IMG/VR virus record: IMGVR_UViG_3300037189_007830
Location: 1 to 46,023 of that record
Length of the DNA: 46,023 bases
Strand: one strand, 5' to 3'
Source: a virus
In this document: positions 1 through 46,023 of the stretch, piece by piece
Position numbering within the stretch: the stretch's first letter is position 1
How the letters are laid out: the number at the start of each line of letters is the position of its first letter
The notes under the pieces: model-generated
What the model was told of the DNA's origin: nothing
What the model saw: only the letters and a program-made list of their open reading frames with translations
The model's database searches: none
Translations under genes and position numbers: made by a program

Positions 1-1539
1 ATCTTTGTAAACTATGGATCGTCTACTAAAAGAAATACTAACACGCAGACTGGTGGCTTTGGTATCGGTGCGAAGTCTGCCTTCTCTTATACCGATAGCT
101 TCACAGTAGTGAGTTATTATAACGGAACGAAGTACACTTACTTATGTTACATGACAAAAGAAAAAGGCGGATGTGACTTGCTCTCAACTGAACCAACGAG
201 CGAAGCGAATGGCGTAGAGATTTCTGTTCCAGTGAAGAGACAATCTATAGATGAGTTTAAGAAAGGGGTTGAACGCTGCGTAATGTTTTGGCAAGAAGAT
301 ATTGTGTTTGAAGGTGTGACGCATGGTGAAATAAAACAATATAAACCTGTGGCTTCATTAGGAGTTATGTCTATCTACGAAACTAATAGAGATAGTCAGA
401 CAATTTATTTGATTGACGGGATACAATATGAAATGATTAATGAGGAGAATTACTGGGCAAGATTTAACGCTGCCGCATCAGATACTACAGTTGTTATTAA
501 TGTTCCTAACGGATTCTTTAAACTTTCTCCGTCAAGGGAAAACATTCAGGATACTATTGAGAACAAAGAAAAGCATGAGGCTATGAAACAAAAATGCAAA
601 CAATTAATTCAGCAAAAGAAGAATGAGATTCTTGATATAGCAGATATCAAAGATAAACTTGCTCACAAAAATGTATACTCAGGTTTATATGAGATTAAGA
701 ATATTGAACTAAAGATTTCTGATAATCACTATTTAAAGTCTGGTACTTTGAGACTGATTAAAGGAAATTTTGATACACGTTTTCCTAGAAAGAAAAGACG
801 TAGCATGACCTTTGTTGTCGAACAAGGTATCTCCAGTGGAGTTTATTTAAACGAAGTGGTGCTGATTAAAACAGATAAGGAAACAAATGCAGGAACTTTA
901 GCTAGACGATTGAATCATTATGTGTTGAGTGAAAAAGTAACAGTGTTAATTTCTAAAGAAGATCTTCCCTTTGAAAAAGAATTGTTTACTAAGATTATTC
1001 AATCAGAAAGTTTACCTTTGCCGCCACTAGTTAAAGGTGTTAAAGTAAAGAAAGCGACAAGCGATAGTGTGGCTTTTTCGAGAAGCTCTTATGGTAGACA
1101 TCAGTGTAAGATGCGAGATGTAAACGATGATACTAGAGAAGCAATCTTGTGGGAAGAAAGTATGGATGTTCGTCTATTTAATTTCTACGAGGTTTATGAA
1201 ATTCCTAAGTGCAACATGAAAGATTTAACTAAAAAACTTTTGACAACAAAAGAAGCGCAAGCTAAACTACTAGCGAGAAAGCACGAAGCTTTAGGATTAT
1301 CTTTTAAGTTATACTCGTCAATTAAAAAGCTATCGCACTTAAACAAAGTTCCTAACAGAGATTTAAGAGATTACTTGTTGAACACTGATAAGTCTTTCAA
1401 AGCAGAACATGAAGCGATTGTTAAGTTAGAAGAAAGTTTAAGAGCTAAGTGTCCGTTGATGAAAGCATTGCTATATGTAACAACAACAGAAGCTGCTAAT
1501 ATTATTATCGAAGAAATTAACAAACAATTAGGAGAATAA
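1..1539 (+). CDS. rIIA: rIIA-like GHKL ATPase (5' end cut by window)
   Basis: The reading frame is open from the first base, so the N terminus is outside the window. The visible part starts with FVNYGSSTKR and then TGGFGIGAKSAFSYTDSF, which matches the glycine-rich ATP-lid motif of GHKL ATPases as found in T4 rIIA and its relatives. The rest is lysine-rich with no transmembrane segment. In T4, rIIA and rIIB are membrane-associated early proteins that protect infection against other phages' exclusion systems. Here the stop codon lies one base before the rIIB start, with GGAG just upstream, so the two genes are probably translationally coupled. An internal GTG at 109 would remove the ATPase motif and is not the true start. 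Identification rests on the motif and the rIIB neighbour. Confidence 0.85.
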   Translation: MFVNYGSSTKRNTNTQTGGFGIGAKSAFSYTDSFTVVSYYNGTKYTYLCYMTKEKGGCDLLSTEPTSEANGVEISVPVKRQSIDEFKKGVERCVMFWQEDIVFEGVTHGEIKQYKPVASLGVMSIYETNRDSQTIYLIDGIQYEMINEENYWARFNAAASDTTVVINVPNGFFKLSPSRENIQDTIENKEKHEAMKQKCKQLIQQKKNEILDIADIKDKLAHKNVYSGLYEIKNIELKISDNHYLKSGTLRLIKGNFDTRFPRKKRRSMTFVVEQGISSGVYLNEVVLIKTDKETNAGTLARRLNHYVLSEKVTVLISKEDLPFEKELFTKIIQSESLPLPPLVKGVKVKKATSDSVAFSRSSYGRHQCKMRDVNDDTREAILWEESMDVRLFNFYEVYEIPKCNMKDLTKKLLTTKEAQAKLLARKHEALGLSFKLYSSIKKLSHLNKVPNRDLRDYLLNTDKSFKAEHEAIVKLEESLRAKCPLMKALLYVTTTEAANIIIEEINKQLGE

Positions 1540-1540
1540 A

Positions 1541-2359
1541 ATGAACTACATGATTTTATCTGACAGTTTAATTCTTAACTTTAATGGCAACACTACTGTA
1601 ATTAATCGTGCCGATGGTAGGTATGACAAGATTATTCCTCTACTAAGAGAAGGTAAGTATGAAGACATCATTCCATTACTTGATGTTGCAAAGGATTTAA
1701 AAGACAGAGGCTTTGATGTTCGCCATGGATTAGTTTACTTAGATGACGAGGCTTTACCTAACTCATTGTCTACAAGAGTGTTAGAATTTTACGACAACAA
1801 TTTACCTTTTCAACCTTTGCTAAAGTTTTGGAGAAAGCTACGAAACAATCCTAGCTTTAACAGTAGACAGATGTTGTTCAAGTTCTTAGAACATAACGGA
1901 CACCCGATTACAACGGAAGGAAACTTCATAGCTTATCGTGCAGTAAGAGAAGATTATAAAGACAAACACACAGGAACAATGGACAATAGCATTGGTGCTG
2001 TGGTAGAATTACCACGCAGTCAAGTGGACGACAATCCAAACAACACTTGTTCATTTGGATTACATGTTGCCACAATGAGTTATGCTAAGGACTTTGGTAG
2101 TAAGGTAGTAGACGTTGAAGTTGATCCTGCTGATGTAGTGGCAGTACCTACAGATTATAATGGAACTAAGATGCGAGTATGTAAATTCAAAGTTGTAGCA
2201 GATACTCAAGGTATTATTACTAAACCATTAGTAACATCGGCTTACTCGGATGTTTGGGATGAGGCTTTTGAAGACGATGAAGATCTTTGTAAGACTTGTG
2301 GTGAAACAGTTGATAAGAATACTCAATATTATTGTCCAACATGCGGGGAGATTCTATGA
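1541..2359 (+). CDS. rIIB: rIIB-like protein with C-terminal zinc ribbon
   Basis: This 272-residue protein shows the layout of T4 rIIB-type proteins: an N-terminal half with FWRKLRNNPS, then TEGNFIAYRAVRED and a CSFGLHVATMSYA segment that is characteristic of the family. The C terminus adds a compact zinc ribbon with CxxC pairs at C250/C253 and C265/C268. It directly follows the rIIA-like gene, as in T4-like and many other phages, and the pair is expected to act together in infection or superinfection physiology. The start has a GGAG box at about 7 bases. The terminal TGA overlaps the ATG of the next small gene. The biochemical role is unknown even in T4. Confidence 0.85.
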   Translation: MNYMILSDSLILNFNGNTTVINRADGRYDKIIPLLREGKYEDIIPLLDVAKDLKDRGFDVRHGLVYLDDEALPNSLSTRVLEFYDNNLPFQPLLKFWRKLRNNPSFNSRQMLFKFLEHNGHPITTEGNFIAYRAVREDYKDKHTGTMDNSIGAVVELPRSQVDDNPNNTCSFGLHVATMSYAKDFGSKVVDVEVDPADVVAVPTDYNGTKMRVCKFKVVADTQGIITKPLVTSAYSDVWDEAFEDDEDLCKTCGETVDKNTQYYCPTCGEIL

Positions 2360-2514
2360 ATACAAAAATAAAATTGAATGAAGTGATAGGAAAATTGCAA
2401 GCTAACTTAGACGAAGTAGAGACAGTTCACCTTGACGACGATGAGCAAGAAGGGGTTACGTTTCTACAAACATTGATAAATGAATTAAAAGAAATTGAAG
2501 GAGAACTAACATGA
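2356..2514 (+). CDS. small acidic hypothetical protein
   Basis: Encodes 52 residues, acidic and predicted helical, with a run of Asp/Glu in the middle (HLDDDEQEG). I do not recognise it. The ATG at 2356 is chosen because it has GGGGAG 6 bases upstream and overlaps the rIIB stop as ATGA; an upstream TTG in the same frame lacks such a site. The end overlaps the next ATG in the same way, so it is part of a coupled train of small early genes. Confidence 0.6.
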   Translation: MNTKIKLNEVIGKLQANLDEVETVHLDDDEQEGVTFLQTLINELKEIEGELT

Positions 2515-2690
2515 TTAAATTTGTAACGATTAGAAATAGTACAAAAGAAGTAAATGTATTTGATAGCTTTACTAAAGCATTAGAGCATACACAAAAGCTA
2601 GTGTTCGGAGATAGGTATTTCATCTATGAAAACAATACGTTACTAGCAACGGCACTAATTAAAAAAGAAGAGGAGTTTAATTATGAGTAA
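2511..2690 (+). CDS. small hypothetical protein
   Basis: A 59-residue reading frame beginning MIKFVTIRNS and ending EEEFNYE. The ATG overlaps the upstream stop (ATGA) and has AAGGAG at the expected distance. It fills the gap between two coupled genes exactly and overlaps the next ATG by 8 bases, which supports it as real despite its length. The sequence looks like a short alpha/beta protein with no known motif; function unknown. Confidence 0.6.
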   Translation: MIKFVTIRNSTKEVNVFDSFTKALEHTQKLVFGDRYFIYENNTLLATALIKKEEEFNYE

Positions 2691-2949
2691 TAAGAATCCA
2701 ATATCAAATATCCCATTGCCAGATGTTAAGTTTGAAAAACCTAGATATGTTGCTATAATATGTTATCAAATTCCTAGGAAGATTAAACTTGGGGGAAGAA
2801 GAAAGGTTAGTCCTAGATTTGAAACAATGTATGGAGCGTTGTATTGGTTGAACAAGCAGGACTATAACATGGACTATATGATCGTTAGAACTGATCAAGA
2901 AAATGCAATTAGAAGTGGATATAAGAAAGTAGGTGAGGTTGTTAGATGA
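2683..2949 (+). CDS. hypothetical protein
   Basis: Encodes 88 residues, basic (many Lys/Arg), with a central beta-rich part (RYVAIICYQI) followed by a Tyr/Trp-rich segment. No membrane helix, cysteine cluster or catalytic motif is visible. An AGGAG box precedes the start and the stop overlaps the ATG of the PhaR-like gene. The basic character would allow nucleic-acid binding, but nothing proves it. Confidence 0.6.
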   Translation: MSNKNPISNIPLPDVKFEKPRYVAIICYQIPRKIKLGGRRKVSPRFETMYGALYWLNKQDYNMDYMIVRTDQENAIRSGYKKVGEVVR

Positions 2950-3179
2950 ATATTAATATTACCTATTACAAGAATAGAAAATTATATTCTAGTCATGTAA
3001 GTAGATACGTGAATTTAATGGAGTGCAAGGAGCTAATTGATGCTGGACATAACATAAAGTTTACGCATCATTCTACAGGAGAAGACGTTACAGAACAATG
3101 CCTTAAAGAATTAGTAAGGAAGTGTGATATCAATATATCCAGTCTTATGAAATTATTAGGAGGGCAGCGTGAAAAATAA
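2946..3179 (+). CDS. PhaR N-terminal-like (PHB_acc_N) small protein
   Basis: This 77-residue protein resembles almost end to end the N-terminal DNA-binding domain of PhaR, the polyhydroxyalkanoate synthesis repressor. It has YYKNRKLYSSHVSRYVNL (compare the family's KYxNRRLYDTxxSxYIxL), then LIDAGHNI, then STGEDVTEQCL (compare TGEDIT). In PhaR this domain binds DNA while the C-terminal part binds the polymer or phasin promoters; here only the domain remains. It sits in the early small-gene train, overlapping genes on both sides. It may be a phage transcription factor or a decoy of a host regulator; that is inference. Assignment is from remembered family consensus, not a search. Confidence 0.65.
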   Translation: MNINITYYKNRKLYSSHVSRYVNLMECKELIDAGHNIKFTHHSTGEDVTEQCLKELVRKCDINISSLMKLLGGQREK

Positions 3180-3507
3180 AGAGGAGTTAGAAGTTAGGCG
3201 AGTGCTGAAGAAGCTAGGCTTCAAGTTGAATAAGCAACAGGACGAGAGGGCGGAAGGTGTTGATATTATTGCTATGAAAAATGGTGAGGTGCTACTGATC
3301 GAGGTGAAGAAAGCGAGATACCATAAGAGGGCTTGGCAAGTTGATGCTGTGTCCAAGAAGCAGCAGAAGTTATCCAATACAATAGCGATTGTAACGAACA
3401 AGACCATACTGTTTGAGCCAATGTCACAACACTTAAAGTTGTGTACCAAGAATGGTATGCGGTACGTGACGGAGGCTGTGGATTTACTAGGGGTACTAGC
3501 TGGTTAG
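3169..3507 (+). CDS. small PD-(D/E)XK nuclease
   Basis: A 112-residue protein with the core of a PD-(D/E)XK nuclease: EGVDIIAMKNGEVLLIEVKK gives D32 as the first acidic ligand and E45-x-K47 as the second. It is preceded by a helix (EELEVRRVLKKLGF) and followed by a basic helix with a conserved-looking Gln (RAWQVDAVSKKQQK), the arrangement seen in Holliday-junction-resolvase-like and other minimal nucleases. The start is GTG with AGGAGGG 5 bases upstream. It may process recombination or replication intermediates, or degrade host DNA; the substrate cannot be read from the sequence. Confidence 0.7.
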   Translation: MKNKEELEVRRVLKKLGFKLNKQQDERAEGVDIIAMKNGEVLLIEVKKARYHKRAWQVDAVSKKQQKLSNTIAIVTNKTILFEPMSQHLKLCTKNGMRYVTEAVDLLGVLAG

Positions 3508-3551
3508 GGGGGTAGCAGGGGCTGCACTCTGGGCTCTAAATTAGGGAGGCA
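3505..3551 (+). other. G-rich intergenic segment
   Basis: A short intergenic stretch holding G6, G4, G3 and G3 runs on the + strand, strikingly G-rich in an AT-rich genome. The first two runs are 5 bases apart and the later loops are about 9 and 10 bases, so a quadruplex is possible but not canonical. A small GCAG-GGG-CTGC hairpin overlaps it. The last run (GGGAGG) is the ribosome binding site of the gene at 3554. Confidence 0.35.
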
Positions 3552-3553
3552 TT

Positions 3554-3742
3554 ATGCTGATAGTCAATATTCTTATTTCGATTTTTAAATTCTCAATTGC
3601 TGCAGGTTTATTTTTTGCTGCTGTCTTTGTTGGCATGCACGTTCTTGGCTTTATTATTAAAGCGGTTTTATATTTAATCGTTGGTACTATTATTACAGTC
3701 GGTAATCTTTTTATAACCGACGATAAGGAGGGGGAGAAATGA
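3554..3742 (+). CDS. small membrane protein, two predicted helices
   Basis: Encodes 62 residues that are mostly hydrophobic: about residues 3-22 and 24-54 would form two or three membrane segments, followed by a charged tail (DDKEGEK). There is no signal-peptidase site or lipobox. The start has GGGAGG 5 bases upstream and the stop overlaps the next gene. In this early-gene position small membrane proteins often alter the host envelope or exclude other phages, but no specific role can be assigned. Confidence 0.6.
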   Translation: MLIVNILISIFKFSIAAGLFFAAVFVGMHVLGFIIKAVLYLIVGTIITVGNLFITDDKEGEK

Positions 3743-3921
3743 TTGGTGTTCAATTTATAACGCAACATCTTGTAACTAAAGATAAATTTGCGGGTAATGT
3801 AATTTACTTTCCAGAAATGACCGAGCAAGTTGAAATACTAATTTCAGCTAACCGAAAGTTATTATTAAAGTCTTTTACAAATCACCGAGTATTTGTGTTT
3901 ACTTTTAACGTGGAGGATTGA
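3739..3921 (+). CDS. small hypothetical protein
   Basis: Encodes 60 residues starting MIGVQFITQH, with alternating hydrophobic residues suggesting a small beta-rich fold (VFVFTFNVED at the end). GGAGGGGG lies just upstream of the ATG and the reading frame is coupled by overlap to both neighbours. No recognised family. Confidence 0.55.
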   Translation: MIGVQFITQHLVTKDKFAGNVIYFPEMTEQVEILISANRKLLLKSFTNHRVFVFTFNVED

Positions 3922-4046
3922 TGATTGTGTTTTTTCATAAGGTAATTGGCTTATCTTTGGGCAAGTCGTTTGTGTGTGGTATTATATCAGATATATTAAT
4001 AGCTGGACTATTAATTAAATTGATTAGATTAATTGGAGGCGTATGA
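3921..4046 (+). CDS. 41-residue putative membrane peptide
   Basis: A 41-residue peptide (MIVFFHKVIG... to LIKLIRLIGGV) with one hydrophobic segment of about 20 residues (about 18-40). The ATG overlaps the preceding TGA and has GGAGG 4 bases upstream; the stop overlaps the next ATG. The exact fit in the coupled train and the good ribosome site favour a real gene over chance. Function unknown. Confidence 0.45.
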   Translation: MIVFFHKVIGLSLGKSFVCGIISDILIAGLLIKLIRLIGGV

Positions 4047-4321
4047 AAGTAATTACAAGACAAGTATTTCTTACAAAAGAAAGTATAGATCTTATTGATA
4101 AAGATATCAATGCTAAACAATCTTATACAATCTTTTCAAACAAAGAAGAGGGGACAACTCAAGTTGATTTAACTTTACAAGTGTTAGAAGAATACCTTGT
4201 ATCGGAAGAACTTTTAGAGACTCTCATTGAGGGATTGCTTCCAGCTCTGAGTGACTCAGAACTGAAGACAAAAAAGGAACAAGTCAAAGCTCACTTAAGA
4301 TCTCTAGGCTTAAATACGTGA
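4043..4321 (+). CDS. hypothetical protein
   Basis: Encodes 92 residues. The first half mixes Lys/Asp-rich short strands and the second is clearly helical and acidic (VLEEYLVSEELLETLIEGLLP). No catalytic motif, cysteines or membrane helix are visible. TTGGAGG precedes the ATG, which overlaps the stop of the upstream peptide. Function unknown. Confidence 0.6.
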   Translation: MKVITRQVFLTKESIDLIDKDINAKQSYTIFSNKEEGTTQVDLTLQVLEEYLVSEELLETLIEGLLPALSDSELKTKKEQVKAHLRSLGLNT

Positions 4322-4328
4322 GGTTTGT

Positions 4329-4640
4329 ATGGTTGAAAAAGAATTTGTCCTTAAGAATCCGTATGGTTATGAAGATGAAATGACAACAAATGAGTTGTGG
4401 CAATGGTTTCTATACAATCAACCTGATGAATGGGCATGGTTTGATTTCCTAGATAAGATTCGTATTGATGGTGAACTGGCATTAACTAATGGTGTTCTTG
4501 TAAGACATTTGTTTTCTAAAAAAGATACGTCGAATTTAAAAGTTTGTAGACACGAAAAAAAATATATTAATGTAGTATCTAACACGCTTAAATTCTGGGT
4601 ATGCCCTGAGTGTGGTAAAGATTTAGGTGATGCAAAATGA
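4329..4640 (+). CDS. hypothetical protein with C-terminal zinc-ribbon-like motif
   Basis: A 103-residue protein rich in Trp in its N-terminal half (TNELWQWFLYNQPDEWAWFD). It ends with CRHEKK, a 10-15 residue hydrophobic strand, then CPECGK, giving a C-x-H plus C-x2-C arrangement typical of small phage zinc-binding proteins. The stop overlaps the ATG of the RecB-like nuclease, so it may be co-translated with the recombination genes. The start is weakly supported: upstream AGG only. Confidence 0.6.
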   Translation: MVEKEFVLKNPYGYEDEMTTNELWQWFLYNQPDEWAWFDFLDKIRIDGELALTNGVLVRHLFSKKDTSNLKVCRHEKKYINVVSNTLKFWVCPECGKDLGDAK

Positions 4641-5479
4641 CACGAATGAGTTTCTCTGCAAGGGAGAAGTACGAACAATGCCCATACAAATACTATCTGC
4701 ATTATGTTGAAGGGTACAGATCGTCATTACAAAGTTCTGCTTTGTGCTTTGGCAATGCTCTTGATATAGCATTGAACGACATGCTTACTGGTAGTTTGAA
4801 CTATCATGAAGTATTTAATTCCGAATGGGAAAAATACAGAGATAGCAACATCGAATACTATAAGTCTGACTTGGATGTTAGTCTCTTATCTGCACAGGAG
4901 ACTAACCTTCCCTTAGCACAACAGAACTTTATCTCTTTGAAAAAGAAAGGCATCAAACTTTTAGACGCTTACTTTACTCATATCTTTCCTAAGATTGAAA
5001 AGGTTATTTCTATTCAAGAAGAAATAAACATTGTAGGTTACGACGAAAACGGAGAGCCTACTGATGATAGCATCTATGGTAAGATAGATTTAATTGCCAG
5101 TATAAAAGATGATACAGGAAAACTACACTACGCTTTGCTCGATAATAAAACAACTAGTGAAGCTTATTCAAAGAACGCAGTTCAAACGAAAGATCAACTA
5201 GCCTTATACGCTTGCGGCTATTCGGACATTACTTCTTTTGGCTATCTAACTTTGAATAAAAAGAATTACAAAACACAAATAATAATTGATACGATTAGTG
5301 AAGATAGAAGATCAGAGGTTCTGAATAAATTTGTTGTGACTCTAGATAAAATAAAAGATAATCAGTTCGAGAAAAATAAAAAGTCATGCTATGCTTTTGG
5401 TAGAAAATGTGAGTACTATACTTATTGCCATAGCGGATACTTTAATTCTGACATATACCAAAAAGAAAAGGAGGGATGA
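4637..5479 (+). CDS. RecB/Cas4-like PD-(D/E)XK exonuclease
   Basis: This 280-residue protein begins SFSAREKYEQCPYKYYLHY, the N-terminal helix of PDDEXK_1/RecB-type nucleases. The core follows: IYGKIDLIA (D151), LLDNKTT (D169-x-K171 in place of the usual D/E-x-K) and a QLALYACGY helix containing the family's conserved Gln and Tyr. C15 together with C251, C258 and C264 near the C terminus could hold an iron-sulfur cluster as in AddB and Cas4. Located directly upstream of the ERF annealing protein, it probably resects DNA ends to give single strands for annealing, an exonuclease-annealase pair analogous to lambda Exo-Beta. The pairing is inferred from context. Confidence 0.85.
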   Translation: MTRMSFSAREKYEQCPYKYYLHYVEGYRSSLQSSALCFGNALDIALNDMLTGSLNYHEVFNSEWEKYRDSNIEYYKSDLDVSLLSAQETNLPLAQQNFISLKKKGIKLLDAYFTHIFPKIEKVISIQEEINIVGYDENGEPTDDSIYGKIDLIASIKDDTGKLHYALLDNKTTSEAYSKNAVQTKDQLALYACGYSDITSFGYLTLNKKNYKTQIIIDTISEDRRSEVLNKFVVTLDKIKDNQFEKNKKSCYAFGRKCEYYTYCHSGYFNSDIYQKEKEG

Positions 5480-5877
5480 TGTCAATTTACGTAATGACAG
5501 TTGGGGAACTAGCTAAGAAAAGGGGAGAGCCTGTCGGGGACTTTGTAAAGAAAGTACAGTCTGTAGGGTTTGATGCTGGATCTCATGCTAAGAAACTAAC
5601 ACAAGATGATTTAAACTCTTTGATTAAATTACTGGATGGAACTTCTGAACAAGAAGATGCTGCTCCAGCTAAGAAAGAAAAGAGAGTAGCTTTGAATCCT
5701 AATGTTGTGATGGTTAAACTTAATGGAAGAGATACTTTAGTAGCTCATGTAGATGCTAGTCTAAATACAGATGGATCAATCTCTGTTGAAATTCTAGAAT
5801 CGTCTATTGAAAATTCTCTTGGAGAAACTTTGTTAGAATTTAGAAAACAACTTGGACTAAAAATGGGGGTAATTTAA
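5479..5877 (+). CDS. IF2_N-like domain protein of the recombination cluster
   Basis: Encodes 132 residues. The N-terminal part, with VGELAKKRGEPVGDFVKKVQ followed by SVGFDAGSHAKKLTQDD, strongly resembles the small IF2_N helical domain found at the N terminus of bacterial translation initiation factor 2, including the SHA-x-x-L turn. A Lys/Ala linker leads to a C-terminal beta-rich part (VVMVKLNGRDTLVAHVD). The second of two adjacent ATGs is chosen because GGAGG lies 4 bases upstream; the first is only 1 base away from it. It sits between the RecB-like nuclease and ERF. IF2_N folds may simply bind nucleic acid here. No GTPase domain is present. Confidence 0.6.
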   Translation: MSIYVMTVGELAKKRGEPVGDFVKKVQSVGFDAGSHAKKLTQDDLNSLIKLLDGTSEQEDAAPAKKEKRVALNPNVVMVKLNGRDTLVAHVDASLNTDGSISVEILESSIENSLGETLLEFRKQLGLKMGVI

Positions 5878-5960
5878 TGGCTAAGAAAAGAAAAGGATGC
5901 GGATCTGGAAGTACTAAACCAAAAGGAAAACGCAGGGAGGTAGAATGTCAGCACCATTAA
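5877..5960 (+). CDS. 27-residue basic peptide (possible)
   Basis: A short frame MAKKRKGCGS... very rich in Lys/Arg and Gly, whose ATG overlaps the upstream stop (TAATG) and which ends 13 bases inside the ERF gene. A GGGGG run precedes it. The basic composition would suit nucleic-acid binding. It may equally be leader sequence that carries the ERF ribosome binding site. Confidence 0.35.
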   Translation: MAKKRKGCGSGSTKPKGKRREVECQHH

Positions 5961-6577
5961 TTTACAAGAAGATGTCCGAAGTAATGAAGGATGTTGGAGC
6001 AGTTGGCAAAGATCAAAAGAATACTCAGCAGGGATTTAAGTTCAGAGGTATTGATCAATTCGTTAACGCACTCTATCCAGCACTTACAAAACATGCTGTG
6101 TTCATGTCTCCTCGATGCGTAATGGAAACTCATGAGTTAAAAGAAGTCGTAAGATCTTCTGGTAAGTCGGGCACAGATAAGCACGTTACTATTTATATGG
6201 AGTATGATTTCTTTGCGGAAGATGGTTCTAAAGTTACTATCGGACCTATTCCTGCAGAGGGTTTAGACTCTGGAGATAAAGCTACAAACAAAGCTTTATC
6301 TGCTGCATTAAAATATGCGTTGATACAAACCTTCTCAATCCCAACAGAGGATATGGCAGAGGCTGATTTAGAGTCTCCTGAGATTGGGATTAAATCGGCT
6401 GCAAGTTTTATTGCCGCTACCAATTTAGCGGCTGCAACTACTACTCAAGAAGCAGCAAAGACAGTAGAGAAAAAGAAAACGGTTTCGTTTAATAAACCAA
6501 AGACAGATTCAACTAAACCCACTACAAAGCTAGGAGTCAATGTTGCTGGCGATGTAAGTACTGAAATTGATCTGTAA
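5945..6577 (+). CDS. erf: ERF-family single-strand annealing protein
   Basis: A 210-residue protein with the ERF superfamily signature: GFKFRGIDQFVNALYPAL near the N terminus, a central strand-rich part ending IPAEGLDSGDKATNKALSAA, and ALKYALIQTFSIPTED. ERF proteins such as P22 Erf form rings, anneal complementary single strands and circularise or recombine phage genomes. The last 50 or so residues are a low-complexity Thr/Lys/Pro-rich tail, possibly for protein contacts. AGGGAGG precedes the ATG. It lies two genes after a RecB-like nuclease, with which it probably works. Confidence 0.9.
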   Translation: MSAPLIYKKMSEVMKDVGAVGKDQKNTQQGFKFRGIDQFVNALYPALTKHAVFMSPRCVMETHELKEVVRSSGKSGTDKHVTIYMEYDFFAEDGSKVTIGPIPAEGLDSGDKATNKALSAALKYALIQTFSIPTEDMAEADLESPEIGIKSAASFIAATNLAAATTTQEAAKTVEKKKTVSFNKPKTDSTKPTTKLGVNVAGDVSTEIDL

Positions 6578-6592
6578 TAAAAGGAGGACAGC

Positions 6593-6892
6593 GTGAGTGA
6601 AAAACCAAAAGTGATACGAAGAGATTTCGGAGAATTTCTAGAAGCTCCAAGGAAAGATCCAGATGACCCAAAGGAAAAGCCTAGATACTACATCAAGGTA
6701 ACAGCAAAGCCAGAAGTACTGGACGCTGTAAGACAAGGTACAATTATTGAACTTGAAGCACCTGATGAAAAGTACAAAAGAATGATTGCATCTGGTAAGC
6801 TTTCGGAAGATCAAGTAAGTGATGCTCAAAAAAGTATGGATAGGATTCCTAAGTTTTTTGTTAAAAGATTAGTTGCTAAAATTAAAGAGTAA
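6593..6892 (+). CDS. hypothetical protein between ERF and primase-helicase
   Basis: Encodes 99 residues from a GTG start with AAGGAGG 5 bases upstream. The protein is highly charged, with a DPDDPKEKPRYYIKVTAK segment followed by a helix-rich, Lys-rich C-terminal half. No recognised motif. Its position between the annealing protein and the primase-helicase suggests a small DNA-replication or single-strand-binding accessory role, but there is no direct evidence for an OB fold. Confidence 0.6.
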   Translation: MSEKPKVIRRDFGEFLEAPRKDPDDPKEKPRYYIKVTAKPEVLDAVRQGTIIELEAPDEKYKRMIASGKLSEDQVSDAQKSMDRIPKFFVKRLVAKIKE

Positions 6893-6907
6893 TAATATGG
6901 AGGATAC

Positions 6908-8872
6908 GTGAGCATGAATTATATTCGCATCTGTAAGGGAGTGCAAGATAAAGGTATGTTAGTACCAGTTGATAACGATCTGTATAAGAATGTTGACCTT
7001 ACTAAAGATTATTATATCTCTGCATTTCTATATAACGATGAGCAATATAATACATTCAAAAAAACAGGTACTGTTGCAGGTATTACTGATACTGTGACTA
7101 ATAAACTCTATTGGGATTTTGATAGTGCTGATAACTTGGAAGCTGCTAAGAGTGATGCTAGTACTTTATGTAAAAGACTAGCTACTGTTTACGGACTCAA
7201 GGCATCTGACATTGCACTATTCTTTTCTGGAAAGAAAGGTTTTCAAGTTGAAGTAAATTTTACAAACGAACTATTCACTCCAACCCAAGTCAAGAATGTA
7301 TGCTTGAACATTGGAGAAGGTTTGAGTACTTTGGATAGACAGATTTACAATGCTAATAGAATACTTAGACTTCCATTGAGTAGGCATCAAGATACAGGAC
7401 TATACAAAACCCCACTAGACTTTTCTGGTTTGGATGATGCTAGTATTGCTGAGATTAAAGAAGCAGCAAAAGATTCTTGGGATAATGTTTATGCTCTCAA
7501 AGATATATTTACAGATGCAAAAACAAACGCTAAGATCAATCAACTAAAAGCTTCTTCTCCAAAGGTTGAATTGACTGCTAAGATTAAAGTTGCTTATGAT
7601 ATTTCTGAGGTTGGTTGGGGAGACAAGCCGAAGTTTCTAACTCCAGAAAAATATCTATTGTCTCTAGGATTCTTTGAACAAGGTGAACGAAGTCATGCTC
7701 TAATGATATTAGGTTCAACCTTTAAGTCCCTAGGTTTTAACGAAACTCAAACGTACCACTTTCTAAAATCTGCGGCAGAGCTACAAGCTGAGAGAGTGGG
7801 TGAGGATAAGTTTCCTAAAGGGGAGATATATAAAAATATCATTGCTCAAATATATTCTCCAACATGGAAGGGTGGAGTCTACTCTGTAGCTAATGACGAA
7901 CTACTACAGAGATTGTCAACGCTAGTGCCACCAGCAGCGAAGACAGAAGATGAATCGGATGTTCATGGCATCGACGAGACTGCTGAATTGTTTATTCAAT
8001 ATGCAAAAGATATTGATAAGAATACTTTGAAGTTTGGTATACGATGCTTAGATGATAATCTACATGTACAAGTGGGAAGATTGTATGGGATCATCGGTCC
8101 ACCGGGAGTTGGTAAAACTTCTGTTGGTATTAATATCCTTAACAACACTTCAATACTAGGTGATAACTCTATGTTCTTTAGTTTTGATATGTCAAAGTAC
8201 GATGTGTTTCAGAAGCTAATTCAGAAGCACACTAAACTAGACAGAGATAAGTTGTATAAAGTATACAAAGAGGGAACTAAAGAAGAACAACACAAGGTTG
8301 CAAAGACTGTATCAGATCAATACAAGAATGTTAGGTTTGTATTTAAAACCGGACAGAGTATTGAGGAAATGAGACAGACTATTATTAATACTGAAAAGAA
8401 GTTGGGAGTTAGTTTCCGTTTGATTGTTGTTGACTACTTGGAACTTGTACAATCCAAATACTCAGACCCAACACAAAGTAGTGCGGAAGTTATTCAAGGT
8501 TTAAGAGAGATAGCAATTAATATGAACAAAGCTGTACTAGTATTTTTACAACCAAATAAAATGTCTAGTACGATTGACGAACCTTTGCTATCTTATAACT
8601 CTGCTAAAGGATCTTCTACAATTGCTCAAGCATGTACTGCGATCTTGACAATACATAGACCGGGGTATAGCTCTCGTACCCCCGAGACTGATAAGTTCTT
8701 TTCAATTGACTGCGTAAAGAATAGATCTGGTAGATTATTTTCAGCAGACTTGCATTGGGACGGACTTACTGGTAATATTAGAGAGCTTGAGGATATCGAA
8801 AGATCGGAACTCAAAGATCTTCGAGATGCCAAAAAGTCAGCAAAGGATAAAGCTGATATTGATTTGTTCTAA
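6908..8872 (+). CDS. AEP primase - RecA-fold replicative helicase fusion
   Basis: A 654-residue protein joining two enzymes. Residues about 60-170 carry archaeo-eukaryotic-primase motifs: LYWDFDSAD (D70 and D72 as metal ligands), FFSGKKGFQVEV as motif II, and NRILRLPLSRHQDTGL, the usual closing motif. Residues about 370-640 are a DnaB/RecA-type motor: GIIGPPGVGKTS is the Walker A at about 395 and RLIVVDYLELVQ the Walker B at about 505. It should prime and unwind DNA for the family B polymerase downstream. GTG at 6908 has GGAGG 4 bases upstream; ATG at 6914 is an alternative giving 652 residues. The zinc-finger TOPRIM primase of T7-type phages is absent. Confidence 0.85.
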   Translation: MSMNYIRICKGVQDKGMLVPVDNDLYKNVDLTKDYYISAFLYNDEQYNTFKKTGTVAGITDTVTNKLYWDFDSADNLEAAKSDASTLCKRLATVYGLKASDIALFFSGKKGFQVEVNFTNELFTPTQVKNVCLNIGEGLSTLDRQIYNANRILRLPLSRHQDTGLYKTPLDFSGLDDASIAEIKEAAKDSWDNVYALKDIFTDAKTNAKINQLKASSPKVELTAKIKVAYDISEVGWGDKPKFLTPEKYLLSLGFFEQGERSHALMILGSTFKSLGFNETQTYHFLKSAAELQAERVGEDKFPKGEIYKNIIAQIYSPTWKGGVYSVANDELLQRLSTLVPPAAKTEDESDVHGIDETAELFIQYAKDIDKNTLKFGIRCLDDNLHVQVGRLYGIIGPPGVGKTSVGINILNNTSILGDNSMFFSFDMSKYDVFQKLIQKHTKLDRDKLYKVYKEGTKEEQHKVAKTVSDQYKNVRFVFKTGQSIEEMRQTIINTEKKLGVSFRLIVVDYLELVQSKYSDPTQSSAEVIQGLREIAINMNKAVLVFLQPNKMSSTIDEPLLSYNSAKGSSTIAQACTAILTIHRPGYSSRTPETDKFFSIDCVKNRSGRLFSADLHWDGLTGNIRELEDIERSELKDLRDAKKSAKDKADIDLF

Positions 8873-8900
8873 ATACTAGGTGTCACATACTTAAGTTGTG

Positions 8901-8919
8901 AGGTGGTTGCTAACCATCT
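8901..8919 (+). promoter_or_regulatory. RNA hairpin upstream of DNA polymerase
   Basis: In the 62-base gap before the polymerase gene, AGGTGGTT-GCT-AACCATCT can fold into an 8-base-pair stem, including one G-U pair, with a three-base loop. It ends about 5 bases before the polymerase ribosome binding site and is not followed by a U run, so it looks more like a translational control or mRNA-stability element than a terminator. Function inferred. Confidence 0.4.
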
Positions 8920-8934
8920 ACATACGAGGTTTAA

Positions 8935-11145
8935 ATGTCTAATATTACCAACCTTATCTATGGTAAAAATGAATTACAAAACATAGTAAATATTTCAATT
9001 AAAAATAATAATGCTCATATTTTTCAAGAAATTAATGGAACAATCATTGAATTGGTTGAGCCATATAAACAATGGGTACTTTCCCCAATACATTCTAAGG
9101 GTTGCATAAGATTAAAAGGAAATCAACATTATAAATATATAAAAGAATATGAAAGTTACGATGAATTTCTTTCTGTAAAAAGTAATGTATACAAGTATAA
9201 TCTTTATACAATAATGCACAAAGCTGAATCTTTCATGATTAAAAATGGACATACTTATTTTAAGAACATGAAAGTTAATGATGTGTCAATTCTTTCTTTT
9301 GATATTGAAACTAACGGTCTATCTTCTTTACCAAATAATGCAACTGTATTTTTGATCACTAATGCCTTTCGCAAACAAGGTAAAACAATTAGGCGAACAT
9401 TTAATGTAGAGGAATATCAAACACCACAAGATATGATTCGAGATTGGTGTAATTGGGTAATAGAAGTTAATCCTTCAATTATTACAGGGTTTAATATTTT
9501 AGCATTTGATATACCCTACCTACAAGGTATGTTAGCTAAAACAAATGAATCACTTATTCTTGGTAGAGACTATAGTGAGATTGAGATCGAGGATAAGTCT
9601 AGACAAAAAAGAAAAGATGGTAGTCAAAGTTATACGTACAATAGAGTTAATATTTTTGGCAGAGAAGTTATTGATATGTTCTTCGTTTCTATTGATTATG
9701 ATATAGCAAGGAAATATGAATCTTATGGTATGAAAGCTATCGTTAAAGCTGAAGGGTTAGAAAAAGAAGGAAGACAACACTATGATGCTTCTAAAATTAA
9801 AGATGACTGGTATGATGTAGAAAAACGTAAAGCTATTATTGAATACGCAGAAGAAGATGCGGATGACCCTATTAAACTTTTTGATCTAATGATACCAGCT
9901 AAATTTTATCTTACCCCACATATACCAAAACCTTTTCAAATTATGACAGAGAGTGCATCTGGTTCACAGTTAAATGCTTTTATGGTAAGATCTTACTTGC
10001 AAGATGGTTATTCGGTTGCTAAAGCTGATGAAGCTATCCCATTTGAAGGAGCTATTAGTTTTGGTAATCCGGGTATTTATAGAAATGTATTTAAGGTTGA
10101 CGTTGCTTCCTTATACCCTAGCATCATGTTACAAAATAATATTAGTCCTAGATCTAAAGATTTTAATAATAACTTTATAACAACATTAGAGTACTTTACA
10201 AAAGAAAGATTAAGCAATAAGAAGAAAGCAAAAGAAACTGGAGATAGATACTATAAAGATTTAGAACAATCACAGAAAGTTGTAATTAACTCTGCTTACG
10301 GGTTTATGGGGGCTAGTGGATTAAACTATAACTACCCAGAGGGTGCTGCCGAAGTTACTAAAAATGGTAGAGAGATTATTACTAAAGCTGTTAACTGGGC
10401 AGAGAATAAAGGATTTATAATTAGCAATTGTGATACCGATTCAATCTCATTTACTACTAATAAAGATTTAACTGATGATGATAGGCTTGCTTTATTAAAA
10501 GAACTTAATGCTTTATATCCAAATACAATTCGCTTTGAAGATGATGGATACTATAAATGCTTATTAGTTTTAAAAGCAAAAAACTATGTTATGTATGACG
10601 GTCAAAAAATGAAGTTAAAGGGTTCTAGTATTAAAGATCAGAAGAAAGAAAAGGCTTTGTCAGAGATGTTACAGACCATGCTGAAGTTAATTATTGATGA
10701 TAAGTGTGAAGATTTAATTGATGTTTATAATAAGTATATTAAAGAAGCTAAGAATCCAAAAGATATAAAGCGATGGTCGCAAAAGAAAACAATAACTAAA
10801 GCTATTTTAAATTGCTCCGAAGATGAGGAAGCTCGTAAGAATGAGACGGATGTATGGGACGCAGTAAAAAATAAACCAGTACAAGAAGGTGATAAGATCT
10901 ATGTTTATCCAGCAGTATTAAATACCACAACAGAAATAAAGCATTTTAAAAACGGAAAAGTAAAAGAAAAGGTCATTGAAACTACTGGATTAAAAATTAT
11001 TGATGATTGGAAAAATGATCATAGTATTACTAAATTAGTCAAACGTGTTGTTGATACAGTAGATATTTTATCTAATGTAGTTGATTCTTCTTTGTTTATA
11101 GATTATACTAAGAAAGATAAACGTGAACTATTGGAGGAATTATGA
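8935..11145 (+). CDS. family B DNA polymerase with 3'-5' exonuclease
   Basis: A 736-residue replicative polymerase. The exonuclease motifs are intact: SFDIETNG (about 121), ITGFNILAFDIPYL (ExoII) and EYAEEDADD (ExoIII). Polymerase motifs follow: VDVASLYPSIM (motif A, about 390), KVVINSAYGFMG (motif B) and NCDTDSIS (motif C, about 500). Length is short for the family but no motif is missing; no protein-priming TPR insertions could be judged by eye, and the presence of a primase-helicase argues for RNA or DNA priming. The start ATG has CGAGG 5-9 bases upstream behind a small hairpin. The stop overlaps a 24-residue membrane peptide gene. Confidence 0.93.
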   Translation: MSNITNLIYGKNELQNIVNISIKNNNAHIFQEINGTIIELVEPYKQWVLSPIHSKGCIRLKGNQHYKYIKEYESYDEFLSVKSNVYKYNLYTIMHKAESFMIKNGHTYFKNMKVNDVSILSFDIETNGLSSLPNNATVFLITNAFRKQGKTIRRTFNVEEYQTPQDMIRDWCNWVIEVNPSIITGFNILAFDIPYLQGMLAKTNESLILGRDYSEIEIEDKSRQKRKDGSQSYTYNRVNIFGREVIDMFFVSIDYDIARKYESYGMKAIVKAEGLEKEGRQHYDASKIKDDWYDVEKRKAIIEYAEEDADDPIKLFDLMIPAKFYLTPHIPKPFQIMTESASGSQLNAFMVRSYLQDGYSVAKADEAIPFEGAISFGNPGIYRNVFKVDVASLYPSIMLQNNISPRSKDFNNNFITTLEYFTKERLSNKKKAKETGDRYYKDLEQSQKVVINSAYGFMGASGLNYNYPEGAAEVTKNGREIITKAVNWAENKGFIISNCDTDSISFTTNKDLTDDDRLALLKELNALYPNTIRFEDDGYYKCLLVLKAKNYVMYDGQKMKLKGSSIKDQKKEKALSEMLQTMLKLIIDDKCEDLIDVYNKYIKEAKNPKDIKRWSQKKTITKAILNCSEDEEARKNETDVWDAVKNKPVQEGDKIYVYPAVLNTTTEIKHFKNGKVKEKVIETTGLKIIDDWKNDHSITKLVKRVVDTVDILSNVVDSSLFIDYTKKDKRELLEEL

Positions 11146-11216
11146 GTTTTGAAGAGGTGATGATGTTCGCTATTGCTTACAGTATTGCGTGTACTTTGTT
11201 TATGGTGGAGTTATGA
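11142..11216 (+). CDS. 24-residue putative membrane peptide
   Basis: A mini reading frame MSFEEVMMFAIAYSIACTLF... whose ATG overlaps the polymerase stop and has TTGGAGG 5 bases upstream, a better site than many larger genes here. Residues 6-22 could form one membrane helix. Its size makes it uncertain; it could be only a translation-coupling leader. Confidence 0.4.
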   Translation: MSFEEVMMFAIAYSIACTLFMVEL

Positions 11217-11249
11217 TACAATGTCTTTGGAAGTTTACTAGGAGGTTGA

Positions 11250-11783
11250 ATGACTATAACTAATGAGTACATAAAAACATTTAATCCGTGCAAAAATAGG
11301 ATGGACAACTTTGACAAACTGTACCCAAACTACAATGCTAAATTATCTGATTTATTATCTCTTGATGACATACCCTACAGTGATAAAGCATGGCTTGCAA
11401 TTAGAGTTGCACCCTTAAAAACTCTACAGCAATGGTCGGTAGAGTGTGCAGAGTATGCTCTTGAAAATTTTGAAAAAAAATTTCCCAATGACAATAAAGT
11501 TAGAGATTGCATTGAAGTGACTAAAAAAGTTATTAATGGAGAACTTGAAGAGTCGGCAGTGTCGGCAGCACAGTCGGCAGCAGAGTCGGCAGTGTCGGCA
11601 GCACAGTTGGCAGCAGAGTCGACAGCAGAGTCGACAGCATGGTGGGCAGCAGAGTCGGCAGCATGGTGGGCAGCAGAGTCGACAGTGTCGGCAGCACGGT
11701 CGGCAGCAGAGTCGGCAGAAAAAGAACAACAAGATATTAATTTAAGCATATTGATAGCACTGTTAAAAAACGAGGAATTATAA
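11250..11783 (+). CDS. Ala-rich repeat protein
   Basis: Encodes 177 residues. Residues 1-100 form an ordinary, probably helical domain (with AWLAIRVAPLKTLQQWSVEC). Residues 101-156 are low-complexity ESAVSAAQSAA-type repeats, followed by a short KEQQDINLSI tail. The repeats contain 11-residue units and shorter ESTA or WWAA variants, consistent with a long amphipathic helix. AGGAGG lies 5 bases before the ATG. Similar Ala/Ser/Trp repeat proteins occur as hypotheticals in other phages from memory, but no function is established. The repeat number is probably unstable because the DNA repeats are near-identical. Confidence 0.7.
   Translation: MTITNEYIKTFNPCKNRMDNFDKLYPNYNAKLSDLLSLDDIPYSDKAWLAIRVAPLKTLQQWSVECAEYALENFEKKFPNDNKVRDCIEVTKKVINGELEESAVSAAQSAAESAVSAAQLAAESTAESTAWWAAESAAWWAAESTVSAARSAAESAEKEQQDINLSILIALLKNEEL
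11550..11718 (+). repeat. TCGGCAGCA-type tandem repeat inside a coding region
   Basis: About 169 bases of imperfect tandem repeats built from 12-base blocks (tcg gca gca cag, with gag, tgg or cgg as the last codon) in blocks of 33, 12 and 24 bases. It is far more GC-rich than its surroundings. Because the motif lacks stop codons in several frames, it creates spurious reading frames on both strands. Slippage expansion is the likely origin. Confidence 0.85.
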
Positions 11784-11977
11784 TGAAAGTAACAACTGAT
11801 GCAAACGAAAACATTGTGGTAACGCAATTAGAATTAGGAAAAATGTATAACTCTATCAATAACATCTACTATTCTTTGTTTGATAAACTTGAAGCAGAGG
11901 ATAAGACTAAACTTAAGTTAGCATTAGATAACATCAGAGCTATTAGAAATAAAGGGTTTGAGGATGAGACTAATTAA
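11783..11977 (+). CDS. small hypothetical protein
   Basis: Encodes 64 residues, predicted mostly helical (ELGKMYNSINNIYYSLFDKL and then a charged helix). The ATG overlaps the preceding stop as TAATG, with GAGG upstream. No known motif; coupled to its neighbours on both sides. Confidence 0.55.
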   Translation: MKVTTDANENIVVTQLELGKMYNSINNIYYSLFDKLEAEDKTKLKLALDNIRAIRNKGFEDETN

Positions 11978-12179
11978 ACGATACCGGAATTATCATTTCT
12001 ACGATACAGTAGATAAGACGTATCTTACGTTGAGTGAAATGGCTTATGCTTATGTCGATCATACTAATATTAAAGTAATCGTTTACGATACTAAAAAAGA
12101 TATTACTGAAGTAACTTTGTCAAAGATTGAAAGGATACGTGATGGAATTAAGAACGACGACATTTATAGCAAGGGATAG
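11964..12179 (+). CDS. small basic hypothetical protein
   Basis: Encodes 71 residues from ATG 11964 (MRLIKRYRNY). A TTG at 11958 could add two residues. The region resembles a small beta fold rich in Tyr, Lys and Arg. The ribosome site is weak (GGG 7 bases upstream), and the start lies inside the preceding gene. Function unknown. Confidence 0.5.
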   Translation: MRLIKRYRNYHFYDTVDKTYLTLSEMAYAYVDHTNIKVIVYDTKKDITEVTLSKIERIRDGIKNDDIYSKG

Positions 12180-12318
12180 AGAAATATTTGTACTACCTTC
12201 GTCAAGTACTTTTACAATTAAACACTCTGAAATTCCCAAAGTTGTGTTATATTTAATTAAAGAATACCTAGGAGGATTGTGTGTTCGCAAAAAGAAGTCA
12301 GCTAATACAAAACATTGA
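12142..12318 (+). CDS. small hypothetical protein
   Basis: Encodes 58 residues from ATG 12142, with AAAGGA 7 bases upstream. It overlaps the preceding gene by 38 bases and the next by 38. The core (REIFVLPSSSTFTI) is beta-rich and the C terminus is basic (VRKKKSANTKH). No recognised family. Confidence 0.45.
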   Translation: MELRTTTFIARDREIFVLPSSSTFTIKHSEIPKVVLYLIKEYLGGLCVRKKKSANTKH

Positions 12319-12544
12319 AACTAAATTAAAAATTGTAAATCCAAATCTATCAGACAAAGCTGAAGATATTCTGAAAATGATTGAGTTATTTATGGAGCCG
12401 AACCTTCGTCCTCTTACTGAAAAAGAAGTTGACGAACACGTACTAGTTAAGCAAGTTCATGACTCTCGTAAAGATGAAGTTAGAAACTACGTTCGTAATT
12501 TAGATTATGAAATGAAAAGAGAATGGTGTCCGGAAGATGAATAA
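12281..12544 (+). CDS. hypothetical protein
   Basis: Encodes 87 residues from GTG with GGAGG 5 bases upstream. It is helix-rich and charged (DKAEDILKMIELFMEP, VDEHVLVKQVHDSRKDEVRN). No motif is recognised. It overlaps the following nuclease-like gene by 8 bases. Confidence 0.55.
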   Translation: MFAKRSQLIQNIETKLKIVNPNLSDKAEDILKMIELFMEPNLRPLTEKEVDEHVLVKQVHDSRKDEVRNYVRNLDYEMKREWCPEDE

Positions 12545-13076
12545 GTATCGTGTGCTAGAAGGCGACATCATAACTCTCTGTAAACATTTTTCAGAGCAGT
12601 CATTCAAATCTAGTGTTGATGAATACGCCAGAAGAAAACAAGTTAATGAAGATAAGATTAAGCATGATATTATGTTAGGAAAACTAGCTGAGTTTGGTGT
12701 ATACTTTATATACCTTGAGCAAGGGAAGACTAATATTACAGCACCAGACTTAAATATATACTCAGCTAAAAATAAATCGTTTGATCCGGATTTGCGTTGG
12801 GGTATGTATAACTTACATATCAAGTCACAAACTCTGCAGTCGTCTGAGCGATATGGTGATAGCTGGGTATTTCAATCAAAAGATCCAGCAGTAAATTCTC
12901 CTAATGAATATGATATTTTTATTGGCACTTGTATAACATATGAAGAAGGTTGTAGTACAGCTTGTGTAAGTATAATGTTAGAAAAGAAACTTGATTCAAT
13001 TAAATTTGGTAAACCTAAATTACAAAAGTTTAGTACCAACAATAAAACTTGTGTATATTTAAAGGATAATATATAA
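12537..13076 (+). CDS. putative PD-(D/E)XK (restriction-endonuclease-fold) nuclease
   Basis: A 179-residue protein with a likely PD-(D/E)XK arrangement: KLAEFGVYFIY (E52) in the first core helix, FDPDLRW (D83/D85), then YNLHIKSQ, where H94-x-K96 takes the place of E-x-K and the trailing Ser/Gln is common in this fold. The following DSWVFQSKDP is the kind of strand seen in phage-encoded restriction-like enzymes. The His in place of the acidic residue makes activity uncertain, though Q/H variants exist in the superfamily. It is the third candidate nuclease of this fold in the block. Function is inferred from pattern only. Confidence 0.5.
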   Translation: MNKYRVLEGDIITLCKHFSEQSFKSSVDEYARRKQVNEDKIKHDIMLGKLAEFGVYFIYLEQGKTNITAPDLNIYSAKNKSFDPDLRWGMYNLHIKSQTLQSSERYGDSWVFQSKDPAVNSPNEYDIFIGTCITYEEGCSTACVSIMLEKKLDSIKFGKPKLQKFSTNNKTCVYLKDNI

Positions 13077-13282
13077 TGACTAAGAAGAAAGCTGTCCCAA
13101 CAATTTCTTTGAATGACGAATGGATTGAGAGAGTTGTAGAGATTGTACAAGAAGAATTAGAGATACCTACCTTAGACATGGAACAAAGAGAATCTTTAGA
13201 GAAAGTTGTAATGTTATCTATTGCCATGTACTTCATGTGCGCTAGAGAGCATACCAACAAAACTACTAAGCTAACACAATGA
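13076..13282 (+). CDS. small helical hypothetical protein
   Basis: Encodes 68 residues, predicted helical throughout (DEWIERVVEIVQEELEIP, then ESLEKVVMLSIAMYFMC). The hydrophobic stretch in the second helix is too short and mixed for a clear membrane segment. The ATG overlaps the previous stop as TAATG. Function unknown. Confidence 0.55.
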   Translation: MTKKKAVPTISLNDEWIERVVEIVQEELEIPTLDMEQRESLEKVVMLSIAMYFMCAREHTNKTTKLTQ

Positions 13283-13288
13283 GGATTT

Positions 13289-14092
13289 ATGAAAATTGAC
13301 TGGACTAAAGCTGAGATAAGATTTGTAATTAATCAATATAAAAAAGGTCACTCAAGACATTCTATCGCTAAACTATTTAAACAATATTTTAATATAGAAA
13401 GATCTCACAATTCTATTAAGCACTGTATTGATACTTATGGTGCTGAAGTGGAAAAGAATCTTCCAAAAGTTTTATTACTAGACGTAGAAACTAAACCTAA
13501 GAAAGCGTGGGTATGGGGATCTTATGATCAGAACGTAGGCACTGAAATGTTGATAGAGGATGGAGCTATTCTTTCTTGGTCAGCGAAGTGGTTAGGAGAT
13601 CCAGAAAATAAAGTTATCTATAAAGATCAGCGTGGGAATGAAAAGAATTTACTGAATGATAAAAAGCTTATGCAGCCTTTGCGAGATCTATTAGATGATG
13701 CTGATATTGTTATTTGGCAAAACGGGGATTCTTTTGATTATGGAGAGATTAATAATCGTTTAATAGAACATGAGATTGAACCACCCAGTCCATATAAAAC
13801 TATAGATACGGTTAAGATTGCAAGAAAACACTTTAGATTTTTCACAAATAAACTTGCTCACATGACAGCTAAGTTCTGCAAAAAATATAAGAAGCAAGAC
13901 CATAAGATGTTTCCCGGATTTAGCATGTGGGATGAGTGTATGAAGGGTAATGTTAAAGCTTGGAATTGCATGAAAGAGTATAACAAGTTTGACGTACTAA
14001 GTTTGGAAGAATTGTTTTTAGTATTAGCAAGGTATGCAAAAGGTGATCCTAAAGTAGCCGCAGCTATGAGAACGTATAACGCTAAAAAATAG
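13289..14092 (+). CDS. HTH-domain DnaQ-like 3'-5' exonuclease
   Basis: A 267-residue protein. Residues 1-55 look like a GcrA/resolvase-type helix-turn-helix (TKAEIRFVINQYKKGHSRHS IAKLF). The rest is an RNase H-fold exonuclease: LLLDVETKP gives D65 and E67 (ExoI), IVIWQNGDSFDYGEINNRL gives ExoII, and YNKFDVLSLEEL with D235 gives ExoIII. The polymerase upstream already has its own proofreading domain, so this enzyme may act in recombination, repair or host DNA degradation; the HTH may target it to DNA sites. ATGAGG lies upstream of the ATG (GAGG, 5 bases). Confidence 0.8.
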   Translation: MKIDWTKAEIRFVINQYKKGHSRHSIAKLFKQYFNIERSHNSIKHCIDTYGAEVEKNLPKVLLLDVETKPKKAWVWGSYDQNVGTEMLIEDGAILSWSAKWLGDPENKVIYKDQRGNEKNLLNDKKLMQPLRDLLDDADIVIWQNGDSFDYGEINNRLIEHEIEPPSPYKTIDTVKIARKHFRFFTNKLAHMTAKFCKKYKKQDHKMFPGFSMWDECMKGNVKAWNCMKEYNKFDVLSLEELFLVLARYAKGDPKVAAAMRTYNAKK

Positions 14093-14099
14093 GTGAATC

Positions 14100-14456
14100 A
14101 TGAGATACAATGAAGTCATTACAATAAATATAAAAGGTCGTAATTGGCATTTTGTATTATTAACTGATAGAGTATTTGATAAAAGGTTTCCTTGCGAAGA
14201 AGAGAATGAAGAGACTCAAGCTATTACACTTCCCGATGAGAATAGCATTTACTTAAAGAAGAGTAGATTTACTTTACCAACAATTCGTCATGAGATATTC
14301 CATATCCTAGTGTTCTCTAGCTTAATAGAGTCAAGCTCTTTGACTAAGGATCAGATGGAGGAATTGGGAGCAGAGATAACTGCAGAACATTCTCCTGAGA
14401 TAGTTCTGTGGGCAGAGCAGGTTATGAACTTTTATACGCAAAAAGGAGTTGTATGA
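14100..14456 (+). CDS. ImmA/IrrE-like HEXXH metallopeptidase
   Basis: Encodes 118 residues with RHEIFHIL: H64, E65 and H68 form a zinc-protease HEXXH motif in a predicted helix, followed by LGAEITAEHSPEIV, where an acidic residue could be the third ligand. The small size and context (phage, soluble, no signal peptide) resemble ImmA/IrrE-type peptidases, which cleave repressors, but no HTH is attached. It could instead be a distant, inactive or different-substrate relative. The stop overlaps the start of the dNMP kinase gene, suggesting co-expression. Confidence 0.6.
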   Translation: MRYNEVITINIKGRNWHFVLLTDRVFDKRFPCEEENEETQAITLPDENSIYLKKSRFTLPTIRHEIFHILVFSSLIESSSLTKDQMEELGAEITAEHSPEIVLWAEQVMNFYTQKGVV

Positions 14457-15118
14457 TTATTGCTATCTCTGGTAAAAAACTATCAGGTAAAGATACCGCA
14501 GCGTTAGGTTTAATTGAACGCCATAAATTTGTAAGGATTAGTTTTGCAGATAAACTCAAAGATATTTGCAGCAAAGTTTTTAATATTCCTAGAGAAGATC
14601 TAGACGATCCTATTAAAAAGGAGGCTTCCTTCACTCGCCCGATTCTTATCGGACATAACCATATCTACATGCTATTAGATATTTTAGAGGACGATGGCTT
14701 TTTTATTAGTGAAAATTCGTACAGAGCTATTAGTCATGAGTTTATTAACAAGCAGTTAAATTCACTAAGACAGCTTATGCAAGTTGTTGGTACAGACATC
14801 ATTAGAAATTATGTAGATAATGAAGTTTGGCTTAAGTACCTAAAGAAGACGATGGACAAAACAAACTCTGATAACTTTGTAATTGCAGATGCTAGACTTA
14901 GAAATGAAAGAGAGTTTTTAAAAAGCCTAGGTGCGACTTTAATTTTAATTAAAAGAAATGGATTAGTCTCGACAGATACTCATAGTAGTGAAAATGACTT
15001 GGGTGATGAATCAGACTATGATGTTGTGATAGATAATAATAAAAGTATTATAGACTTACAATCTGGTATTTCTTTATGGTGGACTTTTAAAAGAGATGGA
15101 ACTTCGAGTAATTACTAA
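14453..15118 (+). CDS. deoxynucleoside monophosphate kinase (T4 gp1-like)
   Basis: A 221-residue P-loop kinase beginning MIIAISGKKLSGKDTAAL, where GKKLSGKDT is the Walker A loop typical of phage dNMP kinases. RISFADKLKD and LRQLMQVVGTDIIRN are family-like helices, and VIADARLRNEREF is a conserved nucleotide-kinase segment. It should phosphorylate deoxynucleoside monophosphates to feed phage DNA synthesis. The ATG at 14453 is chosen over an upstream in-frame ATG because AAGGAG lies 5 bases before it and the P-loop starts at residue 7. Confidence 0.85.
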   Translation: MIIAISGKKLSGKDTAALGLIERHKFVRISFADKLKDICSKVFNIPREDLDDPIKKEASFTRPILIGHNHIYMLLDILEDDGFFISENSYRAISHEFINKQLNSLRQLMQVVGTDIIRNYVDNEVWLKYLKKTMDKTNSDNFVIADARLRNEREFLKSLGATLILIKRNGLVSTDTHSSENDLGDESDYDVVIDNNKSIIDLQSGISLWWTFKRDGTSSNY

Positions 15119-15458
15119 AGACGGTAATAAACATTTAAGAAACCTCAAGGTAGGAGAACTCGTACTCTGTGACGATAATAACTTCTATCCTATTAGACAT
15201 ATAGCCGTTATCTCAGACATGGGATATTTTATAAGGCTATCAAATAATGTATCTTTTAACACGCACGGTAGACTCAGAATTAAAACAGAGAATGGATTTA
15301 AGTTCCCGGAATTATGGGATAGTATCCCTCTTTCCAAGAAGCTAATCCCAATGGTTACTCGTATTATTTTACGTGATCGTATTAAATTTTTCTATGATAT
15401 ACTTATAGATAGAAATATGGTTAGTCCTGAAGGAATCATTTTTAAATTTGGCGATTGA
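15096..15458 (+). CDS. hypothetical protein with Hint-like features
   Basis: Encodes 120 residues, overlapping the kinase gene by 23 bases. The series LKVGELVLCDDNNFYPIRHI, then YFIRLSNNVSFNTHGRLRI, follows the strand pattern of Hint (hedgehog/intein) folds, in which a GxxVL turn precedes a T-x-x-H-x-hydrophobic segment (here NTHGRL). It lacks an N-terminal Cys or Ser and any flanking extein, so it cannot be a normal splicing intein. It could be a degenerate Hint module or just a beta-rich protein. Confidence 0.5.
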   Translation: MELRVITKDGNKHLRNLKVGELVLCDDNNFYPIRHIAVISDMGYFIRLSNNVSFNTHGRLRIKTENGFKFPELWDSIPLSKKLIPMVTRIILRDRIKFFYDILIDRNMVSPEGIIFKFGD

Positions 15459-15467
15459 GAGGGTTTA

Positions 15468-15836
15468 ATGGGCAGAAGCCGAAGAAAAGATAACGATACC
15501 GAAGAGAATGAAAAAACATTAAAGGAATTAAAAGCTGCAAATAGAAGATTAAAAAGTGATAACGAAAGGCTGAAGCAAGAACTAGCTACTCTACGTTCAG
15601 TCTTTGACAAGACCTCTAAGTATTTAAAAGATAATACCGATAACTTTTCAGTGGAATCTTTAATACGAGGTGCTAAGAATGAGGCAACATTAGAACAAAT
15701 TAAAATTACTAATAGTTGTTATGTTTGCAAATCTACAAAACTAAAAGAACTCAATGTTCCTTTTGGAAAAATTATGCTTTGCACAGACTGTAATCACAGT
15801 AAGGTAGTTAGAGATGGAAAAGAAGAAAAAGAATAA
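15468..15836 (+). CDS. coiled-coil protein with C-terminal zinc ribbon
   Basis: Encodes 122 residues. Residues about 12-60 form a clear heptad coiled coil (TLKELKAANRRLKSDNERLK). Residues about 84-110 form a zinc ribbon with CYVCKS and CTDCNH (two CxxC pairs). This architecture suggests a dimeric nucleic-acid-binding or regulatory protein. GAGAGGG precedes the ATG by 5 bases. Its 3' end overlaps the HNH gene by 23 bases, suggesting linked translation. No specific family recognised. Confidence 0.6.
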   Translation: MGRSRRKDNDTEENEKTLKELKAANRRLKSDNERLKQELATLRSVFDKTSKYLKDNTDNFSVESLIRGAKNEATLEQIKITNSCYVCKSTKLKELNVPFGKIMLCTDCNHSKVVRDGKEEKE

Positions 15837-16206
15837 TAAGCCAATCATGTCAATAGAAGACCCTAGATTTAGATCTTTCTTGATGTCTATCTTACGTAGG
15901 GCTAGTAGATTTTGGAAGCCTTCGGAAATATGTATTGAGAAGACTAGAGTTAGTAGAGGTGTTCATATTTGTCCTTCTTGTAAGAAAACTTGTCGGAGAA
16001 AAGATATGAAGAAAGATCACATAAACCCCGTAATACCGGTAACAGGCTTTGGAAGTTGGGATGAGGTTATCAAGAGGTTGTTTGTTACGGAAGATAAGTG
16101 GCAAGCTATTTGTCACGAATGTCATGCTGAAAAGACTAAACAAGAAAATGCCTTGAGAAAGATTGGGAAAAAAGAAAAACCTGTGTTAAAATTAGATGAG
16201 GATTAA
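15814..16206 (+). CDS. HNH-type endonuclease
   Basis: Encodes 130 residues with HNH features: CPSCKK (C53/C56), KDHINPVIPV (D68-H69, the catalytic HNH first motif) and ICHECHAEKTKQEN (C100/C103 with H104 and the final Asn/His position). The paired CxxC set stabilises the fold. Such free-standing HNH proteins may be homing endonucleases or packaging-associated nucleases; here it lies far from terminase, in the early block, so a homing or DNA-processing role is more likely. The N terminus is Lys-rich. ATG overlaps the previous gene. Confidence 0.8.
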   Translation: MEKKKKNNKPIMSIEDPRFRSFLMSILRRASRFWKPSEICIEKTRVSRGVHICPSCKKTCRRKDMKKDHINPVIPVTGFGSWDEVIKRLFVTEDKWQAICHECHAEKTKQENALRKIGKKEKPVLKLDED

Positions 16207-16220
16207 ACCGAAGGATTTTA

Positions 16221-16745
16221 GTGATTAATTTTTTTTATAAATTCGTAGAAGTGTGCATAAAAGGTTTTATGCTTTTTATCATATTCACTTTATTTTTATT
16301 TACGTTTAGCAAGGTTTTAAATGTACCAATTTATGTAGAGCCAGAACTAAGAACAACCTTTGTTCAATTCATGGAAGATGCTGATAGGTACAAGGTAGAG
16401 CCTGATGTATTTAGATTGATTACGGTTTTCAAGGACGAACTGTCATTTGGTACAGCAGCTTACTGTATACCAAGAACTAATACTGTAGTTGTTTCAAAGC
16501 CAATATTTGACAGCTTAAGCCCTGAAGGCAGAAAAGCTTTGCTATACCACGAATGGGGACACTGTACTTTAAAAAGAGATCACGTTGAAGCTGTGGTTAA
16601 TCTATCTTTCGCAACTTGCCCTGTTAGTATAATGCACCCTTATATTGATCCAGTAGAATACTGTTATAAGAACCTAGAAGATTTATACATAGAAGAACTA
16701 TTTGTAAATCCCTACAACTTCAAAAAAATATCCGAGGAGGATTAA
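16221..16745 (+). CDS. membrane-anchored metzincin-like zinc protease
   Basis: A 174-residue protein starting with a GTG. Residues about 14-32 form one hydrophobic helix (CIKGFMLFIIFTLFLFTF) after a positively charged start, implying an N-in topology with the rest outside. YHEWGHCTLKRDH provides H110, E111, H114 and either D120 or H121 as third zinc ligand. Downstream, SIMHPY around M138 resembles the Met-turn of metzincins such as astacin. Four ectodomain cysteines (C82, C115, C133, C148) could form disulfides in the periplasm. It ends overlapping the start of the ClpP-like gene (TAATG), so the two proteases are probably co-expressed. No substrate can be named. Confidence 0.7.
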   Translation: MINFFYKFVEVCIKGFMLFIIFTLFLFTFSKVLNVPIYVEPELRTTFVQFMEDADRYKVEPDVFRLITVFKDELSFGTAAYCIPRTNTVVVSKPIFDSLSPEGRKALLYHEWGHCTLKRDHVEAVVNLSFATCPVSIMHPYIDPVEYCYKNLEDLYIEELFVNPYNFKKISEED

Positions 16746-17488
16746 TGAAAGTGCTCATCTTACTGATGTTGAGTTTCTCTGTTTACGCAAAAGAGATTGT
16801 CTTAACTAAAACTAACTGCGTAAGTTTAACTGGACCTGTTACAGCTAATTCTGTTTCAGAAACTATGGTTGCTCTTCAAAAGATTGCAGGAGAAGGTGAA
16901 GCTTCAGAACCAATTTACTTAGTTTTAAATACTCCCGGAGGTAGCGTTATGGATGGATTAGATTTAATTCAATACATGAATACCTTAAGAAGACCAGTTC
17001 ATGTTGTTGCTAATTTTGCAGCTAGTATGGGGTTTCATATCCTACAACATAGTCCTGTCAGATTAGTTACCGAGTTCTCTACTATTATGTCACACCGAGC
17101 AAACGGTTCTTTTAGAGGAGACATTCCACAGCAAGTTAATTCTAGAATCAGTCATATTACTCAGTTGGTAAATAAGATGGACGAGTATGTTATCAGTAGA
17201 ACTAATGGTAAATTTAGTAAAGATACATATACTGAATTAGTTAGAGATGAGTATTGGGCTGTTGGAGATAATGCAATTAAGGACGGATTTGCCGATGAAG
17301 TGGTTAGTTTAAAATGCGACAATACATTAAACGGTTGGGTAGATAAAGAAATTAACATGTTTATCTTCAGTGTTTTAGCTAAAGTTTCTGAGTGTCCTTT
17401 AATTACTGAACCTGTATTTTCTGGGGAAGAAGGAAAGTCTGAACAAGTTTTAAAATACTTCAAAGAAATTAGACCACTGGGGCTATAG
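16745..17488 (+). CDS. secreted ClpP-fold serine protease
   Basis: A 247-residue protein with a cleavable signal peptide: MKVLILLMLSFSVYA, with cleavage expected after A15. The mature part has a ClpP/SppA-like fold: LNTPGGSVMDG forms the oxyanion region, NFAASMGFHI contains nucleophile S94, STIMSHRANG contains H117, and VRDEYWAVGDNAIKDGFADE supplies D168 and the end of the fold. All three candidate catalytic residues are present. ClpP-type proteins in phages are usually cytoplasmic head-maturation proteases in the packaging operon; this one lies in an envelope cassette, on the opposite strand from structural genes, and appears to be periplasmic. GGAGG precedes the ATG. Confidence 0.8.
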   Translation: MKVLILLMLSFSVYAKEIVLTKTNCVSLTGPVTANSVSETMVALQKIAGEGEASEPIYLVLNTPGGSVMDGLDLIQYMNTLRRPVHVVANFAASMGFHILQHSPVRLVTEFSTIMSHRANGSFRGDIPQQVNSRISHITQLVNKMDEYVISRTNGKFSKDTYTELVRDEYWAVGDNAIKDGFADEVVSLKCDNTLNGWVDKEINMFIFSVLAKVSECPLITEPVFSGEEGKSEQVLKYFKEIRPLGL

Positions 17489-17740
17489 ATGGAATATGTA
17501 ATTGGAATAATTACTGTATTGGTTGGAGGGGTTTTATACCTCTTCAACCAAAATCAAAAATTAAAATCTAACGATAAGATATCTGAAACCAAAATAGAAG
17601 ATGCTAAACTTGAAACAAAGCAGGATGTTATTGCTGAAAAGATTTCAGAAGTAAAATCTGATTTAAGCCAGCTAACAGAACAGCCTGTAAACGATAAACA
17701 AACTGCAGAGGATTTCTGGAGCAAGCGAGGAGATAAATGA
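17489..17740 (+). CDS. N-anchored coiled-coil membrane protein (i-spanin-like topology)
   Basis: Encodes 83 residues: a single N-terminal membrane helix (about residues 4-20, VIGIITVLVGGVLYLF) and a charged, Lys/Glu-rich coiled-coil tail of about 50 residues. This layout matches inner-membrane spanins or other periplasmic-facing anchored coils, but it is short. It directly abuts the ClpP-like gene and overlaps the next gene by 4 bases (ATGA). It could be a lysis component or a partner of the secreted proteases. Confidence 0.6.
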   Translation: MEYVIGIITVLVGGVLYLFNQNQKLKSNDKISETKIEDAKLETKQDVIAEKISEVKSDLSQLTEQPVNDKQTAEDFWSKRGDK

Positions 17741-18114
17741 AGTACCTATTGCTATTACTAATTACATTTAATGCGTTTTCTCAAGAAGTGATCACTGTTA
17801 AGAAAGGCGATGTTGTTCCTTTTGATGGTATTCTTTTTACAAAAGAAAAAGAATTACAGATACGAAAAGAAGTACTAGAGAAGGATTTTCTCGTTAAGAA
17901 GAATCTTTTACTAGAAGAACTAGGTAAACTACAACAAACTGAAATAGATATAGCTAACAAACGAGTTGACGTATATCAAAAAAGAACGCAGGAAATGGCT
18001 GATAGAGAAGTTAGGCAAGAGAATACTGACTTCTGGAAGAGTGCGTTTTACTTTACAGCAGGTGCGTTAATTGTGGGGATTATAGGTTATGGGGTCGTCA
18101 GCACTTACGAATGA
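17737..18114 (+). CDS. signal peptide - coiled coil - C-terminal membrane helix protein
   Basis: Encodes 125 residues. An N-terminal signal peptide (MKYLLLLLITFNAFS) is followed by VKKGDVVPFDGILFTKEK, then a long coiled coil (residues about 45-95) and a C-terminal membrane helix (FYFTAGALIVGIIGYGVV). The topology, with a periplasmic coil anchored at the C terminus, resembles unimolecular spanins, but no lipobox cysteine is present, so it would not be lipid-anchored to the outer membrane. A GDxxPFxGxLxT motif is remembered from uncharacterised phage membrane proteins. It may work with the upstream anchored coil in lysis or envelope defence. Confidence 0.6.
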   Translation: MKYLLLLLITFNAFSQEVITVKKGDVVPFDGILFTKEKELQIRKEVLEKDFLVKKNLLLEELGKLQQTEIDIANKRVDVYQKRTQEMADREVRQENTDFWKSAFYFTAGALIVGIIGYGVVSTYE

Positions 18115-18472
18115 TCAGCTTTTAAAAATAGCAAAACAAGAAGATGACGAAGAGTATGATAGAAGGCACGACTTAGCTTACTACGAAGAAACCTTTAGAA
18201 TCTTAAGCGGCAACAACAAAATATACACAAAGCATATATATCACCACTACAAAAAGTGGTCGGAAGATCCTGTGGATATTAAAGTGTTTCATGCTATAAT
18301 TAATATTAAGAGAAAGGGTAAAGAAACCCTGTTGCTAAATAAAAAAGAATGTTTAATTGAATTAGATAGAGTGTTAGGGGATTATGTCAAAGCAGAAAAA
18401 GCAGAGAAAAAAAAGAGACTTAGAGAAGTATCCAGCGTTAAATCCAAGGCTGAACGCAAAAACAAGAGCTGA
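18089..18472 (+). CDS. hypothetical charged helical protein
   Basis: Encodes 127 residues, overlapping the previous gene by 26 bases. It is highly charged, with EEYDRRHDLAYYEETF and a C-terminal Lys/Arg/Glu-rich helix (KAEKAEKKKRLREV). No catalytic or metal motif is seen. Its unusually long overlap with the next gene (89 bases, different frame) is worth noting; the basic 3' end of this protein is encoded by the same DNA as the basic start of its neighbour. Confidence 0.55.
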   Translation: MGSSALTNDQLLKIAKQEDDEEYDRRHDLAYYEETFRILSGNNKIYTKHIYHHYKKWSEDPVDIKVFHAIINIKRKGKETLLLNKKECLIELDRVLGDYVKAEKAEKKKRLREVSSVKSKAERKNKS

Positions 18473-18971
18473 AGTTCTTGATATGGATTACTTAAAAAAG
18501 CTTAATGAAGAAGAGTTGAAATTCTTAGATCAGTTCATGGCAGAATATGTTAGCGGTTCTTTTAAGAAAAATGCTGTAGGAACTTATAGCGATGATAACT
18601 TTCATAAGACTCCAGAAGAAAGAAGGCAATGCTATACCAGAAACAATATTAGAAATAGATGCGGTCTTACCATATCTAACGCAACGGGACAAACATATAG
18701 GTCTTCTGATATAGATGAGTTTATAGACAATCTAAACAACGCAGAAATGAATTTACATACGAGCGATTTCAATGTACTAAGTAATCTGATATATGACGAA
18801 TACTTAGGGAATAGTGATAATCTTGAAAGTGAAATACTAGAAGAAATGAGACAAGACTATGAGGCTTGCATAAACCCTACGTCTAATTCTGATAGAAAGT
18901 TAGCTGCGTCTAATTATGGTAAATATTTGATGTTAGTATTTAATAATGCCGATCTTAAGAAGAAAGGCTAG
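18384..18971 (+). CDS. hypothetical protein, last gene of + strand block
   Basis: Encodes 195 residues. The N terminus is very basic (MSKQKKQRKKRD), followed by helices and a segment FHKTPEERRQCYTRNNIRNR that may bind nucleic acid. Terminase small subunits have a broadly similar size and basic character, but no diagnostic HTH is apparent and packaging genes are not adjacent, so I leave it unassigned. The start has TAGGGG 6 bases upstream and lies deep inside the preceding gene. Its 3' end overlaps the convergent - strand gene by 39 bases. Confidence 0.6.
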   Translation: MSKQKKQRKKRDLEKYPALNPRLNAKTRAEVLDMDYLKKLNEEELKFLDQFMAEYVSGSFKKNAVGTYSDDNFHKTPEERRQCYTRNNIRNRCGLTISNATGQTYRSSDIDEFIDNLNNAEMNLHTSDFNVLSNLIYDEYLGNSDNLESEILEEMRQDYEACINPTSNSDRKLAASNYGKYLMLVFNNADLKKKG

Positions 18972-19262
18972 GATTGCTAACACAGATGGTAAAACGTATT
19001 TAAGTATGGTGTTTACCATAATCACATGATTATGAATAGGTTCTAGTTTAGTTTCAATTTTACCGATACTAGCTTTGTCTTCTTGTGCCTTTTCTTTAAA
19101 CTCACCTTCAAGTAAACTTAATTTCTTCTCAGCCAAATCGGTTCTTTTTTCATGGATAATCAACGACTGAGTATTCTCTACCATTACTAGATTTATTTCT
19201 TGTAACTTATCGGAGATTTTATCTATTTTATCTTCGAGTCTAGTCAATCTATCTTTTTCCAT
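18933..19262 (-). CDS. XhlA-like coiled-coil membrane protein (putative lysis protein)
   Basis: Encodes 109 residues. Residues 1-80 are a coiled coil starting MEKDRLTRLEDKIDKISDKL, and residues about 85-106 are a single membrane helix (ILKYVLPSVLAILAFLLKIG). This matches hemolysin XhlA/holin-associated proteins, which assist holins in lysis. It is the last gene of the structural strand and overlaps the convergent + gene at its 3' end. It could alternatively be a virion or membrane anchor protein; the ribosome site is weak. Confidence 0.6.
   Translation of the reverse strand: MEKDRLTRLEDKIDKISDKLQEINLVMVENTQSLIIHEKRTDLAEKKLSLLEGEFKEKAQEDKASIGKIETKLEPIHNHVIMVNTILKYVLPSVLAILAFLLKIGIIKY
18986..19034. 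promoter_or_regulatory. pair of inverted repeats at the convergence point
   Basis: ATGGTAAA (18986-18993) pairs with TTTACCAT (19012-19019) over an 18-base loop, and CATAATCA-CA-TGATTATG (19017-19034) is a near-perfect palindrome. Both lie just downstream of the last + strand stop and inside the C-terminal codons of the - strand gene. They could slow or end transcription from either direction or bind a dimeric protein; they are AT-rich with no clean U tract, so terminator activity is uncertain. Confidence 0.3.
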
Positions 19263-19264
19263 AA

Positions 19265-21427
19265 TTACTTCTTTTGTATATTTTGTTTTTCTAGATCTTG
19301 CCTTTCTTTCATTATCTTTCTTATTGGTGAATATTGCATTAAAACATTCATCATAGCAGCTCTTCTTCCAGCGTCCTTTTCGTTCAATGCTTGATTAACA
19401 ATTTTTAATAAAGTGTCTTTTATGCGCCCTTCGGGATAACTATCAATTGTTGACTTGAGAGAAGTTAACCCACTTACTCCCGGTCTAAGTGCAGTACTAG
19501 TTCCGAAAATTGGTCCAGCCGTTCCTTTACTAGCAGCTTCTACTGTTTGTGCGGCTAAGTTAGCACCAGTAACCATATACTGTCCTATATTCCCAAGTGC
19601 AGATTTAATAACACCAGCTTCTTTCAATGGAGCATCAAGAGATCCTTGTTGTGTATATCTTAATGCCTGTATTTCATCAATGGCTTTATCCATACTTTTT
19701 CTAATATTATCAGCCATGTCTGGAAAATTCTTTGATAAATATTCCATAGCTTTGTCATAAGCTTTTTTATTTATTTCATTACTTTCTTTATCAGAGCTTA
19801 ATTGAAGTACGTTTCTAAATATTTTTTTAAACTCTTCAAATGATTTCAAGTCACTACCGAAGACATCTTTTTTTCTTTTAATACCAAGAAACTCAGATCC
19901 TGATGATAGATTATAAATTAAATCATTTACCTTTTTTAAAGGGTTAGCGTTTTCGATTACTTCGATTGGAGCATTATTTAGTACGTTTTTTATTTCAGCT
20001 CTAATTAAATCTTCGGAAATCGACTTGTCTTCGGTTATAGCTATCTTTTTTATAGAGTCAACTAGGTCGTTAAGATACTGCGCCTTTTGTAAAGTATCTT
20101 CCTTAGCTACGTCAAAAGCAGTACCGCCCATTCCTTTCAAGCTTTCGCCTAAAACACCAGCAACTTCTTCTGCTTCGTCTACATTTAAAAGTTTCTTTGG
20201 TTCTAATTGTTTGATGTATTTTGAATATAAATCTAAAGCGTCTGTGTCTTTAGCTAACGAAGCTAAAGCTGTTTCTGTATCTACAGAACTTTCAATTTTA
20301 TTTTTCATAGTAAAGCCGTATTTAGCCCTAAGACCTTTAGCTTTACCCATTCCCATTATCTTTTTATTAGCTAGAATTTCGTCTATATCTCTACTTAACG
20401 AGTGCCAGTCTCCTAATGTTAAGGTTTTTTGAGCGTCTGTTAATTCTTTTAATCTGTTTAAATATAAAGATTCTATTTCATCAGCAGCTTTATTAGCTTT
20501 ATTTCTACCCAATTTTCTCAAATCACCTATCAACAGCTTTATTTCGGGCACAATATTGGCTCTTTGTGGAGCAGGAATGTTGTCTAATATTTTGTTTTTT
20601 AATGTAGCAACTTCTTGTATTTTAGAATTTATTTGAGGCATAACAGATTCTGCTACTTGCACAGCTCTTTCTCTTATGGTCGCTTTGTTTTCTGGAGTTA
20701 CAAAACCTATACTTTCTTTACCTAAAGCTACTGATGTTTTTCCAACTTTAAAGATTTCTGGAAGTTTACCTTGATCAGCTTTTTCTGAAATACTTTTACC
20801 GATAGCTCTACCAGTAGCACCCAGCCCTTCTAAAGCTCCGCCTATAGTAGCACCACCAATACCGCCTACAGCAACGCCTGTTGGTACATCCTTTATTCTC
20901 TCAAGCCCTTCTCTCTCAGAAGCACCTAGAGCTGTTAAACCGCCCATAGTAGCACCAACTTTACCAGCACTCGCTATGTTTGCCAAAGCTCCTTCGCCAA
21001 CTGTAGGAACTAATGCTGATCTTAAAAGTTGTAAAGCTTTCGACCCCTTCCCAGCTACTGAAGCAGCTTCCGCAGGTGCAGCAGTTCCTCCGCTAAGACC
21101 TGTTATTAGAGCAGCTTGAGCCATTCCCCCACCTAATCCTCCTAATGCTGAAGTAATAGGGTACTCTTTTTCGGACTTCTTGTATTCAGCTCTAGATTCT
21201 TCTAATGCTTGTTGGTAAGGTTTTGAGCTAGTTGCAGACTCTAAAGCCGCAGCCATTTCATCCGCTGTATCAAAAGTTAAACCCTGAGCTGCTGAACGAG
21301 CTAAGGCTTCTGGCATAGATGTTTCAACTTTATTTTCAGCAGGCAGATCCTGATTGAATAAATGTTGTAATTCTGGATCGTTTTTTAACTGCTCTAATTC
21401 TAATTGCTCTTGTTTGGTGAGTGCCAT
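19265..21427 (-). CDS. putative internal virion / ejection protein
   Basis: A 720-residue protein. Residues about 45-225 are rich in Gly and Ala with glycine-zipper runs (SALGGLGGGMAQAALI, GGIGGATIGGALEGL) that could insert into membranes; residues about 225-700 are long charged helices. The segment QGLTFDTADE resembles the start of phage structural proteins I recall. This layout, and its place after three similar large proteins in the tail operon, suggests an ejection protein that forms a channel across the cell envelope during DNA delivery. AAAGG lies 6 bases before the ATG. Confidence 0.6.
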   Translation of the reverse strand: MALTKQEQLELEQLKNDPELQHLFNQDLPAENKVETSMPEALARSAAQGLTFDTADEMAAALESATSSKPYQQALEESRAEYKKSEKEYPITSALGGLGGGMAQAALITGLSGGTAAPAEAASVAGKGSKALQLLRSALVPTVGEGALANIASAGKVGATMGGLTALGASEREGLERIKDVPTGVAVGGIGGATIGGALEGLGATGRAIGKSISEKADQGKLPEIFKVGKTSVALGKESIGFVTPENKATIRERAVQVAESVMPQINSKIQEVATLKNKILDNIPAPQRANIVPEIKLLIGDLRKLGRNKANKAADEIESLYLNRLKELTDAQKTLTLGDWHSLSRDIDEILANKKIMGMGKAKGLRAKYGFTMKNKIESSVDTETALASLAKDTDALDLYSKYIKQLEPKKLLNVDEAEEVAGVLGESLKGMGGTAFDVAKEDTLQKAQYLNDLVDSIKKIAITEDKSISEDLIRAEIKNVLNNAPIEVIENANPLKKVNDLIYNLSSGSEFLGIKRKKDVFGSDLKSFEEFKKIFRNVLQLSSDKESNEINKKAYDKAMEYLSKNFPDMADNIRKSMDKAIDEIQALRYTQQGSLDAPLKEAGVIKSALGNIGQYMVTGANLAAQTVEAASKGTAGPIFGTSTALRPGVSGLTSLKSTIDSYPEGRIKDTLLKIVNQALNEKDAGRRAAMMNVLMQYSPIRKIMKERQDLEKQNIQKK

Positions 21428-21436
21428 TTTAAACCT

Positions 21437-23407
21437 TTATTTCTTTTGAGCTTTTTCTTTCTGTTGTAATTCTTTTAATCTAGCTTCTTTCTCTTCTATT
21501 GTAGGAGAGTAAACATCTTTAATAAGTTCTGGATCTATCAAAGCACTGACATCAATCTCAGAATCTTGCGCTGTTTTTAATATAGGATTTAATCTTCCTT
21601 GAAACTCTTTCTTTTTAATATCTCTAATAGTTCTTATTACTGCAGCAAACTCTCTTAGTTCTTGTGGAGAGAAATCAGAACCTGCTACTTTAGCTGAATA
21701 CTTTGAGATTAGTTTTCCAAGATTTCCGTAATCAGTTCCTCCTGCAAGAACCTTGATATCAGATTCTCTTAGAACGGATTCGTCACCTTGAGCTTGTTTT
21801 GCATAAGAAACAAAAGCTGCCTGAGCTGAAGCTTTATAATCATCACCCAAACTTTCCCAGTTTCTCAAAGCGTTATCTATTAGTTTTTGAGTCTTAGATG
21901 TGTCTTGATAAGTTTTTACAATATCTTTATTTGCAAATACTTTTTCAACTCTTCTATTTAATTCATTGAATTTTTTATCTTTTGATTCTCTTGCCTTTGT
22001 ATCTTTTCTAGCTAAGTCTTCGACTCTCGCTGATGCGTACTTTGCTTCAGATGCTATCTTAGTATACAACGCTTGAGTTAATGCTGGATATAGCTTTTCT
22101 AATTGTGCGTAAGATACCCTACTCATTGCTGAAGTATCCATACCAAGTTCTTCTAATGACTTTTTAGCAAGTTGCGAGATGTCGCTATTTGGATCATTCT
22201 TAGCTTGATCATTTTCTAGCTCTTGTTTTAATTGCAAATTACGTAATGGTATTTGTGCTTGCTTAGATAACTCATCATACATACCGTAATCAGTAGCTAC
22301 TTGTCTACCAAGACCAAACCCTGCTGCAGCATCTCTAACCTTTGCCATTTGCTTAAATAGAGAAGCTTGCTTTTCTCTATCTGACATATCCTTTATCAGA
22401 GCTTGAATATCAATTGGTTGGAATTTTGGTTGTTGAGAAGGCTCAGGTCTTTTTAACGATTCATATTCGGTAGGAGTCAACCCGACTTCCTTGCGAAGAT
22501 TATCTAGACGATTTAACCAACCTTCATATTCTCTGCGTTTAGCTGGATTACTACTAGCTATATTAGCATAATCTTGAGATCCTTTTTGTAGTAATAAATT
22601 AGAAAATTCTTCAGGATCTTGACTGTTAATTGCGTCTATGGTTTCTTTTTCTAACTTAGAAGATCTATTATGACCAAAAAGATCTTGAACTTGATATAAA
22701 AATCTTGAACCCTTATTATAGTTTTGATCTAATAAGATAGCAGAAACTCTTGGATCTTTTACCTTATCTCCACCAACTTCGTCATAGTATCTTTTAGTAA
22801 TGTTTTTTACATCTTCATCCGAAATATTTTTTAAATCGTCTTTTGTTAATGACTGATCTTTTTTAAATTGTCTATATGTCTCTAATGTAACACCTTTATT
22901 AGTGTCTTGGTCGCCTTTTACTTTAGCTCTAAATCCACCCTCACGTTGCATAAGTCCGGGAATAAAAAGATTTAATCTATTGCTTTGTGCTTCAGAAGAT
23001 TGTGTTGCTGGTTCTCTTGCTACTACATCTAATTCAACTTGCTTTTCTTCCGGCTCAATTTCTTCAACTTTTGCTACTTCAGCTTTTTGTTGTGGCTCAA
23101 TATCCTTTAAAGATGGAAATATTTGGCGAGCGTACTGTTGTACTTCTGGTTTAAAACTTTGCCATGCTGATCTATTTCCTACTTCCACGGGAGCATTATA
23201 CTTTCTATTTTCTTCATTCTCTTGTATCTTCGTAGCTTCTGACATTTTTCTAGACTCAGCTAATACTGGAGTTTTTAATTCCATTAATTGCTGTTCAAGG
23301 AATGTTTCCTCCATAGACTTTTCAGGATTTTCGCCTCTTTGTTTTTTCAAAGCATCGAGAGCCTGTGTAATCCTTTGTTCTTCTCTTTGATAGTCTTGAA
23401 GATTCAT
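21437..23407 (-). CDS. virion protein with GH108 peptidoglycan hydrolase domain
   Basis: A 656-residue, helix-rich protein with an embedded hydrolase at residues about 145-305. MQREGGFRAKVKGDQDTNKG aligns with the EGGyxxxxxDxGGxTxxG start of GH108 lysozyme-like enzymes, with E156 as the likely catalytic acid. ISDEDVKNITKRYYDEVGGD and VSAILLDQNYNKGS match the later helices, ending at GWLNRLDNLR. The flanking Glu/Lys-rich helices are typical of ejection proteins. It probably opens the cell wall locally during DNA ejection. Canonical GH108 Gly residues after the Asp differ (DQDTNKG), so activity should be tested. Its position in the ejection-gene run supports a virion role rather than an endolysin. 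Confidence 0.75.
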   Translation of the reverse strand: MNLQDYQREEQRITQALDALKKQRGENPEKSMEETFLEQQLMELKTPVLAESRKMSEATKIQENEENRKYNAPVEVGNRSAWQSFKPEVQQYARQIFPSLKDIEPQQKAEVAKVEEIEPEEKQVELDVVAREPATQSSEAQSNRLNLFIPGLMQREGGFRAKVKGDQDTNKGVTLETYRQFKKDQSLTKDDLKNISDEDVKNITKRYYDEVGGDKVKDPRVSAILLDQNYNKGSRFLYQVQDLFGHNRSSKLEKETIDAINSQDPEEFSNLLLQKGSQDYANIASSNPAKRREYEGWLNRLDNLRKEVGLTPTEYESLKRPEPSQQPKFQPIDIQALIKDMSDREKQASLFKQMAKVRDAAAGFGLGRQVATDYGMYDELSKQAQIPLRNLQLKQELENDQAKNDPNSDISQLAKKSLEELGMDTSAMSRVSYAQLEKLYPALTQALYTKIASEAKYASARVEDLARKDTKARESKDKKFNELNRRVEKVFANKDIVKTYQDTSKTQKLIDNALRNWESLGDDYKASAQAAFVSYAKQAQGDESVLRESDIKVLAGGTDYGNLGKLISKYSAKVAGSDFSPQELREFAAVIRTIRDIKKKEFQGRLNPILKTAQDSEIDVSALIDPELIKDVYSPTIEEKEARLKELQQKEKAQKK

Positions 23408-23416
23408 ACTTATTTC

Positions 23417-25051
23417 CTATCTGAATTTAGCTTGTTGATTTTGATTATTAAACTTCTGTGCTGCTGTTTGTTGAGTATTTGATGTAGCAGTTTTTAAACC
23501 AGTAGCGGCTTGTTTAACTGCAGTATTCATGGGATTTGGAACAGCAGGTTTTACAGTAGCTTGTGGTGCTGCTGGAGTTGCTGGTGCTTTCGCTGCAGGA
23601 GCTGCTGTTGTTGGCTGCTGTTGCATTACAAGATTTGGAGTTTTGGTTCCATCAGCCGGAGCTTGTTTTGGAGATTGCGTTATAGTTTGTGTGTTTTTTT
23701 GTATAATACTACTAGCTTGTGTAGCTTTATCTAAAGCGTCCTTTTGTGCCTGAGTGGCTGTCCCTCTTTGTGCTGCTGTTAGGTATGCTGTTTCTGCATT
23801 AATTCTAGCTATTTCAGCATCGTCTTTTTGTTTTTGTAGAGCTTCACGTTGTAGTCTTGCTGCCCTCTCTGTTTCACTTTCTAATCCACTTAAAACATTC
23901 GTACCTAAATCTGCGAGCTTTCCGTAAAATCCAGCTTCTTGTGTTGCTGTATCTAAAATATTAGAACCCATCTTCTCTCTAGTGGCTCCAACTTGCTGTT
24001 GTCTTTGTAACGCTAAGTCTGCTTGTTGTTTAGCTAGATCTGCTTCCTCTGCTGTTTTTTGCCTACTTAATTGTGTTTGTTGTTGTATAGCTGATTCCAT
24101 TTTTTGTTGAGCTGATGCTTGTCTACCGGCTTCTGTTTCAGCTTGAATATTACCCATAGCTTGTCCACCAGTTAAAGCTGAAGCTAGTGCTGCGCCAGAT
24201 CCCGTAGCACCGCTTAAACGTGCCATTTGTTCAATACCAGCTAAACGTGCAGCAGCAGAAGCCTTTGCTCCTCTGATATCGCCCTGTTGTTGCATTTGCT
24301 TTTCTTCAGCAGTATATCCACCACCTGTAATTCGATCTCTTAAAAATTGCTGCTGTTCTGCATATCTTTGAGGGTCATAATCAACGCCTTGAAACTTACT
24401 TCCAACACCTTGCATTTCTTGTAGTTGTTGACCAAGAAGACCACCTACTTGTTCTCTTGCGCCTTTACCTGCTTGGTATCCAGCATAAGCAGCACTACCT
24501 TGTACACCCATATTTAGCAAAGCTTTATTGTCAGCAGCAGCTTGTTTTAAGGTATCGAGTCCTCCGCCAATTTGACCGCCAATTCTTTTAGTTTCTCTAA
24601 TAAGTTTATCTTGTACAGAAAGAGGTTGTTCTCCTCTCTGCATAGCTTCGTATTCAGCTTGTGCATTTCTTATATCATCTTCTTTTCCACTAGAAAAAAA
24701 ATCTTTAACTCCACCATAAGCAGATTTAATACCTTGTGCCAGTGGATCAAATATAGAAATATCTCCACCGATTGAAGGTAGTTTTTTTGGCAATCCAGTG
24801 CTAACATCAATTTCTGGAATGTTTAAGTTCTGAACAAAATCTAAACCTTTTTGTGCTCCAGATAATAAATCTTGATTACTAATCCCACTAACCGCTTGAT
24901 TAATAGCATCTGCCGCTTTTCCACCAAGAGGTAATTTTGAAGTAAGATTAGCCACCATGTCTGGCTTTACGACATTGCTTAAAATATTACCAGACGACCC
25001 TCCACTAGATGATCCTCCTAATGTTTTTTTTAATAAATCTTTCAATGCCAT
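23417..25051 (-). CDS. putative internal virion protein, Ala/Gln-rich
   Basis: A 544-residue protein. The N terminus is Gly/Ser-rich (GGSSSGGSSG), the middle contains small-residue stretches (GLLGQQLQEMQGVG, GATGSGAALASALTGGQ), residues about 300-420 are Gln-rich coiled coil, and the last 100 residues are a Pro/Ala/Thr/Gln-rich tail. Composition and neighbours indicate a structural or ejection protein. There is no enzyme motif. The low-complexity tail may be flexible inside the capsid. Confidence 0.55.
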   Translation of the reverse strand: MALKDLLKKTLGGSSSGGSSGNILSNVVKPDMVANLTSKLPLGGKAADAINQAVSGISNQDLLSGAQKGLDFVQNLNIPEIDVSTGLPKKLPSIGGDISIFDPLAQGIKSAYGGVKDFFSSGKEDDIRNAQAEYEAMQRGEQPLSVQDKLIRETKRIGGQIGGGLDTLKQAAADNKALLNMGVQGSAAYAGYQAGKGAREQVGGLLGQQLQEMQGVGSKFQGVDYDPQRYAEQQQFLRDRITGGGYTAEEKQMQQQGDIRGAKASAAARLAGIEQMARLSGATGSGAALASALTGGQAMGNIQAETEAGRQASAQQKMESAIQQQTQLSRQKTAEEADLAKQQADLALQRQQQVGATREKMGSNILDTATQEAGFYGKLADLGTNVLSGLESETERAARLQREALQKQKDDAEIARINAETAYLTAAQRGTATQAQKDALDKATQASSIIQKNTQTITQSPKQAPADGTKTPNLVMQQQPTTAAPAAKAPATPAAPQATVKPAVPNPMNTAVKQAATGLKTATSNTQQTAAQKFNNQNQQAKFR

Positions 25052-25054
25052 AAT

Positions 25055-26290
25055 TTATCCTATCCTATATGATCCACGTTTAAGTAGGGCTTTCATTCTT
25101 CTCCCTCTTTTACTCGGTTTAAATTGATCCATTTGAGATTTTGCAGAACTCATCATAGGAGATACTGCTTCCATTGTAGCACCCATTGCACGGTTTTGCA
25201 AATCTTGTTTTGCCATATCCATTTCACCCATAGCAGATTCTGTTAACTGCTGTGGCATACCTAAAGCTTGACTTCGTAAGTCTTGTGCTTGACTACGTAT
25301 ATCTCTAGCTTGATCTCTCATACCTTGAGCTTGACTTCTTATATCTTTAGCTTGTTGTATTCTTTGATCTAGTCCAGATTCTCTCAATCCGTAATCCATA
25401 CCAGCTTCTTTTAAGCTTTGACCTTTCGCCAAATTAGCAGCTAGGTCAGCTTGTGTTTCGCCTAATCCAGCTTTAGCTGCACCAAATTTAGCAGCTTCTC
25501 CTTTAGCACTTTCTCCCAAAGAAACGCCAACACCAGCTTTAAGTAGTTCTGGATCTACTTTAGCACCATAAGCACCAGCTACTGCGCCAACGCCAGAAGC
25601 CAACGCTGATTTCATTTCTGGACTTTTTAAAATATCTTTTAAATCGCCACCTTTTAAAGCAGCTTTAGCCATATCTAAGCTTTGTTTATTGATCGCTGGA
25701 GAACCCATTGCCTGTAGGGCAGCACCTTTCAAATCGCCCTTAGCGGCAGCTTGTGCGGCTTTTAAGGCATCTGGATCAACGCCCACTTTAGATGCAGCAA
25801 AATCTACAGCTAAGTCTTTTAAGTTCTTAGGATTAACTACGCTCTTTAGTCCACCTTCTTGTAGTCCTTGTAAAGCAGTTTTAGCTGCTCCATAAGTTCC
25901 TCCGGTTAGTGCATTAGCTCCTATATCAACAGCCATACCCCCGTACTGGTCTACACCTTTACCACCTTCTCTTTTTATATTTTCTGCAGTTTTTGTTATA
26001 TCTTTACTACCGACAGCAGAGCCTACGTTTGATAACAGACCTGTACTCAAGTTTCCACTAGCTTTAACGCTGTCTAAAATACCCTTAGTTCCAACTTCTC
26101 CCAACTTAAGAAGACCGCCAGCAGCACCCTTCACGTCACCTTTAGCTAATGATCCGAGCGTTTGCAAACCACCAGAGAGTCCACCTTTTGTTAAATCTTT
26201 AGATACATTTGCAGTATCTTTAATTGCCTGAGTAACAGGAGCCGCAGCTTTTTGTACAGCTTTTACAGCAGCCTTAACACTAAATCCCAT
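25055..26290 (-). CDS. putative internal virion protein with heptad repeats
   Basis: A 411-residue Ala/Lys/Gly-rich protein (MGFSVKAAVKAVQKAAAP). Residues about 310-345 repeat a 7-residue unit (DIRSQAQ, GMRDQAR, DIRSQAQ, DLRSQAL), forming a regular amphipathic coil. The ATG at 26290 is chosen over an upstream TTG because GGAG lies 6 bases before it. Small-residue helices (AVAGAYGAKV) suggest ejection or membrane activity, as for its neighbours; the precise role is unknown. Confidence 0.55.
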   Translation of the reverse strand: MGFSVKAAVKAVQKAAAPVTQAIKDTANVSKDLTKGGLSGGLQTLGSLAKGDVKGAAGGLLKLGEVGTKGILDSVKASGNLSTGLLSNVGSAVGSKDITKTAENIKREGGKGVDQYGGMAVDIGANALTGGTYGAAKTALQGLQEGGLKSVVNPKNLKDLAVDFAASKVGVDPDALKAAQAAAKGDLKGAALQAMGSPAINKQSLDMAKAALKGGDLKDILKSPEMKSALASGVGAVAGAYGAKVDPELLKAGVGVSLGESAKGEAAKFGAAKAGLGETQADLAANLAKGQSLKEAGMDYGLRESGLDQRIQQAKDIRSQAQGMRDQARDIRSQAQDLRSQALGMPQQLTESAMGEMDMAKQDLQNRAMGATMEAVSPMMSSAKSQMDQFKPSKRGRRMKALLKRGSYRIG

Positions 26291-26337
26291 AGAAATCTCC
26301 AAAAATTAGAACAATCTCTCTTAAATATTTGTTACTA

Positions 26338-26742
26338 TTAGCTAATGCCTAATAGAATAAGTCTATAAGTTGTGCCACTTGGTAAGCCAGCGATATTACG
26401 TATTGCTACACTGAATCCAGTAACTTCTATAGAAAGAAATGGAGTTGCAGTTGGATAAATACCTGAATTGTTAATATCAATAACATTTACACAAATGTAC
26501 CCTTTAAAGTTTTTTAGTGCAGTAACTAAGGTTCCATTTTTTATTGGGTTACCTGAGACATCTACTTCAATATCTACGGTCTTAAATTCAAATGGAAGAT
26601 TGTCATCTACTGTAAAATTCTTATTAAATCCGATTACGAGTTTATCAATAAATGGGTTTAGAATCCCCCCAAGAGAATCTGCCAATTCTTTTTGATCATC
26701 AGGGAAATCATTAGTTTTGATCCTTACTGATTGAAGTTTCAT
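26338..26742 (-). CDS. small structural protein downstream of nozzle gene
   Basis: Encodes 134 residues, beta-rich, beginning MKLQSVRIKTNDFPDDQKEL and containing NPIKNGTLVTALKNFKGYIC. Its ATG overlaps the stop of the nozzle gene (TAATG), so it is coupled to it. Comparable small beta proteins sit beside tail genes in other podophages; assignment as virion protein is inferred from context. A 47-base gap separates it from the next gene and holds only that gene's ribosome site. Confidence 0.5.
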   Translation of the reverse strand: MKLQSVRIKTNDFPDDQKELADSLGGILNPFIDKLVIGFNKNFTVDDNLPFEFKTVDIEVDVSGNPIKNGTLVTALKNFKGYICVNVIDINNSGIYPTATPFLSIEVTGFSVAIRNIAGLPSGTTYRLILLGIS

Positions 26743-29711
26743 TACTTATTCCTATTTGGTATAGCGTACTGTTTTACTGATAAAGATAGTCCGTATAACT
26801 GGAATGAGTCTAAAGCTACCCCGTGTATAAACTTACAACCAAGAAATCTACATCTCTGTTTTCTTAGTGGAATATAAGTATCAATTTGAGCTTGATCTCC
26901 CAATCCTCCCCAAACAGTACCATCCCCCCAAGTAGCTCCTCCAAAAACTCCAGCGGAATTTGGAGAGAACAAAATCTCCTCATAACTATCACTTAAATCA
27001 CTATTATATGCAACTTGTGCTATATGGAATGACCTTCTCTCAAACATAAAAGTTCCTGTTGAAAATTGCTTTTGACTAGCAGGAGTGCCTGCATGTTGTG
27101 GAGCATATTCAACTTCTGTTTTAATTCCTTTGTAAAGAACTAAAGCCCCCACCATAAACGATGGTGGTATATTCAATGTTGCTTGTTGAGTTAATCTATT
27201 TAAGTCAGTAATGATTGCCTCATAACTAGTTGTTCCCAATGACTTTCTATAATTACTCAAATACGCAACTGGAGAAGCGTTTAGTTTGTCTACTATATTA
27301 TTAAACTGAGTTTGTATGGTTTGGAAATTTAAAGGACTTGTCCACAGCGTACTGTATGCAGGTGCTGTTGGATCTGCTATGTCCAACTTAGCAACTAAAC
27401 TATTCATTTTAAATGTTAAATTTTCACCATTAGACATCTTTAATTCATTGTAAAAATTATGAACAAGTAATCCATTGTCATTATCTAACTGTTTTAGTAA
27501 AGAGTTAAATTGATATATAGTAACGTACTGTTCCTGTAATATTACGTCTTCGATAGCAATGTTGCTAAAGCCTGTTGGTTTTATGATAATTCCATCTAAT
27601 GAACTTGGAGTTAATGTTATGTCAATTTGTCTATCGGCATAATCAAATCTATCGAAATTTTTTCTTTCAACTTCAACATAATTATCTAAGGCTGATCCAA
27701 AATATAGCTTATTATCAGGAGCGTGATTATCTTTTTCTCTTTTTAAAATACCGCAAAGTTTAGGTATCTTCCATTCTGTCCAAGTATTAGTTAAGGTGTT
27801 ATACCTGTAACATACTGTAGCAAACGTATCGGTTTTAGTTAATACAGTCCATACCAGTAATGATCTATCTGACTCATAAGGAACAGCAAATGACGCTTGT
27901 GCTAAATTAGCATTAGTTGTTATGAATGGTAGTAGCTTATTTTCGATTGGTCTAGATATTGGTTCAAGAGAAGATTCGTTTAATCTAACAATACCTTGAT
28001 TACTAAAATAGTAGCACTGGTTTGAAAGAGTTACTGCTGTATCCGGTGCTTTTATGATTGAGGTAGTATCAAATGCTCCAACATCCCAAGTAGGGTTACT
28101 TCCGGGATCTCCCGCTAATCTGAAAACTCCATCGGCTTTTAATATAAATAGAGATTCTCTTAGTGGAATAATTCGTAATATGTCTTGTTCGGTTGATCCT
28201 ATGTCGATATAATTTAGAATTGGAACCGCTTCTACTTCTTGATATTTTGAGTAATAAAGCCTATTTCCGTTAGTTTCAGCACTACTTGTAAATTTAGTGA
28301 GAATGTTTAGAGGAGTTCCTAACTCTGGAGTAAAGCTTGTGATTATAGCATTGTCTGTTGTTCCCAAGTAGAAAGCGTTATCAACTACAGTTTTTCTTTG
28401 TAGCAATATTTTTCCTTGAGTTTCACCAAAAACAGATAGATAATATGCAGAGATTATTTCATTAGGATCGCCATTAATTACGGTAACTAATGATCTAGCT
28501 GTCTCTTCTATAGCTAATTGTGGATTTGGGTTTGTAGATATCAATACCTTTTTTGTGACTATGTCTTCTGTTGTATCAAATATATACGTGTTAGCTGAGA
28601 TAATTAAGTCACTAACTCCTGCAGTAAATGTACTTAAATCTAGTATTGTGAATGTTGCAGAATGTCTAGTTCTCGTATTGGCATAAAACATATGTCCTTT
28701 AAACAGTGCTATATCTTTTGCTGCTGGAGGTGGTTCGTTTGATTTCAAAATACCTTCACCGCCATATTGGTTTGTATATAGAGGCACTCCACCAATTCTT
28801 AAACTTTCAGCTAAAGAATCTGTATAGTCTATATATCCATTCTCTAAATCGGCTGCTGTTGGAGTACCTTCGTAAACTTGATATAGTTCGTCCGATGGAG
28901 TTCCTACTGCAATCTCAGATCTATATACTCTGTATTTGTACTCAGTAACTTTGTTGTACTGTTCGTAAGCGGCTCCATCCCATCTATAAGAAGCATTATT
29001 AGTAGTATCCAAATATATTTTAGAAGGATCTCCTACTAGGGGAAATAGAGTACTATTAAGATATGCTATGGTATTTAATGTTACGTTATATGGTATTTGA
29101 AAAGATAAATCTACAGAACAGTCTGTGGCTATTGACGTATTGGTTATAGTCATAGATGCTGAAGGAGATCCAAAAATAAGATTATTGTTTCTATCAATAA
29201 CAGTCCAAAGTATTCTATATGAGCTGCTGTTATTTAGCGACAAGAACCCGGCTAGTGGGTTTAATTGCAAGATACCAGCAATTGCTTTAGGTCCACCAGA
29301 ATCTTCTACGATATTAGGCAAGGTAAAATCGCTAGGAGTTTTAGCTGATATTTTTTTGATACCTTCGGCTGTTGTGAAATATAAGTTGTTCTTAGCTTCT
29401 ACTGACTTTATTCTAGAACCAGTTTCGGTTTCGTCATAAAGTCCATAAAAATTAGTAAATGTACCAGTACCGTCATCATAAGCTAATGTATTTTGCACAT
29501 GTCTTATGAGTCTACCTTTGTACTCTAAGAGTTGTTTTACTTTATCTACAGTGGGGCTATAGGTTTTAATTCCTCGTCTTGGCTCTATTACACCATCTCT
29601 GTCAATAACAACATTGTTGGCTTTTAATAAAGCACCCGGAGAAATCTCCATTAGTGTTTGGTAATATGTTTGAAGACCGGAGGCTTTAAGATTTATTATT
29701 TGACTAGCCAC
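26742..29711 (-). CDS. tail nozzle-like protein (T7 gp12-type)
   Basis: A 989-residue protein. The start, with ISPGALLKANNVVIDRDGVI and EPRRGIKTY, is the usual opening of tail nozzle/tubular proteins. RIIPLRESLFILKADGVFRL, followed by a LSNQCYYFSNQGIVRL segment, are beta-propeller-type strands seen in these proteins. Around residues 220-250 it carries a module FPLVGDPSKIYLDTTNNASY with a YRWDGAAYEQY end that also occurs in two tail-fibre proteins here. It should form the hollow end of a short tail and be involved in DNA exit. Assigned from N-terminal pattern and gene order; homology to gp12 was not tested. Confidence 0.65.
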   Translation of the reverse strand: MASQIINLKASGLQTYYQTLMEISPGALLKANNVVIDRDGVIEPRRGIKTYSPTVDKVKQLLEYKGRLIRHVQNTLAYDDGTGTFTNFYGLYDETETGSRIKSVEAKNNLYFTTAEGIKKISAKTPSDFTLPNIVEDSGGPKAIAGILQLNPLAGFLSLNNSSSYRILWTVIDRNNNLIFGSPSASMTITNTSIATDCSVDLSFQIPYNVTLNTIAYLNSTLFPLVGDPSKIYLDTTNNASYRWDGAAYEQYNKVTEYKYRVYRSEIAVGTPSDELYQVYEGTPTAADLENGYIDYTDSLAESLRIGGVPLYTNQYGGEGILKSNEPPPAAKDIALFKGHMFYANTRTRHSATFTILDLSTFTAGVSDLIISANTYIFDTTEDIVTKKVLISTNPNPQLAIEETARSLVTVINGDPNEIISAYYLSVFGETQGKILLQRKTVVDNAFYLGTTDNAIITSFTPELGTPLNILTKFTSSAETNGNRLYYSKYQEVEAVPILNYIDIGSTEQDILRIIPLRESLFILKADGVFRLAGDPGSNPTWDVGAFDTTSIIKAPDTAVTLSNQCYYFSNQGIVRLNESSLEPISRPIENKLLPFITTNANLAQASFAVPYESDRSLLVWTVLTKTDTFATVCYRYNTLTNTWTEWKIPKLCGILKREKDNHAPDNKLYFGSALDNYVEVERKNFDRFDYADRQIDITLTPSSLDGIIIKPTGFSNIAIEDVILQEQYVTIYQFNSLLKQLDNDNGLLVHNFYNELKMSNGENLTFKMNSLVAKLDIADPTAPAYSTLWTSPLNFQTIQTQFNNIVDKLNASPVAYLSNYRKSLGTTSYEAIITDLNRLTQQATLNIPPSFMVGALVLYKGIKTEVEYAPQHAGTPASQKQFSTGTFMFERRSFHIAQVAYNSDLSDSYEEILFSPNSAGVFGGATWGDGTVWGGLGDQAQIDTYIPLRKQRCRFLGCKFIHGVALDSFQLYGLSLSVKQYAIPNRNK

Positions 29712-29713
29712 AG

Positions 29714-30715
29714 TTACCTCCGTCTATTTCGACCAACTCCAGTCATCAATGCTCTATTCACTACTTTTCTTGGAGAACCTTCTACACGATTATCCATCAT
29801 TGATGATAGTTTATTTTCCATTTCAGCAACTTTGACACTAGCATTATTCAAACCCTCTGTATCACCTAGAGCTTCTAATACTCTCTGTGCTACTCTTTGG
29901 GCTAAAACCATATGAAGTTCTGTTGGAATATTCGGTATTATTGTTTGTCCTGCTAAAGTAAGATAGTCTCCAATTTCTAAATCTTTAGGAATAGAGTCTA
30001 CATTTATATTGACTATTTTTGAAGTGGCGTTAATTGAATTTATTGTTATGTCGATATCTAAAATATTGTGTGGGGATTTAGCTTTGACAAAATCAAATGT
30101 AGTTAGAACTGTATTATTTGTGCCAGAGACATAAACACTATAGTTAGATGGAATAGCTGATAGTGTTATATCTCCAGTAGTTCTGTCTATACTTGTAATG
30201 GATGTAACTAAATTTTCTTTTACAATACTATTGGGTCTTAAGTAGAAATAAAAAGCTAGTCCTCCGTATGGAGAAGGACCGACACTAGGATGTAGAATAA
30301 CATCACTTCCTAGCATATAAAATCTACGAAATCCTGTGAAGTCGCTAGAGCCAGTACCATTTGATAAACCAGTATAGCGATCATCTATGGCGATCTGAGT
30401 CATTTCATATTCGTTACCCCCAGTCTTTGTAGGGATATCTTTATAGCAAATCTCTCTAAGTTTATTCGCCAAAGCTCTTTCTGGAACAGGATAGTTAGAC
30501 TTATTTGAAACAAGAGGAACCACTTGTTTGAAGATAAAGTACTCTTCCTTCGTTTGTAGAACAGAAGGTACAAGTCCTATCATCATTTCTTCGTTCATCA
30601 AATCAATAAGATCTTGATCCGTAAACGTGTTTTGATTGTCCGGAATCATAGCTCTTCTTTTTATCGACTTCAACAAAGCATTTGTGGTTAGTCCCGCTTT
30701 TACTGTACTAGCCAT
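29714..30715 (-). CDS. head-tail connector / adaptor-like structural protein
   Basis: A 333-residue protein. The N-terminal half starts with a helical part (TNALLKSIKRRAMIPDNQNT FTDQDLIDLMNEEM) like phage adaptor proteins that attach under the portal. The middle is beta-rich, and the C-terminal part has helices (HMVLAQRVAQRVLEALGD) followed by a basic tail (VGRNRRR). Located immediately upstream of the nozzle gene in transcription order, it probably links head and tail. No direct family signature is certain. Confidence 0.55.
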   Translation of the reverse strand: MASTVKAGLTTNALLKSIKRRAMIPDNQNTFTDQDLIDLMNEEMMIGLVPSVLQTKEEYFIFKQVVPLVSNKSNYPVPERALANKLREICYKDIPTKTGGNEYEMTQIAIDDRYTGLSNGTGSSDFTGFRRFYMLGSDVILHPSVGPSPYGGLAFYFYLRPNSIVKENLVTSITSIDRTTGDITLSAIPSNYSVYVSGTNNTVLTTFDFVKAKSPHNILDIDITINSINATSKIVNINVDSIPKDLEIGDYLTLAGQTIIPNIPTELHMVLAQRVAQRVLEALGDTEGLNNASVKVAEMENKLSSMMDNRVEGSPRKVVNRALMTGVGRNRRR

Positions 30716-30717
30716 TG

Positions 30718-31155
30718 TTATCTCTTTTTAAGATTTTCTAACTCTTGTTTTAGCATTTCAATTTCTTTCTTTAGATCGGACATAGACTCTTCTTCCAAAT
30801 CGTCTTTCATTCCCATTCTTTCTCTGTGCATCATATGCTTAGGTTCTTTATCTTCTTCCTCTTCTCCGAGCATTTCTTCTAGAGATTCTTCTTCTGAAGA
30901 TTCTGATTCGTCCATAGATTTTTTCTCTAGGATATCTTCAGCTTTTTCTAAACCTTTCTTTAAACCTTCTTCATCGTTTGAAGCAACGGTGACTTTTTTC
31001 ATTCCACCCTTCATATCGTCCAACATTGAATCTCCCAACATTGACGATAGCTCTTTAGCCATAGAAGCTTTAGCTTTCATTTCACTAGCTTTTTTAGGCT
31101 TACCTTTTTGCTCTTCAGCTTTACTTTTCAGTAGTTTTACAAATTCATCCATCAT
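30718..31155 (-). CDS. acidic coiled-coil structural or assembly protein
   Basis: Encodes 145 residues, extremely charged: a Lys/Ala/Met-rich first half, an acidic middle (ESSEEESLEEMLGEEEEDKE) and a C-terminal coiled coil (LKKEIEMLKQELENLKKR). Scaffolding and assembly chaperone proteins often have this composition. Capsid genes are outside the window, so the role is not clear. Two ATGs (31155, 31152) share an AAGGGG site; the upstream one is used. Confidence 0.5.
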   Translation of the reverse strand: MMDEFVKLLKSKAEEQKGKPKKASEMKAKASMAKELSSMLGDSMLDDMKGGMKKVTVASNDEEGLKKGLEKAEDILEKKSMDESESSEEESLEEMLGEEEEDKEPKHMMHRERMGMKDDLEEESMSDLKKEIEMLKQELENLKKR

Positions 31156-31198
31156 AATTTTTCCCCTTGTTTTAAGTACTTACCCCAAATATATTTGT

Positions 31199-31747
31199 TT
31201 ATTCGTCTAGCTTTGTTAAAGCTAAGAAATTGACTTTCTTACGTAATCTTACAACGCTATCATAAATTCCTAAATGGTTGAAATAATAAACGTCTGTAAA
31301 GGTTTTGTCTTGTCTTGTTATATCGACTTGTAGCTTATACGTCATTTCTCCATCGGCTATGGTCGGAAGCAAAACGCTTTCTGGAACAATTCCACTAAAA
31401 GACCCATTAACTAAAGGTGTTCCTGCTATAGTAGTTTTTAGTGTTTCTTGCCATAGGTTACTAGGGTTTATTTCGTATACTGAAAAAGTGCAAGAACCTA
31501 TTGATTTAATTGTGTTATTTTTTGATAAAAACGCCTGAACTTGAAAACTTCCATCAAAAGCATCAGTATTGAATCTCATCCAAGCATTTACTTTAAAATC
31601 AGAATCTTGACAAGCTTTGTGTTTTAAGTTAGTTACAATATTATTATAACATGCTCCTAGTGTTATCAACATCTTATGTTTAAAGCATATTTTAAGCGGT
31701 TGCGCATAATGATTATTCGTAAACATTTTTATACGTCTTGTTGCCAT
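31199..31747 (-). CDS. putative tail-associated structural protein
   Basis: Encodes 182 residues from an ATG overlapping the upstream stop (TAATG). An in-frame upstream extension exists but overlaps the previous gene. The protein is beta-rich (SFQVQAFLSKNNTIKSIGSC, TYKLQVDITRQDKTFTDVYY), resembling small fibre-attached or decoration beta sandwiches. Position within the fibre gene run supports a structural role; no family recognised. Confidence 0.5.
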   Translation of the reverse strand: MATRRIKMFTNNHYAQPLKICFKHKMLITLGACYNNIVTNLKHKACQDSDFKVNAWMRFNTDAFDGSFQVQAFLSKNNTIKSIGSCTFSVYEINPSNLWQETLKTTIAGTPLVNGSFSGIVPESVLLPTIADGEMTYKLQVDITRQDKTFTDVYYFNHLGIYDSVVRLRKKVNFLALTKLDE

Positions 31748-32364
31748 TACACTAACCTTTTTATAAATAAGCAAGAACCAGTTCTTATGCTAACAGTGGT
31801 AGTATTTTCTGATCTTATTTGTATAGCGATAGTTCCACTAGAAGTTAAAACTATAATACCGCTTCCTATTGCTAAAAAATCAGTGTTTGCTGACGAAGCT
31901 GCAGTAGCACTTACGTTTGTTGTAGAATTTAATTGATCGTATTCAAAATTACTTCCCACACCATTCGCTGCTTGAGTTATACTCCATTTTGCAAAAGTAC
32001 TTCCTAAAGCTGCAGTTCCAGCACCTATTCTTAATCCAACGCCAGCCGTTGCCGCACTTGATTGACATATTGCATGACATTTAAAATTATAAGTTCCTAT
32101 TGGCAATATTTCACTAGTTAGTTCAGTTATATTAGAATATGTTGCTGTATTTTTTGTTTGATTTGCTCCACTAATGGAATAAAAAAATTCAGTCCCTATG
32201 CTTGCCCAATCCGTAGTAGCTTGTCCGTCTTTTAAATAAAGAAAAGAGCCGTCCGTATTAGCAGCAATAGAACCAGTAGACGCATCTACCCCTGATGTTT
32301 TGGGGGATGCATCTACTTCCATTACTTCGATTTCATTTACGGTTATAGCACCTAATACTGCCAT
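31747..32364 (-). CDS. small tail-fibre-type protein
   Basis: Encodes 205 residues. Residues 1-58 (ITVNEIEVMEVDASP, DGSFLYLKDG, DWASIGT) match the start of the 599-residue fibre protein encoded just upstream in transcription (LITINGKQVLEVDSDP, GSLYVKM), so the two share an attachment domain. The rest is a beta-sandwich-like domain (LPIGTYNFKCHAICQ) that resembles the C-terminal part of the protein at the right edge (LPAGTYDFLASAPCF). Likely a short fibre or receptor-binding subunit. Confidence 0.55.
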   Translation of the reverse strand: MAVLGAITVNEIEVMEVDASPKTSGVDASTGSIAANTDGSFLYLKDGQATTDWASIGTEFFYSISGANQTKNTATYSNITELTSEILPIGTYNFKCHAICQSSAATAGVGLRIGAGTAALGSTFAKWSITQAANGVGSNFEYDQLNSTTNVSATAASSANTDFLAIGSGIIVLTSSGTIAIQIRSENTTTVSIRTGSCLFIKRLV

Positions 32365-32366
32365 TT

Positions 32367-34166
32367 TTATCTCATTCTATTTACAACTGCCTTCCAAGTA
32401 ATATCAGAGGAAGCAACTCCAGTAACTCTGATATCTACTGAAGATCCGCTTATAATAGCAGTTACATTTGCTGCACTCAAAGAAGCGTCTTCTGAAGTAT
32501 AGTCTGACTGTACTGTTGGGATAGACACTGTGCCTGAATTATTTTTAACTCTAAGCGTTCTTTCGTAAGAAACTGACTCGTTAGAACCATTAGTTTTTAT
32601 CCCAGTAATACTTACTTTAATCAATTCAACTGAATTGTTTGTTGTCGCTAAAGATGCAATAACAGCATTTACAGCTCCTGACGTTGAAGTACTGTGAGCA
32701 CTTATATTATATTTTACGTTATTTTCTTGTAAATGTAAAATAGACTCTGGAGAATTTGACCCTACCCCCAATCTAGTAGTGGCTTCGTCCAACGCAGCAT
32801 TAGCTCCTAAATTAATCTTACCTTTAGCTCCATTTGAAGTAGAGCTTAAAGTTAAATTATTATTGGCAGCATTACCACCTATTAAACTCTGACCTCCGCT
32901 TCTCCCTGCCAATAATGCATATTGAGCGTGATCGTCGTCTGACAGTCCTAAAATTGAACCGTGGTCTATTGCAGCAATAGCAGCTTGTCTATCTAAAACT
33001 TCTTGAGCGAGATCATCAGCTACGGTTTTAATTTGATCGTCTAATAACTCATCTGCGTTCTTTAAAGATGTAGCAGAAGATAGATAGTTAGTAGCTGCTG
33101 GAGCCGTATACCCTCCGTTGGAATTGAGCCCTGCTCCAGTTTGAGTGGCATCTAATTCGGTTTGGATGGATATATCAGCACCTTGTCTTTCAGTTGATTC
33201 TTGAGCTAGATCATCAGCTACAATCTTAATTTGATCATCAAGTAATTCATCTGCATTTTTTAAAGAAGTTGCAGCACTTAAGTAGTTAGTTCCTACTGGA
33301 GCAGTATATGCCCCGCCCGAACCTAATCCAGCTCCAACTTGAGTAGCGTCTATTTCACTTTGTAATGCAGACTCTGCTGTTGATAAAGCTAAGTCGATCT
33401 CTGATAACTTGCTCTCTACTGAAATACCGTCAGTAACATATTCAATATTAGTTGCATCAAGAACAACTACTCCGGTTTGTCCATTAACCGTGTCAACTGC
33501 TCCTGATGTAATTTGGATATAAACGGAACCTGACCAGCGATATGTTTTATTTGTATCTAAAGCTACGTATATTTTACTTTGCTCTCCTGTAGCAGGGAAA
33601 GCAGCTAAGTTAGCATACTCTTCAACATCATCTACAAAACTTGGAAGATATGTTGCGTCAATTTTAGAAGAAGAATTTAATGGTACAATTCCATTAGCTT
33701 CACCTTTCTGAAGAGAAATTCGAGCATCTGCTGCAGTAGAAAAGTCAGAAACTTGCGATGCTACTATTTCAATTGCAACATCTGAAGCAGCCGTAATACG
33801 ACCCTTAGAGTCTACTGTAAAAGATGCAACAGAATCCGCTACTCCATAAGAACCAGCCGATACTGTAGTATCTATTAAATCTGCACTAATTTGATTTAAA
33901 GCGTCATCGTAAGATAAAGACACATTAGAAGTATTTGTAAACATACCTCCAATAATATCCTGTACGTCCTCTGCTGTTGATGTAGATAGTAACTGCCACG
34001 CTGTATCGGCTGCAGACATTTTAACATACAAAGAACCAGAACCTGCTGCTTCTAATAATGCTAAAGATCCTACCGATGCCGAAGTACCTAACCCGGAACT
34101 CGGATCAGAGTCTACTTCTAGAACTTGTTTTCCGTTTATGGTAATTAAACCAGTAATGTTAGCCAT
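32367..34166 (-). CDS. tail fibre protein
   Basis: A 599-residue protein. The ATG at 34166 is preferred over an upstream in-frame codon because AGGGGG lies 4 bases before it and the attachment domain starts there. Order: attachment domain (1-60), extended fibre repeats, a SSKIDATYLPSFVDDVEEYA to NKTYRWSGSVY module (about 165-220), NGQTGVVVL, then two tandem copies of a segment of about 58 residues (about 275-395), LSDDDHAQYALL and a C-terminal beta domain. The DDHAQY motif and collagen-like low-complexity chemistry are typical of phage fibres. It should bind the host surface. Confidence 0.75.
   Translation of the reverse strand: MANITGLITINGKQVLEVDSDPSSGLGTSASVGSLALLEAAGSGSLYVKMSAADTAWQLLSTSTAEDVQDIIGGMFTNTSNVSLSYDDALNQISADLIDTTVSAGSYGVADSVASFTVDSKGRITAASDVAIEIVASQVSDFSTAADARISLQKGEANGIVPLNSSSKIDATYLPSFVDDVEEYANLAAFPATGEQSKIYVALDTNKTYRWSGSVYIQITSGAVDTVNGQTGVVVLDATNIEYVTDGISVESKLSEIDLALSTAESALQSEIDATQVGAGLGSGGAYTAPVGTNYLSAATSLKNADELLDDQIKIVADDLAQESTERQGADISIQTELDATQTGAGLNSNGGYTAPAATNYLSSATSLKNADELLDDQIKTVADDLAQEVLDRQAAIAAIDHGSILGLSDDDHAQYALLAGRSGGQSLIGGNAANNNLTLSSTSNGAKGKINLGANAALDEATTRLGVGSNSPESILHLQENNVKYNISAHSTSTSGAVNAVIASLATTNNSVELIKVSITGIKTNGSNESVSYERTLRVKNNSGTVSIPTVQSDYTSEDASLSAANVTAIISGSSVDIRVTGVASSDITWKAVVNRMR
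32985..33360 (-). repeat. tandem internal duplication in tail fibre gene
   Basis: Two adjacent copies of about 175 bases encode nearly the same segment: QVGAGLGSGGAYTAP and QTGAGLNSNGGYTAP starts, both continuing NYLS(A/S)ATSLKNADELLDDQ. The copies have diverged at synonymous positions more than in protein, so the duplication is old and under protein selection. Confidence 0.75.
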
Positions 34167-34174
34167 GTTTCCCC

Positions 34175-34624
34175 CTATTCTCCTATATATTTTTCTATTT
34201 CTATGGAGCCTTTCCAATTTGTTAAATTACTAGTTGCTCCTTTTACTTGCATCTCTACGGAATTTCCACTAGGCATAAACCTAATACTAAAGCCGCTTTG
34301 TTGCATGTCGGTAAAGTCCGACTGTTGTAAATTTAAAGCACTAATAACATTATTTTCTTTATAAAAAATAGCAGTTCTTTTAAATCCTGCATACTTATTA
34401 GTTATTAAGTCTTTCGCTATTATGGAAAAAGTTAGCATTATAGCTGAATCATTTTCCGGAATATATGTATGTACAGTATTCCAATTATTTGATGAAAACT
34501 GATTGGATATAAGAATAAATCTATTAAGAAATTGATTTAGACCATCCACTATCTCGTCGGCAAATTCTATGCTTTGTAACTTTTGTCTAAATCTTTGTCT
34601 AGCATCATTCGATATAGTAGACAT
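34175..34624 (-). CDS. putative tail structural protein
   Basis: Encodes 149 residues: a helical N terminus (NDARQRFRQKLQSIEFADEI) followed by a beta-rich half with SNLTNWKGSIEIEKYIGE at the end. The last strand resembles the end of the neighbouring fibre protein (DITWKAVVNRMR), hinting at a shared fold. Stop and start codons overlap those of its neighbour (TAATG-type). Function unknown beyond context. Confidence 0.5.
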   Translation of the reverse strand: MSTISNDARQRFRQKLQSIEFADEIVDGLNQFLNRFILISNQFSSNNWNTVHTYIPENDSAIMLTFSIIAKDLITNKYAGFKRTAIFYKENNVISALNLQQSDFTDMQQSGFSIRFMPSGNSVEMQVKGATSNLTNWKGSIEIEKYIGE

Positions 34625-35712
34625 TATTCACCTAAAGTTATTCCAACAGTCCCAATTCGGTTTTCCCCTGCCGCTAAAATTGTTATTTTTACAATATAGT
34701 GAGTTAAATCTAGAATTGCTGATGCGCTTACTAAACTAATTTTATAATATCCATTTGCGTCTGGTAAAATTCCAGACTCAGTAATACCAATAGAACTTCC
34801 ATCTTTATCATAGATTGTATAGCTTGCTACTCCAATCGTATCAACATATAACTCAGAATCTTTTGTAATCCACAATGTTCCTTGTAGTTGATTAGCAGCG
34901 TTTATTGAGAATACTGCTCTAGGTTCATATTGATGACCAACCGCAGCATGCACTACTGGAAGGTTATAAGAAAGTGCCATCCCATCAACAATAATCGTAA
35001 CCTTAGCCGCATAGAAATTATTATCTAAATCTAAAACAGAAGTAATTGGAGTTATTTCAAAAAATCCTTCACTATCTGCAACTATCCCCGACTCTGCCAT
35101 ACTTGGTACTAAACTACCATTTTTATCATATATAACATAAGAAGCTGTTCCAAGTCTAACAGGGTTGGTTATAACCCCCTCACTATCTGTTACCCAAAAT
35201 GTAGAAATCAATAGATTTTGATCATCTATATTAAAGATACCACTAATAACAGCATTAAACGCTCCAGTAATTCCCGGAGAAGTCTGGTTTAAAGAAATAA
35301 TATTGTTGTCTCTGTTTCCAACAGCATCAACGGCTCTAACTCCAACGTAATAATTTACAGCAGGTTGCAAAAGAGAACCGCCAGCTATAGAAAATATATT
35401 CGCTTGTAATTGAGTAGTTACTAAAGCTATATTGTTAGTATTAAACAAATCAACTGACGTTAAAGGTTTAATATATACTTCATATCGTATTGGATTTGAA
35501 ATATCAGAACCTGAAGCCCAAGCTAACTGTAACTGTCCTAAAGAACCAATGCTTAAAAAATTAATCCCAGAGAATGTTGGAGGGACTAAATCTATTACAC
35601 AGGCTTGTGATGAAGCTTGAATTGCTCCTCCTGTCACAAGCTGATTACCAAATGCTGTACCGAGGGTTGTGCCTTGTACGACAGTTCCCCCAGCAAACAA
35701 TAAATTAGCCAT
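34624..35712 (-). CDS. Ig/fibronectin-like tail protein with duplicated domain
   Basis: A 362-residue protein. Residues about 45-140 look like a fibronectin type III domain (VPPTFSGINFLSI to YYVGVRAVDAVGNRD). Two homologous domains follow at about 187-250 and 294-350: GTASYVIYDKNGS and GVASYTIYDKDGS, each continuing to ESGI and a VLDL/ILDL strand. Ig and FN3 domains on phage tails usually provide weak carbohydrate contacts. It belongs to the fibre gene cluster; no catalytic residues are visible. Confidence 0.65.
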   Translation of the reverse strand: MANLLFAGGTVVQGTTLGTAFGNQLVTGGAIQASSQACVIDLVPPTFSGINFLSIGSLGQLQLAWASGSDISNPIRYEVYIKPLTSVDLFNTNNIALVTTQLQANIFSIAGGSLLQPAVNYYVGVRAVDAVGNRDNNIISLNQTSPGITGAFNAVISGIFNIDDQNLLISTFWVTDSEGVITNPVRLGTASYVIYDKNGSLVPSMAESGIVADSEGFFEITPITSVLDLDNNFYAAKVTIIVDGMALSYNLPVVHAAVGHQYEPRAVFSINAANQLQGTLWITKDSELYVDTIGVASYTIYDKDGSSIGITESGILPDANGYYKISLVSASAILDLTHYIVKITILAAGENRIGTVGITLGE

Positions 35713-38048
35713 TAACTATCCTTTATGCTCGGTCTAATATCTACGCCCGGAGGACTTGTAAAGTTGTATCTTACGAGAGTTCCAATAACATTAGGAATCG
35801 TACCAAGAGCCAACCAAGTAGTTCCACCATCAGAAGAGTATTCAAAATTACTTGGGTTAGAAGTAATTGTTTGATTTACTAAAATAGTTCCACTGAGATC
35901 TGAAGCTTGAAATCTTAAAGTTGATGGTATTGCTGCAGCATAAGCTTGTTTTAAGCGGAACCCAATTCTAGTTGGAGATCCTGTAGAAGAGTCATCATAA
36001 GAGTATTCCCAGTTGTCAGAAAGTTCTTCTAGCGCATCGTATCCAATAAAAAGATCTGAAACTTGTACATGGCTTGTTCTATCTGCAGAATGAGTTCTAA
36101 AATCAAGTTTAAACTGTATCTGAGTCCCTGCTACAAGATTAAGTTCTTGATCTGCATCTAAAGCTACCCAGCCACCAGAAATAGAACCAAATCCACTTAA
36201 TCTATACTCAACGTCAATCTCTCCTCCAGTTGTAATTAACTCTCTCTTAACATCCACCGATTTTAAAATAGCATTTTGAGGAAGTGTTACAACTTTTGAA
36301 ACAATATAACTATGGTCAAATAAAGTATCTGAGCGTACATCAGACGCAAATACACCTCTCTGTCCCACAGCCGATGATATAGCAAATAACCATCCAGAGT
36401 TATTGCTAAAGTTTAAGTAAGGAATAGCTACTTTAAGTTCGTAAGCATCTCTGGTAGTTGTTTCATAATAGGAGACACAAGTATCTCCGAATATTGCAGT
36501 TAGTTTATTATTTTCTACTTTCTTTAGCATAAATCTAAATGCGTTAGATGCTGCTTGTCCAAGTAGAACAATAGCATGATCTAAAGCATCTGACCACGAA
36601 GCTGAAACAACAACAGGAGCAACGATTTGATTCAACCCTCCTAGCATATTTGATGTCGTTAAAGAAGCCCATGTAGTAGCTTCTGATGTTAACTCATCCA
36701 ATCTACCCAAATACAAGTTACTTGACGTTGCAAAAAAAGCACATTTTTGCCCATTAAGTACTGCCCCATTTAGAGGTGCATTTACTGGAGTTGCAATTGC
36801 ATCAACATCTGTTGTAGCAAGAAGAGTTCCTGATATTGCGGGAAGAATACTGGTTTTGTGTAACCACTGAGAATCTGTATAACCAAAAGCTTTACCAACA
36901 GTAACGCCAGTAGCTGCTGTTGCTGTTGTAATCGAAGCACCACCTTGAGTTGTTGCTAATTCAAAATCATTTGCAGTTAAATTTCTAACAAAATATGTTG
37001 TATTAAGAGTAAAAGCGGCAGGAAGTGATCCTGCTAAAAATTGAACAGGTTCATTTTCAGTTAATCCGTGTCCGACTATTTGTATTTTCCCCGGAGTACC
37101 AATTGTAATGTTTGCTGTTTGTGTTGAATACGTTGGAGCAATCGAAGTATCTCTTATAAAATATTGAGGGTTAGCTGCAGTTCCAACGTGAGTATATAAT
37201 CTATTTGCAGAAACATCAATAATAGCTCCAAAGGTATCTATCTCTTGATTTAACGGTTGAAGAACAACGGATGTTGGACCAGCCGCAGCACCAATTGAAG
37301 CACCGTTAAATGTAGCGGACAATTCAAAATCATTAAGACCAGCATTTCTTACAAAATACTTTGTGTTAGCCACAAAAGTTGAAACCGTCCAAGCTGCACC
37401 TACTTGAGAAGTGAAGTAAACTTGATCGTTATTAGAAAATCCGTGTCCGGCAAAGTTGAATTTTACAGGAGTTCCCAAAGTAATTGTCATTGATCGAGAG
37501 GTTAAGCTGGGAAGTCTTCCGAGTTGATAAACTGCTTTTTGGTTATTACCTGTTGCAAATGATATTGTAGGGGGGGATACTTGAGAAAAGTCAGCTTTAG
37601 CTATATTATTAGCCATTAAAACACCAGATCCTCCAAGTAAAATAGTACCTGTGGCAATGATATAAATCTTCCACCCAGAAACACCAGCATCAATAGCTTT
37701 AATAGAACGTATAGTATGAACTATTGCAGGAGATGCTGGAACTGCGATATTGATACGACCAACGTAAGAATGTACTCCCGTGCTTTGGTTTATTTCGTAT
37801 AGAATAACTGGAATAGCACCCCCAGTAATTGCTCCAATCATAAAAATACGACCGTTATCTGATGCAAACATAGTCGTAATTGGAGCTATAGTAGAGTCGT
37901 TAAATACGTCAAGAAATCTAGTTGGAGATGGACCTAAAACTGGTTTAGAGTCAATTGTTCTTTGTGTGACTCTTCCTGCTAAAGTTGTTCTTGTCTGATC
38001 GTAGGATGTTCCTACGCTTGTTAAAAGATTTGCATCTAATAATTTCAT
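35712..38048 (-). CDS. large tail protein with repeated GHG...YFVRN domains
   Basis: A 778-residue beta-rich protein. Two copies of a domain of about 75 residues occur at about 183-258 and 306-380: FAGHGFSNNDQVYFTS...YFVRNAGLNDFELSATF and IVGHGLTENEPVQFLAG...YFVRNLTANDFELATTQ. These GHGL/YFVRN modules recur in tail and fibre proteins of other phages from memory. The N terminus may form a propeller-type domain (RIFMIGAITGG). Likely part of the tail fibre or appendage. The ATG overlaps nothing but lies 10 bases after the previous gene. Confidence 0.6.
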   Translation of the reverse strand: MKLLDANLLTSVGTSYDQTRTTLAGRVTQRTIDSKPVLGPSPTRFLDVFNDSTIAPITTMFASDNGRIFMIGAITGGAIPVILYEINQSTGVHSYVGRINIAVPASPAIVHTIRSIKAIDAGVSGWKIYIIATGTILLGGSGVLMANNIAKADFSQVSPPTISFATGNNQKAVYQLGRLPSLTSRSMTITLGTPVKFNFAGHGFSNNDQVYFTSQVGAAWTVSTFVANTKYFVRNAGLNDFELSATFNGASIGAAAGPTSVVLQPLNQEIDTFGAIIDVSANRLYTHVGTAANPQYFIRDTSIAPTYSTQTANITIGTPGKIQIVGHGLTENEPVQFLAGSLPAAFTLNTTYFVRNLTANDFELATTQGGASITTATAATGVTVGKAFGYTDSQWLHKTSILPAISGTLLATTDVDAIATPVNAPLNGAVLNGQKCAFFATSSNLYLGRLDELTSEATTWASLTTSNMLGGLNQIVAPVVVSASWSDALDHAIVLLGQAASNAFRFMLKKVENNKLTAIFGDTCVSYYETTTRDAYELKVAIPYLNFSNNSGWLFAISSAVGQRGVFASDVRSDTLFDHSYIVSKVVTLPQNAILKSVDVKRELITTGGEIDVEYRLSGFGSISGGWVALDADQELNLVAGTQIQFKLDFRTHSADRTSHVQVSDLFIGYDALEELSDNWEYSYDDSSTGSPTRIGFRLKQAYAAAIPSTLRFQASDLSGTILVNQTITSNPSNFEYSSDGGTTWLALGTIPNVIGTLVRYNFTSPPGVDIRPSIKDS

Positions 38049-38057
38049 TTATTTCTC

Positions 38058-38396
38058 CTATACTAAGCTTCGAGTAATGTTAGTTACTGTATACGAATTT
38101 CCTGTTAAAGTGTACGAAATTGTTTTTTTTGCAACGGTTCCAGAATGTACAGTTGCGCTACTATATTCAATCATTGTAATTCTTTCGTTACGAGTTCCAG
38201 CATCTGCATAGGTATATTGCTCTACTCTATCTTCTGCTGATAAGATTTGCTTGAAAATATTATTAACAAAAACGTATTGGGTTCCCGTTAAAGTACCGTC
38301 GTCTGTTCCTGTTATAATACTACCAGTAGAGCCGCCTCCACCTTGGCAAGAGTTTGTTTCAAATTGTGCTGTAATTGGGTTAAATAAAATTCCCAC
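38058..38396 (-). CDS. small fibre-associated protein
   Basis: Encodes 112 residues: MGILFNPITAQFETNSCQGG, a glycine linker, then Thr/Ser-rich strands (GTLTGTQYVFVNNIF). The opening resembles capping or adaptor peptides that precede phage fibre modules. It overlaps the stop of the upstream gene by one base. Function inferred only from context. Confidence 0.5.
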   Translation of the reverse strand: MGILFNPITAQFETNSCQGGGGSTGSIITGTDDGTLTGTQYVFVNNIFKQILSAEDRVEQYTYADAGTRNERITMIEYSSATVHSGTVAKKTISYTLTGNSYTVTNITRSLV

Positions 38397-39385
38397 TATA
38401 TTCTCTCTACTGCTAAAATTTTACAATTTACATCGTATGTCATAATCAAACTAACAAGAAGCTCTCTATTTTCTCCTGCCTTTTCAACTAAGATTAAAAA
38501 CCCCGTATTGTTCTCTTTTGCAAGATCCGTAACTCCTATAATTTTATTAATAATTACAAGGGTGTCGCTACTTATATTTGTTAGAAATTTCCCTGTGCCG
38601 TCTAGAGCTGTTTTAGTAGCAATAGCTACTTGTTCTGCTGTTGAACCACTTGATATTGTTACCGTTATTCCAGATTTTCCAGAAATCAAAGGGTCGATCC
38701 CGCTACCATTTACATTATACCATACATAATATTGATTTGCATTTGCTGCTGAATTAATAAACCAGTAAGTGCTATTTAGCGTTATAGGCTCGATTCCTGC
38801 TGTATTTTTTATGTACGCTCCTGTATCTTTATCATAGGAGTCTTGCTTAACCCCAACCGAAACACTAGATGCTATAACATAGTATAATTTACTAATAGCT
38901 AAAAACTCAGAATCGGTGTCTAGAGCTAAAGCTGTTCTGTTTGCTATGGTTTCGTGATCATGTGACGATAGTATATTAACAGCGATGCTTCTATATGTTC
39001 CAAGAACAGTAGGCTCTATGCTTCCGAAGTCAACATTGAACCAAACTTTTACAGCACCGATATCATCATATATAACAAAGCATTTTCCGTCTAAAGAAGC
39101 TGGAGTTTTTTGTATAAAATTTATAATTGTTTTGTGTGCTGTCCCTAGCTTGTCCCCTCTAGTAACAACTCTTGTTTCTTGATATACGCCATTAGAGTAA
39201 TAATCAGCTTTTCCTACTTCACCTTCCCCATTTCCAGACGTGATATATTCTAGCTCTACTTTTCCAAATCTAACAGGAACCAAACTATTTACGGCTATTA
39301 CATTCAACGCTTTTGCTTCTTCATTATGAGAAGACGTTATGGCGTTAGTGTAGTCTAATGTAGATGGTTTATAGTTTTTTTCCAT
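38396..39385 (-). CDS. putative tail structural protein with internal repeat
   Basis: A 329-residue protein containing two related segments: KVWFNVDFGSIEPTVLGTYR at about 112-160 and YVWYNVNGSGIDPLISGKSG at about 217-265, each followed by a strand and an AxxTALD helix. This suggests a duplicated alpha/beta domain. Immediately downstream of the giant fibre gene, it may attach to or extend the fibre. No enzyme motif. Confidence 0.55.
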   Translation of the reverse strand: MEKNYKPSTLDYTNAITSSHNEEAKALNVIAVNSLVPVRFGKVELEYITSGNGEGEVGKADYYSNGVYQETRVVTRGDKLGTAHKTIINFIQKTPASLDGKCFVIYDDIGAVKVWFNVDFGSIEPTVLGTYRSIAVNILSSHDHETIANRTALALDTDSEFLAISKLYYVIASSVSVGVKQDSYDKDTGAYIKNTAGIEPITLNSTYWFINSAANANQYYVWYNVNGSGIDPLISGKSGITVTISSGSTAEQVAIATKTALDGTGKFLTNISSDTLVIINKIIGVTDLAKENNTGFLILVEKAGENRELLVSLIMTYDVNCKILAVERI

Positions 39386-39387
39386 AG

Positions 39388-42300
39388 TTATACGCTAGTA
39401 GTAATTGCTCTAAACTTAATTACTCCTGATACAAATCCCGTATAGTTAATACTCGTGTACTGTATTTGTCCGGCATTAGTTATCGAAAAAGATATACCTG
39501 AGTTATCACCTACGTTACTAACCGATATATCCCAGCTAGAACCTTTCTGAATACCTTCTATTGTGATTTGTTCGTATAGTGAAGATGTTGCATTTATGTA
39601 TATTGATATCAAAGCTGTAAAAGATCTAGTAACAGCATTGTTAAAAGCTAATCCTGTTATATTTGCTGCAACTGCTTGATTATTAGTTAATAAAAAACTA
39701 GTCTCAGATATATCTCCGGCTGACTTTAACTGATACCTAGCATCCCCTCTAGCATCTGTATGGTATTGTGCGTGGTCATCATTACTTAAACCGGATAACA
39801 AACCGTGAGATGAAGCTTCTCCGGCTGGAGTATAAAGCTGTGTCCCTCTAAAATCAACATAGTCCGCACCAGTGTCAGTAGAGCGAACTCTAGACTTGGT
39901 GGCATTTGTATAGCCCGTAGCTGTTTGGAAAATAACGCTACCAATCGGAACGAACTCGGCAAACGGTAAACCTGTTAAAGTAGATATTTCTAAGTTTGCA
40001 TTAGTTCTTGCAGAGGAGGTTGTTGGATACGAAGCAATCCCTTGGATACCTACGATAGGATTATTTATATCATTAGTGGCAAACAAGTGAACTAAAACAA
40101 AGTCAAGAGATGGAACTTCAGTTAATTGCCAAGCCCCTCCTGTAAATTCGTTAAAAGGAAGCCTACCGTTTGCTCCCGTATATCCGGCTGAACCGCTGTA
40201 AATAACAGGATAAGCGTCGGCAGTTTTCTTTCGCCACAAAAGTCCCTGTCTATAATAGATAGGAATTTGCGTTTGTGGTGGCAATTCATGAAGGATATCT
40301 TCATCTCTAATATTACCGCCATCTGCAGTAAATTGTGCTTCTGTATTTAAGTTACCAGCTCCGTCTACAGTAAAGCCTTGTAACGCTAGACCAGTTAAGT
40401 ATCTAGCACCGAAAATGGTATGGAGATATGAATGAGTTACCCCGTCCATGGTGATACCATGTCTTTCTTCCGCAAAGTAAGTGTGAGTTCCAGTATCAGA
40501 GTTCCAATATACAATTGCTACAAAAGCGTACTGTTCAATAATATCGGAAGTAAAAATTGTAGTGCTGGTTAGAGCCCCACTAGCATTATAGTAAATATAA
40601 TGATTACCATTTGTAGTAGAAATTACCGTATTTTCTGCTACAATTTTAATGTATTTTGTACCTCTGATGTAAACATCAAACGATCCAGACGTCGGTTGAA
40701 TTGTAAAAGTACGACTAGCATCATCAAAAGATATCGTAGAATGATTTCTATTTACAAATCCTGTTGGTTCTTTTGTATCTAAGTATACTTGATTTACATT
40801 AAAGGATAGATTATCTACGTATGTTTTAACTGCTTGTTCTGATGGGTAGAGAGTATTTGAATTACTAGCAAGTGTACCGTCTGTAGATTTATTAGCTACG
40901 TCTTCTTTTAAAGCGTCTTGATCGTCAACATATTTTTTAGTAGTAACTTCTGCGTCTACAGTAGGAATGTGAGCAGTCCCAACTCCGTCATCGTACAAAA
41001 AGATACTTCCCGGATCAACACTTGTGTTAGCTCCAGTAGTATTATTAATTGTTGAAACATTTCCACCAATTATGTCCGTAGTAAAGTCGGTTGGACCGGA
41101 TGGGTCTTGATATGCAATTACTATGTTATCATCGGCTATAGTAATTGTGCTAGTTATTGGTCCTGCTGAGAAATCAAAATCTAAAGTGCCGGTCATAGTA
41201 TCGCCAGCCTTAGCTACTTTATCGTCTAAAGCTGATTGTAAATCTGTCTGTGCTGATAGAGTTCCAGTGATTGATCCCCAAGCAGACGAAAAGGATGCTG
41301 TTGTAGGAACCCACGCTGATCCATTCCAAGAAATTATTTGACCCGGTGTTGCGCTTGATTGAGTTATGTTAGTTAATGGTATATTAGCTAGTAATATTTT
41401 TGTGTAATTACCAGTTAAATTACCTAGAGCGTCTGAAGCTGTATCTATTTCTATAGATGGACTGTTTATTAAAACTGTGTTACCATTTACAAATTCTGTG
41501 GCTCCTAAAAGTTCACAATCTAGTATACGAATAAGAGATGTTCCGTAGGCTTCAACATTAGCTATAAATTTAGTATTTTCAAAAATTACAAGACCGTCAT
41601 TAACATCTAGTGATACAGTTAGTAAACATTCGCTAAAATTATTATTACCGCCAGCAATTGTTCCACCAGTAACAGTACTTTCTGTTGTTATAGAAAATAC
41701 GTTATTGTTAGTGTCCTGTCTATTATATTCAACAACAGTTTGTTTTAAAGTTACCAGTCCATTTATTGCGCTAGATGCGTTTAATGTTAAAGTTCCTATA
41801 TTAATTTTTTGAAAAGACACATCTATATTTGACGCTGGGGCAATATACGACATTCCGTTTAGTACAATCGTGTTTATGGCGGAAAAGCCTTGGATTGAAA
41901 AATATGACAACGAAGAAGGAATTACTACAGTAGGTTCTGCGTATGTTCCCGGTAATAGAGCAATCACATTGTTATTCACAGCTACAGTAAGAGCTGCTGC
42001 AATTGTTGCGTAAGGTCTATTTAAACTACCATCAGCAATAGCAGCATTGGCAGTAGGTGATGTAAAGATCACATTATCAATAGCAGACATTTCATCAACC
42101 CATTTACGAGTTGCTGCATCTTGATCTGCTTGTGGATCTTCAACATTTTGTATTCTATGAGAACTAGCGTCAATTGAACCAGTTGCGTTTTGATTTAAGT
42201 ATACAACATTTTTAGAATCAAGTATAATTGAACCGTTTGCTCCAGTTCCAACAGACTGTCCTGCTGTTAGTATAATATTTGCAGGATTCCCATCTACGTT

Positions 42301-43938
42301 TTCTCCACCAGTTAAATAGATAGATCCAGCATAATCCGAATCTTGAACATCTCCAGTAGTGAGTTTTACATCTCCACTCGGTTGCAAAGTTTGATTATCT
42401 GAACGGATTTCAATAGTAGAGGTTGAGTTCAATCCAGATACTGAAAATTGAACATTCTTAGACAGATCAGTCACATTAAGTGGACCTGTCATAGTGTCGC
42501 CAGCTTTATCTACTTTTAAATCTAAAGCATCTTGTGTATCATTTGAAATAGGTTTATCTAAGTCTGAAGTATTGTCAACATTACCAAGACCTATATCATT
42601 AGGAGAAACATAGTCTGTAACTTGAAGCCAGTTTCCCGGATAAGCAGGGGGTGGGTATCCAGCAGCTCCTATAAAATTGATCATTCTAAAAGATGCGCCA
42701 TTAAACATTACACCGTCACCGACAGCATAAGTCGTACCATTATTGTAATCGCCTGTCCAGTTAACATCTGTGATTAGATCTAATGCGTTTTGCGTAGCAG
42801 TTGAAATTGGTTTGTTTAAATCTGAAGTATTGTCTACGTTACCCAATCCAACTTGACCGGCTGTTACGCTGTGTGGATTAGCTGTACTAGCAATGTGAGA
42901 GTCAATATCTGCGTGAGTGTTTGTACCTATGTTATTTAATAAAGTGTGATCGGTAATACCTTGAGAAACTTCAATGTAACTCACTCCAGACCATCTATAT
43001 ATTTTGTTAGTATCTTGTGCTAAATAAATAACCCCAGCATCACCAATTAAGGGAAATGAAGAAAGATCGGCAAACTCCAACACGTCATCAACGTAAGACG
43101 GCAAGTAGCTGGAATCAATTTTTGAAGATCCGTTTAATCCGACATATCCATTCGGTTGATTTTTTTCAGAAGTATTTTGTTTTGCATTTAATGCGGTTTG
43201 AGTGGCTGTTGATATAGGTTTGTTAGCGTCGCTTGTATTGTCTACGTTTGATAAACCTACTGAAGACTTATCGAGAGTTTGCCAAGATTTATCCCCTCTC
43301 CAATACTGAGAAGTCGTTCCACCAGTAATTAAAGGCTCTTTCCCGTTTAATGCAGTTTGAGTAGCACTGCTTATTGGTTTATTAATGTCTGAAGTGTTAT
43401 CGACATCACTAAGACCTAAACCGCTTTTAGTAAGAACCACATCTCCAGTTTGAGTATTAACCGAAGTTACTGCTCCTACCGAAGGGTCTACAGTAAAATC
43501 TACCGTATTAGTTGTACTATTTCCTGTAATTATAACACTACCATCGCTTGATGAAAATATTAGTTTATCAACGTCAGCTAGGTCGTCGCCGGAAGGAACA
43601 TCTATTGATTCAATAGCAGACCCTCCGGCATTACTAAAAGACGCAGCAATTACCTTTATCGGACTAGAGTTCAAAGATTCATATACAGTACACTCAATCT
43701 TAATATGGTCATAACTTGAAATATTAACCAAAGTATTACTTGATCCTACGACAGTTTTTAATTCAGTAAATCCAGTCTGACCTATGATTCTTCCGCTGAC
43801 AATAACTGTGTTTAATACTCCGGCATTTTCTACGATAATTCTGAGTTTAGTTTCATCCGAAATATCATAAACGTCAAGAACACCAGCAGAACTAACTGGA
43901 ACAATTATGTTGAGTTTAATATCGTCATAACTTTTCAT
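39388..43938 (-). CDS. giant tail fibre / spike protein with beta-helix
   Basis: A 1516-residue receptor-binding-type protein. N-terminal beta domains (1-160) lead to four pseudo-repeats with GLSDVDNTSDINKPISSATQ at about 171 and related copies near 228, 361 and 446. A module SSKIDSSYLPSYVDDVLEFA to NKIYRWSGVSY lies near 265-325. KAGDTMTGPL motifs follow, then a right-handed beta-helix-like part at about 625-800, introduced by NRPYATIAAALTVAVNN and LLPGTYAE. The C terminus holds LSNDDHAQYHTDARGDARYQ and a beta domain. No polysaccharide lyase catalytic set was identified. It probably binds or probes the host surface. Confidence 0.8.
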   Translation of the reverse strand: MKSYDDIKLNIIVPVSSAGVLDVYDISDETKLRIIVENAGVLNTVIVSGRIIGQTGFTELKTVVGSSNTLVNISSYDHIKIECTVYESLNSSPIKVIAASFSNAGGSAIESIDVPSGDDLADVDKLIFSSSDGSVIITGNSTTNTVDFTVDPSVGAVTSVNTQTGDVVLTKSGLGLSDVDNTSDINKPISSATQTALNGKEPLITGGTTSQYWRGDKSWQTLDKSSVGLSNVDNTSDANKPISTATQTALNAKQNTSEKNQPNGYVGLNGSSKIDSSYLPSYVDDVLEFADLSSFPLIGDAGVIYLAQDTNKIYRWSGVSYIEVSQGITDHTLLNNIGTNTHADIDSHIASTANPHSVTAGQVGLGNVDNTSDLNKPISTATQNALDLITDVNWTGDYNNGTTYAVGDGVMFNGASFRMINFIGAAGYPPPAYPGNWLQVTDYVSPNDIGLGNVDNTSDLDKPISNDTQDALDLKVDKAGDTMTGPLNVTDLSKNVQFSVSGLNSTSTIEIRSDNQTLQPSGDVKLTTGDVQDSDYAGSIYLTGGENVDGNPANIILTAGQSVGTGANGSIILDSKNVVYLNQNATGSIDASSHRIQNVEDPQADQDAATRKWVDEMSAIDNVIFTSPTANAAIADGSLNRPYATIAAALTVAVNNNVIALLPGTYAEPTVVIPSSLSYFSIQGFSAINTIVLNGMSYIAPASNIDVSFQKINIGTLTLNASSAINGLVTLKQTVVEYNRQDTNNNVFSITTESTVTGGTIAGGNNNFSECLLTVSLDVNDGLVIFENTKFIANVEAYGTSLIRILDCELLGATEFVNGNTVLINSPSIEIDTASDALGNLTGNYTKILLANIPLTNITQSSATPGQIISWNGSAWVPTTASFSSAWGSITGTLSAQTDLQSALDDKVAKAGDTMTGTLDFDFSAGPITSTITIADDNIVIAYQDPSGPTDFTTDIIGGNVSTINNTTGANTSVDPGSIFLYDDGVGTAHIPTVDAEVTTKKYVDDQDALKEDVANKSTDGTLASNSNTLYPSEQAVKTYVDNLSFNVNQVYLDTKEPTGFVNRNHSTISFDDASRTFTIQPTSGSFDVYIRGTKYIKIVAENTVISTTNGNHYIYYNASGALTSTTIFTSDIIEQYAFVAIVYWNSDTGTHTYFAEERHGITMDGVTHSYLHTIFGARYLTGLALQGFTVDGAGNLNTEAQFTADGGNIRDEDILHELPPQTQIPIYYRQGLLWRKKTADAYPVIYSGSAGYTGANGRLPFNEFTGGAWQLTEVPSLDFVLVHLFATNDINNPIVGIQGIASYPTTSSARTNANLEISTLTGLPFAEFVPIGSVIFQTATGYTNATKSRVRSTDTGADYVDFRGTQLYTPAGEASSHGLLSGLSNDDHAQYHTDARGDARYQLKSAGDISETSFLLTNNQAVAANITGLAFNNAVTRSFTALISIYINATSSLYEQITIEGIQKGSSWDISVSNVGDNSGISFSITNAGQIQYTSINYTGFVSGVIKFRAITTSV

Positions 43939-43948
43939 AGTTCACTCC

Positions 43949-44209
43949 TTATTTTTCTATTTTCTTGGATAAAGATCTTCCAAAATACAATGAAGCACAG
44001 ATGATTAACAATTCTAAAGTGTTTTCAATATCAACACCATCTACAACTTTAGCGAACTTATTTAGTAAAGAAAGCATACACATAGTAAACGAAATTATCA
44101 ATAGCGTAAGAGATACGCTAGGTAATTTAGTTGTGGGATCTCTTAAGAATATAATAGGGAATCCTTGCTCTTGTAGTTCTTTTAGTTTAGCTTTTAATTT
44201 TTCTAACAT
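43949..44209 (-). CDS. small membrane protein, holin candidate
   Basis: Encodes 86 residues: an amphipathic Lys/Glu start, RDPTTKLPSVSLTLLIISFT, then two membrane helices (about 32-51 and 64-78, LELLIICASLYFGRSL) and a basic C terminus. Small size with two helices and charged ends suits a holin. RDPxTxKPSVSLTL-type proteins occur beside tail genes in other phages from memory, without experimental function. It is not adjacent to an endolysin here. Confidence 0.5.
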   Translation of the reverse strand: MLEKLKAKLKELQEQGFPIIFLRDPTTKLPSVSLTLLIISFTMCMLSLLNKFAKVVDGVDIENTLELLIICASLYFGRSLSKKIEK

Positions 44210-44481
44210 TATTTGTCGCCTATTTTTTTAGTTTTTCCCCAGAGATCTTTACAAGCCCAATACTGAGCACTCAACTTACTTTTCTTTTGATCGCAAGTGT
44301 GTCTAGCTCTAAATGATTTCTTAGCTTCCTTAGAATAATTGTGCTTATACCCTTCTGCTCCATAGTGTACTATTTTTTCTTTTCCATCTTCGCAAGCTTT
44401 TACCATTTTCTTTTTCCCCGGTCTAGTAGATTTTTTTGGAGAGTTACAAGATAAAAGCTCACGCAGTTTTTTAAATTTCAT
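44209..44481 (-). CDS. small basic Cys-containing phage protein
   Basis: Encodes 90 residues, Lys-rich. Characteristic segments are KACEDGKEKIVHYGAEGYKH, AKKSFRARHTCDQKKSKLSA and QYWACKDLW. The RARHxC and YWxCKxLW pattern recurs in a widespread family of uncharacterised phage proteins, from memory. ATG 44481 lies one base after the previous stop; an upstream TTG would overlap that gene. Cysteines may bind metal. Function unknown, probably virion-related. Confidence 0.55.
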   Translation of the reverse strand: MKFKKLRELLSCNSPKKSTRPGKKKMVKACEDGKEKIVHYGAEGYKHNYSKEAKKSFRARHTCDQKKSKLSAQYWACKDLWGKTKKIGDK

Positions 44482-44482
44482 A

Positions 44483-44656
44483 TTATTCTGAACATTTTTT
44501 ACAGCCAAGTTTTTCTTTTAATTTCTTAAAACGATTCTTTGGCGTAGATTTGATAAACTCTTTAGCAACCTTTTGAGATACTCCAGTTTTCTTAGCAACT
44601 TCGGGATCTTGTGCTGCTGCGTACATTAATCTTTGTTGCGCTTTAGACTTAATCAT
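44483..44656 (-). CDS. small DUF3008-like phage protein
   Basis: A 57-residue frame: SKAQQRLMYAAAQDPEVAKK then VSQKVAKEFIKSTPKNRFKK and a C-terminal GCKKCSE. The AQQ-x-LM helix followed by a vAkEf helix resembles small DUF3008-type proteins seen with phage structural genes. Its ATG overlaps the upstream stop and its TAA is one base from the next ATG, so it fits the operon exactly. Assigned from memory, moderate support. Confidence 0.55.
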   Translation of the reverse strand: MIKSKAQQRLMYAAAQDPEVAKKTGVSQKVAKEFIKSTPKNRFKKLKEKLGCKKCSE

Positions 44657-44997
44657 TTTACGATCCTTGCAGCAGCGTCAGCACGTTGTTGCTCTAAAGC
44701 CAAGTAGTCTTCTTCCGACAAGCTAAGTTCTTGTTCTAAAGCTTTTTGTCTAATGTGACGAAGTACTTTGAAGTCGCTTGCTGCCAAAAACTCAAGAGCT
44801 TCTTTGTTAATCGCCTCTTGATCCATCTTAGTTTGAACGCTTTCTTGTAATGCCTCTAGTTCTTCCATTGACGGCTGCAAAATGTTCTTGAAGTCCCAAC
44901 GAACAATAGAACCATCACACACGTTTAAACTGTCGTCTTCGTGACGATCAGCTTCATGTTGTTTTAAATACTCTTCAATTAATAACATTATATCCAT
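44653..44997 (-). CDS. hypothetical acidic protein in fibre operon
   Basis: Encodes 114 residues, helix-rich: an N-terminal EEYLKQHEADRHEDDSLNVC, a PSMEELEAL segment, and a C-terminal helix (SLSEEDYLALEQQRADAAAR). The PSxEEL pattern resembles short tail-fibre-assembly or XkdW-type proteins. AGAGG lies upstream of the ATG. No enzyme motif; a chaperone role is speculative. Confidence 0.5.
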   Translation of the reverse strand: MDIMLLIEEYLKQHEADRHEDDSLNVCDGSIVRWDFKNILQPSMEELEALQESVQTKMDQEAINKEALEFLAASDFKVLRHIRQKALEQELSLSEEDYLALEQQRADAAARIVK

Positions 44998-45006
44998 ATC
45001 TTACCT

Positions 45007-46023
45007 CTATTTTACTTTTTGAATTTTAACTTGAGCAAAAATATCATTCTCTGATGTTGAATCACTTACTCCGAATCCTTGAGTAGCAAAACCACTTGAA
45101 ACGTAATGTTGAAGTTCGAGAGTTTTTGCAGATGTTAAAGTAATTCTACCTTCAAGAATTGAATCAGTTTGACCTGATCCCATGTACGCCTTTGATCCAA
45201 CCAATAAAGTAGTTGAATCAGTAATGTTTCTTATTCTTAATTTATGAGCATTAGAATTAAAACATGGAGCAGATGCTAAGAAATCATAAGTTCCCGCAGG
45301 TAAAATAAATTGATTTGATGTTAATGATGTAATTATTCCAGTGTCATCAACTAATGTATTAAGTGTTCTCGTTGACCAAGTAGCAGTAACAGATGAGCCA
45401 CCAGCTGTTCCCACTGATTTAACGTCTTGTAGATAAGCAATTCTTGGCTGTAATTGAGGAACAGCCGCAAGAGTTGGAGACTTAGAAGCATTAATTACTA
45501 AGTAAGCACTTGATAAGGTAGCATTAGCAAAATCATCATTGATAAAATATCTATTATTTGTGCTTCCTGCTCTATCTAGTGCAGCATCTAATATTAAAAC
45601 ACCTGTATTTTCATTATAATCTTTTAATGAAAGACCTGTATTGATACTTACGTTCACAATTTGGTTATCTAAAGAAACTACACCCGTTTTACTAGTTGTT
45701 CTATATCCATTTACTTGAACGCCTTTAAACCCTTTGCCGATTTGAATAGCAACAATTGAAGGTGCTGCAGCCGTAGATGTTTGGTTGAATCCTCTTCCTG
45801 TGATTTGAATACCATTTACGTTCATATCACTAACTGACTGAGTTGGAGCTGTAGTTGTTTGAGTTTGAGTATTTGCACCCGCAGTCGCAGTAAATGTGAT
45901 GAATGTCCCAACTGGCGCATTTGCTAGTGTACTTAACGTGTAGCTTGTAGATGGAGCATAAACCAAAGAAGCTGTATCAGATGAGAATGAACTAATTGGT
46001 GAAACGATTTGATCCGCTTCAGC
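45007..46023 (-). CDS. beta-rich structural protein (5' end cut by window)
   Basis: The frame is open to the right edge, so the N terminus lies outside; an internal TTG at 45966 is not the true start. The visible part of about 338 residues is Thr/Ala/Ser-rich and beta-rich. The C-terminal 110 residues (FILPAGTYDFLASAPCFNSN, LTSAKTLELQHYV, DIFAQVKIQKV) form a TNF/C1q-like beta sandwich resembling the end of the small fibre protein at 31747-32364. The middle carries GFKGVQVNGYRTT strands. Likely a virion fibre or decoration protein. Confidence 0.6.
   Translation of the reverse strand, partial: AEADQIVSPISSFSSDTASLVYAPSTSYTLSTLANAPVGTFITFTATAGANTQTQTTTAPTQSVSDMNVNGIQITGRGFNQTSTAAAPSIVAIQIGKGFKGVQVNGYRTTSKTGVVSLDNQIVNVSINTGLSLKDYNENTGVLILDAALDRAGSTNNRYFINDDFANATLSSAYLVINASKSPTLAAVPQLQPRIAYLQDVKSVGTAGGSSVTATWSTRTLNTLVDDTGIITSLTSNQFILPAGTYDFLASAPCFNSNAHKLRIRNITDSTTLLVGSKAYMGSGQTDSILEGRITLTSAKTLELQHYVSSGFATQGFGVSDSTSENDIFAQVKIQKVK

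Follow-up and report, generated by a model that had tools for sequence, protein, structure and literature searches.

The DNA analysed here, referred to as the window, is the whole of a 46,023-base virus record, whose forward strand encodes a predicted exported protein of the ClpP fold. The ATG of this open reading frame (ORF), at 16745, overlaps the stop codon of the preceding gene by one nucleotide (TAATG). The gene, its Shine-Dalgarno sequence and its neighbours are listed below with the evidence for each.

15814-16206, forward strand: HNH endonuclease, conserved upstream neighbour (PHROG, 2e-14; its cluster lies upstream in 29 of 90 loci)
16221-16745, forward strand: N-terminally anchored zinc-peptidase-like protein with HEWGHCTLKRDH, SIM and four invariant Cys (alignment of seven proteins, AlphaFold, Foldseek)
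16734-16740, forward strand: Shine-Dalgarno sequence GAGGAGG of the ClpP gene (sequence)
16745-17488, forward strand: exported ClpP-fold protein, 247 aa (Pfam, AlphaFold, VIA-align, family of 81 proteins)
17489-17740, forward strand: small protein with an N-terminal membrane segment and a coiled-coil-like part (weak PHROG match to Rz-like spanin, E 0.002)
17737-18114, forward strand: protein with a signal peptide, a PFDG motif, a helical part and a C-terminal membrane segment (alignment of seven proteins)
18384-18971, forward strand: conserved downstream neighbour (conserved in loci; no PHROG match)

The ClpP fold, which had been proposed from the sequence alone (hereafter the sequence-only reading), is confirmed far above chance. 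The Pfam family CLP_protease (PF00574) covers residues 20-188 at 2.1e-17 (64 bits against a cut-off of 20.2), ClpP chains in the PDB are matched at 7e-15 by phmmer, and the AlphaFold model, built on a 19-sequence alignment (mean pLDDT 88.9, pTM 0.82), superposes on the solved ClpP 6mx2 with a Z score of 23.3 over 168 residues at an rmsd of 2.2 (Foldseek, VIA-align). The handle helix is predicted at residues 128-151, and the active-site Ser and His are in place and invariant, which makes the protein a member of the ClpP group by fold.

Relatives and phylogeny

Successive scans of viral contigs returned close relatives that are 57-62% identical and distant ones that are 28-40% identical. The family considered below comprises 81 distinct proteins found by homology search, taken from the best 80 of 185 matching loci in the last scan together with earlier loci; every one of them comes from an uncultured viral contig, and many are only 30-40% identical to one another. 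In a tree that also took in bacterial ClpP, ClpP of isolated phages and the cytoplasmic ClpP-like genes adjoining some family members, all the exported members fall on one branch, with support of 100/99 at full length and 97/98 for the ClpP core alone. The exported family forms a single clade, distinct from bacterial ClpP and from the cytoplasmic ClpP of phages, several branches of the tree being long and the exact root of the clade unsure. An origin of the family by duplication of the cytoplasmic ClpP-like gene that some of these phages carry was rejected, since those genes group elsewhere in the tree. Comparison of the members from loci L005 and L006 (dN 0.055, dS 0.95) shows purifying selection. 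One contig, L008, carries three ClpP-fold genes (2371-3072, 4385-4957 and 5848-6817), two of them cytoplasmic and one exported, which adjoin a small co-chaperonin-like gene.

At the sensitivities used, 50,697 phage records yielded no full-length member, so that the family is invisible in cultured phages; of five family members used as queries against cultured phages, some matched cytoplasmic ClpP partially and the others had no match, and the phage collection contained no near DNA match to bases 1-25000 of the window. Narrow patterns, scanned twice against 84,980 genomes of bacteria and archaea, returned no relative, and literature searches did not turn up any account of a phage ClpP that is exported.

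Export signal and cysteine pair

The features bearing on the compartment of the protein are the following.

16745-16789, forward strand: signal peptide, residues 1-15 (MKVLILLMLSFSVYA; sequence, AlphaFold, conserved export-type N-terminus)
17315-17317, forward strand: Cys191, probable disulfide partner (81/81)
17393-17395, forward strand: Cys217, probable disulfide partner, in a C-terminal extension absent from ClpP (81/81)

The N-terminus, MKVLILLMLSFSVYA/KEIV, has a Lys and a stretch of hydrophobic residues and ends, before KEIV, in V-Y-A; AlphaFold places a helix at residues 2-10, at low confidence, and then a break. The signal peptide is short, at 15 residues. When export-type N-termini were called by hydropathy and lipobox rules, all 19 first-round relatives had one, as against 16 of the 175 other ORFs in the same loci that were at least 100 aa long and served as background. 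By the same rules, 80 of the 81 family members begin with a signal peptide, a lipobox or a membrane anchor, which classes them as exported proteins; L156, the only one that does not, begins at the edge of its contig. Shuffling of the first 41 residues alone (1359 of 10000) makes a poor null because the hydrophobic residues stay inside the shuffled stretch. The signal takes three forms across the family, i.e. a cleavable signal peptide, a lipobox (for example LISAC in L030) and a longer N-terminal membrane segment followed by a linker; the export signal has thus been retained while the sequence varies. Some relatives may be membrane-anchored instead of cleaved. The signal peptide noted earlier is accordingly a property of the family, and the relatives do not begin downstream of it, their starts with ribosome binding sites preceding the signal peptide.

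The C191/C217 pair is absent in E. coli ClpP and in cytoplasmic phage ClpP-like proteins. Its conservation would fit an oxidising compartment, and a C191-C217 disulfide is probable. An exported ClpP is the best reading of the gene because the export signal is conserved across the clade together with the Ser, the His, a Glu described below and the Cys pair, and this lends support to the earlier suggestion of a periplasmic ClpP-type phage protease.

Predicted active site

Four residues bear on the assignment of the catalytic triad.

17024-17026, forward strand: Ser94, predicted nucleophile (81/81; aligns with E. coli ClpP Ser97)
17093-17095, forward strand: His117, predicted catalytic base (81/81; aligns with ClpP His122)
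17246-17248, forward strand: Asp168, acid proposed by the sequence-only reading, poorly kept (D in 35/81, N in 40/81)
17249-17251, forward strand: Glu169, predicted triad acid (E in 79/81; ungapped on ClpP Asp171)

Invariant in all 81 proteins are P64, G65 and G66 (the oxyanion PGG), S94, H117, R152, D184, C191, C217 and P218. The sequence-only reading had chosen the Ser and the His correctly and had missed the acid by one position. In a profile-profile alignment that is gap-free in this region, E169 falls on the catalytic Asp of E. coli ClpP (Asp185 in precursor and Asp171 in mature numbering), and the Arg before it is matched by D168. One pairwise alignment had D168 on the catalytic Asp by opening a gap. 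The conservation of E169 and its gap-free position on the catalytic Asp give Ser94-His117-Glu169 as the predicted triad of the family, with Glu at the place that is held by Asp in ClpP of the S14 type. The two proteins with Asn or Gln at position 169 might be taken as a sign that the family is a catalytically dead ClpP fold, acting as a scaffold or as a receptor-blocking protein, but S94, H117 and the PGG are kept throughout a set with so much divergence among its members, and we regard a dead fold as very improbable.

Unfoldase interface

Cleavage after Ala15 would place the mature start (Lys16), by alignment, near residue 19 of mature E. coli ClpP; therefore the axial loop is missing. Also by alignment only, the residues of the hydrophobic pocket, Y62, F112, L114 and L189, are mostly replaced, many members having V for Y62, L or Y for F112 and T for L114. 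The N-terminal axial loop and the hydrophobic unfoldase pocket that mark ClpP are, on this alignment evidence, not retained in the family. As the periplasm is without ATP, an unfoldase-free protease is the simplest reading, and we infer both cleavage and independence of an unfoldase; that the family consists of exported proteases of this kind is, in our judgement, likely.

Comparison with known systems

The phage protein has in common with ClpP (MEROPS S14, PF00574) the fold, the oxyanion PGG, the positions of Ser and His and the handle helix. It differs from ClpP in being exported, in lacking the axial loop, in having Glu for Asp and an altered unfoldase pocket, and in adding a C-terminal extension with the conserved Cys pair; its score against the ClpP equivalog model TIGR00493 is 49.8 bits, below the cut-off of 308.6.

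SppA and NfeD1b (1510-N) are membrane peptidases of the ClpP superfamily whose action at the membrane needs no unfoldase, and SppA and 1510-N have a Ser-Lys dyad. The bacterial group COG3904, one of predicted periplasmic ClpP-like proteins, presumably also joins a signal peptide to a ClpP-like fold. The phage protein could accordingly be a signal-peptide peptidase of the SppA/NfeD kind, which at the inner membrane would clear away cleaved signal peptides or pieces of membrane proteins, as it belongs to the same superfamily, is exported and is predicted to be likewise unfoldase-free. NfeD1b itself has a ClpP-like N-terminal domain and is partnered with membrane SPFH proteins (PMC2636767). In locus L030 (2552-5202), a lipoprotein-form exported ClpP is followed, 54 nt downstream, by a gene for a complete FtsH-like AAA protease (M41, 5e-70); the latter belongs to a PHROG phage family (phrog_30773, 1.7e-213), and the contig also bears head genes. 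However, this FtsH linkage was seen in one locus only, the SppA (S49) model TIGR00706, which has a cut-off of 155, scores 13 bits, and the site, with His117 and Glu169 conserved across the family as in ClpP, is predicted to be of the Ser-His-acid type and not a Ser-Lys dyad. We therefore hold a peptidase of the SppA/NfeD kind to be rather unlikely. The exported family combines the S14 fold and its Ser-His with an SppA/NfeD-like setting, an acid of its own and a Cys-bearing extension.

Gene neighbourhood

The gene order in the window and in the closest relatives is HNH, zinc-peptidase-like, exported ClpP, small N-anchored coil protein and signal-peptide/C-anchor protein. In the zinc-peptidase-like protein, HExGHC, a later His, Ser-x-Met and four Cys are kept in all seven aligned sequences; its AlphaFold model has a pLDDT of 91.6, and its best Foldseek matches, at a modest E of 0.007-0.02, are the small zinc peptidases selecase and abylysin. 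Relatives of this protein occur widely in viral contigs that have no ClpP, and its gene is also linked to the exported ClpP beyond the close group, in L011 and L099. L099 (2917-6039) packs genes for three exported protease-like products into 3.2 kb, i.e. a lipoprotein of the zinc-peptidase-like type, an exported ClpP that has diverged (ASAA for ASMG) and, directly after the latter, a signal-peptide trypsin-like protease (PF13365, 2.7e-13).

A protein similar to the 17489-17740 product lies beside the exported ClpP in L059 and L016, and a signal-peptide/C-anchor protein follows the exported ClpP in L059 and in the distant phage L016. Small membrane proteins with the pattern SVSLT...YF(G/S)R, holin-like by look only and with no family match, are encoded at 43949-44209 of the window (reverse strand), L016:5749-5991 and L059:849-1082, the last two directly upstream of the exported ClpP. 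Such neighbours suggest a lysis set, in which the protease would help to break the envelope together with spanin-like partners, and both the 17489-17740 product and its L016 counterpart are indeed weakly similar to Rz spanins. Yet the spanin matches are weak (E 1e-4 to 2e-3) and coiled coils produce such matches by chance, neither an endolysin nor a certain holin was recognised adjoining the exported ClpP in the loci examined, and the other context of the gene is a head operon; a role in lysis is, in our view, quite unlikely.

Neighbours were counted over 90 loci, a few of which share one contig, and two settings predominated. In the first, an HNH gene lies upstream (29 loci), and the conserved downstream gene (31 loci) and the terminase large subunit gene (9 loci) lie downstream. 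The second is a head operon, with a cytoplasmic ClpP-like gene in 31 loci, a Cas4-like nuclease in 23 and a prohead protease in 26; the exported ClpP lies between the Cas4-like nuclease and the major capsid gene in about one locus in four. The packaging-gene and head-operon contexts do not by themselves point to an envelope role. The sequence-only reading had described phage ClpP-like proteases as cytoplasmic and normally encoded near portal and capsid, but this position does not separate the kinds, since the exported ClpP occupies it in about a quarter of the loci and the cytoplasmic ClpP of several isolated phages adjoins DNA-metabolism genes.

The head-operon position and the PHROG matches raise the possibility of a ClpP-type head maturation (prohead) protease with an incidental hydrophobic N-terminus: the best matches are head maturation proteases, and the PHROG families matched by the first 19 members are mostly of this annotation. 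The similarity to such proteases (phrog_94, phrog_133, NF045542) is distant, and they at times share an operon with the exported ClpP. Against this, the export signal and the Cys pair are conserved across a separate clade, the score against the NCBIfam model Clp_rel_HeadMat (NF045542) is 51.2 bits with a cut-off of 120, and the head-operon loci have, besides the exported ClpP, a cytoplasmic ClpP-like gene as well as a prohead protease (PHROG, 8e-48), each a gene in its own right. In the window, no gene for portal or capsid was recognised near the exported ClpP, so that the non-exported product and the place by portal or capsid that mark head maturation proteases are both missing here. By the tests made, the exported ClpP is not a head maturation protease, and we consider this reading extremely improbable.

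Other features of the record

The structural protein encoded at 26742-29711 (reverse strand) has its sole cultured-phage relative in a phage of Silvanigrella aquatica (28%, 2e-47), a bacterium of the Bdellovibrionota part of the tree, and for this reason a Gram-negative host near S. aquatica is weakly suggested. Adjacent rIIA-like (1e-22) and rIIB-like (8e-65) lysis-inhibitor genes stand at the start of the record (109-2359, forward strand). The gene at 14100-14456 (forward strand) and the one at the same position in a close relative (L001:3297-3713) encode proteins that look unrelated and that both have zinc-peptidase motifs, which read HEIFH in the window and HELAH..HWDH in close relatives. 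The C-terminal half of the product of 11250-11783 (forward strand) is made up of AAESA/AAQSA/AAWWAAESA repeat units.

Proposed role

As computed results, the fold, the rule-based export signal, the active site and the clade are solid. The explanation that we favour, as reasonably probable, is that the gene encodes a Sec-exported periplasmic ClpP-fold protease with a Ser94-His117-Glu169 site and a C191-C217 disulfide, which needs no unfoldase and forms an envelope set with its neighbours. The protein would leave the cytoplasm by the host Sec pathway and lose its signal peptide after Ala15, the Cys191-Cys217 disulfide would stabilise it, and the predicted protease would act in the periplasm. It would cut without an unfoldase, as SppA- or Deg-type envelope proteases do, because the periplasm lacks ATP and because the axial loops and part of the AAA+ docking pocket are missing. 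Its targets may be peptides, chains in a loose or unfolded state, or a small number of exposed envelope proteins, and the overlapping zinc-peptidase-like gene, the two small membrane proteins and the exported ClpP probably make up a set for reworking or cleaning the envelope of the host. An ATP-independent envelope protease active during infection is thus most likely, where we infer the cleavage and its periplasmic site along with the oligomer, the target and the benefit to the phage. Our leading guess at the purpose, a tentative one, is envelope remodelling or protection, i.e. superinfection exclusion or the removal of envelope defences.

The textbook ClpP is a cytoplasmic, ATP-dependent protease chamber. 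The exported ClpPs point to a so far undescribed phage enzyme family working in the bacterial envelope, and a large phage clade that has ClpP outside the cytoplasm, with its unfoldase parts dropped and its acid changed, would show the fold working without ATP. It would also reveal an envelope-directed proteolytic step of infection that has been masked by the annotation 'head maturation protease'. It is conceivable, though we would not presume it, that many uncultured phages run a dedicated exported system of envelope proteolysis, in which an unfoldase-free Ser-His-Glu ClpP, accompanied in some phages by an anchored zinc peptidase and a trypsin-like protease, strips or guards the envelope; if so, such a system could act, for example, against superinfection or membrane-borne defences.
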